The position numbers and the translations under genes are program-made. A model generated the notes under the pieces. That model searched no databases. It was not told the origin of the DNA and saw only the letters and a program-made list of their open reading frames with translations. Positions 1 to 64,000 of a stretch of 64,000 nucleotides of DNA are shown here, in pieces. The stretch comes from Bacillota bacterium (lineage in GTDB: Bacteria > Bacillota > Sulfobacillia > JAJZYS01 > JAJZLH01): the NCBI GenBank assembly GCA_021850485.1, contig JAJZLY010000008.1, positions 62,001-126,000 on the forward strand. Direction: 5' to 3'. The stretch's first letter is position 1. Every line of letters starts with the position of its first letter.

Positions 1-69
1 AGATCGCAGGTTACGCCCACCAGCGGCCTCATCCGTCACGTCGCCTCCAAGCTGATTTCCGTGGTCTGA
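1..69 (+). CDS. C-terminal end of an unidentified upstream gene (partial)
   Basis: An open frame enters from the left edge of the window and ends at TGA 67-69, giving 22 residues that finish HVASKLISVV. Almost every third codon position is G or C, as in the real genes nearby, which supports coding. The fragment is too short to assign to a family. It ends 112 bases before the KimA-like permease on the same strand, so the two could be cotranscribed. Confidence 0.45.
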   Translation, partial: RSQVTPTSGLIRHVASKLISVV

Positions 70-98
70 CCCTTCCCTGCGTCAGGTCGCAGTTCCTT

Positions 99-118
99 GT
101 CCGTCAGGAGGGACGGAC
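99..118 (+). promoter_or_regulatory. 7-bp hairpin with AGGAGG in its loop
   Basis: GTCCGTC (99-105) and GACGGAC (112-118) are perfect complements flanking the six-base loop AGGAGG (106-111). It lies in the leader of the KimA-like permease gene. No U-run follows, so it is not a standard terminator. The function is unknown; a chance hairpin is possible. Confidence 0.3.
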
Positions 119-181
119 TCAGGAGAAACAGAAGCCTGTACTGCATATAGCCGCTTCGGCGTTGCACCGGGAGGTGTCACT

Positions 182-1999
182 CTGAGCCTGCGTCGCCTGC
201 TGCTGGGCCGCCCGCTTCGCACGGATGAGTCTGGCGCCCAGCGGATTGGCGTCATCGGCGCTTTGCCGTTGCTCTGTCCGGACGCTCTTTCGTCCGTCGC
301 CTATGGTACGCAGGCCATTCTGGTCGTGTTGGCCTCGGCCGGCACCCTGGCACTTTGGTACTCGCTGCCAATCTCCGCCATGATCGTGCTGCTGCTGACC
401 GTGCTGGTGATCAGTTACCGCCAGGTGATCACCGCCTACCCCGGTGGCGGTGGCGCCTACGTGGTCGGCCGCGAGACTCTGGGTCCGGTGGCCAGCCTGG
501 TGGCTGGCGCCTCGCTGCTGATCGACTACACGCTGAACATCGCGGTCAGCGCCGCTGCTGGTGTCGCCGCCGTGATCGCTGCCCTGCCGGCTCTGCTGGC
601 CTGGCGGGTAGAGCTGTGCGTCCTGGTGGTGGTTCTGATGACAGCCGTCAATTTGCGCGGTACGCGCGAGTCCTCGCTCACCTTCGGACCGCCCACCTAC
701 CTCTTCATTGCGATGGTGCTGATCATGATCGCCGTGGCGTTCTTCCAGGGCAAAATGTTCGCCCATCCAGCCCACGCCCTGCTGCCCGCTCCCGTGGTGC
801 CCGGGCTGGCGTTGTTCGTCGTGCTGCGTGCCTTCAGTTCCGGATCGACCGCCCTGACCGGCATCGAGGCCATCTCCAACGGCGTGCCGTTGTTTAAACC
901 AGACTCCGTGATCCGGGCCCGCACCACCATGGTGGTGCTGGGATTGCTCCTGGGCGTGATGTTCCTCGGCACGTCCTTGGCTGCTTTCTCCTATGGCATC
1001 GTGCCAAACGCCCAGAGCACGGTGCTGCAGCAGCTGGCGGCCGCCATCTTCGGCCAAGGCGTGTTCTTCTATCTGCTGGCCTTCGTCACCATGGGCATTT
1101 TGATGGTCTCCGCCAACACCAGTTTCGCCGGCTTCCCGCAACTGGCGAGTCTGATGGCCCGCGACGGCTGGATGCCCCGCATGTTCGCAAGCCGCGGCGA
1201 CCGACTGGTCTATCAAAATGGCATCTTGGTGATTGGCCTGGCCGCAGCTCTGTTGCTGCTCATCTTTCAGGGCAGCGTGATCCGGCTGATCCCGCTGTTC
1301 GCCATCGGCGTCTACATCGGCTTCACCATCACCCAAGTTGGGCTGATCAAGAAGAATCTGTCAGAACGCAGTGGCAAGTGGCTGGTGATGGTGGCCATGG
1401 CCGGCGGTGCTCTGCTCACAGCCACCGTGGTGGTGGTCGCCCTGGCAACCAAGTTCCTGGAAGGCGCTTGGATCGTCGCCCTGATCTTGCCCCTGATGGT
1501 GATCGCCTTCTTGCGCATCCAGCGCCACTACAAGGCCATGAGCCAGGAACTGCGTCTGCCTGACTCCGAAGTTCGCCCCAGCGGCAAGGCGGTGGTGGCG
1601 GTGGTGCCCTTCAGCGGCATCAGCCGAATCAGCCAGTCCAGCCTCTCCTACGCCCTGTCCATCTCGGCGAATGTGGTGGCGGTTAACGTCTCCTTCACGG
1701 ACCAGGCGGAGGCCGCCATCCGCGACGCATGGCAGGCCTGGGCGCCGGATCCGTCGATCCGCCTGGTGGTGTTACGAAGTCCCTACCGCTCTGTCACCGG
1801 GCCGGTCTTGGCCTATATTGACCGCCTGCAAGAGGAGTTTGGCGAGGGGCATGTCTTGGTCCTGATCCCGGAGTTCGTGGTCGGAAAGTGGTGGCAGTAC
1901 CTGTTGCACAATCAAATCGGCCTGCTGTTGCAGGCCAATTTGGTGTTTCGCAAAGACATCGTCGTGGCCATGGTGCCGTTTCGACTTTCCGGACGCTAG
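182..1999 (+). CDS. KimA-like APC-superfamily permease, probable potassium transporter
   Basis: This is a 605-residue protein with about 12 hydrophobic segments followed by a soluble C-terminal domain from about residue 440. That is the architecture and length of Bacillus KimA (about 607 aa), a c-di-AMP-inhibited proton/potassium symporter. The family N-terminus (RRLLLGRPLRTDE, then PDALSSVAYGTQAIL) is readable only if translation starts upstream of TTG 263. The frame is open there with no ATG, GTG or TTG; CTG 182 follows a GGGAGG at 169-174 with 7-base spacing and is the preferred start. The C-terminal region after residue 450 has the alternating hydrophobic strands of the cytosolic regulatory domain. 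Substrate assignment is by family resemblance only; another APC amino-acid permease remains possible. Confidence 0.75.
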   Translation: MSLRRLLLGRPLRTDESGAQRIGVIGALPLLCPDALSSVAYGTQAILVVLASAGTLALWYSLPISAMIVLLLTVLVISYRQVITAYPGGGGAYVVGRETLGPVASLVAGASLLIDYTLNIAVSAAAGVAAVIAALPALLAWRVELCVLVVVLMTAVNLRGTRESSLTFGPPTYLFIAMVLIMIAVAFFQGKMFAHPAHALLPAPVVPGLALFVVLRAFSSGSTALTGIEAISNGVPLFKPDSVIRARTTMVVLGLLLGVMFLGTSLAAFSYGIVPNAQSTVLQQLAAAIFGQGVFFYLLAFVTMGILMVSANTSFAGFPQLASLMARDGWMPRMFASRGDRLVYQNGILVIGLAAALLLLIFQGSVIRLIPLFAIGVYIGFTITQVGLIKKNLSERSGKWLVMVAMAGGALLTATVVVVALATKFLEGAWIVALILPLMVIAFLRIQRHYKAMSQELRLPDSEVRPSGKAVVAVVPFSGISRISQSSLSYALSISANVVAVNVSFTDQAEAAIRDAWQAWAPDPSIRLVVLRSPYRSVTGPVLAYIDRLQEEFGEGHVLVLIPEFVVGKWWQYLLHNQIGLLLQANLVFRKDIVVAMVPFRLSGR

Positions 2000-2014
2000 C
2001 CCGGCCGCAACATC

Positions 2015-2653
2015 CTAGCCCGAGATGGCAGGAGATCCGCTCGGCAGCACCTTGAGGGTGATCCACATTCCGGCCGTTTCGTGGCCAGCGATCAGACAGG
2101 CGATCGCATACGTCCCGGCTGCTCCCGCCTTCCAACTAAAGCTGGCGCTGCTGCCGGGTGGCGTGCCGATGCCGCTGGTTGCGTTGGCGGTGGCGGCCGA
2201 GGCCGTGACCGGGGTCAGGGAGGTGGAGTTCGCCACCACCGCCGCCGAGTGAGGCAAAACGCCCTGATTTTGGAGCTTGACCGTCAGCGTCCAGCCAGTG
2301 GGCACGCTGACCACCATCTGTCCGTTCAGGGTGCCATCAAAATTGAACGGGGACGGTGAACTCTTCAGGCCAGCGATCAGCGAAAGGGTGACCGTCTTAC
2401 TGGCCGTCGAAACGGTCAGGTACTTGGCCAAGGCCGAGCTGGCAGTTGGCGTCCCGGAACTGCCGCTGCCGCCGCTGGAAGTCGACGACGAAGCGGCCGG
2501 TGTGGACGTGGCCGGACTCGTAGCAGGGGTGGAGCTGGAGGAGGGCGGTGCTGGCGGGTAATACTGCTGACCGACCTCATAGGTCGCTGCCGAGCCACAG
2601 CCGGCGACCACCGTCAAGGCGGCGAGCAGCGGGATGACAAGCCGAAGCCGCAT
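2015..2653 (-). CDS. sulfocyanin-like blue copper lipoprotein
   Basis: The 212-residue product has a lipoprotein signal peptide ending VVAGC (Cys19), a Ser/Thr/Pro/Ala/Gly-rich linker at about 30-73, and a C-terminal cupredoxin domain. Type-1 copper ligands are all visible: His135 in LPHS, then Cys186, His191 and Met196 in the C-x4-H-x4-M spacing typical of sulfocyanin. FNFDGT and the GWTLTV strand also match that family. It should be an extracytoplasmic, membrane-tethered electron carrier. Sulfocyanins work in respiratory chains of acidophiles such as Sulfolobus and occur in iron/sulfur-oxidising Firmicutes. An AGGAGG lies about 11 bases before the ATG. No oxidase gene is adjacent, so its partner is unknown. 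Confidence 0.8.
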   Translation of the reverse strand: MRLRLVIPLLAALTVVAGCGSAATYEVGQQYYPPAPPSSSSTPATSPATSTPAASSSTSSGGSGSSGTPTASSALAKYLTVSTASKTVTLSLIAGLKSSPSPFNFDGTLNGQMVVSVPTGWTLTVKLQNQGVLPHSAAVVANSTSLTPVTASAATANATSGIGTPPGSSASFSWKAGAAGTYAIACLIAGHETAGMWITLKVLPSGSPAISG

Positions 2654-2707
2654 CGAGCGGGATACCTCCTCAGACAGTCTCGTTGCACGGTCTGTCAGTG
2701 CGGGTGA

Positions 2708-2716
2708 ATTGTATCA
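2708..2716 (-). promoter_or_regulatory. extended -10 promoter element for the copper lipoprotein gene
   Basis: Read on the minus strand this is TGATACAAT, a TGn-TACAAT extended -10 box about 55 bases upstream of the ATG at 2653. There is no convincing -35 at 17 bases, which is common for extended -10 promoters. The site lies in the divergent 149-base spacer shared with the S9 peptidase gene. Confidence 0.4.
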
Positions 2717-2802
2717 CTTTTGTCCGCACCAGGGGGAGCCGTGCCCGATGGTGCCTAAGTGAGAGCGCATCTGGTTCCATCCGTTCGTTGAGGAGGACTT
2801 GA

Positions 2803-4902
2803 GTGCCAACTCCAGCGCATCGGCTCACGATCTCGGACCTGATTCGATTCCCGCGGCCCGGCGCAAGCGGCCCACAGCAGATCTCGTTTTTGCCAGACGG
2901 TCAGGTGGCCTATCTCCTGCCCCGTTCGGAGAGCACCACCTTGGACCTGTGGTGTCACGACGGACACTCGGCGCACCGCTGGGCGCTGGCGCCTGAGGAA
3001 GGCAGCTACTCTCTGGCCGAGGAGTTGCGCCGCGAGCGCACCCGTTTCGCCTGGGACGGCATCACCAGCTATCAGGTGGCCCAGGATACCCTGCTTGCCT
3101 TTGCCGGTGGCAGCGCCTGGACTCAGACCTCAGATCAATCCCTGCGCAAGCTGACCGAGACCGCAGGGGGAAGTGGCCACCTGCTGCTCCCAGACGGCCA
3201 GCAGATCATCTTCCACCGCGATGGCGAGCTCCATTTGCTGCGTCTTGCCGATGGCCAGCTCAGCACCTTGACCGCCGGCGGCGAAGAGGGGCTCAGTCAC
3301 GGCGTGGCCGAGTTTGCGGCCCAAGAGGAGTTGGGCCGGCAAGACGGTTTCTGGGTCAGTCCGGACCTTCGCTGGCTGGCCTTTACCGAGGTCGATGAGC
3401 GGCACATACCGTTGTTTCCGATCGTGCACCAGGGTGCACAGGTGTGGACCGAGTCGCACCGCTATCCGTTTGTCGGTGCAGCCAATGCCAAGGTCAGGCT
3501 CGGCATCGTGCCGCTGGCTGGTGGTGCGGTGCGCTGGCAAGAGCTGCCCGATCAAGACGGATACCTGGCCCGGGCGGTGTGGAGTCCTGATGGTGAGTTC
3601 GCCTTTTTGGCGATCGATCGCCCGCAGCAGCACATGTCCTGGCAGCTGCTCGACCCAAAGACGGGCGGAGTGCGGATCTTGTTCGAGGACTCCGGCCAGC
3701 CCTGGCTGAATTTGCCGCAGGCGCTGACCTTCTTGCCCGGCGGCGGCTTTCTCACCACCAGCGAACGCAGTGGGTTCCGCCACCTCTACCTCGGTCAGAA
3801 GGACGGCAGCTTGCGCCAGCTGACCGACGGGCGGTGGATGGTCACCGATCTGGCCGGCATCACGGCCGCCGGCGATGTGGCCCTGATCGCCCACACCTGG
3901 AGCGACGGTTTGGATTTGCACCTGTCCGCCGTCTCCCTGACCAGCGGAGAGCGCACACAACTCACCCAGGGCTCAGGTCAGCACCACTGCACGGTCAGTC
4001 CGGACGGAAGCCGTTTTGTGGACTGCCATGATGACCTCTTGCATGCCCCGGTCGCTTCGCTCTGCACCACGACGGCCAAAAGTGGGCCAGTGCTCTTACA
4101 CCAAGACGCTCTCGCCACCGCCGAGTCGTTACAGCTCACGCCACCGCAATTGGTGTCGGTGCCTGCGGCCGACGGCAGCCCGCTGTGGGGTGCCCTGTAC
4201 CGACCGCCAGCCGCTGGCGCCACCAGCCGGTACCCACTGGTGGTCGCCGTCTACGGCGGGCCGCACGCCCAGCTGGTCAGCCGCAGGTGGGATCTGACCG
4301 TCAACCTGATGAGCCAATATCTGGCCCAAGAGGGCTTCTTTGTCCTCACCCTAGACGGGCGTGGCAGTTGGGGCCGGGGCCTGGCCCACGAGGCTGCGTT
4401 GAACCGGGCCTTTGGCACAGTCGAACTGGCCGATCAGGTGGCGGGTGTGCAATGGGTCTGTGCCCACGAGCCGGTCGATCCGCAGCGGGTCGGCATCCAC
4501 GGTTGGAGCTACGGCGGCTTCATGACCCTGACCGCCCTGCTCAAGGCCCCCGACATCTTCCGGGCCGGCGTGGCCGGGGCGCCAGTCACGGACTTTCGTC
4601 ACTATGACACGGCATACACCGAGCGCTACATGGGCACCGACCAAGACAACCATGCCGGATACGAGGCGGCAGCACTGCCGCCTTTGGCCGACCGACTCAA
4701 GGGCGACCTCCTGATCATCCACGGCATGGTCGACGAGAACGTCCACTTCAGACACACAGCTCAGATGGCCGACGCCTTCATCCAAGCTGGGAAGTCGGTG
4801 GAACTGGCGATCTTGCCGTCGTCTCGGCACTCGGTGCGGCGACCAGAACTGCGGCGACTGGTCACAGAGAAAACCGTGGAGTTTTTCCGGCGGACCCTCT
4901 AG
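2803..4902 (+). CDS. S9 family (DPP IV/acylaminoacyl type) serine peptidase
   Basis: The 699-residue protein has an N-terminal beta-propeller region (about 20-420), in which FPDG/SPDG-type blade motifs recur, and a C-terminal alpha/beta hydrolase. The catalytic triad can be placed: Ser569 in GWSYGG, Asp644 in MVDENVHF, and His676 in SSRHSV. The DPP IV-like EE motif is visible as AAQEELGRQDGFWVSPD. These enzymes cleave dipeptides or acylated residues from oligopeptide N-termini. No signal peptide is present, so it is probably cytosolic. The GTG start at 2803 follows GAGGAGG with good spacing; an out-of-frame overlapping ATG is ignored. Confidence 0.88.
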   Translation: MPTPAHRLTISDLIRFPRPGASGPQQISFLPDGQVAYLLPRSESTTLDLWCHDGHSAHRWALAPEEGSYSLAEELRRERTRFAWDGITSYQVAQDTLLAFAGGSAWTQTSDQSLRKLTETAGGSGHLLLPDGQQIIFHRDGELHLLRLADGQLSTLTAGGEEGLSHGVAEFAAQEELGRQDGFWVSPDLRWLAFTEVDERHIPLFPIVHQGAQVWTESHRYPFVGAANAKVRLGIVPLAGGAVRWQELPDQDGYLARAVWSPDGEFAFLAIDRPQQHMSWQLLDPKTGGVRILFEDSGQPWLNLPQALTFLPGGGFLTTSERSGFRHLYLGQKDGSLRQLTDGRWMVTDLAGITAAGDVALIAHTWSDGLDLHLSAVSLTSGERTQLTQGSGQHHCTVSPDGSRFVDCHDDLLHAPVASLCTTTAKSGPVLLHQDALATAESLQLTPPQLVSVPAADGSPLWGALYRPPAAGATSRYPLVVAVYGGPHAQLVSRRWDLTVNLMSQYLAQEGFFVLTLDGRGSWGRGLAHEAALNRAFGTVELADQVAGVQWVCAHEPVDPQRVGIHGWSYGGFMTLTALLKAPDIFRAGVAGAPVTDFRHYDTAYTERYMGTDQDNHAGYEAAALPPLADRLKGDLLIIHGMVDENVHFRHTAQMADAFIQAGKSVELAILPSSRHSVRRPELRRLVTEKTVEFFRRTL

Positions 4903-4993
4903 GTGTGACCGAGGACCCATCGATCGCAATTCATACGAAACACAGACCAAGCTCTCAGAGAGTATTTGGTACATATCAGTCACGTCTGTTCGG

Positions 4994-5029
4994 TTGAATT
5001 CGCCTATCGTTTCGGTTAAGATCGAAACG
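4994..5029 (+). promoter_or_regulatory. sigma-A promoter overlapping a perfect inverted repeat (probable operator)
   Basis: TTGAAT (4994-4999) and TAAGAT (5017-5022) are separated by exactly 17 bases, a good vegetative promoter. CGTTTCG (5008-5014) and CGAAACG (5023-5029) form a perfect 7-bp inverted repeat around the -10 box, with an 8-base centre. A dimeric DNA-binding protein on this repeat would occlude RNA polymerase. The first gene downstream encodes an HTH protein, which suggests autoregulation. Confidence 0.55.
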
Positions 5030-5042
5030 CGGGGTGATTCCA

Positions 5043-5654
5043 GTGCGGAAACTCGAATGGGTTTGGCGGGCGATCCTCTCGGATCCAACCACTTCCTTAC
5101 ACCAACAGACACTGGCCGAGCGTCTCCATCTCTCCCTTTCCACGGTCAATGCCGCGCTGCGCGTGCCGCGCCGGGCTGGTGCCATCGACGTTACGCACAG
5201 CGGCATTCATCTACGCGATCAGCACAAGCTGCTGACCATCTGGTCTGTCTTCCGCGATCTCAGAGCCGATACTGTGGCTGAGCTGCGGCTCGATGCCAGC
5301 GCCGAGGAAATTGAGGGGGACATGATCCCACAGGCTCGTTTTTCCGGGGCTTCGGCCTGCAAACTCCATCTCGGCATCGCCCCGGCTAACTATGACTCAG
5401 TGCTGGTGTACCTCAATCCATCGGATCTTCCGACTCTTCACAAGCGTTTCGCTGTCCGCCGGTCGATGGTGCGGACGGCCAGCCTGGTTCGGCCCGCGAA
5501 CCTGATCGTCCTTCGTCCAGATCCCTACCTCCCCATCCTGGTGCCGCCATCACAGGTCTACGCTGATCTGTGGCAATTGCCAAACTGGTGGGCCACTGAG
5601 TTCTGGAAAGCCTTAGGGGAAGGGATGCAGGAGCATGTCAACGTTCTACCATGA
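5043..5654 (+). CDS. HTH protein partnered with a nucleotidyltransferase (antitoxin-like)
   Basis: The 203-residue protein has an N-terminal winged-helix region: residues about 17-45 contain TLAERLHLSLSTVNAALR, a clear helix-turn-helix of the kind that separates recognition helices by a short turn. The remainder (about 75-203) is an unrecognised alpha/beta domain. GTG 5043 is preferred over GTG 5034 because GGGGTGA sits 5 bases before it and the protein then begins MRKLEWVWRAIL. Its stop overlaps the next gene by 20 bases, showing translational coupling. It probably binds the inverted repeat at 5008-5029. It resembles the regulator half of AbiE-like or MNT/HTH-type modules, but the exact family is not certain. 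Confidence 0.6.
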   Translation: MRKLEWVWRAILSDPTTSLHQQTLAERLHLSLSTVNAALRVPRRAGAIDVTHSGIHLRDQHKLLTIWSVFRDLRADTVAELRLDASAEEIEGDMIPQARFSGASACKLHLGIAPANYDSVLVYLNPSDLPTLHKRFAVRRSMVRTASLVRPANLIVLRPDPYLPILVPPSQVYADLWQLPNWWATEFWKALGEGMQEHVNVLP

Positions 5655-6234
5655 TGCCATCGTCGATCGCAGTTGGCGCACGTTACAGTCGCTGGCTCAA
5701 GAGTATGCCTTCACCCTGATCGGTGGCTGGGCCACTTGGCTCCACACTCGGGCAGCCAAGTCGACCGACATCGACATCATCGTTGATTTCGATACATTGA
5801 GTCAGCTGCGCCAGCGATACGAGGTGCAAAAAAATGACCGGCTCAAGAAGTATGAGGTGCACGCCGACGGCTTCGATATCGATATCTACCTGCCGTTTTA
5901 CTCTACTACGCTGGCACTGCCGGCTGAAATCGTCACGCAACATGCCATGGTCGTCGACGGCTTCCAGGTTCCACCCGTGGAGTACCTGCTGGCCCTGAAG
6001 CTCGGTGCCTGGAACGATCGCCGCGCTTCCGCCAAAGGTCAAAAGGATCTGTTAGACATCCAAGGCCTGATCGCCCTCACGACGCGATCTCGTCTGGACG
6101 ATTGTCTGGACCATAGCGGCATTTCTGCAGCCGCCCGGTCCTCGCTCGAGAGTGCACTGACCAAGGCTCGCAAGGAGATTCGCCTGGGAGCCCAGTGGCT
6201 ACCCAGAGATCTTGACCGAAACTTCGACCGCTAA
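5635..6234 (+). CDS. MNT/AbiEii-like nucleotidyltransferase (toxin-like partner)
   Basis: The 199-residue protein carries the polymerase-beta nucleotidyltransferase signature: GGWATWLH at residues 30-37, then STDIDIIV with metal-binding Asp45 and Asp47, and a third acidic strand DIDIY at 81-85. The following helical part (VEYLLALKLGAWNDRR, then KDLLDIQGLI) matches the AbiEii/KNTase-like fold, where KxxD residues contact substrate. Such enzymes transfer a nucleotide to RNA or protein and act as toxins or resistance factors. Its start lies within the end of the HTH gene. The pair has visibly lower GC than flanking genes, consistent with acquisition by transfer. The substrate is unknown. Confidence 0.65.
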   Translation: MSTFYHDAIVDRSWRTLQSLAQEYAFTLIGGWATWLHTRAAKSTDIDIIVDFDTLSQLRQRYEVQKNDRLKKYEVHADGFDIDIYLPFYSTTLALPAEIVTQHAMVVDGFQVPPVEYLLALKLGAWNDRRASAKGQKDLLDIQGLIALTTRSRLDDCLDHSGISAAARSSLESALTKARKEIRLGAQWLPRDLDRNFDR

Positions 6235-6305
6235 GAGGCCAATCCCCATCGCCACCGCATCTCGGGCTGTCCGCAGTCAGCCCAGGCGCGAGCCTCATGT
6301 CTGAA

Positions 6306-7073
6306 TCAGGCCACCAGCCTTTGCTCAAAGGCTCGCCTGGGCACCCAGACCAGCACCACGGCGTAGCCGACCAGCCACAACAAATTGATCAGCACCGGCA
6401 GGCCGATCTGTCCGAACAACAGTTCTCTGGTCAGTTGCACGGTGTGGTAGAGCGGCAAAAAGCGGACGAAGGTGGCCAACGCCACCGGCAGTGTGTGTAC
6501 CGGGAAGAAGACCCCGGAGATCATGAACATCGGCGTGATCACCAAGGTGAAGTAATAGAACAACTGCTCGTGGGTCTTCGCCCGGGCGGCCACCCACAGG
6601 GCCGGGGCAGTGAACAGCACGCCGGTCAGAATCAAGGGCACTGGCAAGGCCAGCGCCCACCAGGAGTGGACCAGGCCGAACGCCGCCACAAACAGGAAGA
6701 AGATCGCTCCATAGAGCAAACTGCGGCACATCTCCCACAGATATTCGCCAGCCAGGATGTCGCGCACCGTCAGCGGCGAGGTGATCATCGCCTGATAGAC
6801 ACCGTTCGAGTTCAGCTTGTCGTAGGTCTCGAAGCCAGCGTCAAAGGTGACCGCGTTCATCGCCGTCACCGCCAGCAGGCCAGGGGCAATGAACTGGAAG
6901 AAGGACATCCCGTCCATCCGCGCCACATAGGCGCCTAGGCCTAAGCCCAGTGCCAGCAGGTTGGTGATCGGCTCACCGAAGTTCAAGAGCAACGACGACC
7001 GGTAGTACTTGCGCCAGGCCCAAAAATTGCGCATCCAGACAGCGGACGCACCGCGCCACAGACCAGGTCTCAT
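6306..7073 (-). CDS. ABC-2 type exporter permease (NodJ-like)
   Basis: The 255-residue integral membrane protein has about six transmembrane segments. The motif sequence around YDKLNSNGVYQAMITSPLTVRDILAGEYLWE and the later SGVFFPVHTLP are typical of ABC-2/NodJ permeases, which export lipids, polysaccharides or drugs. The start ATG overlaps the stop of the ATPase gene (ATGA at 7070-7073), so the two are translationally coupled and form one transporter. The substrate cannot be told from sequence. Confidence 0.82.
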   Translation of the reverse strand: MRPGLWRGASAVWMRNFWAWRKYYRSSLLLNFGEPITNLLALGLGLGAYVARMDGMSFFQFIAPGLLAVTAMNAVTFDAGFETYDKLNSNGVYQAMITSPLTVRDILAGEYLWEMCRSLLYGAIFFLFVAAFGLVHSWWALALPVPLILTGVLFTAPALWVAARAKTHEQLFYYFTLVITPMFMISGVFFPVHTLPVALATFVRFLPLYHTVQLTRELLFGQIGLPVLINLLWLVGYAVVLVWVPRRAFEQRLVA

Positions 7074-7993
7074 TCCCGCAACTCCCGCCCGGTCAGGGTC
7101 AAAAAGACGTCTTCCAGATGGGTCGGCCGAATCAGTAACCGGCTGGGCCGGATGGCGAGCTCAGCCATGCGCGCGCTCAGCTCACCGCTTCGCTCAGCGT
7201 AGATGACCAGCACCTCGCCTTGCCGGTCGTGGCGGCGGACCAGCGGTCCGAGTTCTTGCAGCAGCGCCGCATCGGCAGCCTCCAGCTGGGCGATCTCCAT
7301 CGCCTCCAGGCCCACCTCACGTTTGATCAGCTCCAGCGGCGTGCCTGCGGCCAGGATCTGCCCGTGGTCGATAACCAATGCCGTGTCGGACAGCCGGCTG
7401 GCCTCCTCCATATAGTGGGTGGTGAGCAAGATGGTCACGCCCTCGCTCTTCAGCTGACGCAGGGACTCCCAGACCAGCAGCCGGGCTTGCGGATCCAGTC
7501 CGGTGGTGGGCTCGTCCAGGATCAACAGTTCGGGTCGGTGCATCAGGGCCCGGGCGATCACCAGTCGCCGGCGCATGCCGCCAGATAGCTCGCGCACCTG
7601 CGCCTGCTTGCGGTCGGCCAGTTGCATGAAGGCGAGCAGTTGCTCCGCCCGTCCCTTCGCCGGGCCACTGGCAATGCCAAAGTAGCGGGCATAAACCATG
7701 AGGTTTTCGATCAGTGATAAGTCGGGATCCAGCGTGTCCTCCTGCGCCACTACGCCGATGCGCGCCTTGATCTCTGCGCGGTCAATGCCAGCTGGTTGAC
7801 CAAACACGGTCAGCGTTCCGGCCGATACCGGTGACAGACAAGAGATCATGCGAATGGTGCTCGACTTGCCAGCCCCGTTCGGACCCAGAAAGCCGACGCA
7901 CAGGCCCTGGGGGATGGCGAAGGAAATCCCCTTCACCGCCTCTAGGTCGCCGTAGCGTTTGGTCAGACCCTGCGCCACTACCACATCAGTCAT
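7070..7993 (-). CDS. ABC transporter ATPase (NodI/drug exporter type)
   Basis: This is a 307-residue nucleotide-binding subunit. Walker A is GPNGAGKS at 37-44, the ABC signature LSGGM is at 136-140, and Walker B LLILDE at 156-161 is followed by PTTGLDP. The last third (after about residue 220) is the accessory domain seen in ABC-2 exporters. ATG 7993 is preferred over an upstream in-frame ATG at 8095, which would run into the alr coding region. It pairs with the downstream permease. Confidence 0.88.
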   Translation of the reverse strand: MTDVVVAQGLTKRYGDLEAVKGISFAIPQGLCVGFLGPNGAGKSSTIRMISCLSPVSAGTLTVFGQPAGIDRAEIKARIGVVAQEDTLDPDLSLIENLMVYARYFGIASGPAKGRAEQLLAFMQLADRKQAQVRELSGGMRRRLVIARALMHRPELLILDEPTTGLDPQARLLVWESLRQLKSEGVTILLTTHYMEEASRLSDTALVIDHGQILAAGTPLELIKREVGLEAMEIAQLEAADAALLQELGPLVRRHDRQGEVLVIYAERSGELSARMAELAIRPSRLLIRPTHLEDVFLTLTGRELRE

Positions 7994-8012
7994 CGCTTTT
8001 GCTCTGCTCCGA

Positions 8013-9104
8013 TCATCGATCCGAGAACTCCAGCCGCTGTGAAAGGCCGCACACCACATCGTAGCCGATGGTGGCTGCCAGCGCGGCCAGTTCATCGGCG
8101 AAGATCTGCTCCCTGCCGTCTTGCCCGATCAAGGTGAACAGATCTCCCACCGCCACCGGGCAGTCGGCCGGCAGGCCAACTGCCAGCATGTCCATGCTCA
8201 CCCGCCCCACCACTGGGTAACGCTGAGATCGCCACAGCACCTGCGCCTGGCCGCCTAGTTGGCGGGGGTAGCCGTCGGCGTAGCCGAGCGGCAAAACGGC
8301 GACTTGCATCGGCTGGGCGGCCACATAAGAAAACCCATAGCCCACGCCGTCTCCGGGTTTCAGCCGGTGCACCTGGACGGCCCTGGCCAAGAGCCGCAAT
8401 ACCGGCTTCAGGCCTTGGGCAGGGTGCGCCTGGCCGAACGGGCTGAGCCCATAGAGGGCAATGCCCGGCCGCACCAGGTCGGCCTCAGGAAAACTCAGGC
8501 GCAAAACACCCGCTGAATTCAAGGCATGCACCATCGGTGGCCGCTTGGCGATGTTGGTGACGACTTGCCGAAAACGGGTCAACTGTGCCGCCGCTGCCGG
8601 CTGATCGCTGTCAGCCGTAGCGAGGTGGGTGTACAGCCCTTCCAGCCGCAGCCTGCTTTCCCCTTCGATCCTGGCGGCCACCGCCGGCGCCTGGTCAGGG
8701 CTGACGCCCAAGCGGTGCATGCCGGTGTCGACCATCAGGTGCACGGCCAGGCGAGCGTCGGCAGGCACAGCTGAAACCAGATCGGACAGGCCCGCTGCCT
8801 GGTGAATGGTCACCGCCACGTCCGCTCGAGCCAGATCTGAGACGGCATCGGGCGGCAGAGCCCCCAGCACCAAGATCGGCAATAAGACGCCGTGTGTGCG
8901 CAGCGCCAGAGCCTCGTCGGCAGTCGCCACAGCGATTGCCACCGCCCCGGCACGCTCAGCCAGCCGAGCGGCCCACGTGGCGCCATGGCCGTATGCGTTC
9001 GCCTTCAGCACTGCGATCACGCCCCGCCCACCCCTGGCCCCCATCTGCTGCAAATTGGCGGTGAATGCTGCCGCATCCCGCTCCAGCCATGCCCAGCGCT
9101 TCAT
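8013..9104 (-). CDS. alr: alanine racemase
   Basis: The 363-residue PLP enzyme interconverts L- and D-alanine for peptidoglycan. The PLP lysine is Lys34 in VLKANAYGHG. The second-domain motifs GVGYGFSYV, LPLGYADGYPR and GRVSMD are all present and the length is normal. The start codon overlaps the end of the nnr gene (ATGA at 9101-9104). Cytosolic. Confidence 0.94.
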   Translation of the reverse strand: MKRWAWLERDAAAFTANLQQMGARGGRGVIAVLKANAYGHGATWAARLAERAGAVAIAVATADEALALRTHGVLLPILVLGALPPDAVSDLARADVAVTIHQAAGLSDLVSAVPADARLAVHLMVDTGMHRLGVSPDQAPAVAARIEGESRLRLEGLYTHLATADSDQPAAAAQLTRFRQVVTNIAKRPPMVHALNSAGVLRLSFPEADLVRPGIALYGLSPFGQAHPAQGLKPVLRLLARAVQVHRLKPGDGVGYGFSYVAAQPMQVAVLPLGYADGYPRQLGGQAQVLWRSQRYPVVGRVSMDMLAVGLPADCPVAVGDLFTLIGQDGREQIFADELAALAATIGYDVVCGLSQRLEFSDR

Positions 9105-10573
9105 CGATGCGCCTTCATGGCGGCGGGGATCTGCTCAGCCAGAGCCCGGGCGCCGGCACCTCGCCCACTCACCTCGAACAGCCGTTGAGACGCTCTGCCG
9201 TGAATCGCCACGGCCTCAGCAGCCGCCCGGTGCGGCGTAGCCTGACGGCCCAGGCATGCTGCGACCAGACCGGCCAGCACATCGCCGCTGCCGCCTTGGG
9301 CCAAAAGGTCATGGCCGCCGCTGATCAGTGTCGTTTCGCCGCCGCCGGCCACGATGGTGGTCGGACCTTTGAGCAAGACTGTGGCCCCGGTCCGCCGGCT
9401 GGCCTCTTCGACTTGGAGCAGCAGGGGGCCGGCCAAGTCTGGAAATAGTGCAGCGAACTCTCCCCGATGCGGCGTGATCACCAAGCAGGCGGTCTCTTTG
9501 GGCCAGCCTAGGCCGTTCGCCAGGTGCCACAGGGCGTCCGCGTCGAGCACCATCTTGTGCCAAGGTGCAGAGAATAACGCAGCCAGGAGATATCCCGCCC
9601 GCGGACTACGGCCAAGCCCAGGGCCAGCTGCCACCAGGTCAAAGCCGTCTCGGACAGCCGCCAGAAGTGCGAAGGCGGCGACTTGGTCATCCGGGTGCAG
9701 GGCCAGGGTGGTCGCCTCCGGGCAAATCGCCGTGAAGCGCGGCTCCAAGTCCTCATCGATGGCCAGCCGTACCAGCCCTGCGGCGGCGCGCAAGGCCCCC
9801 AGAGTGGTCAGAGCGGCGGCACCGGCCAGACCAGGCGACCCCGCCAAGATCAGGACCCGGCCTCGATCACCCTTGTGATCGGTGGTGCGAAATTCAGCTC
9901 CTGGCAGCTGATCGACAGTCAGCCATTGCCGCCGGCTGCCCAAGTCCTCGGCCGTCATGCCCAAGTCGGCCAGTTCCAGCACACCGCAGACATTGGGCCC
10001 GTCCCCTAGGAGCAGGCCGGGTTTGAGCGCCCCCAGCGCCACGGTCACGGTTGCCCGCGGACCCCGGCACAGCACCTGCCCGCTGTCCGGGTCCAGTCCG
10101 GACACTAGGTCGCAGGCGACCGCTGGCAGTTCCCAGGCGGCGGCTTGGTCCAGATAGGCCACCATATCCGAGCGCGGGCGCCCAGAGAGTCCGGTGCCCA
10201 GCAGTCCGTCGATCAGTCCGGCCTGGGGATCTGGCGGGTCACCCCACGTGCAGGCGCGCACACCAGGCATCTGCAGCAATGTCGCCAGACGGGCCTCGGT
10301 CAGCGGTGTGCGGCGCGATGTCGCGGTGTAGACCCGGACCCGGCGTCCCGCTCGAGCCAAGAGGATTCCGGCGCTGACGGCGTCAGCGCCGTTGTTGCCG
10401 CCACCAACCAAGACAGCGACCTCAGAGCACTGACCAAGATGCCGGCCAAAGGCATCGGCGATCGCCACTGCGGCTTGGTCCATCAGCGATTCGACGCCAA
10501 ACCGGCCACTGGCAATCGCCTGAGCTTCAGCCGTTCGCATCTCTGCCTGGGTGAGCACCGGCCACCCGTTCAC
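9101..10573 (-). CDS. nnr: bifunctional NAD(P)H-hydrate epimerase / dehydratase
   Basis: The 490-residue protein repairs hydrated NADH and NADPH. The N-terminal YjeF_N epimerase domain (about 1-210) has VGGGNNGADAVSAG. The C-terminal ribokinase-like ADP-dependent dehydratase (about 220-490) has AGPGLGRSP and the signature GGSGDVLAG. The GTG start at 10571-10573 overlaps the acpS stop as GTGA; a longer reading from 10729 would lie inside acpS and begin with a low-complexity glycine stretch, so it is rejected. The acpS-nnr-alr order is a common Firmicutes arrangement. Confidence 0.92.
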   Translation of the reverse strand: MNGWPVLTQAEMRTAEAQAIASGRFGVESLMDQAAVAIADAFGRHLGQCSEVAVLVGGGNNGADAVSAGILLARAGRRVRVYTATSRRTPLTEARLATLLQMPGVRACTWGDPPDPQAGLIDGLLGTGLSGRPRSDMVAYLDQAAAWELPAVACDLVSGLDPDSGQVLCRGPRATVTVALGALKPGLLLGDGPNVCGVLELADLGMTAEDLGSRRQWLTVDQLPGAEFRTTDHKGDRGRVLILAGSPGLAGAAALTTLGALRAAAGLVRLAIDEDLEPRFTAICPEATTLALHPDDQVAAFALLAAVRDGFDLVAAGPGLGRSPRAGYLLAALFSAPWHKMVLDADALWHLANGLGWPKETACLVITPHRGEFAALFPDLAGPLLLQVEEASRRTGATVLLKGPTTIVAGGGETTLISGGHDLLAQGGSGDVLAGLVAACLGRQATPHRAAAEAVAIHGRASQRLFEVSGRGAGARALAEQIPAAMKAHR

Positions 10574-10935
10574 GCCTCCACCACCACCACCGCTACCGCC
10601 ACCTCTTGGCCATGCGAGAAGGACAGATGCAAGCGGCTGCCACCGAGTGCCTGCAGGCGCTTTTGTAGGCTGCCACTGAGAGTCACGGTGACACCGCCGG
10701 CGTGGCGCACCACCTCCGCTTCTTGCCAACGGGCCCGGGCGGCGCCCACGCCTAAGGCTTTGAAGGTCGCCTCCTTGGCTGCGAAGCGGGCGGCCAGGCG
10801 CGAAGCGGCCTGGTGCCCTGCACCGGCATAGGTGCGTTCGCGCTCAGTGAAGCAGCGCGCCAAAAACTGTGGCCGGCGACTGGCCCGCTCGATGCGGGCG
10901 ATCTCCGTGACGTCGATGCCGACTCCCAAAATCAC
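10570..10935 (-). CDS. acpS: holo-[acyl-carrier-protein] synthase
   Basis: This 121-residue phosphopantetheinyl transferase moves 4'-phosphopantetheine from CoA to apo-ACP. GVGIDVTEIARI with Asp8 and RFAAKEATFKALG with the second metal-binding Glu are the diagnostic motifs, and LSFSHG marks the C-terminal strand. The GTG start at 10935 follows GGAAGGGGA. It is the first gene of the acpS-nnr-alr-ABC exporter run on the minus strand. Confidence 0.93.
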   Translation of the reverse strand: MILGVGIDVTEIARIERASRRPQFLARCFTERERTYAGAGHQAASRLAARFAAKEATFKALGVGAARARWQEAEVVRHAGGVTVTLSGSLQKRLQALGGSRLHLSFSHGQEVAVAVVVVEA

Positions 10936-11095
10936 ACCAAATCCCCTTCCTCTGCTGCTTCAGCGATTCCACAGTCGCCATCGCCCCCCCTTGTCGGCTG
11001 GCGTCATCGGGCGCACATTGGCCATTGCGACATGCGCACCCTTTGCATCTAGCCAGGACCAAGACAGGTGCGCAGCAGCAGTCGGTGGAAGGTGA

Positions 11096-11143
11096 GACCT
11101 GATCAGCGACAGACTGGAGCGGACTGATCGTGCCGATCAGGTC
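11096..11143 (+). promoter_or_regulatory. 9-bp perfect inverted repeat in the leader of the second ABC exporter
   Basis: GACCTGATC (11096-11104) and GATCAGGTC (11135-11143) are exact complements 30 bases apart. The repeat lies between the divergent acpS gene and the ABC ATPase gene and ends just before GAGGGGG (11148-11154). It may form a leader hairpin or bind a regulator. No matching regulator gene is adjacent. Confidence 0.35.
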
Positions 11144-11165
11144 CGATGAGGGGGCTTCTTGCGGC

Positions 11166-12077
11166 GTGGCCAGCCAGATCCGGTTGCACAAACTGACCAA
11201 GCGGTATGGCACCGTAACGGCTGTTGACGACCTGTCCCTCACCATCTCCGCGCTCGGCGTGTTCGGCCTGCTCGGCCCCAACGGGGCAGGCAAGACCACC
11301 ACCCTGGAGATGATCGAGGGCCTGCGCCAGCCCGACTCGGGCGAGGTGTGGTTTGGCAGCCTGGACGTTGTTCGCCATCCGCAGCAGGCCAAGGCCCGCT
11401 TCGGGATCCAGCTGCAGACCTCGTCGTTCTTCGACCTGCTGACGGTGGCGGAAACGCTCGACCTGTTCGCCAGTTTCTACCCCAAGCGGCTTGCAACGGC
11501 GGAGTTGATCGCCCGCTTCGACCTCGGCGAGAAGGCCCAGGCTCAGGTGAAGACGCTATCTGGCGGCCAGCGCCAGCGGCTCGCCCTGGCCGCCGCCATG
11601 GTCAACGACCCAGAGGTGGTGTTTTTGGATGAGCCATCTGCCGGCCTCGACCCCCAGGCCAGGCGTCACCTTTGGGAGCTGGTGCACGGCCTCAGGGACG
11701 AGGGCCGCACCGTTGTCCTCACCACCCACTACATGGAGGAGGCTGAGACCCTGTGCGACGAACTGGCGATCATCGACCACGGCCGCATCCTGGCCACCGG
11801 CCGGCCCAAGGAATTGATCTCGGAACGGATGCCGGGAGCGCTGATCGAACTCGCCCCTGACACAGCCCTTCCTGCTCAGCCGCATTTCGCCGCCATGACC
11901 GCCCTGGATCGCACCAAGGACGCCATTACGATTCACAGCTCGGATCTCTCGAAGACACTGGTGGATCTCGTTTCCTGGGCTTCGCAGTCCACGGTGGATC
12001 TGGCTGGCATTCGCACCAGAAGTTCGACGCTGGAGGATTTGTTTCTCAGTCTTACCGGCCGGAGCCTGCGCGAATGA
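11166..12077 (+). CDS. ABC transporter ATPase (daunorubicin/YhiH-like family)
   Basis: The 303-residue nucleotide-binding subunit has Walker A GPNGAGKTTT, Q-loop region QLQTSSFF, signature LSGGQRQR, Walker B VVFLDEP and switch His in TTHYMEEA. A C-terminal domain after about residue 215 follows, as in exporters of the DrrA type. GTG 11166 is chosen because it lies just before the conserved start of the domain and follows GAGGGGG; GTG 11130 is an alternative. ATGA overlap with the permease indicates a single transporter. Confidence 0.85.
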   Translation: MASQIRLHKLTKRYGTVTAVDDLSLTISALGVFGLLGPNGAGKTTTLEMIEGLRQPDSGEVWFGSLDVVRHPQQAKARFGIQLQTSSFFDLLTVAETLDLFASFYPKRLATAELIARFDLGEKAQAQVKTLSGGQRQRLALAAAMVNDPEVVFLDEPSAGLDPQARRHLWELVHGLRDEGRTVVLTTHYMEEAETLCDELAIIDHGRILATGRPKELISERMPGALIELAPDTALPAQPHFAAMTALDRTKDAITIHSSDLSKTLVDLVSWASQSTVDLAGIRTRSSTLEDLFLSLTGRSLRE

Positions 12078-13150
12078 GGGCCGTTCTGGCGCTGGTCCGG
12101 GCGCTGTTTCGCAGTTTCACGCGCAATCGGCAGGGCCTATTCTGGAGCCTGTTTTTCCCGGTGGTGCTGATGTTGGTGTTCGGGCTCTTGGGCAAGACCC
12201 AGGCCGTCAACGTGAAGCTTGCCGTCGCCGGGGGCAGTCCAGCGTTTCGCGAAGAGGTGAGCCGGTCTCTGTCCCGATCCACGATCTTCACCGTCACGCA
12301 GATGGCGCCGACGGCCGCCCTCTCGGCCGTCCGCAGTGGTTCCGAGGATGCCGAAATGCTGCTCCCGGCCAACGCCGTGGTCGGTCAGCCGGCCGTCATC
12401 CAGCTCTACTACAACAACGCCAACCAGGTGTCGGCCGGACAAACGGTCGGCGCCGTGCAACAGGCGGTCAGCCAGATCAATGTCGTCCTCTCCGGCCGCC
12501 CTCCGGCCCTGACCGTCGCCGCACAGCCCGTTTCAGGCAGTCGCGCCTTTTCCTACTTGGATTTCTTGCTGCCTGGTCTGATCGCCCTCACCATCATGCA
12601 GGGCAGCCTCTTCGGCCTGGCCACGGCGCTCACCCGCTGGAAGGAGCAGGGCGTGCTCAGGCGGTTTTTGGCGACGCCACTGCGGCCGGTCCAGTTCTTA
12701 GGCGCGACGGTGATCAACTACATGCTCACCAACCTGGCCAACACGGTGATCATCGCCGCCATCGGCATCTTGTTCCTGCACGCCACCGTCCAGCTGCCGC
12801 TCGCTCCCCTGCTGCTGGCCGTGCTCTTGGGCCTCGCCGCCTTCATCAGCATCGGCTTTTTGGTGGCCGGCCAAGCCAAGAGCCAGGAGGCGGTGATCCC
12901 GCTCGTGAACCTGATCTCCTTCCCGATGATGTTTTTGTCTGGCGTCTTCTTCTCGCCAGCCTCGTTGCCCAAGTTCCTGGCCGTTGTGGTCAGCTTCTTT
13001 CCGCTCACCTATCTCGCCAACGCTGTGCGCGGCCTGATGTCCGGCCAGCTGACCGGCACCTCTGGAGCGCTGTGGGGCGACTTAGCCGGCCTCTTGGCCT
13101 GGACATTGTTGTGCGGCCTGATCGCCAGCCGCACCTGGCGCTGGGAGTAG
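12074..13150 (+). CDS. ABC-2 type exporter permease
   Basis: This 358-residue membrane protein has one N-terminal transmembrane helix, an external loop (about 40-160) and five C-terminal helices. This is the layout of the YhgE/ABC-2 type permeases related to YadH and YhhJ. YLDFLLPGLIALTIMQGSLFG and PLVNLISFPMMFLSGVFF are typical membrane motifs. It is coupled to the ATPase gene upstream. The substrate is unknown. Confidence 0.82.
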   Translation: MRAVLALVRALFRSFTRNRQGLFWSLFFPVVLMLVFGLLGKTQAVNVKLAVAGGSPAFREEVSRSLSRSTIFTVTQMAPTAALSAVRSGSEDAEMLLPANAVVGQPAVIQLYYNNANQVSAGQTVGAVQQAVSQINVVLSGRPPALTVAAQPVSGSRAFSYLDFLLPGLIALTIMQGSLFGLATALTRWKEQGVLRRFLATPLRPVQFLGATVINYMLTNLANTVIIAAIGILFLHATVQLPLAPLLLAVLLGLAAFISIGFLVAGQAKSQEAVIPLVNLISFPMMFLSGVFFSPASLPKFLAVVVSFFPLTYLANAVRGLMSGQLTGTSGALWGDLAGLLAWTLLCGLIASRTWRWE

Positions 13151-13211
13151 AACCTGACACTGCGCCCGCTTGGGCCAGCGCCCCAACTTCTCGCAGAAGG
13201 GATCGAGGCAT

Positions 13212-14351
13212 CTGTACGATCTGGTCATCGTTGGGGCCGGGGTCTGGGGCTCGTCGGCAGCGCTCTCTGCGCTGCGCCAGGGCGCCAAGAGTGTGCTGTT
13301 GCTGGAAGCGGACATTGGGGCGGCTCAGCGGACCAGCGCCAAGAGCGGCGGCATTGTCACCGACTTGATCTGGCACCCGCACGACCGCCAGCTGGTGGCG
13401 CGTAGCCGCCTTTTGTTCCAGGAGGCAGCCGAGGGCGCAGGTGATGCCCACTTGTGGCAGGCGGCTGGCATGCTGACCCTGGGCGGTCCGAGACAGGCGG
13501 CACTGTTCTCGGCCCGCCGCGCTGAGCTCAGCGAGCGGTCGATCGCAGTCGCGCTGATGGATCGCACGGGCCTGCAACACCAGTTTCCCGCGCTCGATCG
13601 GCTGGCCGACGACACCATCGCGCTGTACACACCACAAGACTGGCACGTCAATCCCACCGCCTACGCTGTTCAGGCCGTCAGTGCGGCCCGTCGGCTCGGG
13701 CTTGAGGTCCGGATGGCAACGCCGGTCCGCCGCCTCGAAGTGCTGGCGGACTCGGTGACGGTGCACCTGGCCGACCAGGATCCGGTTTCGGCGGCCCGGG
13801 TCCTGGTCTGCGCTGGCACCTGGTCGCGCCAGTTGCTGCGCACGGCCGGGGTCGACATCGCCTTGCGCCCTTATCGCACCCAACTCTCCTCGGTCCGCTT
13901 CGGCCGCCCCCACGATCTACCGATCGTCTGGCACCTGGATACCGATCTGTACCTGGTGCCCGAGGGCGGCCAGGACATGTTGGCTGGCGACGGCACCGAA
14001 TCTGTCGAATCCGACCCCGAGAGCTTCCGCCAAGCTGGGGATGCCGACTTTTTAGCCAGTGTGGCCGAACGGATCGTCGATCTGACCAGCCGCGGTGATG
14101 GAGCCGGAATCCGCACGGCTTGGGCCGGTCTTTGCGGTGCGACGCCGGACCGCCGTCCGCTGCTCGGCCGTCTCGCTCCGCACCTGTATTGCGCCTGCGG
14201 CGATCAGGGCATTGGCGTGATGCGCGGACCGGCGCTCGGTGAGCTGGCGGCCGCCGTGGCCCTGGAGCACACTGAGGTGCCAGAGTTGGATCCATTGCGC
14301 TTTGCGGCAGCTGATTTCCCGATTCGGGGCGGCTTCACCTTAGAGGCATAG
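13212..14351 (+). CDS. FAD-dependent oxidoreductase (DAO / sarcosine oxidase-like)
   Basis: The protein is of about 379 residues. The N-terminal Rossmann fold YDLVIVGAGVWGSSAAL has the GxGxxG dinucleotide motif and ends in an acidic LLLEAD strand; SAKSGGIV is typical of the DAO superfamily, and the C-terminal CGDQGIGVMRGPALG closes the FAD site. Members oxidise secondary amines or D-amino acids such as glycine or sarcosine; the substrate here is not known. TTG 13170 has no ribosome-binding site, while CTG 13212 has AAGGGA 9 bases upstream and gives the natural N-terminus MYDLVIVGAG, so CTG is preferred. Confidence 0.78.
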   Translation: MYDLVIVGAGVWGSSAALSALRQGAKSVLLLEADIGAAQRTSAKSGGIVTDLIWHPHDRQLVARSRLLFQEAAEGAGDAHLWQAAGMLTLGGPRQAALFSARRAELSERSIAVALMDRTGLQHQFPALDRLADDTIALYTPQDWHVNPTAYAVQAVSAARRLGLEVRMATPVRRLEVLADSVTVHLADQDPVSAARVLVCAGTWSRQLLRTAGVDIALRPYRTQLSSVRFGRPHDLPIVWHLDTDLYLVPEGGQDMLAGDGTESVESDPESFRQAGDADFLASVAERIVDLTSRGDGAGIRTAWAGLCGATPDRRPLLGRLAPHLYCACGDQGIGVMRGPALGELAAAVALEHTEVPELDPLRFAAADFPIRGGFTLEA

Positions 14352-14410
14352 GCGGCTGCTAGGCCCGTTCTTACATCGGCCTGACTGCGGTCTGCCCGGC
14401 CCCGTCCGCA

Positions 14411-14440
14411 TTGACCCAGGCGCTTAGCTCAGCCTAGAAT
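14411..14440 (+). promoter_or_regulatory. sigma-A promoter for leuS
   Basis: TTGACC (14411-14416) and TAGAAT (14435-14440) are 18 bases apart. Transcription would begin near 14447, leaving a leader of only some 20-35 bases before the ribosome-binding site GGAGGAGG at 14466-14473. This is far too short for a T-box leader, so leuS is probably not regulated by that mechanism here. Confidence 0.6.
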
Positions 14441-14481
14441 CATGCCCATACCGCCAGCGCCCCTTGGAGGAGGATTTTCCG

Positions 14482-16908
14482 ATCGACGACACCTATCGCC
14501 CGCAGAGCATCGAGCCGCGCTGGCAAGCGCGCTGGCAGGCTGCGGGCATCGGAGAGGTTGACCTTGGTGGCGCCCGGCGCCCGTACTACAACCTGATGAT
14601 GTTCCCCTACCCTTCAGCGGAGGGACTGCACGTCGGAAACGTCTTCGCCTTCACTGGGGCGGACATCCACGGCAGGCTGCGCACCATGCAAGGCTACGAC
14701 GTGTTTGAACCGATGGGCTTTGACGCCTTTGGCATCCACAGTGAGAACACCGCCATTAAGCAGGGTATCCACCCCAAGAAGCTGGTCGCCGCCAACACCC
14801 GAAACTTCCGCCGCCAGTTGGAGCGGCTGGGCGGCCGCTTCGCCTGGTCGCACACCTTGGACTCGACCGATCCCGCCTACTATCGGTGGACCCAGTGGAT
14901 CTTCCTCAAGCTGTTTCAGGCTGGCCTCGCCTATCGCAAGCAGGCGCCCGTCAACTGGTGTCCGTCTTGTCGGACAGTGCTCGCCGATGAGCAGGTGATC
15001 TCGGGTCACTGCGAGCGGTGCGACAGCATGGTCGAACAGCGCAGTCTGGAACAGTGGTTTTTCCGCATCACCGCCTACGCCGACCGCCTGCTCGACCACC
15101 TGCCCGACATGGACTGGTCCGAGGTGATCAAAACCGCCCAGACCAACTGGATCGGCCGCAGCACCGGGGCCAGCCTGACCTTTGCGGTAGAGGCACCAGC
15201 GGTTGGGCAGATCGAAGTCTTCACCACCAGACCAGATACGCTCTACGGAGCCACCTTCCTCACTCTGGCTCCGAGCCACCCGCTGGCGCTTGCCATTGCC
15301 ACCGCCGACTATCGGCCGGCGGTTTTGGCCTACATCGAGCAGGCGGCCCAGACTCCCTCGGCAGAGGCAGACGGCGAACGGGCCAAGACCGGTGTCAGGA
15401 CCGGTGCCTTCGCCCGCCATCCTTTGACCGGAGAGGCCCTGCCGATCCTGGTCGCAGACTATGTGCTAGGCGGCTACGGCACCGGTGCGGTGATGGGCGT
15501 ACCGGGCCACGATCAGCGCGATTTCGCCTTCGCCCAGGCCATGGGTCTTCCGATCCGGCGGGTGATCTCCCCCTCCGCCGAAGAGGACAGTCCTTTGGCC
15601 GAAGCGTTCACCGCCGAGTCTGGAGTGCTGGTTCATTCCGGCCCCTACAGCGGACTGAGCGTGGCCGAAGGGAAGGCTGCGATCATCGCCCGAGCCGAGC
15701 AAGACGCCTTCGGCACCGCCAAGACCACGTACCATCTCAGGGACTGGCTGATCTCGCGCCAGCGCTACTGGGGCCCGCCCATTCCCATCGTCTACTGCGA
15801 TCACTGCGGCGCGGTCGGCGTAGCAGAATCGGATCTGCCTGTCTTGCTGCCTGAAACCGACGACTACGTTCCGCAGGGTACGGGCGCTTCGCCGCTGGCC
15901 TCGATCCCGGCCTTTGTGAACACCAGCTGCCCGCGTTGCCAGGGACCCGCCCGGCGGGAGACCGACGTGTCAGACAACTTCTTGTGCTCGTCTTGGTACT
16001 TCTTGCGCTACCCGTCTCACCCGGACGTCACCGATCGGCCCTACGACCAAACCCTGATCGACAAGTGGCTGCCCGTGGACAGCTACATCGGCGGCAAAGA
16101 GCACGCTGTCTTGCACCTGCTTTATACCCGCTTCATCTGCATGGCCCTATCCGACCTCGGTCTGCTTCCCTTTGAGGAGCCGTTTTTGCGCTTTCGCGCC
16201 CATGGCACGATCACGTTTCAAGGCGGCAAGATGTCCAAGTCCCGAGGCAACGTGGTCACGCCGGACGACCTGTTCGATCGCTACGGCGCCGACACGACCC
16301 GTCTGTACCTGATGTTCCTCGGCCCCTACCAGGAAGGCGGCGACTACTCCGAGCGCAACATCGAGGGCATCTGGCGCTTTTTGCAGCGCGTCCACCGCCT
16401 GGTTGCGCAGAGCACCAACGGGCCCCGGGCCTGCGCCGCTCCCCATCTGGCGGACCTGCACCGGGTGGTGAAGCGGGTGACAGAAGACTTGGAGACCCTG
16501 AAGTACAACACCGCGATCGCTGCCTTGATGGAGTACAACAACCTGCTCAGGCAGCGAGAGGATGCAATCTCGCATCAGGAGCTGGCCACCTTCACCCTGC
16601 TGCTGGCACCCTTGGCGCCGCATCTGGCCGAAGAGCTGTGGCAAGCCCTGGGCGGCGCCTTCTCCGTGCACGAGCAGCCATTTCCGACCTACGATCCGGC
16701 ACAGCTGGTGGAAGCTACCGCCACAATTGTGGTGCAGGTGGACGGGCGGGTGCGGGAGCGCTTGACCGTGCCAGCCGGCACCTCTCAGGCCGAGGTGCGC
16801 CGGCAGGCGCTGGAGCTGGAGGCGGTGCAGCGCCATCTGGCCGACGCCGAGGTGGCGCGCGTGGTGTTCGTACCGGATCGGCTGTTGAACATCGTGCGGG
16901 AGGACTGA
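14482..16908 (+). CDS. leuS: leucyl-tRNA synthetase
   Basis: This class I synthetase of about 808 residues charges tRNA-Leu. The HIGH-type motif is HVGN (50-53) in YPSAEGLHVGNV; KMSKS is at 583-587. The CP1 editing domain contains TTRPDTLYG and GTGAVMGVPGHD, and zinc-binding Cys pairs appear in the CPSC...CERC insertion and in CPRC. Start: the only standard start is TTG 14464, but it overlaps the strong SD GGAGGAGG (14466-14473) and has none of its own. ATC 14482 lies 8 bases after that SD and yields DDTYRPQSIEPRWQ, the usual family beginning. The chosen ATC start is inferred; 14464 is the fallback. Confidence 0.9.
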   Translation: MDDTYRPQSIEPRWQARWQAAGIGEVDLGGARRPYYNLMMFPYPSAEGLHVGNVFAFTGADIHGRLRTMQGYDVFEPMGFDAFGIHSENTAIKQGIHPKKLVAANTRNFRRQLERLGGRFAWSHTLDSTDPAYYRWTQWIFLKLFQAGLAYRKQAPVNWCPSCRTVLADEQVISGHCERCDSMVEQRSLEQWFFRITAYADRLLDHLPDMDWSEVIKTAQTNWIGRSTGASLTFAVEAPAVGQIEVFTTRPDTLYGATFLTLAPSHPLALAIATADYRPAVLAYIEQAAQTPSAEADGERAKTGVRTGAFARHPLTGEALPILVADYVLGGYGTGAVMGVPGHDQRDFAFAQAMGLPIRRVISPSAEEDSPLAEAFTAESGVLVHSGPYSGLSVAEGKAAIIARAEQDAFGTAKTTYHLRDWLISRQRYWGPPIPIVYCDHCGAVGVAESDLPVLLPETDDYVPQGTGASPLASIPAFVNTSCPRCQGPARRETDVSDNFLCSSWYFLRYPSHPDVTDRPYDQTLIDKWLPVDSYIGGKEHAVLHLLYTRFICMALSDLGLLPFEEPFLRFRAHGTITFQGGKMSKSRGNVVTPDDLFDRYGADTTRLYLMFLGPYQEGGDYSERNIEGIWRFLQRVHRLVAQSTNGPRACAAPHLADLHRVVKRVTEDLETLKYNTAIAALMEYNNLLRQREDAISHQELATFTLLLAPLAPHLAEELWQALGGAFSVHEQPFPTYDPAQLVEATATIVVQVDGRVRERLTVPAGTSQAEVRRQALELEAVQRHLADAEVARVVFVPDRLLNIVRED

Positions 16909-16911
16909 CCC

Positions 16912-17385
16912 ATGGCTTCGGTTGGGACTCAGACCACCGGCAGAGCGCTACGCGCCAGTGCGGCCTCGATGGTCGGGCTGCTTTTGGTCCAGTTCGCCGT
17001 CGGCATCTACGTCAATGTGTTTGTCCGAATTCCGCCGCCACCGGCGGCTGGCGGCATGATGGGGGCGATGGGCGCCATGATGTCCGTCATGTCGCCGATG
17101 GTCATGCTGCACGCCATGCTCGGCGTATTGCTCGTGGCGGCCGGCGTGGTCACCGTTGCCACTGCCGCCGCCTTAGGCAGGCGTCGCAAGGCCCTGACCT
17201 GGTCCGTGGCCGGCTTGGTGTTCTTGCTGATCGCCGGCTACTTCGGATTGCGGTTTTTGTTCTTCGGTCAGCACAACGCCGACTCATTTCTGATGGCCAT
17301 GGCCTGGCTCGGGTCGCTCTCCGCCTTCCTTTCAGTCTGGCTGGATGCGATCCGCGCCGATGCACCTGCGGCCATCGGCCGCTGA
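16912..17385 (+). CDS. small membrane protein with a methionine-rich segment, unknown function
   Basis: The protein has 157 residues and four predicted transmembrane helices (about 19-38, 62-86, 92-113, 124-143). Between the first two lies a proline- and Met-rich stretch: nine Met in residues 49-69, with His67 (HAML) beside it. Its ATG lies 3 bases after the leuS stop, so it is probably cotranscribed with leuS. I do not recognise the family. The Met/His cluster could bind copper or a heme, but that is speculation. Confidence 0.7.
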   Translation: MASVGTQTTGRALRASAASMVGLLLVQFAVGIYVNVFVRIPPPPAAGGMMGAMGAMMSVMSPMVMLHAMLGVLLVAAGVVTVATAAALGRRRKALTWSVAGLVFLLIAGYFGLRFLFFGQHNADSFLMAMAWLGSLSAFLSVWLDAIRADAPAAIGR

Positions 17386-17415
17386 GTCACGCTGGCGGCT
17401 CGGCGCTGACGCCAC

Positions 17416-19224
17416 TTATTCCACGGTCACCGATTTGGCAAGATTGCGCGGCTTGTCGATGTCTGTCCCTCGCGCTACCGCCACGTGATAGGCCAAAAGC
17501 TGCAATGGCAGCGCTGCCAGGACGGGGGCTAGCTCATCGCGGCAGGCGGGCAGGGTGAACACCTGGTCGAGTTCGTCATGCTGGCTAAGATCGTAACTGG
17601 TGATGCCATAGGTCCAGCCGCCCCGGGCCTTGACCTCGGCCAGATTGGACAGGGTTTTGTCCAGCAAGTCCTTTTGGGTGAGCAGCGCCACCACCGGTAC
17701 GCCCTGCTCGATCAGGGCCAAGGTGCCGTGCTTTAGCTCGCCGGCGGCCAAGGCCTCGGCGTGCAGATAGGAGATTTCCTTGAGTTTGAGCTGACCCTCC
17801 ATCGCCACCGCATAGTCGGTGCCGCGACCCAGGTAGAAGACGTCTTTGGCCACGGTCAGCCGTTTGGCGACGGAGCTGACCTCTGCGTCCTTTTGCAAGA
17901 TCAGTTCGGCTTTTTCCGGCAGCGCCCACAGCTCCCTGGCCCAGTCCGCCTCCTGAGCGGCAGTCAACAGCCCGGTGCGCTTGGCGTACGCCAGCACCAG
18001 GAAGGTGAGGGCCAGGATCTGGGTGGTGTAGGCCTTCGAGGAGGCGACGGCAATCTCTGGTCCAGCCAGGGTCGGCACATTGAGTTCGGCCTCACGGCTG
18101 ATCGAACTTCCGATCACGTTGGTGATGGCGATCATCTTGGCACCCATCGCTTTGGCCCGGCGCATCGCCGACAGCGTGTCCAGTGTCTCGCCGGACTGCG
18201 AGACGGCAATCACCGTGTCAGTGGGTCCCAGTTTCAGGTGCCGGTAGCGAAACTCGCTGGCCAACTCGGCTTCAGCGGGAATGCCCAGGATGTCCTCGGC
18301 CAGCCGGCGGCCAACCAAGCAGGCATGATAGCTGGTACCACAGGCCACGAACCACAGCTTGCGGGGCAAGGGCCCTGGGTCTACCTCCAAGGCGATCCGG
18401 CTGAGATCTTCACTGAGCCGGCCGGCCATGGTTTGGCGCAGCGCCTTTGGCTGCTCTTGAATCTCCTTGATCATGAAGTGCGGATGGCCTCCGCGCTCCG
18501 CCTCTTCCAGGTTCCAGGACACCGCCAAGACCGGCCGCGTCACTTCGCCCTGGGGCCCATAGATGTGGGCGCCTTGGGCGGTGATCACGGCCACCTCGCC
18601 GTCTTCCACCACCACCACCTTGCGGGTTCGGCTGATCAAGGCTGGGATGTCCGAGGCCAGCATGTTTTCGCCCTCGCCCAAGCCCAGCAGCAACGGTGAG
18701 TCCTGGCGGGCAGCGCCGACCGCTCCCGGGTCCTGGGTGCGCACCACGGCCAGGGCGTAGGTACCGCGCAACCGGCTGATGACCGCCTGCAGGGCGTCTT
18801 TGAAGGGCAGCTCGGCGTACTCTTCGAGCAGGTGGACAGCCACCTCGGAGTCGGTTTCGGAGCGAAAAACGTGTCCCTTGGCTTGCAGTTCTTGGCGCAA
18901 CGCCCCGTGGTTCTCGATAATTCCGTTGTGGGCGACCGCCACGTCGCCGTGACAACCCAGATGGGGATGGGCATTTTGCTCGCTCGGCCGGCCATGCGTT
19001 GCCCATCTGGTGTGCCCCACCCCAACCTTACCGGCCAGCGGGTGGTCGGCCAGGGCGGCTTCCAGTTCAGCGATGCGGCCGACCGTCTTGACGAAGCCGA
19101 GCGCCCCTTGATCCAACACGGCGAGCCCTGCAGAGTCGTACCCTCGGTACTCCAACCGATTCAGTCCGGCCAGCAAAAATGGCATGGCCGTATCGTTTCC
19201 GGCGTATCCCACAATGCCACACAT
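17416..19224 (-). CDS. glmS: glutamine--fructose-6-phosphate aminotransferase
   Basis: The 602-residue enzyme makes glucosamine-6-phosphate from fructose-6-phosphate and glutamine, the first committed step towards UDP-GlcNAc. It begins MCGIVGYAG, with the N-terminal nucleophile Cys2. The glutaminase domain (about 1-230) contains GVGHTRWATHG; two SIS sugar-isomerase domains follow, with ACGTSYHA, VSQSGETLDT and SSKAYTTQ motifs. The end (KPRNLAKSVTVE) is canonical. A longer reading from 19344 would run into the leader. The mRNA leader carries a glmS ribozyme. Confidence 0.96.
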   Translation of the reverse strand: MCGIVGYAGNDTAMPFLLAGLNRLEYRGYDSAGLAVLDQGALGFVKTVGRIAELEAALADHPLAGKVGVGHTRWATHGRPSEQNAHPHLGCHGDVAVAHNGIIENHGALRQELQAKGHVFRSETDSEVAVHLLEEYAELPFKDALQAVISRLRGTYALAVVRTQDPGAVGAARQDSPLLLGLGEGENMLASDIPALISRTRKVVVVEDGEVAVITAQGAHIYGPQGEVTRPVLAVSWNLEEAERGGHPHFMIKEIQEQPKALRQTMAGRLSEDLSRIALEVDPGPLPRKLWFVACGTSYHACLVGRRLAEDILGIPAEAELASEFRYRHLKLGPTDTVIAVSQSGETLDTLSAMRRAKAMGAKMIAITNVIGSSISREAELNVPTLAGPEIAVASSKAYTTQILALTFLVLAYAKRTGLLTAAQEADWARELWALPEKAELILQKDAEVSSVAKRLTVAKDVFYLGRGTDYAVAMEGQLKLKEISYLHAEALAAGELKHGTLALIEQGVPVVALLTQKDLLDKTLSNLAEVKARGGWTYGITSYDLSQHDELDQVFTLPACRDELAPVLAALPLQLLAYHVAVARGTDIDKPRNLAKSVTVE

Positions 19225-19264
19225 ATGCACTTGTTCCCTTCTATGACACAGATGACAGATATGA

Positions 19265-19430
19265 GGTGGCAACCTGCACACGCAGGTCGCCTGGGCGGTG
19301 ATGTCCAGCCTGTCCCGTCCGTCGCCGGCCGGATTTCTGGGCACCTATCGGAACCGCCATACCGCGGGGTATCCGCCGAATTCTTCGATAAACCCCGACC
19401 TCGTCCACTCGCTCGGCGAGTGCAGGCGCT
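19265..19430 (-). ncRNA. glmS ribozyme/riboswitch (GlcN6P-responsive)
   Basis: Read on the minus strand the glmM-glmS gap contains the catalytic core of the glmS ribozyme: AAGCGCC with the predicted cleavage A(19430)|G(19429), then GACGAGG, GGGGTTTATCGA, TTCGGCGGAT and the GC-rich P4-type helices towards 19265. The order and spacing match known Bacillus ribozymes. Glucosamine-6-phosphate is the established cofactor for self-cleavage, which destabilises the glmS mRNA, so the product of GlmS represses its own synthesis. The cleavage site lies about 28 bases after the glmM stop. The exact 3' boundary is approximate. Confidence 0.88.
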
Positions 19431-19457
19431 TGAAAGAAGGATGATCGGACTTGGCTC

Positions 19458-20813
19458 TTAGCCCCCTTGGCCCACCACCTCCTGGTTCAGTCCAGCGATC
19501 AGTGCCAGCAAAGTGTCTCTAACCCGGGTGCAAATTGCAACATCCTGGCCCTCGACCATCACCCGGATCAGCGGTTCTGTCCCTGACGGCCGCACCGTCA
19601 CCCGACCCAATTGGCCAAGTTGGGCTCGTTGCACCGCCACCGCCTCAGTCAATCTCGGATCGGCGAACACGCGCTGCTTATCGGCCACCGGCAGGGCGCT
19701 TTCCAGATGGGGAAACGGCGTGAATGAGGCCCTTAAGGCGCTCAGGGTCTGCCCACTTTCGGCCAAAAGCCACAGCAGCAGGCGAGCGGTCAGCAACCCG
19801 TCGCCAGTGGTGTTGAAAGTCAGCGCCAGCAGATGCCCCGATGGCTCGCCCGCCAGTGCGAAGTTCGCCTGACGCATTCCTTCCAGTAGGTAGCGATCTC
19901 CCACCTGGGTCTCCACCACCTGCACACCCTGGCCTGCCAAGGCTCGGCGCAGTCCGCCGTTGGCCAGCACTGTCAGGGCCACGCCGCCTCCCTCCAGCCA
20001 GCCCTTGGCCCGAAACCAAGGCGCAAACATGCCGATCAGGTGGTCTCCGGTCACCACCTCGCCCATCTCGTCCACGGCCAGCGCTCGATCGGCGTCACCG
20101 TCAAACGCCACGCCGATCGTGCCGTGCCCTCGCCTGCGCACTGCCTGCTGCAGGCTCTCCAGATCCGTAGAGCCGGACTTGACGTTGATCCGCTGTCCGT
20201 CTGGCACGCCGTGCAGCAGACGGACATGGGCGCCGCTTCCGGCCAGTACCTGGCGGGCCAGCGGCGCCGCCGCGCCCCAGGCACAGTCCGCGATCACACT
20301 GCCGCTCCAGCGGGCGGTCGACAGAGCGCTGAGCTGATGGACATAGCTCTGACGAAGACGCGTGGCCTCGCGCCTTTGGCCTACGCCGACCCCCACCGGG
20401 CGGTGCGGGTGGCTGCCATCGATCCCCGCCTCGAGAGATTCTTCTTGTTGATCGGTCAGTTTGAAACCGTCGGCGCCGAAGATCTTAATGCCGTTATCCT
20501 CAATCGGGTTATGACTGGCTGAAATCATCACACCGGCGCAGGCATCGCTGTGCCGCGTAGCCCAGGCCACCGCCGGAGTCGGAACCACGCCCAGTGCCCA
20601 TACATCGACGCCCATAGCCATCAGGCCGGCACCGACCGCCGCCTCCAGCAGGTCACCGCTCAGGCGGCTGTCCCGGCCGATCAGGACGCGCCGGTGCGGT
20701 GGTTGCGCTATGACCTGATCGCCCAGGGCGAGCCCGATGGCAAAGGCCAGCTCCGCACTCAGTCCGGCATTGGCCACAGCGCGCACGCCGTCTGTTCCAA
20801 AATAACGCCGCAT
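19458..20813 (-). CDS. glmM: phosphoglucosamine mutase
   Basis: The 451-residue enzyme converts glucosamine-6-phosphate to glucosamine-1-phosphate. The phosphoserine site is Ser100 in ISASHNP, the metal-binding loop is DGDADR, and the sugar-binding EPSGH and the phosphate-binding RPSGTEPLIRVM motif are present. It sits 12 bases after ybbR and upstream of the glmS ribozyme, so the operon is cdaA-ybbR-glmM-glmS. Confidence 0.95.
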   Translation of the reverse strand: MRRYFGTDGVRAVANAGLSAELAFAIGLALGDQVIAQPPHRRVLIGRDSRLSGDLLEAAVGAGLMAMGVDVWALGVVPTPAVAWATRHSDACAGVMISASHNPIEDNGIKIFGADGFKLTDQQEESLEAGIDGSHPHRPVGVGVGQRREATRLRQSYVHQLSALSTARWSGSVIADCAWGAAAPLARQVLAGSGAHVRLLHGVPDGQRINVKSGSTDLESLQQAVRRRGHGTIGVAFDGDADRALAVDEMGEVVTGDHLIGMFAPWFRAKGWLEGGGVALTVLANGGLRRALAGQGVQVVETQVGDRYLLEGMRQANFALAGEPSGHLLALTFNTTGDGLLTARLLLWLLAESGQTLSALRASFTPFPHLESALPVADKQRVFADPRLTEAVAVQRAQLGQLGRVTVRPSGTEPLIRVMVEGQDVAICTRVRDTLLALIAGLNQEVVGQGG

Positions 20814-20825
20814 CGGTCATCCCCC

Positions 20826-21185
20826 TTAGGGCCGGATTCGGACCTGAGCCGGCTCAAACTCCACCAACGCCGTTCCCCCGGGCCCGCTCAGGACCAAGGG
20901 AGCCAGCCCTCCCCGGCTGCTTGGATCCACGGCCGTCACCCGAAACTGCGCTGCACTCACCGTTTGCAGCAACGACTGCGGGCCTTGCACCACTACAGTT
21001 ACCGTGCTCGGCGTTGGCCTGGCACCGGCCGGGCCACCGATCACGACCACGGGCAGCCCGCTCAGGGTGCGGTGCACGATCGGGTCGCTCTGCGAGATCA
21101 CCACCGCCCACACCACCGCCGCCAGCAGCACAGACACCAGGGCCAGCACCGGCCGGGTGGCCAGCCACCTATCCACGGTGGTCAC
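20826..21185 (-). CDS. YbbR-like protein, short form
   Basis: The protein has 119 residues: one N-terminal transmembrane helix (about 14-35) and a single small beta-rich external domain. Bacillus YbbR/CdaR (about 480 aa) has four such domains; here only one appears. GTG 21185 is preferred over an upstream ATG because it begins close to the membrane helix; its 5' end overlaps cdaA by 17 bases. YbbR proteins bind and modulate CdaA, the diadenylate cyclase. Identification relies chiefly on position between cdaA and glmM. Confidence 0.65.
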   Translation of the reverse strand: MTTVDRWLATRPVLALVSVLLAAVVWAVVISQSDPIVHRTLSGLPVVVIGGPAGARPTPSTVTVVVQGPQSLLQTVSAAQFRVTAVDPSSRGGLAPLVLSGPGGTALVEFEPAQVRIRP

Positions 21186-21975
21186 CGGCCGCCATCTGCT
21201 TGGACAGGTGGCTCTCAACCAGTTTGCGCAGGCGCCTTTCGTCAAGGTACCTGGTCAGCTCTCCGCCCTTGGCCACGCTGATCGCCCCCGTCTCCTCAGA
21301 CACCACCACCACCGTGGCGTCTGACACCTCGCTGGCTCCGATCGCCGCCCGGTGGCGGGTGCCCAGATCGCTGGCCACCATCGAGGTGGCGGCCAACGGC
21401 AAGAAGCAGGCGGCAGCCAGCACGCGGTCCCGACGCACGATCACGGCACCGTCATGCAGCGGCGTGTTCGGCGCAAAGATGTTGCACAGGATCTGCCAGG
21501 ACACCTTGGCCCCGAGCCAGGTGCCGGCTGCGGCCAGGTCGGTCAGGCCGGTCTGCCCTTCGAGCACGATCAGCGCCCCGACTCGCTGGCGCGAAAGCCG
21601 CAGCGTAGCCTGAACCACTGCCTCCACGGCCAGGGCGGCGTTGGGCTCCCCATCCTCGCGGCCGATCCACCCTTCGAGGAAGCGGGCCCGCCCCAGCCGT
21701 TCCAGTCCGCTGCGCAGCTCCGGCTGAAAAACCACCGGGATCGCCACCAGCAACCCGACCAAAGCCGTCTCCAAGACCACGTGCAGCGCCTGCAGCCCAA
21801 CCAGGGCCGATAATTCGGTGCCCAGCGCCACCACCACAATGCCTTTCATCAGCTGGAAGGCACGGGTGCCGCGGATGGCCAGCAAGATGCGGTAGAACAG
21901 ATAGGCGACGATCAGGATGTCGAGGATGTTTTGAATCAGCGCACCCGGACCCATGGCGATGATCCTCAACCACAT
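21169..21975 (-). CDS. cdaA: diadenylate cyclase (c-di-AMP synthase)
   Basis: This 268-residue protein has three N-terminal transmembrane helices (about 10-85) and a C-terminal DisA_N-type cyclase domain. The catalytic DGA motif is present as TPLHDGAVIV, and GTRHRAAIG forms the second nucleotide-binding motif. It condenses two ATP to c-di-AMP, which in Firmicutes controls potassium and osmotic balance. ATG 21975 follows AAGGGGGA; the longer form from 22059 overlaps the upstream gene and is not preferred. The adjacent ybbR-glmM order is conserved. Confidence 0.94.
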   Translation of the reverse strand: MWLRIIAMGPGALIQNILDILIVAYLFYRILLAIRGTRAFQLMKGIVVVALGTELSALVGLQALHVVLETALVGLLVAIPVVFQPELRSGLERLGRARFLEGWIGREDGEPNAALAVEAVVQATLRLSRQRVGALIVLEGQTGLTDLAAAGTWLGAKVSWQILCNIFAPNTPLHDGAVIVRRDRVLAAACFLPLAATSMVASDLGTRHRAAIGASEVSDATVVVVSEETGAISVAKGGELTRYLDERRLRKLVESHLSKQMAAGDHRG

Positions 21976-21997
21976 CGCCAGGTCCCCCTTGGCTGCG

Positions 21998-22474
21998 CTA
22001 GCGTTGGCAATCTTGGCGCAAGACCAGCCGATGGGTGCGTTTGATGCCCAGGTATCCAAGGCCGCCGTCCGCCTCCAGCGGCCGCACAGCAGTCAGCTGG
22101 AAGCCACGGGTCTGCAAGTGGCGAAACGACGTCACATCGGCGTTCGAGATATCCACCAGCAGGCCCAGCCGGTCGGTGCGCACGGCCAAATCGTGGGCAG
22201 CGCCCAGCAGGGCGTCTGCCACCGGCGTCTCCCACAGGTCAGGCTGCAGGTCGAATCCGGCCAGTCCCAGATCGTCGCCGACCAAGAGCACCAGCAGCAG
22301 GTAGGTGGCGCGCTGGTGACTGGCGACCAGGGCCGGCAGGCTCTGGGCATCACCGCTGACGGCATCCACAGACACCGTCGGTCGACCGCCGATCGACCGC
22401 CAGGCCTCGGCCGTCTCCGACCCAGGCGGCTGGCTGGCGACACCCACGTCCAGGCTAGGCGTGGGTGCCTTCAT
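21998..22474 (-). CDS. GNAT-like protein of unknown function
   Basis: The 158-residue protein lies between rex and cdaA and overlaps the rex stop by 20 bases. Its second half (LLLVLLVGDDLGLAGF, then NADVTSFRHLQTRGFQL) resembles the end of GNAT acetyltransferases, in which N-x-A-x-x-F-x-x-x-G-F forms the last helix. However, the acetyl-CoA-binding RxxGxG/A loop is not obvious, so it could be a degenerate GNAT or another fold. No function is proposed. Confidence 0.55.
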   Translation of the reverse strand: MKAPTPSLDVGVASQPPGSETAEAWRSIGGRPTVSVDAVSGDAQSLPALVASHQRATYLLLVLLVGDDLGLAGFDLQPDLWETPVADALLGAAHDLAVRTDRLGLLVDISNADVTSFRHLQTRGFQLTAVRPLEADGGLGYLGIKRTHRLVLRQDCQR

Positions 22475-23111
22475 CGGCCTTGTCCTCCCTTAGCTGGCCG
22501 TAATAGGCCAACGCCTGCAACTCGGTGGCCAGATCCAGGTTGTGGACAAACACGTCCGGGTGGCGCAGCTTGACCGGTGCGAAGTTCAACACCGCCCGCA
22601 CGCCACCCGCCACCAACGCCGAGAAGACCGCTTCGGCCGCTGGCGCCGGCACCGTGATGGCGGCCAGCCTGACCTGCCGACGCTGTAGCTCTTTGGTGAT
22701 GGCGCTGGCCGGCAGCACCGTATAGCCCTCGACCGATCCCATGGCCTTGTTGGCGTCGCTGTCGAACACCGGGCCAACAGTCAGTCCCGCGTGGCGCCTG
22801 GAGAGGTAGCGGAGCAACGCTGTGCCCAGTCGGCCGGCCCCGACCAGGGCCAACTCCGGCTGCTCCGAAATTCCCAGGATCTGGCGAATGGAAGCCTCCA
22901 GGTGGCGCACCGAATAGCCGATGCCGCGGCGGCCGAAGGCGCCGAAATAGGCTAGATCTTTGCGAATTTGCTCCGAGGTGAACTGGCTCAGCTCCGACAA
23001 CTCCCGGGAGGACACCACGTCCTCACCGGTCCGGGCCAGCTCTTCTAATTCGCGCAGGTACAGCGGCAGCCGACTGATGGTGGCGGCCGGGATGCGCCGC
23101 GTGGTCTTCAC
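22455..23111 (-). CDS. rex: redox-sensing transcriptional repressor Rex
   Basis: The 218-residue repressor has an N-terminal winged helix (about 1-85; ISRLPLYLRELEEL and SSRELSELSQFTSEQIRKDLAYFG) and a C-terminal Rossmann fold with LVGAGRLGTALL. It senses the NADH/NAD+ ratio and in Firmicutes represses fermentation and respiration genes when NADH is low. The start overlaps the stop of the polyprenyl synthase gene. Typical length (about 210-215 aa). Confidence 0.93.
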   Translation of the reverse strand: MKTTRRIPAATISRLPLYLRELEELARTGEDVVSSRELSELSQFTSEQIRKDLAYFGAFGRRGIGYSVRHLEASIRQILGISEQPELALVGAGRLGTALLRYLSRRHAGLTVGPVFDSDANKAMGSVEGYTVLPASAITKELQRRQVRLAAITVPAPAAEAVFSALVAGGVRAVLNFAPVKLRHPDVFVHNLDLATELQALAYYGQLREDKADEGTHA

Positions 23112-24097
23112 GCCTCCCGCTCCACCACGTAGGAAGCCATCGAGAGCAGCGCTTCCCTGGCCTCGTTGGCTGGCAGCACGCCCAGGGAATCAGCCGCCTC
23201 CCGGACCAGGCGAAGGGCCACATCTTGGGCGTAGGCGAACGATCCAGAGCGCCCCAAGATGGACTGCATCTCGGCCCATTCGTCCTGACCGGCAGCTCGG
23301 GCCGTGGCCAGTTTTGTCAGACGGGTGCGTTCTGGCTCTTGCGAGTTGACCAGTCCGTGAATCAACGGCAAGGTCAGCACGCCAGAGCGCAGATCGCCTC
23401 CCACCACCTTGCCGAAGGCGACCGAGGTGGCGGTGAAGTCCAACAGATCGTCCACGATTTGAAACCCCAGTCCCATACTCCAACCGAAGGTGTACAGGAC
23501 CCGCTGCTTCCACTCTTCGGCGCCGGCCATCAGCGCGCCCAGCCGGCAGCTCTCAGCCAAAAACAGCGCCGTCTTCTTGCCGATGCGGTCCAGATAGTCG
23601 GCCTCGGTGGGTAAATCTCCGCCCAAAGCCGCCACGTTCTGCTGAATCTCGCCATCGCACATCTGGCGAACCACCGCCGACATGATCAGCGTCGCCTCCG
23701 GTTCGCGGGTCTCTGCCAGCAGACCGAGCGAGCGGGCAAACAGATAGTCGCCGGCCAAAATCGCCACCCGGCGGTTCCACACGGTGTGCACGGTGGCCAC
23801 GTTGCGGCGCAACAGGGCCTCGTCCAAGATGTCGTCGTGAATCAAGGTGGCCATGTGGATCATCTCAGTGGCCGCTGCCACCTTCATGATCTGGGCGGCG
23901 TCGACGCTGTGCCCAAAGCGGGCGGCCAGAAAAACGAGCGCCGGTCGAATGCGCTTGCCCCCGCCGGAGAGCAGGTGACCGACAACCTCGCGCACACCCT
24001 CTCGAGCCTGCTGCAGGTCGTCTTGCAGGTAGCTCTCCAGGGCGTTCAATTCCGGTCTGACCACCTGGAACAGGTTGGGGAATTCCACCTTGACCAT
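23108..24097 (-). CDS. trans-polyprenyl diphosphate synthase (heptaprenyl type)
   Basis: This 329-residue prenyltransferase condenses isopentenyl diphosphate onto allylic diphosphate to make quinone side chains. Both Asp-rich motifs are present: DDILDEA with the FARM (first) region and DDLLDF as the second. GGKRIRPALV is the signature. ATG 24097 follows GGTGGAG; a 12-residue longer form (24133) has a weaker site. The most similar Firmicutes enzymes make heptaprenyl (menaquinone) chains, but chain length cannot be read from the sequence. Confidence 0.88.
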   Translation of the reverse strand: MVKVEFPNLFQVVRPELNALESYLQDDLQQAREGVREVVGHLLSGGGKRIRPALVFLAARFGHSVDAAQIMKVAAATEMIHMATLIHDDILDEALLRRNVATVHTVWNRRVAILAGDYLFARSLGLLAETREPEATLIMSAVVRQMCDGEIQQNVAALGGDLPTEADYLDRIGKKTALFLAESCRLGALMAGAEEWKQRVLYTFGWSMGLGFQIVDDLLDFTATSVAFGKVVGGDLRSGVLTLPLIHGLVNSQEPERTRLTKLATARAAGQDEWAEMQSILGRSGSFAYAQDVALRLVREAADSLGVLPANEAREALLSMASYVVEREA

Positions 24098-24141
24098 CCT
24101 CGGCTCCACCGTTGTCTGAGGCTGGCAGAGCATGCCTAAGC

Positions 24142-25065
24142 TTACCTGTTCTCGTCCTCCGGCTCCAGCCCTGCCGCCTGAATCAGTCTGGCCAGGCGGG
24201 CGGCGGCAGCGGACTTGGTGATGTGCAGCGCATGGCCCAGCTCCGACAATGTCGCCTCAGGATCGGCCAGCCGGGCTGCTGCAGCGTCGCGGACGGCTGC
24301 CCCAAATCGATCCAGACGGCCCTCAATCTGCAGGGTTTGAATCGCCAACAGCTGGCGGGAGGCGGCTCGGGCCGACCTTTGCAAATTGGCCGTCTCGGCG
24401 TTGACTAGGCGGTTGACATGATCCTTCAGCTCAGAGATGGCCCACACGTCTTCGAAAGCGAACAGGGCCCCCTTGCCGCCGACGGCCGCCAGAAGAGCCG
24501 TCACCTGACGCCGGCTCTTCAGATAGACCAAAAAACGGCCGCGGCGCTCCGTCCGACGGGCGTCAATCCCCAAGGAGCCAAGTAGGTCTGCAGTCTCCAG
24601 GGCGAGCTGCGGCTGGGCGTAGACAAATTCCAGATGCGGCTCCTTGTGTGGGTCGTTGATCGAGCCACATGCCAGCAGGTAGCCGCGCAGCAGTGCCCCC
24701 CGTCTGGCTGAGGTGGCAGTGAGCTGCCTGGGCAGCGGCAGCAGGTCCAGGCCCAGCCCCAACATGCCCAGCCACGGCGCAGCCGCGCCCAGGTCGGGCA
24801 GATGGAGGGCGAACCGGCCGTGACGGCGGTTGGCTCGGCGCAACAGGTCCGGCTTAGGCACGCCCTCTTGGCGCAACAGGTGTACGGCCAGTCTGGCCAC
24901 TGCCGGGTGATCGAAGCCGGTCAGCAAAATGGCGCCGCCGGCGCCTTCTTTGACCATGCTCCCCGGTCGTAGCAATCCGGCCAGCAGCGCCCTGCGCACG
25001 ACGGCCCTGTGTGGTTTGATCTGGGCCAACTCGGCCTTCAGGCGTCTTGTGAATGAATCTGCCAC
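24142..25065 (-). CDS. whiA: DNA-binding protein WhiA
   Basis: The 307-residue protein has the two domains of WhiA: a LAGLIDADG-like N-terminal part (about 1-195) and a C-terminal helix-turn-helix (TLSELGHALHITKSAAAARLARL). It starts at GTG 25065, 28 bases inside the end of yvcK. In Bacillus, WhiA affects cell division and wall metabolism and works with the yvcK-rapZ cluster genes. No catalytic LAGLIDADG residues are expected. Confidence 0.9.
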   Translation of the reverse strand: MADSFTRRLKAELAQIKPHRAVVRRALLAGLLRPGSMVKEGAGGAILLTGFDHPAVARLAVHLLRQEGVPKPDLLRRANRRHGRFALHLPDLGAAAPWLGMLGLGLDLLPLPRQLTATSARRGALLRGYLLACGSINDPHKEPHLEFVYAQPQLALETADLLGSLGIDARRTERRGRFLVYLKSRRQVTALLAAVGGKGALFAFEDVWAISELKDHVNRLVNAETANLQRSARAASRQLLAIQTLQIEGRLDRFGAAVRDAAAARLADPEATLSELGHALHITKSAAAARLARLIQAAGLEPEDENR

Positions 25066-26378
25066 GGCCCTGCCTCAGCGCGCCGCAATCGCTCTGCCAG
25101 CGCCAAAAAGTCCATCCGCCGGCGCGGCTCCCAGGCGTCAGAGGCATCGAGCACGATCTCCAGCACCGCCCTGGCCAGCTTCCCGGAGTCGTGCCGGACC
25201 AGGACTCCCGGTGCCAGCAGATCCCGCCGCCGCACCCGTTTTCCGCTCTCGATCAAGCCAGCCGCATCGGTTTTTACCGGCAGCGCGCCCACCCCGGCGT
25301 AGCGAGCGAGCAGCGCCGGGTCGATGTCACCTTCGTGCACCACCACCCACTCCACCGTCCCGGGGGCGTGGCGCTCGATCGCCGCCAGGTGCTCCTTCAG
25401 TCCCATGCCACTGGTTTCGCCCGGCTGCGTCATCAGGTTCTGGACATAGATTTTGGCAGCACGGGTGGTGGCGATAGCCTTAGCCACACCGGGCGCCAAT
25501 AGCACGGGCAGAATGCTGGTCCACAGGCTGCCCGGTGCGATCACGACCGCCTCCGCCGACATGATCGCTTCCACCACCGCCGGGTCGACCTGGGGCTGAG
25601 CTGGCTCCAAGCGGACGTCTTGGATGGTGTGCCCGTGGCCGGTGATCTCGGATTCTCCCTGGATCCACTGCCCGTCGTCCGTCTTGGCCCACAGCACCAC
25701 TGGCTCGGCGGTGGCCATCAGCACCCGGCCCTGCACGGCCAGTACCCGGCTGGAAGCCGTGATCGCGGTTTGAAAATCCCCCGTGGTGCGCTCCATGGCG
25801 GTCAGAAAGAGGTTGCCGAAGGCATGGCCGGCCAGGTCTCCGCCCTCCTCAAAGCGGTATTGAAACAATCGCTCCAGCAATGGCTCCGCCTCTGACAGGG
25901 CAACCAGGCAATTGCGCACATCACCCGGTGGCTGGATGTTAAAGCCAGCCCGCAGCCGGCCCGTGGATCCGCCGTCGTCGGCTGAGGTAACAATGGCGGT
26001 GAGATGGGCCGTGTACGACTTGAGGCCTCTGAGCAACACCGGCATGCCGGTGCCGCCGCCCAGAACGACGATCTTCGGCCCCCGGCGCAGGGCGTGGCCT
26101 GTGACCACAGCCGCCGCCAACTCATCGGGGGCGTTGGGTGCCACCACCGCCACCACCGAGCGGATCAGTCCGCGCACGCCGACCACGCCGAGCCCGACGC
26201 CCCAGGCCAAAACGACAACATCGAAGATCGGCCCCAGGCCGAAGTGAACGTTCGGTGCCGTGGCTGGGATGAGCGGTGCCAAGCCCAGCAAGGCCACCAC
26301 AAAGCCAAGCGCCATCAGCGCCACCCAGCGTTTGAGGCGAAGTCCGGGAACGAGCCAGGAGGTTAAGTCTCGGACGAT
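25038..26378 (-). CDS. yvcK: gluconeogenesis factor YvcK (CofD/UPF0052 family)
   Basis: The core (VVLGGGTGMPVLLRGLK and SADDGGSTGRLR) identifies the UPF0052/CofD-like family, which binds UDP-sugars and affects wall synthesis during gluconeogenic growth. The protein has two N-terminal membrane helices before the core, a form seen in clostridial homologues. Start: GTG 26324 gives 428 residues, but the in-frame region before it reads SWLVPGLRLKRW, the usual start of such proteins. No ATG, GTG, TTG or CTG exists upstream of it; ATC 26378 follows AAAGGAGGAG (26381-26390) with 4-base spacing. The N-terminus overlaps the end of rapZ. Confidence 0.88.
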   Translation of the reverse strand: MVRDLTSWLVPGLRLKRWVALMALGFVVALLGLAPLIPATAPNVHFGLGPIFDVVVLAWGVGLGVVGVRGLIRSVVAVVAPNAPDELAAAVVTGHALRRGPKIVVLGGGTGMPVLLRGLKSYTAHLTAIVTSADDGGSTGRLRAGFNIQPPGDVRNCLVALSEAEPLLERLFQYRFEEGGDLAGHAFGNLFLTAMERTTGDFQTAITASSRVLAVQGRVLMATAEPVVLWAKTDDGQWIQGESEITGHGHTIQDVRLEPAQPQVDPAVVEAIMSAEAVVIAPGSLWTSILPVLLAPGVAKAIATTRAAKIYVQNLMTQPGETSGMGLKEHLAAIERHAPGTVEWVVVHEGDIDPALLARYAGVGALPVKTDAAGLIESGKRVRRRDLLAPGVLVRHDSGKLARAVLEIVLDASDAWEPRRRMDFLALAERLRRAEAGPWQIHSQDA

Positions 26379-27241
26379 GACTCCTCCTTTTCCAGGTCCC
26401 GGTGGCTAACCGTTACCGGGCTATAGTCGGAGCTCAGCCGCGAGGCTAGGTGCTCGACCACGGCGACTGACCGGTGATGGCCACCGGTGCAGCCGATGGC
26501 CACGGTGAAGTCGCTGCGCGCATCGTCCTCCAGGTGGCCAAGGTAGTCGCGGATCAGGGCCTCCATCCGACCGACCAGTCGCCGGGCGCTTTGATCGTGG
26601 AGCACGAAAGCCATCACCCGGGCATCTGTGCCGGGCAGTGGCGCCAGATCGGGGTGGTAGTGCGGGTTGGGCAGACTGCGCACGTCCAGCACCAGGTCAG
26701 CCTCGGCCGGGGCACCGTGCTTGAAGCCAAAGCTGACGAGCCGCAGGGGCGGATGGCCAGAGGCGTCCGCAGCATAGGCTTGGGTCAAGGTCCGGCGCAG
26801 GCGGTAGAGGGTGAGGTTGGAGGTATCGAGGATCAAGGTGGCCTGCTGGCGCACCGGCTCCAGCAGGGTGCGCTCCAGGGCGATGCCCTCGGCCACCGAG
26901 CCCTGGGGTGCCATCGGGTGGCGGCGCCTCGTTTCTTTGTAGCGCCGAATCAAGGTGGCGTCATCGGCCTCCAGGTACAGCACGGCGTAGGTGACGTCCA
27001 CCTCGGCCAACACCCGCAGCGCCTCCTGGATGCCACCAAAGAAGCCCTCTTGCCGGCAGTCCACCACCAGCGCTGTGCCGCGCAACCCAGGCTCGGTCCC
27101 GAGCAGTTCAACCAGACGCGGGATCAGCGCCGGTGGGATGTTGTCCACGGCGAAAAACCCCAGGTCTTCAAAGATGTGCAGCGCATTCGTCTTGCCCGCC
27201 CCGGACAGGCCGGTAACCAGCACCACCAAGCTCTTGGTCAC
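26363..27241 (-). CDS. rapZ: RNase adapter protein RapZ / nucleotide-binding YvcJ
   Basis: The 292-residue protein has an N-terminal P-loop domain with Walker A GLSGAGKT at 11-18 and a C-terminal domain that contains IGCTGGHHRS. In E. coli RapZ senses glucosamine-6-phosphate and recruits RNase E to GlmZ; in Bacillus the homologue YvcJ has nucleotide-binding activity and belongs to the rapZ-yvcK-whiA cluster. Its last codons also supply the yvcK ribosome-binding site. GTG start at 27241. Confidence 0.92.
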   Translation of the reverse strand: MTKSLVVLVTGLSGAGKTNALHIFEDLGFFAVDNIPPALIPRLVELLGTEPGLRGTALVVDCRQEGFFGGIQEALRVLAEVDVTYAVLYLEADDATLIRRYKETRRRHPMAPQGSVAEGIALERTLLEPVRQQATLILDTSNLTLYRLRRTLTQAYAADASGHPPLRLVSFGFKHGAPAEADLVLDVRSLPNPHYHPDLAPLPGTDARVMAFVLHDQSARRLVGRMEALIRDYLGHLEDDARSDFTVAIGCTGGHHRSVAVVEHLASRLSSDYSPVTVSHRDLEKEESSSET

Positions 27242-27247
27242 GACGGG

Positions 27248-27616
27248 CTAAAGGGCTCCAAACAGACGGGCCAGGCCCCAGGCAATGAAGCCAACCAGCA
27301 AAGAGCCGACCAGGGCGGCCACAAATCCGGCCACGGCCAGCCCAGGCACCACACTCAACGCCAGCCAGAACAACAGGGCGTTGATCACGACCGTAAATAA
27401 GCCCAGTGTCAGCACTTGCAAGGGCAAGGTGAGCAGGACCAGCACCGGTTTGACGAACCCGTTGAGCACGCCAAGCAGCAAAGCGCCGAGGATGATCGGC
27501 CCGTAGCCGGTGGCCTGCACCCCGATATGCAACGCAGCCACCACCAGCAGTCCAATCGCTGCCGCCAGCGCCCGCAACAAGAACAGGACGAGCGGGCTTT
27601 TCCTACGCTTGAACAT
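27248..27616 (-). CDS. phage holin superfamily IV / YvlD-like membrane protein
   Basis: This is a 122-residue protein with four hydrophobic segments and GVLNGFVKPVLVLLTLPLQVLTLGLF, the hallmark of the DUF360 (phage_holin_4_2) family. Such proteins are chromosomal, of unknown role, and not evidence of a prophage. The ATG overlaps the uvrC stop by 14 bases. Confidence 0.8.
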   Translation of the reverse strand: MFKRRKSPLVLFLLRALAAAIGLLVVAALHIGVQATGYGPIILGALLLGVLNGFVKPVLVLLTLPLQVLTLGLFTVVINALLFWLALSVVPGLAVAGFVAALVGSLLVGFIAWGLARLFGAL

Positions 27617-29402
27617 GGTCGGAGGCCTCCTTTAGCGACACCGCCAACTTGGCTGGCAGCCCCGCCTGAATCAGGTCTTCGACGGCGGCCGCTTGAATCT
27701 TCCTGGGGGAACCGAAGGTCTTCAGTAGCAGTCGCTTGCGCTTGGGCCCGATCCCGGGCACCAGATCGAGCCACGACGTCGTCATCGCCCGGCTGCGCCG
27801 GTTGCCATGCGCCGTGTTGGCGAAGCGGTGGGCCTCGTCCCGCAACTGCTGCAACAGCTGCAGGCCAGGGTCGTGGCGCGGCAAGACGATGGCGTCTGCG
27901 TTGTGCGGCACGTACAGCCACTCTTCGCGCTTGGCCAGACCGACCACCGCCATCTCTTGGTCGAGCGTCGACAGCGTCTCGATCACAGCCGTCACCTGGC
28001 CCTTGCCGCCGTCGATCAGGAGCAGGTCTGGGCGGTTTCGAAACGAGGTATCCCGCCGATCATCCAGACGGCCCAGCCGGCGGCTGATGGCCTCTTGCAG
28101 GGAGGCGAAGTCGTTTGCCCCGCTGACGGTACGGATCGAGAACTGGCGAAAATGGGAGGGGCGGACCACACCGTCCTCGGCGACAGTCATGGCGGCCACA
28201 GACAGCGTGCCCTGGGTGTTGGAGATGTCGTAGGCTTCGATCCGCCGTGGCGGCACGGCTAATGACAGCGCATCCGCGAGGTGGGCCAACGCAGCCTCGG
28301 CCCGCTCGCTGGACCCTTCCTCCTGGCGCAGGCCCTCGGCTGCGTTCTGGGCTGCCATCTGGACCATGCGGCGCCCGTCGCCGCGGCTGGGCACCACGAC
28401 GGTGACCGGCCCCTGCCGCCGCTGGCGCACCCAGGCACGCAGATCTGTGACTGCCTCTGGCAGGGCGGACATCCACACCGTGCGTGGCGGCGTCTCCGTG
28501 CCGTAGTGGGTGCGCAGGGCGGTGGCCAAGATCACTGCCGGCTGCTCAACCTCGGGGATCTGAAACGTATACCGTTTGCGCCCCGTCAGCTTGCCGTGGC
28601 GCACCAACAGCACGTCGACTACGGCCAGCTGCCGGTTTTGCGCCAGGGCGAAGACGTCCGTGTCCCGCCCTTCCGCCACCACCACCGTTTGGTTGGCAGT
28701 GACTGCCTCCACAGCCCTAAGCCGATCTCTGGCCTGAGCGGCGGCCTCGTAGCGGGTGGCTGCTGCTGCCTGTGCCATCTCCTGGCGCAACGCCCGCATC
28801 ACCTCTTCATGCCGCCCCTCCAGTAAGGTGGAGGCCTGGCTCACCGTGTGCTGATAGTCGTCTGAGCTGATCAGGCCAACACAGGGAGCGGGACAGCGCT
28901 TGATGTGGTAGAGCAGGCAGGGCCGGTCCACTGTCTTGAATTTGTGGTCGCTGCAGGCACGCATCGGGAACAGGCGGGCCATCAGACGCAGGGTCTCGTG
29001 AACGGCAGCGCCGCCAGGATAGGGTCCAAAGTAGCGGGCGTTGTCGGCTTTACGCTGGCGGACGATCTCCAGGCGCGGAAACGGTTCGTCGGCCAGACGC
29101 AGGTACGGGTAGTGCTTATCGTCCCGAAGCAGCACGTTGTACTTGGGCCGATGCAGCTTGATCAAGGTCTCCTCCAGCAACAGCGCCTCCGCCTCAGTGG
29201 CGGTGAGGATCACCTCGATCTCAGCTGTCAGCCGGCGCAGGGCCGCCACCTTCGGTTCGCTGATCGGTCCTTGGAAATACGAGCGGACCCGATCGCGCAG
29301 ACGCACCGCCTTGCCGACGTAGAGCACCCGGCTGGTCTTGTCCCGCAGCAGATAGCAGCCTGGCAACCGCGGTAGCTCCTGAGCCTGGGCCAAAAGGTTC
29401 AT
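27603..29402 (-). CDS. uvrC: excinuclease ABC subunit C
   Basis: The 599-residue nuclease makes both incisions in nucleotide excision repair. The GIY-YIG motif appears as GCYLLRDKTSRVLYVGK; the UVR domain follows (VMRALRQEMAQAAAA), then the RNase H-like 3' nuclease domain (AYDISNTQGT, LLIDGGKGQ) and a helix-hairpin-helix pair (VPGIGPKRKRLLLK). ATG 29402 is one base after the uvrA stop; the 39-residue longer reading lies in uvrA and is rejected. Confidence 0.95.
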   Translation of the reverse strand: MNLLAQAQELPRLPGCYLLRDKTSRVLYVGKAVRLRDRVRSYFQGPISEPKVAALRRLTAEIEVILTATEAEALLLEETLIKLHRPKYNVLLRDDKHYPYLRLADEPFPRLEIVRQRKADNARYFGPYPGGAAVHETLRLMARLFPMRACSDHKFKTVDRPCLLYHIKRCPAPCVGLISSDDYQHTVSQASTLLEGRHEEVMRALRQEMAQAAAATRYEAAAQARDRLRAVEAVTANQTVVVAEGRDTDVFALAQNRQLAVVDVLLVRHGKLTGRKRYTFQIPEVEQPAVILATALRTHYGTETPPRTVWMSALPEAVTDLRAWVRQRRQGPVTVVVPSRGDGRRMVQMAAQNAAEGLRQEEGSSERAEAALAHLADALSLAVPPRRIEAYDISNTQGTLSVAAMTVAEDGVVRPSHFRQFSIRTVSGANDFASLQEAISRRLGRLDDRRDTSFRNRPDLLLIDGGKGQVTAVIETLSTLDQEMAVVGLAKREEWLYVPHNADAIVLPRHDPGLQLLQQLRDEAHRFANTAHGNRRSRAMTTSWLDLVPGIGPKRKRLLLKTFGSPRKIQAAAVEDLIQAGLPAKLAVSLKEASDHVQA

Positions 29403-29403
29403 C

Positions 29404-32235
29404 TCAGCGCCCCGCCAACGACTCCTGGTCGGCCAAGGACGCCGCCAGAAACTGCCCGGTGTACGAGCGGGGGTGGCGGGCCAAGTCCTCCGGTGACCCT
29501 TGCGCCACCAGCTGGCCACCGCGCTCGCCGCCCTCGGGACCGAGGTCGATCAACCAGTCACAAGCCTTGATCACGTCCAGGTTGTGCTCGATCACGACCA
29601 CAGTGGAGCCGCTGTCCACCAGGCGTTGCAGCACCTCGAGCAGGCGGCGGACGTCGTCCATGTGCAGGCCGGTGGTCGGCTCGTCCAAGATGTAGAAGGT
29701 GCCGTCCACCGCCTGTCGGGATAACTCGGCAGCCAGCTTCACCCGCTGCGCCTCGCCACCGGACAAGGTGGTCGCGCTCTGACCCAAGGTGACGTAGCCC
29801 AGCCCGACCTCGGCCATGACGGTGAGCTTGCGGGCCAGGCGCGGGTACGGTGCGAAGAATTCGATCGCTTCGTCGACCGTGGTGTTCAAGACGTCGGCGA
29901 TCGTCTTTTGGCGAAGCGTGACCTCCAGCGTTTCCCGGTTGTAGCGCAACCCCTTGCACACTTCACAGGGCACGTAGACGTCCGGCAAAAAGTGCATCTC
30001 AATCTTGATGATGCCGTCGCCGCGACAGGCCTCACAGCGGCCACCGGGCACGTTGAAGGAAAACCGTCCGGGACCGTAGCCGCGGATCTTGGCCTCCGGC
30101 AGTCCGGCGTACAGGCCGCGGATCAGGTCGAACAGGCCGGTGTAGGTAGCGGGGTTAGACCTAGGGGTGCGGCCAATCGGGCTCTGGTCGATGTCGATGA
30201 CCTTTTCCAAGAACTCCAGACCCTCCACCGACCCGTGCTCAGCGGGTCTGAGGTGGGCCCGGTTGAGGTCGCGGGCTAGCGCCCGGTACAGCACGTCGTT
30301 GACCAGGCTGGACTTGCCGGACCCAGATACCCCGGTCACGCCGATCAACAGGCCGAGCGGAAAGCGGACGTCGATCTGCTTGAGGTTGTGGGCACTGGCT
30401 GCGCGCACCGTAATCGCCCTGGGACCTGGCAGGCGCCGTCTGGCCGGAAGCGGCACGCGCAGCCGGCCGGCCAGATAGCCGCCGGTGAGCGACCCAGGGT
30501 CGGCCATCACCTCGGCCGGTGAACCGGCGCTGACCACGTGCCCGCCGTGGCGTCCGGCGCCCGGTCCGATGTCCACGATGTAATCCGCCGAGCGCATGGT
30601 TTCCTCATCGTGTTCGATCACGATCAGGGTGTTGCCTTGATCGCGCAGTTTCTTCAAGGTGTCGATCAGCCGCCTGTTGTCCCGCGGGTGCAGCCCGATG
30701 CTGGGCTCGTCCAGCACGTAGATGACGCCGACCAGTCCGGCACCGATCTGAGTCGCCAACCGGATGCGCTGCGCCTCACCGCCGGACAGGCTCATCGCCG
30801 CGCGGTCCAGGGTCAGATACTCGAGGCCGACGTTGATCAAAAAACCCAGCCGCTCGATCAGTGTCTTCTTGATCTCGCGGGCGATCGTCTCCTGGCGCTC
30901 GCTCATGCGCAGTTGGAGCACGAAGTCGAGCGCTTGCTGGATGGACATGGCAGAGAGGGCGGCGATCGAGATTTCGCCCACTGTCACGGCCAGGCTTTCC
31001 GGGCGCAGACGCTGGCCCTGGCAGGCCGGGCAGGGCACCGGCGTCATGTAGGCCTCCATCTCTCGGCGGGCTTCTTCGCCCATCGCCTCTTTGTGACGGC
31101 GCTGCACGTAACTGGCCACGCCGCTGAACGGGATCGCCCGCCGGCGGTGGCCGTAGTGCGAGTCGAAATGAAAGGGAAAGACGTCCTTGGTGCCGTCCAT
31201 CACCAGCCGCCGCTGTTCTTCCGACAGGTCGCGCCAAGGGCGGTCGATCGGGATGGAAAAGTGTTCGGCTGCCTGGACCAGGTAGGCGCTGTAGTACTCG
31301 CTGTGCGCCCACGGGGCGACCGCACCGCCGAGCAGGCTGCGTCGCTCGTCTGGCACCACCAGGGCCTGATCCACCTGCAGGTGGTAACCCAATCCGTCGC
31401 AACGGGTGCATGCCCCGTACGGGTTGTTGAACGAGAACATGCGCGGCGTCAGCTCTTCCAGGCTGATCCCACATTCCGGGCAGGCGAAGTTTTGTGAGTA
31501 GGTGGTTTCCTCTCCGTCCACCACGGCCACCACGGCCAACCCGGAAGCCAGTTTCATCGCTGTCTCCAACGAATCGGCGAGCCGACTCGCCACCTCGGCC
31601 GAGATGACCAGCCGATCAACCACAGCGTCCACCGTATGCTTCTTCTTCTTGTCCAGTTCTGGCGCCTCAGAGAGATCGACTACCTTGCCATCCACCCGGG
31701 CACGCACCAGACCCTCAGTCGCCAGTTCGGCGAACACCCGCTCATGTTCGCCCTTGCGGCCACGCACCATCGGTGCCAACACCAAGATCCGGCTTCCCTC
31801 GGCTAGCGCAAGCACCTGATCCACCACCTGATCCACCGTCTGGCGCTGGATCGGCCGATGGCAGTTTGGGCAGTGCGGAGCACCGACTCGAGCGTAGAGC
31901 AGCCTCAAGAAGTCATGGATCTCGGTGACCGTGCCCACCGTGGAGCGGGGGTTGTGCGAGGTGGTCTTCTGGTCGATGGAGATGGCTGGGGACAGGCCCT
32001 CGATGCTGTCCACATCCGGCTTGTCCATCCGCCCCAAGAACTGGCGGGCATAGGCGGAGAGGCTTTCCACATAGCGGCGCTGGCCCTCGGCATAAATGGT
32101 GTCCAGAGCCAGAGACGACTTGCCGGACCCGGACAGCCCGGTCATCACCACCAGCTGGTTGCGGGGGATCTCCAGGTCGATGTCTTGTAGATTGTGCTGG
32201 CGGGCGCCCCGGATGATGATCTTGTCGTTGGCCAC
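29404..32235 (-). CDS. uvrA: excinuclease ABC subunit A
   Basis: The 943-residue damage-recognition ATPase has two ABC-type ATP-binding sites. Walker A 1 ([12 protein letters not shown]) and Walker A 2 ([13 protein letters not shown]) are both present, as are the signature LSGGEAQRI and the second [12 protein letters not shown]. Zinc fingers appear around CPNCHRPI, in CPECG...CTRCDG and in CEACRGDG...CEVCKG. It lies between uvrB and uvrC, an order found in many Firmicutes. GTG start; AAAGGA 12 bases upstream. Confidence 0.96.
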
Positions 32236-32285
32236 CTAGCGCTACGTCCTTTCGCCACGTGTGGTGAGTGTAGCATAGGGCCGGC

Positions 32286-34289
32286 TCAACTCCCGGCGGT
32301 CTTGCGCACCGCCCGCACGGTCAGCGATGCCTCCAACTCTACGACCGCATCGCGAAGCTGCGCCGCCCGTTCAAACTCCAAGAGCTTGGCGGCCTCCCGC
32401 ATCTGACGGCGCAGCCGCTCCACCAATTTCAGCTTCTCTTTGTTCGAGAGCGCACTCACGTCCAGCGGCGAACCATCGGCGTTGGCGGCCACATGGGTAG
32501 CCTCCAGCACCGCCCGCACGCCCTTGATCACACTTTGCGGCGTGATCTGGTGGCGAAGATTGTAGGCCACTTGCATCTCCCGACGGCGGCGCGTTTCTTC
32601 CATCGCCTGGTCCATGGCCGGGGTGATGCGGTCGGCGTACATGATCACCCGGCCGAACACATTGCGCGAAGCCCGGCCAATGGTTTGGATCAAGGATGTG
32701 CTCGAGCGCAGATAGCCCTCCTTGTCGGCGTCCAAGATGGCGATCAGGGATACCTCCGGCAGATCCAGTCCCTCGCGCAGCAGATTGATGCCGACCAGCA
32801 CGTCGAAGGTGCCCAGTCGCAGTTCGCGGATGATCTGCATCCGCTCCAGGGTGATGATGTCCGAATGCATGTAGCGGACCTTGACCCCACACTCTTTGAA
32901 GTACTCGGTCAGATCCTCGGCCATCTTCTTGGTCAAGGTGGTGATCAGCACCCGCTCTTGGCGGGCCACCCGCTGTTCGATCTCCGCCAGCAGGTCGTCT
33001 ACCTGGTGCTGCGTTGGCCGCACCTCGATCTCCGGATCGACCAGGCCGGTCGGACGGACGATTTGCTCCACCACCTGCTGACCGGCGGCCAGCTCCCAGG
33101 GACCCGGGGTTGCCGAGACCGTGATCATGGTGCTGGTTCGGGCCAAGAACTCCTCGAAGTTGAGCGGCCGGTTGTCCAGCGCCGACGGCAGGCGAAAACC
33201 GAACTCGACCAGCGTCTTCTTGCGCTCCTGGTCGCCAGCGTACATGCCGCGGACCTGGGGGATGGAGATGTGGGATTCGTCCACAAACAACAGATAGTCT
33301 GGAGGAAAAAAGTCGAGCAGCGTGTACGGAGGTTCCCCCGGTGCCCTGCCGGTGAGATGGCGGGAATAGTTCTCGATGCCCGAGCAATACCCCACCTCCC
33401 GCAACATCTCCAAGTCGTAGGTCGTGCGCTGCTCCAGCCGCTGCGCTTCGAGCAGCCGTCCGTGCCTGCTCAGTTGGTCAAGGCGTTCTTTCAGCTCGGT
33501 CGAGATGGTCTCGATCGCCTGTTCCCGTCTTTCTAGCGGCGTCACATAGTGCGAGGCAGGGTAGATCGCCACATGGTCCCGGTGGCCGTAGATCTCACCT
33601 GTCAAGGCGTCCAGTTCGCTGATCCGCTCGATGGTGTCCCCAAAGTACTCCACCCGGATCACCCGCTCACTTGAGCCGGCCGGAAAGATCTCCAACACGT
33701 CGCCGCGCACGCGGAAGTGGCCGCGGGTCAAATTCTGGTCGTTGCGCTGATACTGGTTGTCGACCAGCTGGCGCAGCACCTTTTGGCGCGGCCGCTCGCT
33801 GCCTCGGCGCAGCGACACACACAGATCCCGGTAGTCCTCTGGCGACCCCAGACCGAAGATGCAGCTGACCGACGCCACGATCAGCACATCGCGCCGCTCG
33901 AACAAAGCCGTAGTGGCCGCGTGGCGCATCTTGTCGATCTCGTCGTTGATCGAGGCGTCCTTCTCGATGTAGGTGTCCGACTGTGGCACATACGCCTCAG
34001 GCTGGTAGTAATCGTAGTAGGACACGAAATACTCAACAGCGTTGTCTGGGAAAAACTGCTGAAACTCGCCGGCCAGCTGGGCAGCCAGCGTCTTGTTTGG
34101 GGCCAGGACCAGCGTTGGCCGCTGCAGGCGGGCGACGGTACTGGCCATGGTGTACGTCTTGCCGGATCCGGTCACACCGAGCAGAACCTGCCGGTTCAGG
34201 CCGCGCTGCACCCCTTCGACCAACTGCGCGATGGCCTGTGGCTGATCACCCTTGGGCGTGAAATCCTGGGTCAGTGTGAACTCAGCCAT
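32286..34289 (-). CDS. uvrB: excinuclease ABC subunit B
   Basis: The 667-residue helicase-like protein has Walker [11 protein letters not shown], the beta-hairpin region [17 protein letters not shown] motif II and the C-terminal UVR domain that contacts UvrC ([30 protein letters not shown]). The ATG follows AAGGAGGAG. The first gene of a uvrB-uvrA-uvrC run on the minus strand. No obvious SOS box was seen. Confidence 0.96.
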
Positions 34290-34321
34290 CTGCTCCTCCT
34301 TCGATCAGGGGTCACCAATAG

Positions 34322-34354
34322 GGCGGGCGGGGCGCCCTGGGTGCCCCGCCCGCC
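34322..34354 (-). terminator. strong GC hairpin between the bactofilin gene and uvrB
   Basis: Arms 34322-34333 and 34343-34354 are perfect 12-bp complements of GC pairs with a nine-base loop. It lies just downstream of the bactofilin stop (34372), where transcription of that gene could end. No U-run follows on the minus strand, so it is either a GC-only terminator or a 3' RNA-stabilising structure. Confidence 0.5.
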
Positions 34355-34371
34355 GATGGTCCAGCTGAACT

Positions 34372-34797
34372 TCAGGCTATGCCGGTCGGCGCATCCACCT
34401 CTGGCGGCGGGTCGTCGTCGGCCGCCACCGCCACTTCGCACGAACCGATCAGGCTCGCCCCATCCTCCACCGTCAGCCGACGGGCTTTCAGGTTCCCGAC
34501 CACCCGCGCCGTGGGCTTGAGATCCAGCCGCCGGGCGGCGGTGATGTCGCCTTCAACCAGCCCCATCACAATCACTTCTTGACCTTCGACCGTGGCGTTC
34601 ACCACCGCCGTCTCGGCGATGATCAGTTGGCCCTCGTGCCGAATCTTGCCCTTGAAGTGGCCCTCCAGCCGGATCAGACCGCGCCCTGACCCCACCAACG
34701 TGCCGTCGAAAGACACGTTGCGAGAGAGCAACGCGGTACCTTCTTGGCCGTTGGGCATCGCTTGATCGCCACGGCCCTTCCCCATCTGCACGACCAT
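34372..34797 (-). CDS. bactofilin-family cytoskeletal protein
   Basis: This is a 141-residue protein with a bactofilin (DUF583) core: repeated short beta-strands with alternating hydrophobic and Gly residues (GTLVGSGRGLIRLEGHFKGKI, VEGDITAARRLDLKPTARVVGNL) that form a beta-helix. Short charged or proline-containing tails flank the core. Bactofilins assemble without nucleotides and often scaffold cell-wall enzymes, in several bacteria M23 peptidases such as the ones next door. Start ATG 34797. Confidence 0.82.
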   Translation of the reverse strand: MVVQMGKGRGDQAMPNGQEGTALLSRNVSFDGTLVGSGRGLIRLEGHFKGKIRHEGQLIIAETAVVNATVEGQEVIVMGLVEGDITAARRLDLKPTARVVGNLKARRLTVEDGASLIGSCEVAVAADDDPPPEVDAPTGIA

Positions 34798-34892
34798 GAC
34801 CGCAAGTCCCCTTCCCAGTCCTCTGGCGCCGGCAAAGTGGAACTAGTTTCTGCGACCTCGATCAGATTCCTACTATCCGGTCCTGATCAGGT

Positions 34893-35726
34893 CTAGAGAC
34901 TTCCGGGCACAGGCGCGCTGCGGATCACACTGAGTGGATTTTGACTCTGGCCCCACACCCACACGGTGAATCCCACGGCTGACTTGCCGGCGGTGGCCAG
35001 AGTTTGCCCCTGTTGCACCGGCTGTCCGACGCGCACCCGCGGTGTGCTGAGCTGGGCGTAGGCAACTTGCAGTCCGGCAGGGCTGGCCACCACCACCGTG
35101 GTGCCGCCGTGGGCCGACGCGCTGATCGAAGCGACCGTGCCAGCCGCAACCGCCAGCACTGGGGCACCCGGTGTCGCCTGGATCTGCACGCCCGGACTAA
35201 ACTGGCTGCCGGTGGGCACACTGTGCCAGCCGTAGCCCACGGTCACCTTGCCGGCCACCGGCAGCTGCCGGGGCCAGGACACGGCGACAGCGCTGGCGCC
35301 TTGGCTGCCGAGCTGCCCGGTGAGCTGCTGCAAGGCGCTGATCAGGGTCTGGAAGCCGGCAATGGCCGGTGTGCCGTAGCCGTCGATCGCCGAGACCCGG
35401 CTCTCGGCGCTTGTGACCGCTTGTTCCAAGGTGCTGAGGCTGCTGGAGATTTGGGCTACCGACTTCTCGTCTGCGAGATAGCCGACCTTTTTCTGCTGCT
35501 CGGCAGTGACCAGCTGGTGCAGGGCCGCGATATGCGCGGCGGCCAGTTGGTTGGCCCGAGCGGTTCCCAGATAGGCTGCGAAGAACAGCATCGCCACCGA
35601 CACGGCGACAGCACAAACCACAAAGGCGGCCAGCACCACAGTGCGCAGGCCCAGGCCAAACGAAAGTTCCTGGGCGGTGCCGTCTCGCTCGGAGAGGACC
35701 ACCAGCCGATAACTTGGGGTGTCCAA
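34893..35726 (-). CDS. membrane-anchored M23-like (LytM) protein with a decayed active site
   Basis: The 277-residue protein has one N-terminal transmembrane helix (about 25-50), a coiled-coil stretch (about 55-110) and a LytM-fold domain (about 150-265). The zinc ligands are missing: the His and Asp of the H-x3-D motif align with Ser177 and Gln181, the third His in YAH is Gln225, and the final HxH aligns with Thr254 and Trp256. It is therefore probably not a peptidase; EnvC-type inactive LytM proteins activate other hydrolases. TTG 35726 follows GGGAGGGA and is preferred over a start at 35759. Confidence 0.7.
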   Translation of the reverse strand: MDTPSYRLVVLSERDGTAQELSFGLGLRTVVLAAFVVCAVAVSVAMLFFAAYLGTARANQLAAAHIAALHQLVTAEQQKKVGYLADEKSVAQISSSLSTLEQAVTSAESRVSAIDGYGTPAIAGFQTLISALQQLTGQLGSQGASAVAVSWPRQLPVAGKVTVGYGWHSVPTGSQFSPGVQIQATPGAPVLAVAAGTVASISASAHGGTTVVVASPAGLQVAYAQLSTPRVRVGQPVQQGQTLATAGKSAVGFTVWVWGQSQNPLSVIRSAPVPGSL

Positions 35727-35838
35727 CTCGTCCCTCCCACCGCGCTGCGCCAGAGGCAATTAGCCGTCTCACCAGACCGCGACAAAGGTGAGCGTAGTCA
35801 CAAGGATACTGGAGGTCAACCCCTGCCGCTGCGGCGAG

Positions 35839-37011
35839 TTAGCGCTTGGGCAGATACAGAACCGGGTTGACAGGTTTTCCATCGATCCGGATCTCGAAGT
35901 GCACATGCGGTCCGGTGGCCCAGCCGGTCATCCCGACCAGTCCGATCACCTGGCCCTGCGCCACCGTCTCGCCCACCTGCACCTCGATGTGGCTCTGATG
36001 GGCGTATAGGGTGGAGACGCCGCCGCCGTTATCCAGCACCACCGTGTTGCCGTAGCCGTTGATCCAGCCGGCGATGATCACCCTCCCGGCGGCGGCGGCG
36101 TGGATCGGCGTGTACATCGGCACCCCGATGTCGATACCGGTGTGCAGCTCCCACTTATGGGCGAACGGGTCGTACCAATAGGCAAACGGGTTGGTGATCG
36201 GACCGTTGACCGGCCAGATGAAGGCCATTGAGTTGACCGAGGCACCGCTGCCAGGTGACTCCAGTGCGGTGATGGCGGCAGTGACCGCCTGCTGGTTGGC
36301 CTCGTCGGCGCCCACCACCCGTTGCTGCTGGCCCTGAGCCGAAATCAGGGCCGTGACCTGACCTTCAACCCGCTGTTGCTCCTGACTCAGCTGCACCCCC
36401 TGGGCGGTGGCTTGGGCGAGCAGCGTCGCCAGCTGGGTCTTCTCGGCCAGGAGTTGGCTGGACAAACTGAGCAGGGTCTGAGCTTCGACCTGCGTCCTCG
36501 TGATCACGCCCAGGTCCGCACCGATCAACTGTTGCACCAGTTGCAGCCTGGTCAGGAAATCAGAAAAACTCTGGGCCTGGAGCAGCACGGACAAAAACCC
36601 GCCCATCCCCTGCATCTGCAGGTTCTGCAATGCACCATCCACCTGTGTGCGGTCGACCCCTAACTGGGCCTTGGTCGCTTGATAAGACGACAGGGTCAGG
36701 GCCTGCTTGGCCTCGACGGCACTGACCTCGGCACCGAGATAGGCGATGTGAGCTGTGGTGGTCTGCATCTCGGCCTGGAGCACAGCCAGCCGCTGCTTGG
36801 CCTGCAAGTAGGCGCCGTGGATCTGGCTCAGTTTGCTCTTGTCCTGATTCAACGACTGCTGATCTTGGGCCAGCTGCTGTTGCAGCTGGGACAGGCTTTG
36901 GCCACCGCCGGACGCGCCAGCGGCACCCGGTAGGGCCAGGGCCAGCACCAAAACCGCTCCGCTGGCCAGCAGGCCGAGGCGGGCAGTGAAACCAGGACGG
37001 GTCAACTTCAT
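35839..37011 (-). CDS. secreted M23 family cell-wall peptidase with coiled-coil (FtsEX partner)
   Basis: The 390-residue protein has a signal peptide (cleavage near ALPGAAGA), a long coiled coil (about 35-250; many Gln/Leu heptads) and a C-terminal LytM domain. Active-site ligands are intact: His290 and Asp294 in HTGID, and His369/His371 in PHVHF. The layout matches EnvC/PcsB/CwlO-type hydrolases activated by FtsEX. It overlaps the ftsX stop, so it is likely the FtsEX-controlled hydrolase. Confidence 0.85.
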   Translation of the reverse strand: MKLTRPGFTARLGLLASGAVLVLALALPGAAGASGGGQSLSQLQQQLAQDQQSLNQDKSKLSQIHGAYLQAKQRLAVLQAEMQTTTAHIAYLGAEVSAVEAKQALTLSSYQATKAQLGVDRTQVDGALQNLQMQGMGGFLSVLLQAQSFSDFLTRLQLVQQLIGADLGVITRTQVEAQTLLSLSSQLLAEKTQLATLLAQATAQGVQLSQEQQRVEGQVTALISAQGQQQRVVGADEANQQAVTAAITALESPGSGASVNSMAFIWPVNGPITNPFAYWYDPFAHKWELHTGIDIGVPMYTPIHAAAAGRVIIAGWINGYGNTVVLDNGGGVSTLYAHQSHIEVQVGETVAQGQVIGLVGMTGWATGPHVHFEIRIDGKPVNPVLYLPKR

Positions 37012-37895
37012 CAGATGCGGCCCCGGCGAATGGACAGCTGACTTGCGAGCAGACCGATCACCAGGCCCACACCCAAGGTGAGGGGCAAGATGGTCTGATC
37101 AGCGCTGTACTCTCCCACCACCGGCAAAAACGGCAAGTCGGCGTGGACGGTCGCGGCGTAGACATGGTACAGGCCTGCCGTCACCAGTGACGCCACCACG
37201 CCACCGCAAAGACCGAGCAACATGCCCTCCAACAAGAACGGCAGCCGAATGAAGCCTTCCGTGGCGCCGACCAGGCGCATGATGTGAATCTCGCGGCGGC
37301 GGGCGAAGATCCCGGTGCGGATGGCGTTTTGAATCACCAGCAAGGTGCCGAGCGCCAGCAGGATCCCCATCGCCAGCCCGACCAGACGCACGATGTCAAC
37401 GGCCTTGAACAGACGCTGGACCACGGGGGCCTGATAGTTGACGGTCTGCACCTCAGTGAGGGTCTTCAGGCGCACCGCCAATGGCGCCACCGCCTTGGTG
37501 GTGGTGGCCTTTACATAGATCGCATCCAGCAGCGGGTTTTGGCTGCCAAGCGGCTTGAAGTTCTGGCCGGACGGTCCAAAGTCTCGCTCCAGTTGGGCGA
37601 GCGCCTGCTGTTTGGAAACGAAGGTAGCGCTTTGGACATCGGCCCAGGTGCGCACCGAACTCGCCAACTGGGTGCCCTGGGCCGTGGTCACGGACGGCTT
37701 CAAGAACGCCTCGATTCCGACCTGGCCCTCCATCGACGTGGCGATCCGGCCCACATTCAAGGAGAGTGCGGCGAACACAGCCAGCACCAGCAACGCCACC
37801 GCTGCCGATGTCACGGAGGCAAAGGTGAGAACTGGGTTCTGGCGCATGTTCTGCCAGACCTCCGCGAAGTAAAAGCGCCAGCTGTGGATGTTCAT
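37011..37895 (-). CDS. ftsX: cell division ABC transporter permease FtsX
   Basis: The 294-residue membrane protein has one N-terminal helix (about 25-47), a large external domain (about 50-170) and three C-terminal helices, the usual FtsX topology. GQVGIEAFL and the RREIHIMRLVGATEGFIRLPFLLEGM motif are typical. The external domain presumably contacts the coiled coil of the M23 hydrolase encoded downstream. The ATG overlaps the ftsE stop. Confidence 0.92.
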   Translation of the reverse strand: MNIHSWRFYFAEVWQNMRQNPVLTFASVTSAAVALLVLAVFAALSLNVGRIATSMEGQVGIEAFLKPSVTTAQGTQLASSVRTWADVQSATFVSKQQALAQLERDFGPSGQNFKPLGSQNPLLDAIYVKATTTKAVAPLAVRLKTLTEVQTVNYQAPVVQRLFKAVDIVRLVGLAMGILLALGTLLVIQNAIRTGIFARRREIHIMRLVGATEGFIRLPFLLEGMLLGLCGGVVASLVTAGLYHVYAATVHADLPFLPVVGEYSADQTILPLTLGVGLVIGLLASQLSIRRGRI

Positions 37896-38614
37896 TGACC
37901 CACCGTGCCGGTGCGCCAGTCTTCAGGGTGGCTGTCCTCGAAGTAGGCGCCGGACAGTTCGTCGCGGGTGATGCGGCCCTGATCGATGGCAACCACTCGT
38001 TGGCGAAAGTTATCGACCAGCGCCACTGCGTGGGTGGCCATCAGGACGGTGGTACCCATCCGGTTGATATCGAGAAAACAACGCAAGATGTCTTCCGAGG
38101 TTTTGGGGTCCAAATTGCCGGTCGGCTCGTCGCCGAGCAGCACCAGCGGCCGCCCGACAATCGCCCTGGCGATGCCGATCCGCTGTTGCTCGCCAGCCGA
38201 CAACTGATTGGGGTACTTGGCGGCATGATTCGCCAGGCCCACGATCTCCAGCGCCTCCATCACCCGCCGTTTGAGGTCGCGATGCACCTCTTCGGTAACC
38301 CGCAGGTTGAAGGCGATGTTGTCGAAGACCGTCCGTTGGGACAGCAATAGGAAGTCTTGAAACACGATCCCGATCTCCCGGCGCAAAAATGGGACCCGCT
38401 TCATCGGCAGTCGGCCCACATCCCAGCCATTGACCACCACTGAGCCGGAACTCGGGGTGTCTCCCCGGTAGATCATGCGCATCAAGGTCGTCTTTCCGGC
38501 ACCGCTCGGTCCGACCAGAAACACAAACTCGCCCTTGCCAACCTCCAGGTCGACATGGTCGAGGGCAAGTGTGTCCTTGCCGTACTTCTTGGTGACAGAA
38601 CGAAAGCTAATCAA
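37892..38614 (-). CDS. ftsE: cell division ATP-binding protein FtsE
   Basis: The 240-residue ABC ATPase has Walker A GPSGAGKTTL, signature LSAGEQQRIGIARA and Walker B VLLGDEPTGNLD. FtsE with FtsX converts ATP hydrolysis to activation of wall hydrolases. The tight FtsE-FtsX-M23 gene order supports this role. It begins 30 bases upstream of the WecG-like stop (38645). ATG start at 38614. Confidence 0.94.
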   Translation of the reverse strand: MISFRSVTKKYGKDTLALDHVDLEVGKGEFVFLVGPSGAGKTTLMRMIYRGDTPSSGSVVVNGWDVGRLPMKRVPFLRREIGIVFQDFLLLSQRTVFDNIAFNLRVTEEVHRDLKRRVMEALEIVGLANHAAKYPNQLSAGEQQRIGIARAIVGRPLVLLGDEPTGNLDPKTSEDILRCFLDINRMGTTVLMATHAVALVDNFRQRVVAIDQGRITRDELSGAYFEDSHPEDWRTGTVGQ

Positions 38615-38644
38615 TGGCTTACCTCCCAGGGCGCAACGGGCCGA

Positions 38645-39400
38645 CTATTCTCGGTTTCTCTTCGCCTCTCCTGCTGGATCCGCATCATTATGTCCCCTTC
38701 TGAATGCCATAGTCCAGACAAATCCGACCAGCGCTACCAGCCGGAGCAGCCGCCGCGGCTCATGCAGCGTCCGCCACACCCACTCAATACCCAGCTGGCG
38801 CACCGGCCGGGGGGCCCGGCGTTTGTCGCCGGCCCAGACGTCGAACGCGCCACCGACCACCATCGTGACTGGGACCCGCAACCGGCTGCGCATCACACCC
38901 AAGAAGGCCTCTTGGCGCGGGGAACCGAGGGCGACCAGCAGGATCTGAGCGTGGCTCTGGTTCACCTCATGGGCCACCTGGTCGACCTCGCTAGCAGAGA
39001 AGTAGCCGTGTCGCGCCCCGACCACCTCAGCTCCCCACTCCTCCATTTTGGTACCGGCCCGTCTCGCCACGCCGGGTCTGGCGCCGAGCAGAAAAAGGCG
39101 GGGCTGCAATTGGCGGATGATCGCTTCGGCCAGCTCGATGCCAGGCAGACGGTGCACCTCTTTCTCACCTTGAAGCCGCGCCGCCAGCACGATGCCGATG
39201 CCGTCCGGCACCAGCAGGTCGCCGGCCAGCAAGGCCTGACGGACCGCCTCGTCGCGCCTGGCATTCCATAAGATCTCCGGATTTGGGGTGTAGATGGAGT
39301 GCTGAGCGGCCGGCGTGTCCAGCCACGAACGAACCAAGCTCAGGGCCTCTGCCTGGGTGACAGATTGCAGCGGGATACCCATCAGGCGAAAGCTCTTCAC
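38645..39400 (-). CDS. WecG/TagA/CpsF family glycosyltransferase
   Basis: The 251-residue enzyme has the family motif TPNPEILWNARRD near residue 35-50 and PDGIGIV, then FLLGARPGV and LGSPRQEAF. TagA/WecG transfer ManNAc or a related sugar to an undecaprenyl-linked GlcNAc carrier in teichoic-acid or secondary wall polymer synthesis. The GTG 39400 start overlaps the csaB stop as GTGA. An apparent 590-residue extension running through csaB in another frame is not real. Confidence 0.85.
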   Translation of the reverse strand: MKSFRLMGIPLQSVTQAEALSLVRSWLDTPAAQHSIYTPNPEILWNARRDEAVRQALLAGDLLVPDGIGIVLAARLQGEKEVHRLPGIELAEAIIRQLQPRLFLLGARPGVARRAGTKMEEWGAEVVGARHGYFSASEVDQVAHEVNQSHAQILLVALGSPRQEAFLGVMRSRLRVPVTMVVGGAFDVWAGDKRRAPRPVRQLGIEWVWRTLHEPRRLLRLVALVGFVWTMAFRRGHNDADPAGEAKRNRE

Positions 39401-40410
39401 GCCAGCGCCTGCCACATGGCCGCGAAGGCAGACTGCAGCTGCGTGCGTCTCCCAGCCACGCTGGCCGCCAACTGGCCGCGCCCAGGACCAGGGGTGGTTT
39501 GGGGGTGCAGGTGCCATTCGCTCCACAGCGGCATTCCGAGCAGTCGCGCCTCCCGCTCCACCTTGGGATCGTAGGGCACAGCCACAGACGGCACTCCCGC
39601 CAAGCTGGCCAAAATCATGGCATGCAGACGAATCGCAACCATGTACTCGAGTTCCGAGAACAGCGTAAGGATTCCTTCGGACTCCGCTGGCAGCTCGCAA
39701 AACTCCATCACCGGCCCATGGCTGCGAACCAGTTGGCGGACCAAGTCCGAATCCTGTCGGCTGTCCATGGCGAACACCCTGATCTGGCGGCCACTGTCCC
39801 TGGCCACGAGCACCAGTTGGCGAGCCAGTGCCTCGACGTCGAGGCCAGGCACAGACCGCGGTGCGAAGCCGATCCAGCGTGAGGTTCGCGCCGGCACGGA
39901 TAGCAACTGGTACGCTGCGTCGGCACCAAGCACCAGCCGATCGGCCGGCACGCCAGAGTGGCCGAGCAGGGCCAAAGACGCCGGGTCGCGGGCCACCGCC
40001 ACCTGCGGTGCGGGGGCTCGGGCCAAGACCCATCTGCCGGTACGAGATAGCGGCCCAACGCCGATCGCCCAGTACGCCACCGGACTCCTGCGGCCCGCCG
40101 CCGCCGCCGCCCGCAGGTAGTAGCCGAGCGAGCCAAGCGAGGTTGAGTCCTGGAGCAAACCGCCGCCGCCGAGCAAAAAGCGGTCGCCTGCGCCCAGCGT
40201 CTTCAGTAACGCGCCAAACCTGGTGCGCGGCCAAGCCTCCACCTGATGGCGGCGTTCGGTGTCCGCAGGGTCGAGTGAAACGACCAGCGGCGTGAAATCG
40301 TCCCCAAACGTGCGAATCAGGTCCAAGGATCCAGCCAAAATCGCCTCGTCGCCCAGGTTCTGGGCACCGGCGTAGCCAAGCAGCACGACCCGGCCAGCTG
40401 CGCCCGGCAT
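39397..40410 (-). CDS. csaB: CsaB-like polysaccharide pyruvyl transferase
   Basis: The 337-residue protein has the family hallmarks GYAGAQNLGDEAIL at the N-terminus and FLLGGGGLLQDSTS. CsaB adds a ketal-linked pyruvate to secondary cell-wall polymers so that S-layer homology proteins can bind. The neighbouring WecG/TagA-like gene supports that role. SD GGAGGG about 7 bases before the ATG. Confidence 0.88.
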   Translation of the reverse strand: MPGAAGRVVLLGYAGAQNLGDEAILAGSLDLIRTFGDDFTPLVVSLDPADTERRHQVEAWPRTRFGALLKTLGAGDRFLLGGGGLLQDSTSLGSLGYYLRAAAAAGRRSPVAYWAIGVGPLSRTGRWVLARAPAPQVAVARDPASLALLGHSGVPADRLVLGADAAYQLLSVPARTSRWIGFAPRSVPGLDVEALARQLVLVARDSGRQIRVFAMDSRQDSDLVRQLVRSHGPVMEFCELPAESEGILTLFSELEYMVAIRLHAMILASLAGVPSVAVPYDPKVEREARLLGMPLWSEWHLHPQTTPGPGRGQLAASVAGRRTQLQSAFAAMWQALA

Positions 40411-40443
40411 CAGCCACCCTCCTGCCGATGGCGTTGCAACAGC

Positions 40444-41569
40444 CTAAGCCTGAGGTGCGGAGTCGAGCTCGGAGGCCGACAGGCGCTTGGCCTCAAATTC
40501 TAGATAGGCCCGGATGAACGGGGAGAGTTCACCGTCCATCACGGCCTGGACATCTCCGGTCTCGTGCCCGGTGCGGTGGTCTTTGACCATGGTAAACGGC
40601 TGGAAAACGTAGGACCGAATTTGGCTCCCCCAGCTGATGTCTTGCTGGATGCCGCGCAGCTGAGCCATCTCGTGCTGCTGATCCAGTTCCTTCTTCTCCA
40701 GTAGTTTGGCCCTCAGGATCCGCATCGCCGTCTCCCGGTTGGCATGTTGCGAACGCTCGTTCTGGCAGCTGACCACGATGCCGGTGGCCAAGTGGGTGAT
40801 GCGCACCGCCGACTCGGTTTTGTTCACGTGCTGGCCGCCGGCACCGCTGGAGCGGTAGGTGTCGATGCGCAATTCTTCCGGTGTCAGCGGCACCTCGTCC
40901 TCGCTCTCGATCACCGGCAGCACGTCCAGTGAGGCGAACGAGGTGTGCCTGCGGCCGCTGGAGTCAAAGGGCGACATCCTGACCAGGCGGTGTACTCCGC
41001 GCTCTGCTTTCAAAAACCCATATCCCATGTGACCGGAGATCTGGAAGGTGACGCCTTTGACGCCGGCTTCCTCGCCGGGCAAAAAGTCCAATACCTCCAC
41101 CTGATACCCCTGGCGTTCGCAAAAGCGTGTGTACATGCGGTAGAGCATCTGCGCCCAGTCCATGGCATCCACGCCGCCGGCGCCGCCATGGATGGACAAG
41201 ATGGCGTCGTGAGAGTCGTAGGGGCCAGACAGCAGGACGGACAGGTCGAGCCGCTCCATGCGCTGCTCAAGCTCGCCGATCAAGTTTGTCGCCTCTTGTG
41301 CCACGTCCGCATCGGCCGTCTCTTCGGCCAGCTCCAAGAGCACGCCCACGTCCTCGGCGGAATGCTCTAGGGCAGCCAGTTCCTCGATCGGTGTCTTCAG
41401 CCGGCGCAGGGCGTGCACGGCCTCCTGAGCAGCCTTGCCATCTGCCCACACCGAGGGGTCCTCGAGCTTCTTTTCCCAGGCGTCGATCGCCGCCTTGCGC
41501 GCATCGGGGTCAAAGAGACCTCCGCAGTCGTTCTAGGCGGGCCAGGAGCTGACGCAGGCGATCTTCCAT
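40444..41569 (-). CDS. prfB: peptide chain release factor 2, with programmed +1 frameshift
   Basis: RF2 recognises UAA and UGA. The zero-frame ORF starts at ATG 41569 (MEDRLRQLLARLERLRRSL) and stops at an in-frame TGA at 41510-41512. A +1 shift at CTT TGA C continues in the downstream frame as LDPDARKAAIDAW and yields 374 residues. The ribosomal-hydrolysis GGQ motif (SGAGGQHVNKT) is intact. The release-factor gene lies 26 bases downstream of secA. The annotated 335-residue reading from 41451 is only the part after the shift. Confidence 0.95.
41509..41520 (-). promoter_or_regulatory. prfB programmed frameshift site
   Basis: On the minus strand the sequence reads AGG TCT CTT TGA C. The slippery CTT and UGA C context is the classic RF2 autoregulatory site, and the upstream CGGAGG resembles the internal Shine-Dalgarno stimulator. 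When RF2 is scarce, ribosomes pause at UGA and shift +1 to finish the protein. Confidence 0.92.
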
Positions 41570-41595
41570 CTCAGCCTTCCTTTCGCTCAGCGGGT

Positions 41596-44172
41596 CTAGC
41601 TGCTGGCCCTGCCATGGCAGCGCTTGTACTTCTTTCCGGAGCCGCAGGGACAGGGGTCGTTGCGGCCGACGTGCTGCGTGGCCGCTGGCGCAAGCGGCTG
41701 GTGGGAGACCACAGCGCCGGCTGGGTTGGCGGTCTGTTCGCTGATCACCACGCCGCCGCCGCCGGCGGGGGGCGCGGCCGGATGGATGGGTCGACCGCTG
41801 AACCCCTCCTCCGGGGGCGTCACGTTCACCTGCACCTTGAGCACGAAGCGCACCATGTCCTGGCGGACGGCATCCGTCATCTCCTGAAACATGGCGAAGG
41901 CCTCTTGCTTATAGGCGACCAGGGGGTCCAGCTGGCCGTAGGCGCGCAGCCCAATGCCCTCTCTCACGTCGTCCATGGCCTGCATGTGCGAGATCCACTT
42001 CTCATCCACGACCCGCAGTGCGATCAGACGTTCCAGCTGACGCAACAACTCGGGGCTGAGCTCTTGCTCCTTTTTCTCGTAGGCCTCGAGGGCCTTGGCC
42101 TGGATCAGGTCCTCGATCTCCTCGCCGCTGAGCGGCTCCAGGTCGGCCTCGGTCACCTGGCCGGGATTCAGAAAGTTCGCTTCGGCATACTCCAGCATGC
42201 CTTTGAGGTTCCACTCGCCGCCGTCTTGGTCCGGCTCGAACAAATCGACGGTGTGCTCCACCTCTTGATCGATCATCGACAACATCCGCTCTCTGAGGTC
42301 GAGCGTCCCGTCCAGGATCTGGCGGCGCTCCCCGTAGACCACCTCGCGCTGGGTGTTCATCACGTCGTCGTAGTCCAAAAGGTGTTTTCTCATGTCAAAG
42401 TTCCGGCCCTCCACCCGCTTTTGCGCCCGCTCGATGCTGCGGGTGAGGATGGTGTGTTGAATCGCCTCATCGTCGGGAAGACCCAGACGGTCCATCAGAC
42501 TCTGCAGATTTTCTCCGCCGAAGATGCGCATCAGGTCGTCTTCCAGGCTGACGTAGAACTGTGACGATCCGGGGTCGCCCTGGCGGCCGGACCGCCCTCT
42601 CAACTGATTGTCGATGCGCCGGCTCTCGTGCCGCTCGGTGCCCAGAACGTGCAGCCCGCCAAGCGCCGCCACGCCCTCGCCCAGCTTGATGTCCGTACCT
42701 CGGCCAGCCATGTTGGTGGCAATCGTGACCGCCGCCATCTGGCCCGCCTCGGCGATAATGGCGGCTTCTTTCTCATGTTGCTTGGCGTTGAGCACCCGGT
42801 GCGGGATGCCCCGCTTATCGAGGAGACGAGCCAGATGCTCTGACTTCTCAATCGAAATGGTGCCAACCAGAACCGGCTGGCCGCGGCTGTGACGAGTCAC
42901 GATGTCCTCCACCACCGCGCTGAATTTGGCCTCTTCGCGCTTATAGACCAGGTCAGGCATATCCTCGCGGATCATCGGCATGTTGGTGGGAATGGCCACC
43001 ACTGAGATCTGGTAGATCTTGCGAAACTCCTCTTCCTCCGTGACGGCCGTACCAGTCATGCCGGCCAGCTTTTTGTACATCCGGAAGAAGTTCTGGAAGG
43101 TGATGGTGGCCAGCGTCACATTCTCTGACGCGATCTTGACGTTCTCCTTGGCCTCAATCGCCTGGTGCAGGCCGTCGGAGTAGCGGCGGCCAAACATCAG
43201 CCGGCCGGTGAACTCGTCGACGATCAGCACTTCGCCGTCTTTGACCACGTAGTCACGATCCAGCTTCATCAGGGCGTGCGCCTTCAGGGCCTGCATCAGG
43301 TAGTGCGAGAGATCAGTGCGGGCGTCGGCGTAGAGGTTGTCCACGCCGAGGGCGCGTTCCACCCGGGTCACACCAGCCTCGGTGGGGGCGACTGTCTTCG
43401 CCTTTTCATCCTTGGTGTAATCCTCACCCTCGGTCAGGGTTGGGATGATCTGGGCAAAGCGATGGTACAGCTCGGTCGACTCATCGCCAGCTCCGGAGAT
43501 GATCAGCGGCGTCCTCGCCTCGTCGATTAGCACCGAGTCCACCTCGTCGACGATGGCGTAGTGGTGGCCGCGCTGGACCATATCTTCCGGCCGCACCACC
43601 ATGTTGTCTCTGAGGTAGTCGAATCCGGCCTCGTTGTTGGTGATGTACGTGATGTCGCAGGCGTAGGACTGGCGGCGCACGGACGTCTCCATGTTGCTGA
43701 TCACCACGCCGACCTGCAGGCCGAGCAGCTCGTACGCCGGCGCCATCCAGTCCCGGTCTCGCTGGACTAGGTAGTCGTTGACCGAGACAATGTGCACGCC
43801 GCGGCCGCTCAAGGCGTTCAGATAAGCCGGCAGCACGGCGACCATCGTCTTTCCTTCACCGGTCTTCATCTCGGCGATCCGTCCATCGTTCAGCACACAG
43901 GCACCCAGCACCTGAACGTCATAGGGTTTCAGCCCCACCGCCCGGGCACAGGCCTCACGGGCGTACGTGAAGGCCTCGACCTGGAACTGGTCTATGCTCT
44001 CGCCGTTTTGGGCGCGCTCACGCAGGCCGAGGCTCTTCTGCCGCAACTGTTCATCTGTGAGTTTTTCCGCTTCATCGCCGAGCGCGTTGACAGCCTCAAC
44101 GATGGGCAGGTGCCGCTTCAGTTCGCGTCCGTTGACGTCCCCCAGCAGCAACCCGCTGAGCATCTTGATCAT
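41596..44172 (-). CDS. secA: protein translocase ATPase SecA
   Basis: The 858-residue preprotein translocase motor has Walker [23 protein letters not shown], the second helicase domain GRGTDIKLG and the C-terminal zinc-binding SEC-C motif [14 protein letters not shown], which can bind SecB-like partners or ribosomes. Normal length. SecA is followed by prfB, the order found across Firmicutes. Confidence 0.97.
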
Positions 44173-44266
44173 GGCGCACCTCGCCAGTCATCAGATCAGC
44201 CCATGCGCATGCCGTGGGCTCCCTGTCAGTCTAGCATCCACGGCCTGTGGAGACTACCGGACCCCT

Positions 44267-45637
44267 TTAACCGACCTGTTCGACCTTGCCGACTTCTTGC
44301 TCCAGATGGGCGCGCAGTCGGTCGGTCAGTTCTGCCTTTTCCATGTCCAAAAACGCCTTCGCCACCCGTGGGTCGAACTGGGTCCCGGCAGCCCGGGCGA
44401 TTTCCTGATGGGCGATCGTGGGCTCGGCACCCTTACGATAGGGGCGATCGGAGGTCATGGCATCGTAGGTGTCGACCACGCTGATCAGCCGGGCGCCGTA
44501 CGGGATCTCCTCGCCGCCGATACGGTCTGGGAACCCCTGCCCGTCCCAGCGCTCATGGTGGGCACCGACCCAGCGGATGCCTGGACCGAGGAAGCGCAAG
44601 TGACTGAGGATGCGCTCGCCAATAGGGGCGTGCTGCTGCATGATCAGGTACTCGCGCAGCACAAAGGCGCCAGCCTTGTTCAGGATCTCATCTGGAATGG
44701 CGATCTTGCCAACGTCGTGCAGGATGGAACTGAAGTACAAGGTGTCCATGTCCTTGTCCGACAGCTTCAGGTACTCGCCGAGGGCAATAGTCCCTTCGGC
44801 CACTCGCTGCGAATGTCCGAAGGTATAGCTGTCCTTTGCATCCAGGGCGTTCACCAAGGTGGCAACCACGTCCAGATAGGCCTCACGCAACTGAACGAAG
44901 CGCTCCATGGTCCAGCGGGAGAAGAGCAGGGGCCCGAAGAACAGGGCCGGGCCGATCACACCCAAGCCAACGTATGACGCGGCGATGAGGAGTCCCAGAA
45001 GAATGTCACCCAGGTAATTGGCCCAGGCAAAACTGAGATCCACACGCCAGATGGTGCGGAGGGATTTTCCCAACCACCACGACAAGTATTGAGCGGTTAT
45101 GCTCAGGTTCAGTATTGCAAAGACAACGCCCGCCAAGGTTGCGGGAATGATGTCAGAGACTACTGACAATCCGCTGTGCGCTAGAGTTCCTCCAACCAAG
45201 TGGAAGACCACGGCACCAACGAAGACGCCAAGAAAGAGCTGGCTCCGATTAAAGATCAGTGCACGCAGTGGCGTCTGGCCCAGAAGATCTCGAAGTCGAA
45301 GACTGCCAACCAGCGCCAAGAGACCGACAACCAGTGGGGGGAACAGCACGATTTCGGCCAGATAACACGCGCTGCTGACCGAGATGGTTCCCTTGTCTGC
45401 ATTAAACGGGAGGTGCACTGGAAATGCCTCAATAGCTAGGTTCAAAAGGAGGAAAAAGCCGACTGTGGGCCATGAGACGGGAGTGAGACCCAAGCGCCAC
45501 GCGCCTACACCCAGCACCACAGCCAGAATGGCTAGGCCAAGGGTATAGATCCACAACTTCCTATGGACGGTCCGCTCGGCGCGCTCCGCCACCTCGGTAA
45601 CCCTCCGCTCTTGTCTCTCCCGGCCCCCGTGGAACAT
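44267..45637 (-). CDS. membrane-bound HD-GYP domain protein (probable c-di-GMP phosphodiesterase)
   Basis: The 456-residue protein has about seven N-terminal membrane helices (about 25-250) of a MASE-like sensor, then an HD-GYP domain. The metal-binding HD is at 307-308 (HDVGK), and HHERWDGQGFP at 360-370 carries the GYP-type loop as GFP. HD-GYP enzymes hydrolyse c-di-GMP; the GFP variation is frequent and does not exclude activity. Start ATG 45637 has a weak SD. A GGDEF-like gene is one gene away. Confidence 0.82.
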   Translation of the reverse strand: MFHGGRERQERRVTEVAERAERTVHRKLWIYTLGLAILAVVLGVGAWRLGLTPVSWPTVGFFLLLNLAIEAFPVHLPFNADKGTISVSSACYLAEIVLFPPLVVGLLALVGSLRLRDLLGQTPLRALIFNRSQLFLGVFVGAVVFHLVGGTLAHSGLSVVSDIIPATLAGVVFAILNLSITAQYLSWWLGKSLRTIWRVDLSFAWANYLGDILLGLLIAASYVGLGVIGPALFFGPLLFSRWTMERFVQLREAYLDVVATLVNALDAKDSYTFGHSQRVAEGTIALGEYLKLSDKDMDTLYFSSILHDVGKIAIPDEILNKAGAFVLREYLIMQQHAPIGERILSHLRFLGPGIRWVGAHHERWDGQGFPDRIGGEEIPYGARLISVVDTYDAMTSDRPYRKGAEPTIAHQEIARAAGTQFDPRVAKAFLDMEKAELTDRLRAHLEQEVGKVEQVG

Positions 45638-45906
45638 GGCTCGTCATCAGCCGTTGACCTGAACGGTAGCGTTCCCAGTCACGACACGAACAATCGAAGC
45701 AACCAACTTGCGCAAGATAGATCCCCTTTACACTGGATCCCGCCAGACCGCTAATCTCTGGCCAAGAACCCCGCTGGGCTCAGTTCTGCGCGTTGGGGCC
45801 GGGAGTGAGACGGCGCTAAGAGTTCGCTCCTTGCACGCGTTTCCCTCTTCGCACCATAGATCCTGAGTCCCTGCGACTCCGACATTTCGGCGCCGCTGGC
45901 CCGAGC

Positions 45907-46824
45907 TTAGGGTCGACTCCTCGCCGACGCGCTCCGGCGGAGCTCATCGGCCACAACCTCGGCGATCACATGGCGGGCGTTGGCGGCGAGGGCCGGATTT
46001 CGCTCTCGGTAGTAAGGGAGCTGAATCAATGCCACCGAAAGCGCCCAGCCACGGCCGCGCGCCCAGGTGGCATCATCAACCTCCAACGCGGCACGAAACG
46101 TCTCTCTCGCATCGGCCGAGAGGAGGTTCCAGCCCACGATCAGGTCACAGGCCGGGTCGCCTGTACCCATCATTCCGAAGTCGATGACCGCACTCAGCCG
46201 TCCGTTGGTGACCAAGACATTTCCGGGTGACAGGTCTCCATGCAGCCAAAGAGGCGGGCCGATCCACTGTGGAGTGCACAACGCCGCTTCCCAAGCGGCG
46301 ACAGTCGCGTCGGTATCGATCATCCCAGTGAGTTCCGTGATCGCCGCCCGGGTCTTTGCATCTCTCTCGATCAGCGGCACGCCTCGGCTGGCCGTCGGCC
46401 CGCCAGCCAGGTCGAATTGGTGCAGGGCTGAGATAAACCCGGCCAGATCTCGGGCCAGCAGATCGGGCTCAGCCAGCCGGCCAACCACTGGGTTTCGGCC
46501 AGTCAGCCATGGGCAGACCGACCACCGCCACGGATAGCCATCAGCGGGCAGACCCTGGGCCAGCGGTACCGGGATCGCACATGGCAGCCGTGGCGCCAGT
46601 TGCTTCAGCCATCGCTGCTCTCTGTCTTCGTCGTCCAGGTCATCGACGCCAGACCAAGGCGCGCGTGGTAATCGCACGACCAGCTCAGTGCCCAGACGGT
46701 AGAGGGCGTTGTCCGTCCCGCTGGACCGGACCGCTCTCAGCGGTAGGTCAGCCCACTTCGGAAACTGCTCGGCAAGCAGCCGCCGCACCAAAGACGCATC
46801 GATGTCCAGTTCGTGGTCATGCAT
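45907..46824 (-). CDS. APH/choline kinase-fold phosphotransferase
   Basis: The 305-residue protein has the kinase-like catalytic loop HGDLSPGNVLV with Asp and Asn and the metal-binding IDFGMMGTGDPACDL. It matches the aminoglycoside/macrolide phosphotransferase superfamily (Pfam APH). The substrate cannot be told; the family also includes housekeeping kinases. ATG 46824 is preferred over an upstream start at 46998 that would overlap the GGDEF gene. Confidence 0.85.
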   Translation of the reverse strand: MHDHELDIDASLVRRLLAEQFPKWADLPLRAVRSSGTDNALYRLGTELVVRLPRAPWSGVDDLDDEDREQRWLKQLAPRLPCAIPVPLAQGLPADGYPWRWSVCPWLTGRNPVVGRLAEPDLLARDLAGFISALHQFDLAGGPTASRGVPLIERDAKTRAAITELTGMIDTDATVAAWEAALCTPQWIGPPLWLHGDLSPGNVLVTNGRLSAVIDFGMMGTGDPACDLIVGWNLLSADARETFRAALEVDDATWARGRGWALSVALIQLPYYRERNPALAANARHVIAEVVADELRRSASARSRP

Positions 46825-46939
46825 CTTGCGCCTGGGTGTCCGCCGGCTCACCGTGCGTCTTCGGCGCTGCCACGAATGGTGCACAGCCAGCCTTGCCGCC
46901 ATCTCTTGGCCAGATCCAAAAGTCCTAGGCGATCGGCCC

Positions 46940-47980
46940 TCACGGTCCGTTAGTCGGTGGCTTTCTGGCCGCTTTTTCGGCCCGGGCCAAGACGTCATGG
47001 GCGCTGTCTTTGTCCCACCTCGAGGCTGACCCGACCGAAAGCTGAATGGCCGACATCGGATCGTGCATCAGCGACTCGTGCAACCCGGCGGCGCTCAGGG
47101 CTGCCAGCCGCTCGACGTCATTCCAGCGGGACAGCTCGCGAACCAGGTGCTGCCTGATGTACTCGGTACGGGCAGGCTCTGGGTCATCCACAACCACCAC
47201 AAACTCGTCGCCGTGAAGGCGGGCACACCAGGCCTCCCTGGGCACGGCTTGGCGCAAGATACGGCCCATGCTCTTGACCACTTCGTCGCGAAAGCGACGG
47301 CCCAGGCGCTGGTGCACATTGTCCAAATCCTTGATCAGCAGGTACATCAGTGAAAAAGGGGCACCGTTCTTGTCCAGGCGCGCAAAGGCTTCCGCAACCC
47401 AGAGGTCGTTGCCCAGTCCGGTCAAGCCATCGGACCGGCGCAACAATTCCATCTCGAGCAAGTTGGCCGCTTCGGAGGCGAACAGGCGGATGACCTCAGC
47501 CTCGGCGGCGCCCGGCACCTTTCCGTTGGTCGGATCGTCGCAGGTCAGATTACCGACCGAGTCGGCGGTTGTGCTATCCAGCAGGACCAAGAACATATCG
47601 TCCGGGTGCCACTCGGTGAAGTCACCCGCCTCATGGTGCGAGGCGAGCATGGCCGCCATCTCGTCAGCGGACACAGCCGTGTGCGAAATGAAGAAGGCAC
47701 CCGGCGTCAGTTCTTGACCGCGTGCGGTCAGGTCTCGGTAGTACTTCGGACCGTGCCCGTGGGTGGCGATCCACTGGATTTCATCGGCGGTCAGACCGGC
47801 ACCGCCGATCAAGTGGCCAAGCGGGGCCGTTCCGTAGACCTGAATCAAGGCCCGGCGGAAGATGCCGGTAGCAACCACACCGTCGGCGACCGCGGTCAGC
47901 TTTTCGGTCAGATCAGTGGCCGCGTTGATCCGGTTTTGGGCCTGGAGCAACGCTCGCAGGGCCTCGGCGTTAAAGTCCAT
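46940..47980 (-). CDS. GAF-GGDEF-like protein with an altered active-site motif
   Basis: The 346-residue protein has an N-terminal GAF-like sensor (about 1-165) and a C-terminal GGDEF fold (about 175-346). DGLTGLGN, the A-site loop partner, is present, but the GGDEF motif reads HGDEF (256-260). The first Gly of the motif is replaced by His, and no RxxD inhibitory site precedes it. Cyclase activity is therefore uncertain; the protein may bind nucleotide or act as a regulator. ATG 47980 follows AAGGCAGGGA. Confidence 0.72.
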   Translation of the reverse strand: MDFNAEALRALLQAQNRINAATDLTEKLTAVADGVVATGIFRRALIQVYGTAPLGHLIGGAGLTADEIQWIATHGHGPKYYRDLTARGQELTPGAFFISHTAVSADEMAAMLASHHEAGDFTEWHPDDMFLVLLDSTTADSVGNLTCDDPTNGKVPGAAEAEVIRLFASEAANLLEMELLRRSDGLTGLGNDLWVAEAFARLDKNGAPFSLMYLLIKDLDNVHQRLGRRFRDEVVKSMGRILRQAVPREAWCARLHGDEFVVVVDDPEPARTEYIRQHLVRELSRWNDVERLAALSAAGLHESLMHDPMSAIQLSVGSASRWDKDSAHDVLARAEKAARKPPTNGP

Positions 47981-48017
47981 GTCGTCCCTGCCTTGCTTGT
48001 GACGTAGGAGCTCTCCC

Positions 48018-48524
48018 CTAACCTTCGGGGCCGAGAAGGCCGTACCGTCCGTCGTGCCGCCGGTAGACGACATTGACGTGGTTGGACTCCGCGTTCATAA
48101 ACGCGAAAAAATCATGCCCCAGAAGATTCATCTGCATGACCGCCTCTTGCGGATCCATGGGCTTCAATGAGAACTGCTTCTGGCGAACAATTTCATCTCG
48201 CACTATAGGATTCGGTGCACTCCGATCCGGTGTGACCGTCGTCCGTTCGAAACGGGCCCGATACCTCTGGATCTGCCGCTCCAGTTTGGCCACAGCTTCG
48301 TCGATGGCGGCGTACATGTCCTTGGTGCGGGCTTCGCCGCGCAACACGGCACCCCTTAGCGGCACCGTCGCCTCACAAATATGCTGTCCCCGTTCCACCT
48401 CCAGCAGGACCTGAGCCGCCTGCACCCCGCTCCAAAATCGGGCAAGGTGGGCGAGCTTCTTTTGCGCATACGACTCCAGCGCCTCGGTGACGACCACATT
48501 GTGCCCGTGCACGACCAGTTCCAT
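48018..48524 (-). CDS. hpf: ribosome hibernation promoting factor, long form
   Basis: The 168-residue protein has an N-terminal S30AE domain (about 1-95; MELVVHGHNVVVTEALESYAQKKL) and a C-terminal domain of the long HPF type (about 110-168; FSLKPMDPQEAVMQMNLLGHDFFAF), which dimerises ribosomes into 100S particles in stationary phase. Long HPF is typical of Firmicutes. The ATG at 48524 is preferred over 48668, which overlaps metK. Confidence 0.93.
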   Translation of the reverse strand: MELVVHGHNVVVTEALESYAQKKLAHLARFWSGVQAAQVLLEVERGQHICEATVPLRGAVLRGEARTKDMYAAIDEAVAKLERQIQRYRARFERTTVTPDRSAPNPIVRDEIVRQKQFSLKPMDPQEAVMQMNLLGHDFFAFMNAESNHVNVVYRRHDGRYGLLGPEG

Positions 48525-48610
48525 GTGTCTCACCTGCCTGGGTGAGGTGTTCTGGGCGAAAACCCAGACCCCTGCCCACGGCTTGGTGGCTGGCGGCCGA
48601 ACCGCCGCGT

Positions 48611-49789
48611 TCAGCGGTAGACGGCGGCCGCCTTTTTCATATCGGCCAAGCGGTCCAGCCGTTCCCACGGAAAGTCGGCTCCGGGCCGGCCAAAGTGGCC
48701 GTAACTGGCGGTTTGCCGGTAGATCGGCCGACGCAGGTCGAGCGCTTCGATAATGGCGGCAGGTCGAAAGTCGAAGACCTGGGCCACTGCCTGTGCCAGC
48801 TGGGCGTCTGGCAACACTCCTGTACCAAAGGTGTCTATATGCACGGCCAGCGGCCTAGCCACGCCGATGGCGTAGGCAATTTGAATCTCGCAGCGCCGGG
48901 CCAGACCGGCGCTGACCACGTGCTTGGCCGCCCACCTGGCGGCATACGCACCGGAGCGGTCGACCTTGGTCGGGTCTTTTCCGGAGAAGGCGCCACCGCC
49001 GTGGTGAGCGACCCCGCCGTAACTGTCGACAATGATCTTGCGCCCGGTCAGACCGGTGTCGGCGTGTGGCCCGCCCAGCACGAAGCGGCCCGACGGGTTG
49101 ACCAAGACCCGGGTGTGTGCGCCGACCCATTCCGGCGGCAGCACCGGATCGATCACGTGCTGGCGGATCTGTTCGCCAATGTCGTCGTTGGACACCCCTG
49201 ATTTGTGCTGCGTCGAGACCACCACCGTCTCCACGCCCTGGACGACCCCGTCTTGGTAGGAGACGGTGACCTGAGTCTTGCCGTCCGGCAAGACGAAGGG
49301 CAGAAGCTGGCTCTTGCGCACCTCGGCCAGTCGTTCGGCCAGCCGGTGCGCCAGGAAGATCGGTAGCGGCATCAACTCGGTGGTTTCGTCGCAGGCAAAT
49401 CCAACCACCATGCCCTGGTCGCCAGCCCCCAGATCCTGATCGCCGCCTTGGCGGGTCTCCACCGACCGGCTGACCCCGTGGGCGATGTCCTGGGACTGAT
49501 CGTGGATCGACGTGAGCACAGCACAGGTATCGGCGTCGAAACCGTACTTGGCCCGGGTGTATCCGATGTCCCGGATGATCTCCCGGCAAAGACGCGGCAC
49601 ATCCACATAGGCCTCAGTCGTGATCTCGCCCGAGACCAAGACCAGACCGGTCGTGACCAACGTCTCGCAGGCCACCCGGGAATTGGGGTCCTGGGCCAAC
49701 AGGGCGTCCAGAATCCCGTCCGAGATCTGGTCGGCGATCTTGTCCGGGTGGCCCTCCGTAACCGACTCCGAGGTGATCAGCTGTGGCAC
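48611..49789 (-). CDS. metK: S-adenosylmethionine synthetase
   Basis: The 392-residue enzyme makes SAM from methionine and ATP. Signatures [15 protein letters not shown] and [16 protein letters not shown] are intact. The GTG start at 49789 follows GAAGGGA. It has its own promoter: TTGACA (49994-49999) with a weaker TTGATT 17 bases on, and a SAM-I riboswitch plus terminator in the leader, so excess SAM stops its transcription. Confidence 0.96.
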
Positions 49790-49811
49790 GTCCTATCCCT
49801 TCCCTTTCGAC

Positions 49812-49840
49812 AAAAAATCACGCCCCAAAAGAGGGCGTGA
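49812..49840 (-). terminator. riboswitch-controlled intrinsic terminator before metK
   Basis: Arms 49833-49840 and 49818-49825 form an 8-bp GC-rich stem with a seven-base loop and are followed on the minus strand by a run of U (49812-49817). The 5' arm competes with an antiterminator: CGGTCAC (49837-49843) can pair instead with GTGACCG at 49861-49867 in the aptamer. Confidence 0.85.
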
Positions 49841-49849
49841 CCGATCCCT

Positions 49850-49947
49850 CTCTCATCCTGCGGTCACCCGCCGGGATTGGCACCGCACCCTTCGGGCCGG
49901 TTGCCGGGCTTCATCGGGCCGTCCCCTCAGCCGCTCTCGATAAGAGC
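49850..49947 (-). ncRNA. SAM-I riboswitch (S-box leader)
   Basis: Minus-strand sequence reads CTCTTATCGAGAGCGG, then CGATGAAGCCCGGCAACC, GTGCCAATCCCGGC and GATGAGAG, the conserved S-box landmarks in order. P1 pairs CTCTTATC with GATGAGAG over 8 bp. With SAM bound, the alternative 7-bp antiterminator cannot form and the downstream terminator stops transcription. This is the expected control of metK in Firmicutes. Confidence 0.95.
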
Positions 49948-49995
49948 AAAACGCTGTGCGATTTATGACGAATCAACCACACTGGCCGCGCGGTG

Positions 49996-50421
49996 TCAAC
50001 CGAGATCGGTACGGGGCCTGATCGCAAACAAGATGGTGGCCTCCGCCACCACCTCGCCGTCCACCCGCGCCATGCCATGCGCCTTGCCCATGTTGTGGCG
50101 CAGTGACAAGATCTCGGCATCAACGACCACCACGTCACCGGGCCGCACTGGGCGGCGAAAGCGGGCCTGATCGATGCCGGCCAACAGTCCGATCGTCCCC
50201 TCGGCCTGGGAGACGGCAATGGCCGCTGCCTGGGCGATCGCCTCCACCAGCAGCACGCCTGGCATCACGGGCAACCCCGGAAAATGGCCCGCTAAGAAGG
50301 GCTCGTTTTCGGCCACGCATTTTTGGGTGCGGGCTCGCTTGCCGTCTTCCACTTCCAGCACCCGGTCCACCAGCAGAAATGGCGGGCGGTGCGGCAGCCG
50401 GTCGCGCACGTTGATCGTCAC
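49996..50421 (-). CDS. fabZ: 3-hydroxyacyl-ACP dehydratase
   Basis: The 141-residue hot-dog fold enzyme dehydrates beta-hydroxyacyl-ACP in fatty acid synthesis. [11 protein letters not shown] and the catalytic [17 protein letters not shown] (His, then Glu) are intact. Last gene of the long ATP synthase operon; its stop overlaps the -35 element of the metK promoter. ATG-type start a few bases after mreB-like stop. Confidence 0.94.
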
Positions 50422-50425
50422 GGTC

Positions 50426-51430
50426 TCAGCTCACCGGCTTGAACAGCACCAGATGGCCGTTTTCCATGTCAGACTCCAGTGCCTTGGCCGTACCGATGGC
50501 CACCGTGGACAGGGGGTCCTCGGCCAGGTGCGTGGCCACGCCGGTGTCCTCTGCCACCAGCTCGATCAGTCCGTGCAGCAGCGAACCGCCTCCGGTGAAC
50601 CAGATGCCGTTTTTCGCCACGTCCGAAACCAGCTCCGGCGGCGCCTCCTCGAAGGCCTTATGGATGGCATCCAAAATCATGCCCACTGGCTCCATCAGGG
50701 CACCCTTGAGCTCATGCGGATGGATCGTGTAGTTTCTCGGCAAGCCGTTAACGAGGTCGCGACCGCGCAGCGCATACTCTCCGTCACGGCCCTTGGGGTG
50801 GACCGAGCCGATCATCATCTTGATCTCCTCAGCCGTACGCTCCCCGATCGCCACTCCGAACAGCCGGCGCACTTCGTTCTGGACCGCCAGATCCATCCGG
50901 TCTCCGCCGGAGCGGACTGAGGTGGCAGAGGCGATGCCGCCGAGACTGAGCACGGCGATGTCGGCGGTGCCGCCGCCGATATCCACCACCATCTGACCTT
51001 CCGGACGCTGGATCTCCAGTCCGATACCGAGCGCCGCCGCCATCGCCTCGTCGATCAGCTCGACCCGACCGGCGCCGGCTTCCTTGGCCGCCTCCAGCAC
51101 CGCCCGCTTCTCGGCGCCGGTGGCACCGGTCGGGATGCAGACCATGACCCGGGGTCTGGTCAGGCGCACGTTGCCGGAGACCTTCTCTATGAAATAGCGC
51201 AACATCGCCTCGGTGACCTCATAGTCGGCGATCACGCCGTCTTTCATCGGTCTGGTGGCGACGATCGAGTCTGGTGTCTTGCCGATCATGCGGCGGGCCT
51301 CCTCGCCCAGCGCCATGATCTCGTTGGTATCAGCGTGGCGGGCCACCACCGACGGCTCACGCAGCACGATGCCTTTGCCGCGCACACAGACGATGGAGTT
51401 GGCGGTTCCCAGGTCGATGGCGATTTCCAT
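50426..51430 (-). CDS. MreB/Mbl-family rod-shape protein
   Basis: The 334-residue actin homologue begins [14 protein letters not shown], with the phosphate-binding loops DLGTAN and [12 protein letters not shown] and the adenosine-binding FTGGGSLL. It polymerises to guide wall synthesis. Mbl is often located after atp genes in Firmicutes. MreB versus Mbl cannot be decided here, since only one copy is in the window. ATG start at 51430. Confidence 0.9.
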
Positions 51431-51488
51431 CAGATGCCGGCCCCCTGATCAGTGCACTTCCAGCGACGGCTTCCACCTGACTGGGACT

Positions 51489-53398
<1,910 letters not shown>

Positions 53399-54250
53399 TT
53401 ACTCTAGAGCAGCTGCTCCGCCGACGATTTCGGCGATCTCACTGGTGATCGCCGCCTGTCTGGCCCGGTTGCGCAACAGCACCAGCGACCGGATCAAATC
53501 GCCGGCGTTGCGGGTGGCGTTGTCCATCGCCAGCATGCGAGCGGCGTGCTCTGCCGCCTTGGCATCGACCAAGGCCGAGTAGATCACGCCGTTCACGTAG
53601 GCGGGCAAAAGCCCTGCCAACACCCGATCCTCGTCCGGCTCAAACAGCGGCGGCACATGACTGGTGGTCGTCTCAGTCTGGGGCGGTATCACCGGCAACA
53701 GCCGCTGCGCCTTGGGCCGAGACAACACCGAGGATACCGATGCCGCCCACACCAGCTCAACCTGATCGACCGTTCCGGCTAAGAAGGCGTCAGTGGCACT
53801 TTGGCCGATCGCCTCCGCCAGCAGGTAGTCCGGGTTGTCGCCAATCGGCGTGAACTCAGCCAAGATCTCGTCCTGGCGGCGGCGAAAGATGTCGCGGCCC
53901 TTCTTGCCGACCGCCACCAAGACGGCCTCAGCGCCCTGGCGCTGGCCCTCGACCAGCCGCATCACGCCTGAGTTGTAGGGTCCGCACAGGCCGCGATCGG
54001 ATGTCAGCACAATGTAACCCCGGCGGTGCACCGGGCGTTCGGTCATCAGCGGGTGGTGCAAGCCGGAGGCGCTTTTGGCCAGTTCTTCAAGCACGTCGCG
54101 CAGAGCCTGGGCATACGGCCGGGCCAGGCTGGCCCGCTCCTGAGCGCGCCGTAGCTTGGCCGCTGACACCAGCTTCATGGCCTGGGTCATCTTGCGCGTG
54201 CTCTCGACGCTCTTGATCCGCCGCCGGATGGCCTTGAGGTTTTCTGCCAC
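53399..54250 (-). CDS. atpG: ATP synthase F1 subunit gamma
   Basis: The 283-residue rotor subunit has long N- and C-terminal helices (MAENLKAIRRRIKSVESTRKMTQAMKLVSAAKL and ARMLAMDNATRNAGDLI). It lies 54 bases upstream of atpD and 2 bases after atpA. Normal length. Confidence 0.95.
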   Translation of the reverse strand: MAENLKAIRRRIKSVESTRKMTQAMKLVSAAKLRRAQERASLARPYAQALRDVLEELAKSASGLHHPLMTERPVHRRGYIVLTSDRGLCGPYNSGVMRLVEGQRQGAEAVLVAVGKKGRDIFRRRQDEILAEFTPIGDNPDYLLAEAIGQSATDAFLAGTVDQVELVWAASVSSVLSRPKAQRLLPVIPPQTETTTSHVPPLFEPDEDRVLAGLLPAYVNGVIYSALVDAKAAEHAARMLAMDNATRNAGDLIRSLVLLRNRARQAAITSEIAEIVGGAAALE

Positions 54251-54252
54251 CT

Positions 54253-55761
54253 TTACCCTCCGAAAAGTTTCTTGAACTCGCCGATGGCGGCCGTGAGTGC
54301 GGCGTCTGTGTCCTTGGAGATCTGCTTTTCGGTCCGGATGGCCGCCAAGATCTCCGGCGCAGAGGACTTCAGGTAAGACAAGAGCCCTTCCTCAAACGGC
54401 CCCACCTGGTCGATGGCCAAGTCGTCGATCAGGCCGCGCGTACCGGCGAAGATCATGGCCACTTGCTCTTCCACCGTCTGCGGCCGGTACTGCGGCTGCT
54501 TGAGCAGCTCCACCATGCGCTGACCTCGGCTCAACAAGCGCTGGGTGGCCCGATCCAGGTCGGAGCCGAACTGGGAAAAAGCCTGCAGTTCCCGATATTG
54601 GGCGAGGTCCAGGCGCAACGAGCCGGCCACCTGACGCATCGCCCTGATCTGGGCGTTGCCGCCGACTCGGGAGACGGACACGCCGACGTTGACCGCTGGC
54701 CGAACGCCGGCGAAGAAGAGGTCGGTCTCCAGGAAGATCTGACCGTCGGTGATCGAGATCACGTTGGTCGGGATGTAGGCGGCGATGTCGCCAGCTTGCG
54801 TCTCAATGATCGGCAAGGCGGTCAAAGACCCGCCGCCCAGTTCGTCGTTCAACTTGGCGGCCCGCTCCAGCAGGCGGGAGTGCAGGTAAAAGACGTCGCC
54901 CGGAAAGGCCTCGCGACCAGGCGGCCGACGCAACAGCAGGCTCATCGCCCGGTAGGCAACGGCGTGCTTGGACAAATCGTCGTAGATGACCAGTGCGTGC
55001 TTGCCCTGGCGCATGAAGAACTCGCCGATGGCGCACCCGGCGTAAGGTGCCAGGTACTGCAACGACGCCGGCTCGGCGGCGGTGGCGGCCACCACGATGG
55101 TGTAGGCGAGCGCCCCGTTTTCCTCCAAGGTGCGCACCACGCTGGCCACGCTGGAGGCCTTTTGGCCGATGGCCACGTAGATGCAGATCATGTCCTGATC
55201 CTTCTGGTTGATGATGGCGTCTAGCACAATCGCCGTCTTGCCAGTGGAGCGGTCCCCGATGATCAGTTCGCGCTGACCGCGTCCGATCGGGATCATGGAG
55301 TCGATCGCCTTGATCCCGGTCTGCAACGGCTCGAAAACGCTTTTGCGGTCGATCACGCCCGGCGCCGGAGATTCCAGCGCCCAGGTCGCGGTGGTGGCAA
55401 TCTCGCCCTTGCCGTCCAAGGGCTCGCCCAAGGCGTTCACCACCCGGCCGACCAGAGCATCCCCCACCGGGATCTCGGCGATCCGGCCGGTGCGGCGCAC
55501 CACTTGGCCCTCTTGGATCTCCTGGTCAGCGCCGAGCAACACCACACCCACACTCGCCTCATCGAGGTTGAGGATCATGCCGACGACGCCGCCCTCGAAG
55601 GTCACCAATTCTCCGGCCATCGCCTTGGTCAGACCGAACACCTGGGCGATGCCGTCGCCGACCGACAGCACGGTGCCGATCTCCTCCACTTCGGAGGTGA
55701 GTTGGTAGTCCTCGATCTCCCGCTTCAAGATGGCGGTGATCTCTTCTGGGTTTACCTTCAT
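54253..55761 (-). CDS. atpA: ATP synthase F1 subunit alpha
   Basis: The 502-residue subunit has Walker [11 protein letters not shown], a bound non-catalytic nucleotide, and the signature [14 protein letters not shown] near residue 360. It lies 2 bases before atpG and 15 bases after atpH. Typical length (about 500 aa). Confidence 0.97.
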
Positions 55762-55776
55762 GTTCTCTCCCTCACT

Positions 55777-56319
55777 TCAGGCCGGTGTCTTTTCTTCGAG
55801 CCGCTGCCTAAGCTTCGTCAACTGCCAGATCAAGGACTGATCCCACACCCGGTCGGAAAACACCACCCGAAATCCACCCACCACAGCCGGGTTGACCTGC
55901 ACCTCGAGTTCCACGGTCTGGCCGCTCTCTTCGCCGATGCGCTGGCTTATCGCCGCCAGCTGTTCGGCACTCAACTCGACGGCTGCCTCCACTCGGGCCC
56001 GGACCACTCCCGCCAGCTGGTCTGAGAGCCGGCAGAAGGCATCTGCCACCGCCACCACTTGGTCGGACCGCCCTTTGGCCAGCAGTAGCTGGAACATGCG
56101 CAACAGGTGCGCTGACTCCTCACCGCAGGTGGCAGCGATCACGCGCAGCTTGGCACTGTCAGAAACCCTGGGGTTGAGCAGGGCCCGGGCCAGGGCGTCG
56201 CTCGCCTTCACAGAGGCGCTCAGCTGCGCCATGGCTTGGCGGTAACGCTCTACCTCGGCCGGCTCAAGCCCGTTGAGCAGCGCCTGAGCGTACCGGTCGG
56301 CTGCCGAATTGGCGCTCAC
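55777..56319 (-). CDS. atpH: ATP synthase F1 subunit delta
   Basis: The 180-residue peripheral-stalk subunit has an N-terminal helical domain (AADRYAQALLNGL) and a C-terminal domain (GGFRVVFSDRVWDQSLIWQL). It links F1 to the b subunits. The GTG start at 56319 overlaps the atpF stop. Confidence 0.92.
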   Translation of the reverse strand: MSANSAADRYAQALLNGLEPAEVERYRQAMAQLSASVKASDALARALLNPRVSDSAKLRVIAATCGEESAHLLRMFQLLLAKGRSDQVVAVADAFCRLSDQLAGVVRARVEAAVELSAEQLAAISQRIGEESGQTVELEVQVNPAVVGGFRVVFSDRVWDQSLIWQLTKLRQRLEEKTPA

Positions 56320-56807
56320 TGATCTTTGCCGCCGTGCAACAGGTGCTCCACCAACCGATGCTGTTCGGCCTGGTCCAGCTTGTGCCGCAGCAGCTTCTCG
56401 GTGGCAGACAGGGCCAGCTCGGCCACCTGGGAACTCACGTCGCGCAAGGCGGCGTCCTTTTCCGCTTGGATCTCTTGGCGGGCCGTCTGGATCAGGCGCT
56501 CAGACTGTTGGCGGGCCTGGGCCAGGAGTTCTTGGCTCTGACTGGAAGCGGCCTTGCGGGCCTCTTCGAGCAGCCGCTGCCCTTGCTCCCGGCTGGCCTT
56601 GAGCTCGGCCTCCAGTTCCACTCTCAGCGCCTCCGCCTGCTGGCGGTCTTTGGCCGCGGCTTCGATCGTCTCCCCAATTCGCTGCTGGCGCTCGGCCAGG
56701 GTACGGCGAATCAGCGGCAGGGCAAATGGCAGCCGCGACAGCAAGAACAAAAAGACCAGGAATGAGGCAATCTCGGCGATCAGCGTGGGGAGACCGATGC
56801 CCAGCAT
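56316..56807 (-). CDS. atpF: ATP synthase F0 subunit b
   Basis: The 163-residue protein has one N-terminal membrane helix (about 6-26) and a long amphipathic, Glu/Gln/Ala-rich coiled coil, the dimeric peripheral stalk. Overlaps atpH by four bases. Normal length. Confidence 0.92.
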   Translation of the reverse strand: MLGIGLPTLIAEIASFLVFLFLLSRLPFALPLIRRTLAERQQRIGETIEAAAKDRQQAEALRVELEAELKASREQGQRLLEEARKAASSQSQELLAQARQQSERLIQTARQEIQAEKDAALRDVSSQVAELALSATEKLLRHKLDQAEQHRLVEHLLHGGKDQ

Positions 56808-56844
56808 CCGGGACCACCTTTCATCTCAAGGCGTGGCGAAGACC

Positions 56845-57087
56845 CTACTTGGTGCCGAGCAAGACGAATCCCATCACCAGGGCGATGATCGGCAACGCCT
56901 CGATCAGACCGATGAAGATCAAGGTGCGACCGAACAGGGCACCCCAGGCCTCTGGTTGCCGGGCTGCTCCCTCGATCGTCTTGGAGGTGACGATGCCGTC
57001 ACCGATGGCGGCACCGATGGCGGCACCCCCGAAGGCGATACCTGCACCCAACAGGGCCAGGCCTTGGACGAACGCTGTGGAAGTCAA
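56845..57087 (-). CDS. atpE: ATP synthase F0 subunit c
   Basis: The 80-residue c subunit has two membrane helices joined by a polar loop (ARQPEAWGAL). The ion-binding carboxylate is Glu63 in LIEALPI. The residues around it lack the Gln/Thr/Ser set of sodium-specific rings, so a proton-driven enzyme is likely. TTG start at 57087 follows GAGGAGG. Confidence 0.93.
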   Translation of the reverse strand: MTSTAFVQGLALLGAGIAFGGAAIGAAIGDGIVTSKTIEGAARQPEAWGALFGRTLIFIGLIEALPIIALVMGFVLLGTK

Positions 57088-57127
57088 AAGTCCACCTCCT
57101 CTCGTCGGCTCAGTGGGAAGGAATCAC

Positions 57128-57841
57128 TCAGTGCTCGCCGACCGCTCCCATGGAACCGGCTACGTACGCCAAGGTGAGCACCATGAAGATGAAGGACTGG
57201 ATCAGGTCGATGAAGGTATTGAAGGACAGCGCCAGCGTCTGCACCAGGACCGAGCCGATCAGCCCAACCACCGGGCCTAGTCCTGAGATGGCGACCGGGG
57301 CCAGCTGGATGCCCAAGCCGATCAGAATGGTGCCGGCGAAGATGTTGCCGAAAAGACGCAGGGCCAACGTGGCCGGATTCGACAGCGCCTCCAACAGGTT
57401 GATCGGAAAGAGCAAGGCGAACGGCTTGAAGAAACTGGACAGATGGCCGCCCACGCCCCGGTAGTGGATGCCATAGGCGTGGATCAAGATGAAGACGATC
57501 AAGGCCAGGCCAATGGTGGTGTTGGCGTCGGAGGTGGGGGAGAAGAAGAGCGGGAACAACCCGATCAAGTTGGCCATCAGCACGAACATGAACACGGCCA
57601 CCAGCAGGTTGTACAGCCGCTGGCGCTGGTGGTCAGCACTCAGCCGGTCATGCAAGAAGCCGGTCACAAACTCGACGATAAACTCGATCAGGTTTTGCAC
57701 CGCGCTGGGCACGTCATCCTTGCGATTGCGCGAGGCCACATAGAATAGGATCAAGATCAAGGCCATAGCCAGCCAGGTCCAGATCAAGGTGGTCGAACGC
57801 AGGGCGATGGGCCCGATCATCCACAGGGGCTGTGGTCCCAT
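57128..57841 (-). CDS. atpB: ATP synthase F0 subunit a
   Basis: The 237-residue membrane protein has about five or six transmembrane helices and the conserved Arg in LALRLFGNIFAGT that faces the c ring, plus the C-terminal segment LSFNTFIDLIQSFIFMVLTLAYV. ATG 57841 follows GGAGTGAG; the longer frame from 57898 overlaps the preceding gene. Confidence 0.93.
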   Translation of the reverse strand: MGPQPLWMIGPIALRSTTLIWTWLAMALILILFYVASRNRKDDVPSAVQNLIEFIVEFVTGFLHDRLSADHQRQRLYNLLVAVFMFVLMANLIGLFPLFFSPTSDANTTIGLALIVFILIHAYGIHYRGVGGHLSSFFKPFALLFPINLLEALSNPATLALRLFGNIFAGTILIGLGIQLAPVAISGLGPVVGLIGSVLVQTLALSFNTFIDLIQSFIFMVLTLAYVAGSMGAVGEH

Positions 57842-57845
57842 TCGC

Positions 57846-58202
57846 TCACTCCTTCGCGGGCTGGGCGATGCCAATCCAGGACAAAACCTGGCAGACAAAA
57901 TAAGCGATCAAGAAGACAGCGGCGGTACCGATACTGAGGTGGGGGCCGAGCACAATCACGGCGAGGGCGACCAGGGCGAAACGCGACGAGGTGTTGAAGG
58001 CCATCTGCCAAGCGGAGCGCTTGGGAGGCGTACCTCTCAGGCCGCGCAACCGGATTGCCAGCAGTGCCTGTCCGAGGACACTCACGCCGGCTCCAAGGGT
58101 GGCCGCTTCTGCCTGCGATTGGCCTGTGAGAACATACCACAGGCCCACCGAAAAGAGAACTAACCAAGGGCAGATCTTGATCAGCCGCCTGGAGCGGCTC
58201 AC
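57846..58202 (-). CDS. ATP synthase subunit I-like protein
   Basis: This 118-residue protein has three or four membrane helices and matches the ATP-synt_I family by position, hydrophobic layout and TSSRFALVALAVIVLG. AtpI chaperones c-ring assembly. GTG start at 58202 overlaps the stop of the preceding gene as GTGA; stop 4 bases before atpB. Confidence 0.7.
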   Translation of the reverse strand: MSRSRRLIKICPWLVLFSVGLWYVLTGQSQAEAATLGAGVSVLGQALLAIRLRGLRGTPPKRSAWQMAFNTSSRFALVALAVIVLGPHLSIGTAAVFLIAYFVCQVLSWIGIAQPAKE

Positions 58203-58462
58203 CTGTCGGGTCCGCTTTGGCGCAAGCCGGTGCGGATGGTGACGACTAGGGCGACCGCCATGCCACCCAAAAGCCCGACCACGGTCAGGATATAGCCGGT
58301 GCCAAGGCGCTGGTCCAGCCAGCGGCCCACAAACAGCCCGCCGACCAGGGCCACGGCCCAGGTCACACCCAGCGACATGCCGCTTGCGCCCAAGCCGCCA
58401 CCAGCCGGTCTAGACTTGAAAGCCCCCACCTCCTCAGCTTGGGAGGGTCGTCGCCAGATCAA
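58199..58462 (-). CDS. AtpZ-like protein (AtpZ/AtpI family)
   Basis: This 87-residue protein has two C-terminal membrane helices (about 32-48 and 57-77) with GGLFVGRWLDQRLGTG, typical of the AtpZ/AtpI family. Such proteins help the ATP synthase assemble or carry magnesium. The TTG 58462 start overlaps the wecB stop as TTGA; GTG at residue 12 is an alternative. Confidence 0.7.
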   Translation of the reverse strand: MIWRRPSQAEEVGAFKSRPAGGGLGASGMSLGVTWAVALVGGLFVGRWLDQRLGTGYILTVVGLLGGMAVALVVTIRTGLRQSGPDR

Positions 58463-59607
58463 TTCTGGGGTAGCAATCCGGCTATGGCGGGCGAATAGGG
58501 AGCAGGCGGCGCATCGGTCAAGCCCATGGTATGGGCCAGCCCGGCGACCACCCGGCTGGCCGCCCGACCGTCGCCGTAGGGGTTGATGGCGCTCGCCATC
58601 TGCTGGTAGCGGACAGGGTCGGTGAGGAGCACCTGCACGGCCTGGCGCACCTCTTGCCGGCTCGGATCAACCCGCCACACGGTGCCGGCAGCTACTGCCT
58701 CTGGCCGCTCGGTACGCCGACGCACCAGCACCACTGGCACACCCAGCGCCGGAGCCTCTTCCTGGGCGCCTCCGGAGTCAGTGACCAATAAGGTGGCAGA
58801 CTCCAGCAGGGAGATCCACTGGGGGTAGCCCGGCGGTTCGATCATCTGCACGCCGCTTCGCCCAGCGAAGGCCGCCGCCAGTGGAGCCTGGACGTTGGGA
58901 TTGGGATGGACCGAGATCACCATGCGCAGCCCCGGTCGACTGGACAGCACCTCGGCCAAGCCCGCAAAGACCTCAGCCAATGGCTCGCCGAAGTTCTCCC
59001 GGCGATGGCACTCCACCACCACCAGAGGTCGATCCGGTGCGCCCTGCCTGCGCCGGGCGATGGTCAACAAGGTATCAATCGCTGTATTGCCGGTGACATA
59101 GATGTGTTGGTCGGCCACGCCTTCCTTGAGCAGGTTCACCCGGGCCTGGGCCGTGGGGGCGAAGTGGGCCTGGGCCAGCTGCGCCACCAGCCGTCGGTTG
59201 GCTTCCTCTGGGAACGGATTGCTGAGGTCTCCGGTGCGTAGACCAGCCTCCACATGCCCGACTGGGATCTGGCGGTAGAAGGCAGCCAGTGCCCCCACCA
59301 ACGTGGTCGAGGTGTCACCGTGGACTAGCAGGGCGTCCGGACATTCTGTGGCAAGTGCCTGGTCCAGTCCGGCCAGGGCGCGCACGGCCAACTCGGCCAG
59401 GCTCTGATCCGGCAACATCACATCCAGGTCGACGTCCGGGCTGAGCTGGAAGTGGTCGAGCACCTGATCTAGAAGGGTGCGGTGCTGGCCGGTGGCGATC
59501 AAGCGCACGGCGAAGCGGTGATCCGCCTTCAGGGCAAGCACCACCGGCACCATCTTGACGGCTTCTGGCCGAGTGCCGATCACCACGGCAACCTTCAGCG
59601 CCTTCAC
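58459..59607 (-). CDS. wecB: UDP-N-acetylglucosamine 2-epimerase (non-hydrolysing)
   Basis: The 382-residue enzyme converts UDP-GlcNAc to UDP-ManNAc. GTRPEAVKMVPV, GHVEAGLRTGD, ECHRRENFG and TDSGGAQEEAPALG are characteristic; the binding Arg/His residues are present. Known as MnaA in Bacillus. It is coupled to the tagO gene, and the product feeds the WecG/TagA-like enzyme encoded at 38.6 kb. Confidence 0.93.
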   Translation of the reverse strand: MKALKVAVVIGTRPEAVKMVPVVLALKADHRFAVRLIATGQHRTLLDQVLDHFQLSPDVDLDVMLPDQSLAELAVRALAGLDQALATECPDALLVHGDTSTTLVGALAAFYRQIPVGHVEAGLRTGDLSNPFPEEANRRLVAQLAQAHFAPTAQARVNLLKEGVADQHIYVTGNTAIDTLLTIARRRQGAPDRPLVVVECHRRENFGEPLAEVFAGLAEVLSSRPGLRMVISVHPNPNVQAPLAAAFAGRSGVQMIEPPGYPQWISLLESATLLVTDSGGAQEEAPALGVPVVLVRRRTERPEAVAAGTVWRVDPSRQEVRQAVQVLLTDPVRYQQMASAINPYGDGRAASRVVAGLAHTMGLTDAPPAPYSPAIAGLLPQN

Positions 59608-60686
59608 GGATTCAGCTCTTGCGGTCGGTCGGCCGGCGCTTCCTCACTCGGCGTCTGGTGGGGTGCTTCGGGCATGGTGAACAGGCCCCAGCGCCTGGCC
59701 ATCAATCCGGTGGCCACAATCACCAAAAGACCGGTGCCTAAGATCAGCTTCGATGGGAAGCGCACCACCAGCACCGCCAGAGCGCCAAACAGAGCGGTGA
59801 TCAGATACAGGCTGATCACCGCCCGGCGCTGGCCGAAGCCGCGCCCGAGCAGGCGGTGGTGGATATGGTCGCGGTCCGCTTGGCCAATAGGCTGGCCCAG
59901 CCGGACCCGGCGGACGATCGCAAAGCCGGTATCGAAAATGGGCAGCGCCAAAGCGATCAGCGGGGCTGCCAGGGTGAGGGCAGTGGTGTCCTTGACTGAC
60001 CCGATCACCGCAACCGCGGCCAGAGCAAAGCCCAGCAGCCCGGAGCCGACGTCGCCCATGAAGATCTTGGCTGGCCAGAAATTGTAGATCAAAAACGCCC
60101 CAGCCGCCCCCACCACGGCCAGAGCGATCACCGCCACGGCCGCCTCCTGGCGGATCATCGCCACCATGGTCATGGCCCCAGCCACGATCACGGCGATCCC
60201 GCTGGCCAGACCATCCAAACCGTCGATCAGATTGACGATGTTGATCACCGCCACCACCCAGACCACGGTCAACGGGATGCCCAACCAGCCCAGCTGCACA
60301 CCGGCGCCAAAGGCCACAAACGGGTTTGTGAGCAAAGAGACGGCTCCGCCCAAGCCGGCAAACACTGCGCCCGCCACCAGTTGGCCTACGAGCTTGAGCT
60401 TCCAGCTCAGCCCCCAGATGTCGTCGATCAGGCCCACTGCCACGATCACCAATCCACCGGCGAAAAAACCGCCGAGCGGCGTACCGAGCGGGATCGCCAA
60501 CAGAGCCGACGTGCCCAAGATGGCGATCGCCATCGGCACGCCGCCCAAAGTTGGCACCGGCTGCGGATGGATGTGCCGGCCGCCGGGAGCCTTCAATAAT
60601 CCCCAGCGCCGGCTGAGCACGGCCATGATCGGTGTTGCCACCACAGCGACCACAAAGCTGAGGCCAAAGGCCTCGGCCAGAATCAT
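59604..60686 (-). CDS. tagO: undecaprenyl-phosphate GlcNAc-1-phosphate transferase (TagO/WecA)
   Basis: The 360-residue membrane enzyme has about ten helices. Motifs PTLGGVPM, GLIDDIWGL with the Mg-binding Asp pair, NLIDGLDGLASG, FMGDVGSGLLGF and DRDHIHHRLL place it in the GT-MraY superfamily. It starts the lipid-linked wall polymer. The wecB start overlaps its stop. Confidence 0.9.
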   Translation of the reverse strand: MILAEAFGLSFVVAVVATPIMAVLSRRWGLLKAPGGRHIHPQPVPTLGGVPMAIAILGTSALLAIPLGTPLGGFFAGGLVIVAVGLIDDIWGLSWKLKLVGQLVAGAVFAGLGGAVSLLTNPFVAFGAGVQLGWLGIPLTVVWVVAVINIVNLIDGLDGLASGIAVIVAGAMTMVAMIRQEAAVAVIALAVVGAAGAFLIYNFWPAKIFMGDVGSGLLGFALAAVAVIGSVKDTTALTLAAPLIALALPIFDTGFAIVRRVRLGQPIGQADRDHIHHRLLGRGFGQRRAVISLYLITALFGALAVLVVRFPSKLILGTGLLVIVATGLMARRWGLFTMPEAPHQTPSEEAPADRPQELNP

Positions 60687-60746
60687 GCGCTGGCCCTCAC
60701 GGCCGCCGGGCGCACCGGCAGTCGGGCGGTCGGTCGGGTCAGGCCA

Positions 60747-61082
60747 CTAGCCGTCAAGCGCTGCATCTGCCTCCAGATATCCCTTTCGACGCAACTTGTC
60801 GAGGTGGGCCTGGCGCATCTCGGCCACATCCATACCATAGTCCTTCTCCAACACGAACATCATGGTCACCGCGGTCTGGGCAACGTCCAGCAGTTCGGCG
60901 GCCACGTGGGTCAAAGCGGCGTCTTCGCTCCAGCGCTGGCGTTCGCCAGAGAGCCCGCGCACCTTGCCGATGGCAGCGCCGAGCTCGCCGGCCTCCTCCA
61001 TCAATTTGAGCGCCGTCGACTCGAGCGTCGGCACCAGTCCATTCAACCGGGGCAGTTCAAGCCCCTTGTGATCCGTCCCCAC
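60747..61082 (-). CDS. MazG-like nucleotide pyrophosphohydrolase
   Basis: The 111-residue protein has the helical MazG fold with metal-binding acidic residues in KLMEEAGELGAAI and AAELLDVAQTA. It probably hydrolyses a nucleoside triphosphate. GTG start at 61082 overlaps the end of the deaminase gene by 26 bases. Small, single-domain form. Confidence 0.78.
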   Translation of the reverse strand: MGTDHKGLELPRLNGLVPTLESTALKLMEEAGELGAAIGKVRGLSGERQRWSEDAALTHVAAELLDVAQTAVTMMFVLEKDYGMDVAEMRQAHLDKLRRKGYLEADAALDG

Positions 61083-61563
61083 TGCCTAGGTCAGCCTCCT
61101 CCTGGATCTCATAGCCGCCGTCCGGCCGCGCCTCAGCGCGCAGCAGATGAATACCGGCCTCTTGCAGAATACGAGCCGAGTGCCGGTCCGGATAGGGGGC
61201 CAGATAGACCACCCGCTCAACCCCAGCCTGGATCATGGCCTTGGCGCAGGTAACACAGGGGAAGTCGGTGGTGTAGACGCTGGCCCCTTTTGAGCTGACA
61301 CCCTCCCAGGCGCACTGGATGATGGCGTTGAGCTCGGCATGAACCGCCCGCACACAGTGCCCGTCCTCCATCAAACAGCCCACGTCGTCGCAGTGCGCCG
61401 CACCGCGCACCGCCCCATTGTACCCGGTGGCGATCAGGCGTTGGTTCTTGACCATCGCCGCCCCCACCCGACGGCGCGGGCAGGTGGAGCGACCGGCGAC
61501 CAAGCGCGCCATGTCGACATAGTAGTCTTCCCAGCTAGGGCGCCGTCCGCGATTTTCTACCAT
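61057..61563 (-). CDS. dCMP deaminase (ComEB-like)
   Basis: The 168-residue zinc enzyme has the cytidine/deoxycytidylate deaminase motif HAELNA with catalytic Glu, and PCVTCAK supplies the Cys ligands; NGAVRGAAHCDDVGC is typical of dCMP deaminases. It makes dUMP for thymidylate synthesis. Confidence 0.9.
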   Translation of the reverse strand: MVENRGRRPSWEDYYVDMARLVAGRSTCPRRRVGAAMVKNQRLIATGYNGAVRGAAHCDDVGCLMEDGHCVRAVHAELNAIIQCAWEGVSSKGASVYTTDFPCVTCAKAMIQAGVERVVYLAPYPDRHSARILQEAGIHLLRAEARPDGGYEIQEEADLGSGDGSQGA

Positions 61564-62117
61564 GTCAACTCCCGGGGCCGCTCGTGGGCAGCGCGGTCAC
61601 CGCCGATCAGCTTTGGCCGTGCGAAGGCGGCGGTCAACACCGCTACCCCTACCGTCTTCTGAGCCAGGCGCACCGGCGTTGCCACCGGGCGGATGTGCAT
61701 GCCGACCAGTGTTTGTCCGATGTCCAGGCCGCCGTCGGCGCAAACGGCTTCCACCAGCTGCCGGCCGGGGTCGAACAACATGGCGGCACAGGCCACGGCA
61801 CCACCGGCTCCGGGCAGCGGAAAGGCATGCACCTGGGTCAGGGCGGCCGCCTGCACCCGTCCGGCGGTCACCACCAGGGCGCGATTTAAGTGTTCGCAGC
61901 ACTGGTACGCCAGCTCTATGCCGCTCTTGGCCGCCCCCTCTTCCAGCGCCGAGACCAATTCCTTGCCTAGCTCCAGAGATGAGGCGGTGCCGATCGGCTG
62001 GCCCGCCACTTCCGAGGTGGAGCAGCCAACCACCACCAGTGCCCCAGGCTCCAATCCGGCCGCCTGCACCAGTTGCGCCAGCGCCTCCTTGGCCTGCTGG
62101 CCCACGCTCACGGCCAC
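61557..62117 (-). CDS. DUF436 family (YwlG-like) protein
   Basis: The 186-residue protein has the family motifs LVVVGCSTSEVAGQPIGT, CCEHLNRALVV and DIGQTLVGMHI of TIGR01440/YwlG. The function is unknown; homologues lie between rpiB and glyA in many Firmicutes. GTG start at 62117 overlaps the upstream fusion gene by 10 bases. Confidence 0.88.
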   Translation of the reverse strand: MAVSVGQQAKEALAQLVQAAGLEPGALVVVGCSTSEVAGQPIGTASSLELGKELVSALEEGAAKSGIELAYQCCEHLNRALVVTAGRVQAAALTQVHAFPLPGAGGAVACAAMLFDPGRQLVEAVCADGGLDIGQTLVGMHIRPVATPVRLAQKTVGVAVLTAAFARPKLIGGDRAAHERPRELTW

Positions 62118-62983
62118 TTATGCCCTTCCAGGGCACCGATCTCGGCGATGCGTCTAGCGTGACGGCCGCCTTCAAACTCTGTGTGCAAGAACTCACGCAG
62201 AGCGTCTTCTGCGACCACCGGGCCGATCAACCGCTCGCCAAAGCAGATCACATTGGCGTTGTTGTGCGCCCGGGCCAGATGCGCCGAACTGACGTCAAAG
62301 ACTACGGCGGCGCGCACGCCGGGCAGTTTGTTGGCGGCGATCGACATGCCGATGCCGGTGCCGCAGACCAAGAGGCCGACCTGGGCACGACCTTGTCCGA
62401 CCAGCGCAGCCACCACTTCAGCGAAGTTCGGATAGTCCACCGAAGTGGCGTCATGGGTGCCGACGTCCAGCACGGGGGTCGGCAGCTGCGCCAACAGGCG
62501 GTCTTTCATCTGGTAGCCGGCGTGGTCGGCTCCGGCGACAGCCTGGTAGCGGGGTCCCACCTGCTGCGTGGCAAGGCCGCTGTCGATCAGTTTGGAGATG
62601 TGCGTCATGGTGGCCTGATAGACCCGGTCGCTGGAGCCAATCGGATCCTCGACGTCCTCGCCGCTACCAGCCCATTCGCCCAGCGTCCGGACCCAGTCCT
62701 TGGCCCAAGGATAGCGCCGGATCAACTCTAGCTTTTGGCCGCGGGTCATGGCCAGCACCCAGTCCGCCCACACCATCCGCTCTACCGACGGCTCTTGGCT
62801 CGCATGTTCTGGCACGGCCAGGCCTGCCCCGGCCAGTGCCCGCCGGGCTCCCTCTGAGATGGCGGAACCAGCAGTGGCGGCCACACCCGCCGAGTCTGCC
62901 TCCACCCCTGGGTGGGCCCCAGCCAACGCCTCCGCCATCGGGCTGCGGCAGATGTTGCCGGTACAGACGAACAGTAGTCGCAC
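62108..62983 (-). CDS. fusion of low-molecular-weight protein phosphatase and RpiB
   Basis: The 291-residue protein joins two enzymes. Residues 1-140 are a low-molecular-weight phosphatase with the P-loop VCTGNICRS (Cys7, Arg13) and acid Asp113 in EDPIGSS. Residues 145-291 are RpiB, ribose-5-phosphate isomerase B, with ADHAG (152-156), CGTGIGMSIAANK including Cys208, and NNANVICFGERLIG. In Bacillus the equivalents ywlE and rpiB are separate adjacent genes. Residue 11 is Ile; YwlE has Thr there for arginine phosphatase activity, so the P-loop looks like the tyrosine type. Confidence 0.92.
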   Translation of the reverse strand: MRLLFVCTGNICRSPMAEALAGAHPGVEADSAGVAATAGSAISEGARRALAGAGLAVPEHASQEPSVERMVWADWVLAMTRGQKLELIRRYPWAKDWVRTLGEWAGSGEDVEDPIGSSDRVYQATMTHISKLIDSGLATQQVGPRYQAVAGADHAGYQMKDRLLAQLPTPVLDVGTHDATSVDYPNFAEVVAALVGQGRAQVGLLVCGTGIGMSIAANKLPGVRAAVVFDVSSAHLARAHNNANVICFGERLIGPVVAEDALREFLHTEFEGGRHARRIAEIGALEGHKWP

Positions 62984-62985
62984 GG

Positions 62986-63984
62986 TCAGTCCCCCTTACC
63001 CAGATCCACTGATGGCAGCTGGCCGGCGATGCGAAAGACGCCGCCAGCCGCCCGCCACAGTCGGTCGCGAATGGCGTGTCCGATGCCCTCAGCTGGCGGT
63101 GCGGCAACCACCAAGACGGTCGCCTTGGTCTCTAATTCTCGCATCGCCGCGAACAGCCCTGTCGCCATCGCCGCGCTGCTGGCAAAGCACCGTCCTGGCC
63201 ACTTGGTCGGGCGTCGGTCGCCTACCCACACCAGCGCCGGCACCTCGCCCGCTTGCGCCAAGACCAGGGCCCACTCGTCGATCACCTGGGCCGCCGACTG
63301 ATTCGGCCCGTCTACCAGCACCACCACCGGTATCGCCGGGCGGTAGTGCCGATAGCGGGTGCCAGGCGATGGCGCATGGCTGTCGCCAGCAGCGGTGGCC
63401 AACACCCCATATGCGGCCAGCGCCTCTGGCGAGATGGCGCCGGGGCGCAAGATCACCGGCACCTTCGCACTCAGGTCGACCACGGTGGACTCCAGGCCAA
63501 CCGTGGTCGGCCCCCCGTCCAAAATCAGCCCTACCAGCCCGGCCAGCTCGGCTGCGACATGTTGGGCGGTGGTGGGGCTCGGCCGGCCAGACAGGTTGGC
63601 CGATGGAGCGGCCAACGGCCGCTCACTTAGGGCGATCAACTGGCGGGCCACCGGATGGGCCGGCGCCCTCAAGGCGATGGTGCCGCCGCCTTGGCGGGAG
63701 CGCACCACCAGAGTGATCGGCCCCGGCCAAAAGGCCTCGGCCAGCCGCTGGCCCAAGGGGCCCAGATCACCCAACGCAGACGCCTGCGCCGCATCCAGGA
63801 CATGAACAATCAACGGGTTGTCAGCTGGCCGCCGCTTGACGGCGAAGATGCTGGTGCAGGCAGCCACGTCCAAGGCGTTGGCCGCCAGGCCGTAGACCGT
63901 CTCGGTCGGCATGCCAACCAGCCGTCCGGCCCGGATCAACCCGGCCGCCAGGGCCAGTGCCTGGGCGGTGGGAGCTGCCACCAC
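62986..63984 (-). CDS. threonylcarbamoyl-AMP synthase Sua5 (start may lie outside the window)
   Basis: The protein is of at least 332 residues: an N-terminal YrdC/TsaC domain (about 1-205; GMPTETVYGLAANAL, KRRPADNPLIVH, SANLSGRPSPTT) and a C-terminal Sua5 domain (about 225-332; SPGTRYRHYRP). It makes threonylcarbamoyl-AMP for the t6A modification of tRNA. The frame stays open to the edge of the window and GTG 63984 has no clear SD, so the true start may be further upstream. Confidence 0.92.
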   Translation of the reverse strand: MVAAPTAQALALAAGLIRAGRLVGMPTETVYGLAANALDVAACTSIFAVKRRPADNPLIVHVLDAAQASALGDLGPLGQRLAEAFWPGPITLVVRSRQGGGTIALRAPAHPVARQLIALSERPLAAPSANLSGRPSPTTAQHVAAELAGLVGLILDGGPTTVGLESTVVDLSAKVPVILRPGAISPEALAAYGVLATAAGDSHAPSPGTRYRHYRPAIPVVVLVDGPNQSAAQVIDEWALVLAQAGEVPALVWVGDRRPTKWPGRCFASSAAMATGLFAAMRELETKATVLVVAAPPAEGIGHAIRDRLWRAAGGVFRIAGQLPSVDLGKGD

Positions 63985-64000
63985 TGACGCTAGGCGCTCT

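Follow-up and report, generated by a model that had tools for sequence, protein, structure and literature searches.

Probable AUC initiation of yvcK translation and other candidate non-canonical start codons in a genus of Bacillota

The rapZ-yvcK junction

The window analyzed here is the whole stretch of 64,000 nucleotides from a Bacillota genome (G000) of an uncultured genus, which we compared with two further species of the same genus (G001 and G002); these three species, all of this one genus, make up the family. All three genomes are draft assemblies, with contig numbers from 33 to 80, and both deposited congeners are MAGs; G001 and G002 were also found as Bacillota MAG contigs JAJZLH010000057 and JAKAUI010000045. 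YvcK of G001 and G002 is 84% and 87% identical, respectively, to that of G000. The features of the locus are as follows.

26363–27241, minus strand: rapZ (NF003828, 322 bits), whose last codons contain the Shine-Dalgarno (SD) sequence and overlap the yvcK start
26383–26390, minus strand: SD sequence AAAGGAGG, 4 nt before the ATC and 7 nt before the GTC listed below
26376–26378, minus strand: ATC, candidate yvcK start (ATT in G002, ATC in G001)
26373–26375, minus strand: GTC, rival yvcK start
26322–26324, minus strand: GTG, first canonical codon of the yvcK frame
25038–26378, minus strand: yvcK coding sequence if begun at the ATC (446 aa; TIGR01826, PF01933)
24142–25065, minus strand: putative whiA, 3' of yvcK, assigned by position and sequence

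The yvcK product scores 347 bits against the YvcK/GlmR family model TIGR01826 (cut-off 196) and consists of two N-terminal membrane helices, recognized by inspection, followed by the CofD/YvcK domain. From the TAG at 26408–26406, its frame reads CCA CCG GGA CCT GGA AAA GGA GGA GTC ATC GTC CGA GAC TTA ACC TCC TGG CTC GTT CCC GGA CTT CGC CTC AAA CGC TGG GTG. This codon-by-codon reading agrees with the first-pass annotation, made from the sequence alone, according to which the frame of G000 holds no ATG, GTG, TTG or CTG between this stop and GTG 26324. No canonical start was found near the conserved N-terminal peptide of yvcK in G001 or G002 either. Between the in-frame stop and the conserved WLVPGL, only the ATC at 26378 is a single-base variant of ATG. 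It had been placed 4 bases past an SD sequence within the end of rapZ, and the last G of AAAGGAGG indeed lies 4 nt from it. In this genus, the rapZ stop is located 13 nt downstream of the ATC.

Coding constraint and the choice of the yvcK start codon

The peptide VRDLTSWLVPGLRLKRW (VRDL to KRW), encoded ahead of the first canonical codon, is identical in all three species. Its codons show eight synonymous and no non-synonymous changes in each sister species relative to G000. In 60,000 simulations with as many randomly placed changes, a purely synonymous outcome never arose for G002 and arose about once for G001. Twelve of the codons lie past the rapZ stop, and therefore the synonymous-only pattern is not explained by rapZ. 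Further, the differences between G000 and G002 before the SD sequence are synonymous in rapZ (CGG/CGC, GAA/GAG), whereas those just after it alter rapZ (SS to LL) but leave the yvcK-encoded residues unchanged; thus, the coding constraint switches at the SD sequence. Judged by these substitutions, the segment from about the ATC onward is under protein constraint in the yvcK frame in the three species. Additionally, a PGLxxKRW motif was found in YvcK of relatives across the class. The first-pass annotation had named homologues without an SWLVPGL-like segment as a finding that would speak against upstream initiation; in our alignment, the homologues do carry the segment.

Several observations point to the ATC as the start codon. 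The codon at 26378 is ATC in G000, ATT in G002 and ATC in G001, and all three have the AAGGAGG of the yvcK SD sequence. In a family of the same order (f4; loci L005, L008–L010, L012 and L013, also L004), the start of yvcK is a GTG placed seven codons ahead of the WLxPGL Trp, and this GTG overlaps the rapZ stop (GTGA). The ATC stands at the same distance from the conserved Trp, in the position of the f4 GTG start; in other classmates, yvcK has an ATG start nearer the Trp than in f4. By itself, conservation of an ATH codon over three congeners of about 85% identity cannot show whether the ATC is a start or simply a conserved codon for Ile. Taken with the f4 alignment and the parallel case of leuS (see below), the ATC/ATT/ATC pattern nevertheless bears out the earlier proposal that AUC initiation is the simplest explanation. 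We therefore propose, with a probability of about 0.78 and on the grounds of comparative sequence evidence, that yvcK translation starts at the AUC at 26378–26376, directed by AAAGGAGG within the 3' end of rapZ.

The main rival is the directly following codon, GUC 26375–26373, which was overlooked in the earlier annotation and which would give YvcK the N-terminus fMet-RDLTSWLVPGLR. It has to be taken seriously because of its SD spacing. Among 113 genes of the genus whose canonical start is shared and whose SD sequence is matched, the most frequent spacing is 7 nt (31 genes), exactly that of the GUC, while the 4-nt gap between the strong SD sequence AAAGGAGG and the ATC is rare (2 of 113). The codon is also GTC in all three species, and a GTC start that is repressed by IF3 has been described for Streptomyces sigR (PMC5472188). 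However, GUC has two mismatches to AUG, and the authors of the sigR study describe theirs as the first documented GTC start (PMC5472188). The f4 GTG is matched in position by the ATC and not by the GTC, and leuS of this genus has ATC and offers no GTC as an alternative. We favor the ATC for three reasons: it has a single mismatch, it aligns with the f4 GTG, and ATC is used elsewhere in the genus. Initiation at the GUC is considered unlikely.

Still less probable is a start without the upstream segment, at GTG 26324 or at ATG 26315. The ATG is present in all three species and mechanical gene finders would pick the GTG, but the latter is GTT in G002 and was rejected on this basis. Neither codon accounts for the class-wide PGLxxKRW motif, nor for the purely synonymous change of the codons upstream of the GTG, including the twelve outside the rapZ overlap. 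A -1 frameshift close to the 3' end of rapZ, yielding a RapZ-YvcK fusion with no need for a yvcK start, had been named as the alternative to AUC initiation. The yvcK frame is indeed -1 relative to rapZ and overlaps its end, where G000 has GAAAAG. This would-be slip site reads GAAAAG, GAGAAG and GGGAAG in the three species, with no conserved slippery heptamer, and frameshifting is very improbable because the site is not conserved. The SD sequence conserved directly upstream of the ATC, the separate GTG or ATG starts of yvcK in relatives, and the switch from rapZ-synonymous to yvcK-synonymous changes between G000 and G002 also speak against a fusion. Finally, an assembly or sequencing error could conceal a canonical start, given the draft state of the genomes and the MAG origin of the deposited congeners. 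Three separate genomes agree, however; in one of them this codon carries another third base (ATT). We regard such an error as negligibly probable.

Comparison with known non-canonical starts

AUH starts are known but rare, and they usually hold gene output low. Binns and Masters (2002) reportedly found that the AUU start of Escherichia coli pcnB limits its expression; pcnB shares an AUH start with yvcK but is a different gene in a different lineage. The infC start codon differs among bacteria: E. coli has ATT, Streptomyces has ATC (PMC5472188) and Staphylococcus aureus has AUA (PMC13009471). As proposed for yvcK, infC carries an AUH start after an SD sequence. However, infC is autoregulated by its own product, whereas YvcK is no translation factor, and therefore control by IF3 would act in trans. 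Ribosome profiling of S. aureus yielded four non-canonical start sites; in poor medium, reporters of ccpN (AUA), cvfC1 (AUU) and citZ (AUA) were expressed at about 10% of the AUG level (PMC13009471). These three genes resemble yvcK in combining non-canonical starts with strong SD sequences in low-to-mid-GC Gram-positives. They are other genes, though, with starts proven by ribosome profiling and reporters, while the yvcK start is deduced from sequence; SD spacing is longer in S. aureus than in E. coli but short in yvcK. Streptomyces sigR is, like yvcK, a regulator gene in an operon with a non-canonical start, although that start is GTC and not ATC. A reconstruction over 36 genome triplets recovered no more than two changes to an AUU start (PMC5622118).

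By the proposed mechanism, the usual fMet initiator tRNA would presumably decode the AUC despite a mismatch at its third position. The first residue of YvcK would then be fMet and the N-terminus fMet-VRDLTSWLVPGLR. Because infC, pcnB, ccpN and sigR behave in this way, we infer that the AUC may lower YvcK output relative to the operon neighbors and render it sensitive to IF3 levels. The strong SD sequence and the overlap with rapZ could partly offset the weak start through translational coupling. IF3 is present in the genus with an ordinary sequence, in which inspection revealed no obvious peculiarity. A tRNA scan of the contigs surveyed listed no tRNA-Met.

Our literature search found no paper on an AUH start for yvcK, which is not proof of absence. 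AUH starts are known from infC, pcnB and ccpN, and yvcK would add another gene. The conserved AUC suggests that initiation keeps the dosage of a regulator of cell-wall carbon flux low or links it to IF3. Annotation pipelines accept only ATG, GTG and TTG, and thus YvcK would be annotated without its PGLxxKRW anchor motif.

leuS and other start codons in the genus

A second gene of the window, leuS, probably begins at AUC as well, independently of yvcK, as indicated by the following features and alignments.

14466–14473, plus strand: leuS SD sequence GGAGGAGG, 8 nt before the ATC
14482–14484, plus strand: ATC, probable leuS start (ATC in G002, GTG in G001, ATG or GTG in f4)
14482–16908, plus strand: leuS coding sequence (TIGR00396, 898 bits, profile position 1 at residue 5)

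The GTG of G001 stands at the same codon as the ATC of G000 and G002. The first in-frame ATG is found at MMFPYPS; an in-frame TTG overlaps the SD sequence and is absent in G002. Pipelines restricted to the three canonical codons would therefore misplace the LeuS start, either truncating the protein at the MMFPYPS ATG or choosing this TTG. In an oxidoreductase-like gene (window 13158–14348, plus strand), a CTG of G000 aligns with a GTG of G002 just before YDLVIVGAGVWG.

The survey, which extended over part of the genome, set about 1.13 Mb from G000 beside 0.87 Mb from G002. Among 513 well-supported orthologous frames, 417 had an aligned ATG, GTG or TTG near the onset of coding conservation; leuS was among the frames lacking one. 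At SD-preceded boundaries without a canonical start, AUH codons occurred in 2 of 30, compared with 0 to 7 per cent in the remaining codon classes. These numbers are too small for significance; the case for AUH starts rests on gene-by-gene alignments.

Another of the frames lacking an aligned canonical start resembles a type IV secretion coupling protein (T4SS-coupling-like; L099:14505–16040, minus strand, L248 and L249; C2 about 134.5–136 kb; weak match to PF02534). It has an ATT start in G000 and G002, where G001 has ACG or, two codons earlier, GTG. The start is overlapped by ATGCATTAA or TTGCATTAA, a two-codon out-of-frame ORF. Together with yvcK and leuS, this makes three genes with probable AUH starts by alignment. 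In gmk (L133:11324–11920, minus strand, L258 and L259), all three species read GTC CTG ATC xxx GGA, and a TGA just upstream in G001 rules out any start earlier than the GTC. From this arrangement, gmk would have to start at CTG or ATC in all three species, an AUH start being possible. Two weak candidates of the survey, an ATA in a transporter and an LCP-like protein, were not accepted as non-canonical starts.

CTG starts were also observed. The infC gene starts with CTG in all three species (L123, at G000:C20 about 42.4 kb; L122 and L124), and in f4 it has an ATC start after GGAGGTGA (L126–L128, L130 and L131). In the window, an amino-acid permease gene has a CTG start at 182–184 (plus strand), with an SD sequence GGAGGTG 7 nt upstream; the codon is conserved in G002, so that both species compared have CTG. 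CTG starts were likewise found in the species compared for a sucC-like gene (A5334) and a GNAT-like gene (A5521), both named from a reading of the sequence.

The AUH rate in the genus looks high, in a survey that is sequence-based, extends over part of the genome and lacks a matched control genus. We tentatively raise the idea, which we hold to be somewhat doubtful, that the genus might have relaxed start choice, with AUC or AUU in yvcK, leuS, the T4SS-coupling-like gene and possibly gmk, and CUG in infC, sucC, the permease and the GNAT-like gene. The rate would then be above that of studied bacteria, and the genes might form an IF3-sensitive set. Of these findings, it is the grouping of non-canonical starts within a single genus that merits attention; if confirmed, the several AUH and CUG starts would offer a natural system for the evolution of start-codon fidelity.

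Two further frames were excluded from the start-codon candidates as expected cases of recoding. prfB (window 40447–41532, minus strand) carries the frameshift site CTTTGAC after GGAGGT, as in other bacteria. A formate-dehydrogenase-like frame (G000:C20 about 87047–88748, minus strand) has a conserved in-frame TGA before HAPSVAGL, which probably encodes selenocysteine; a tRNA-Sec is predicted at C2:2077–2172.
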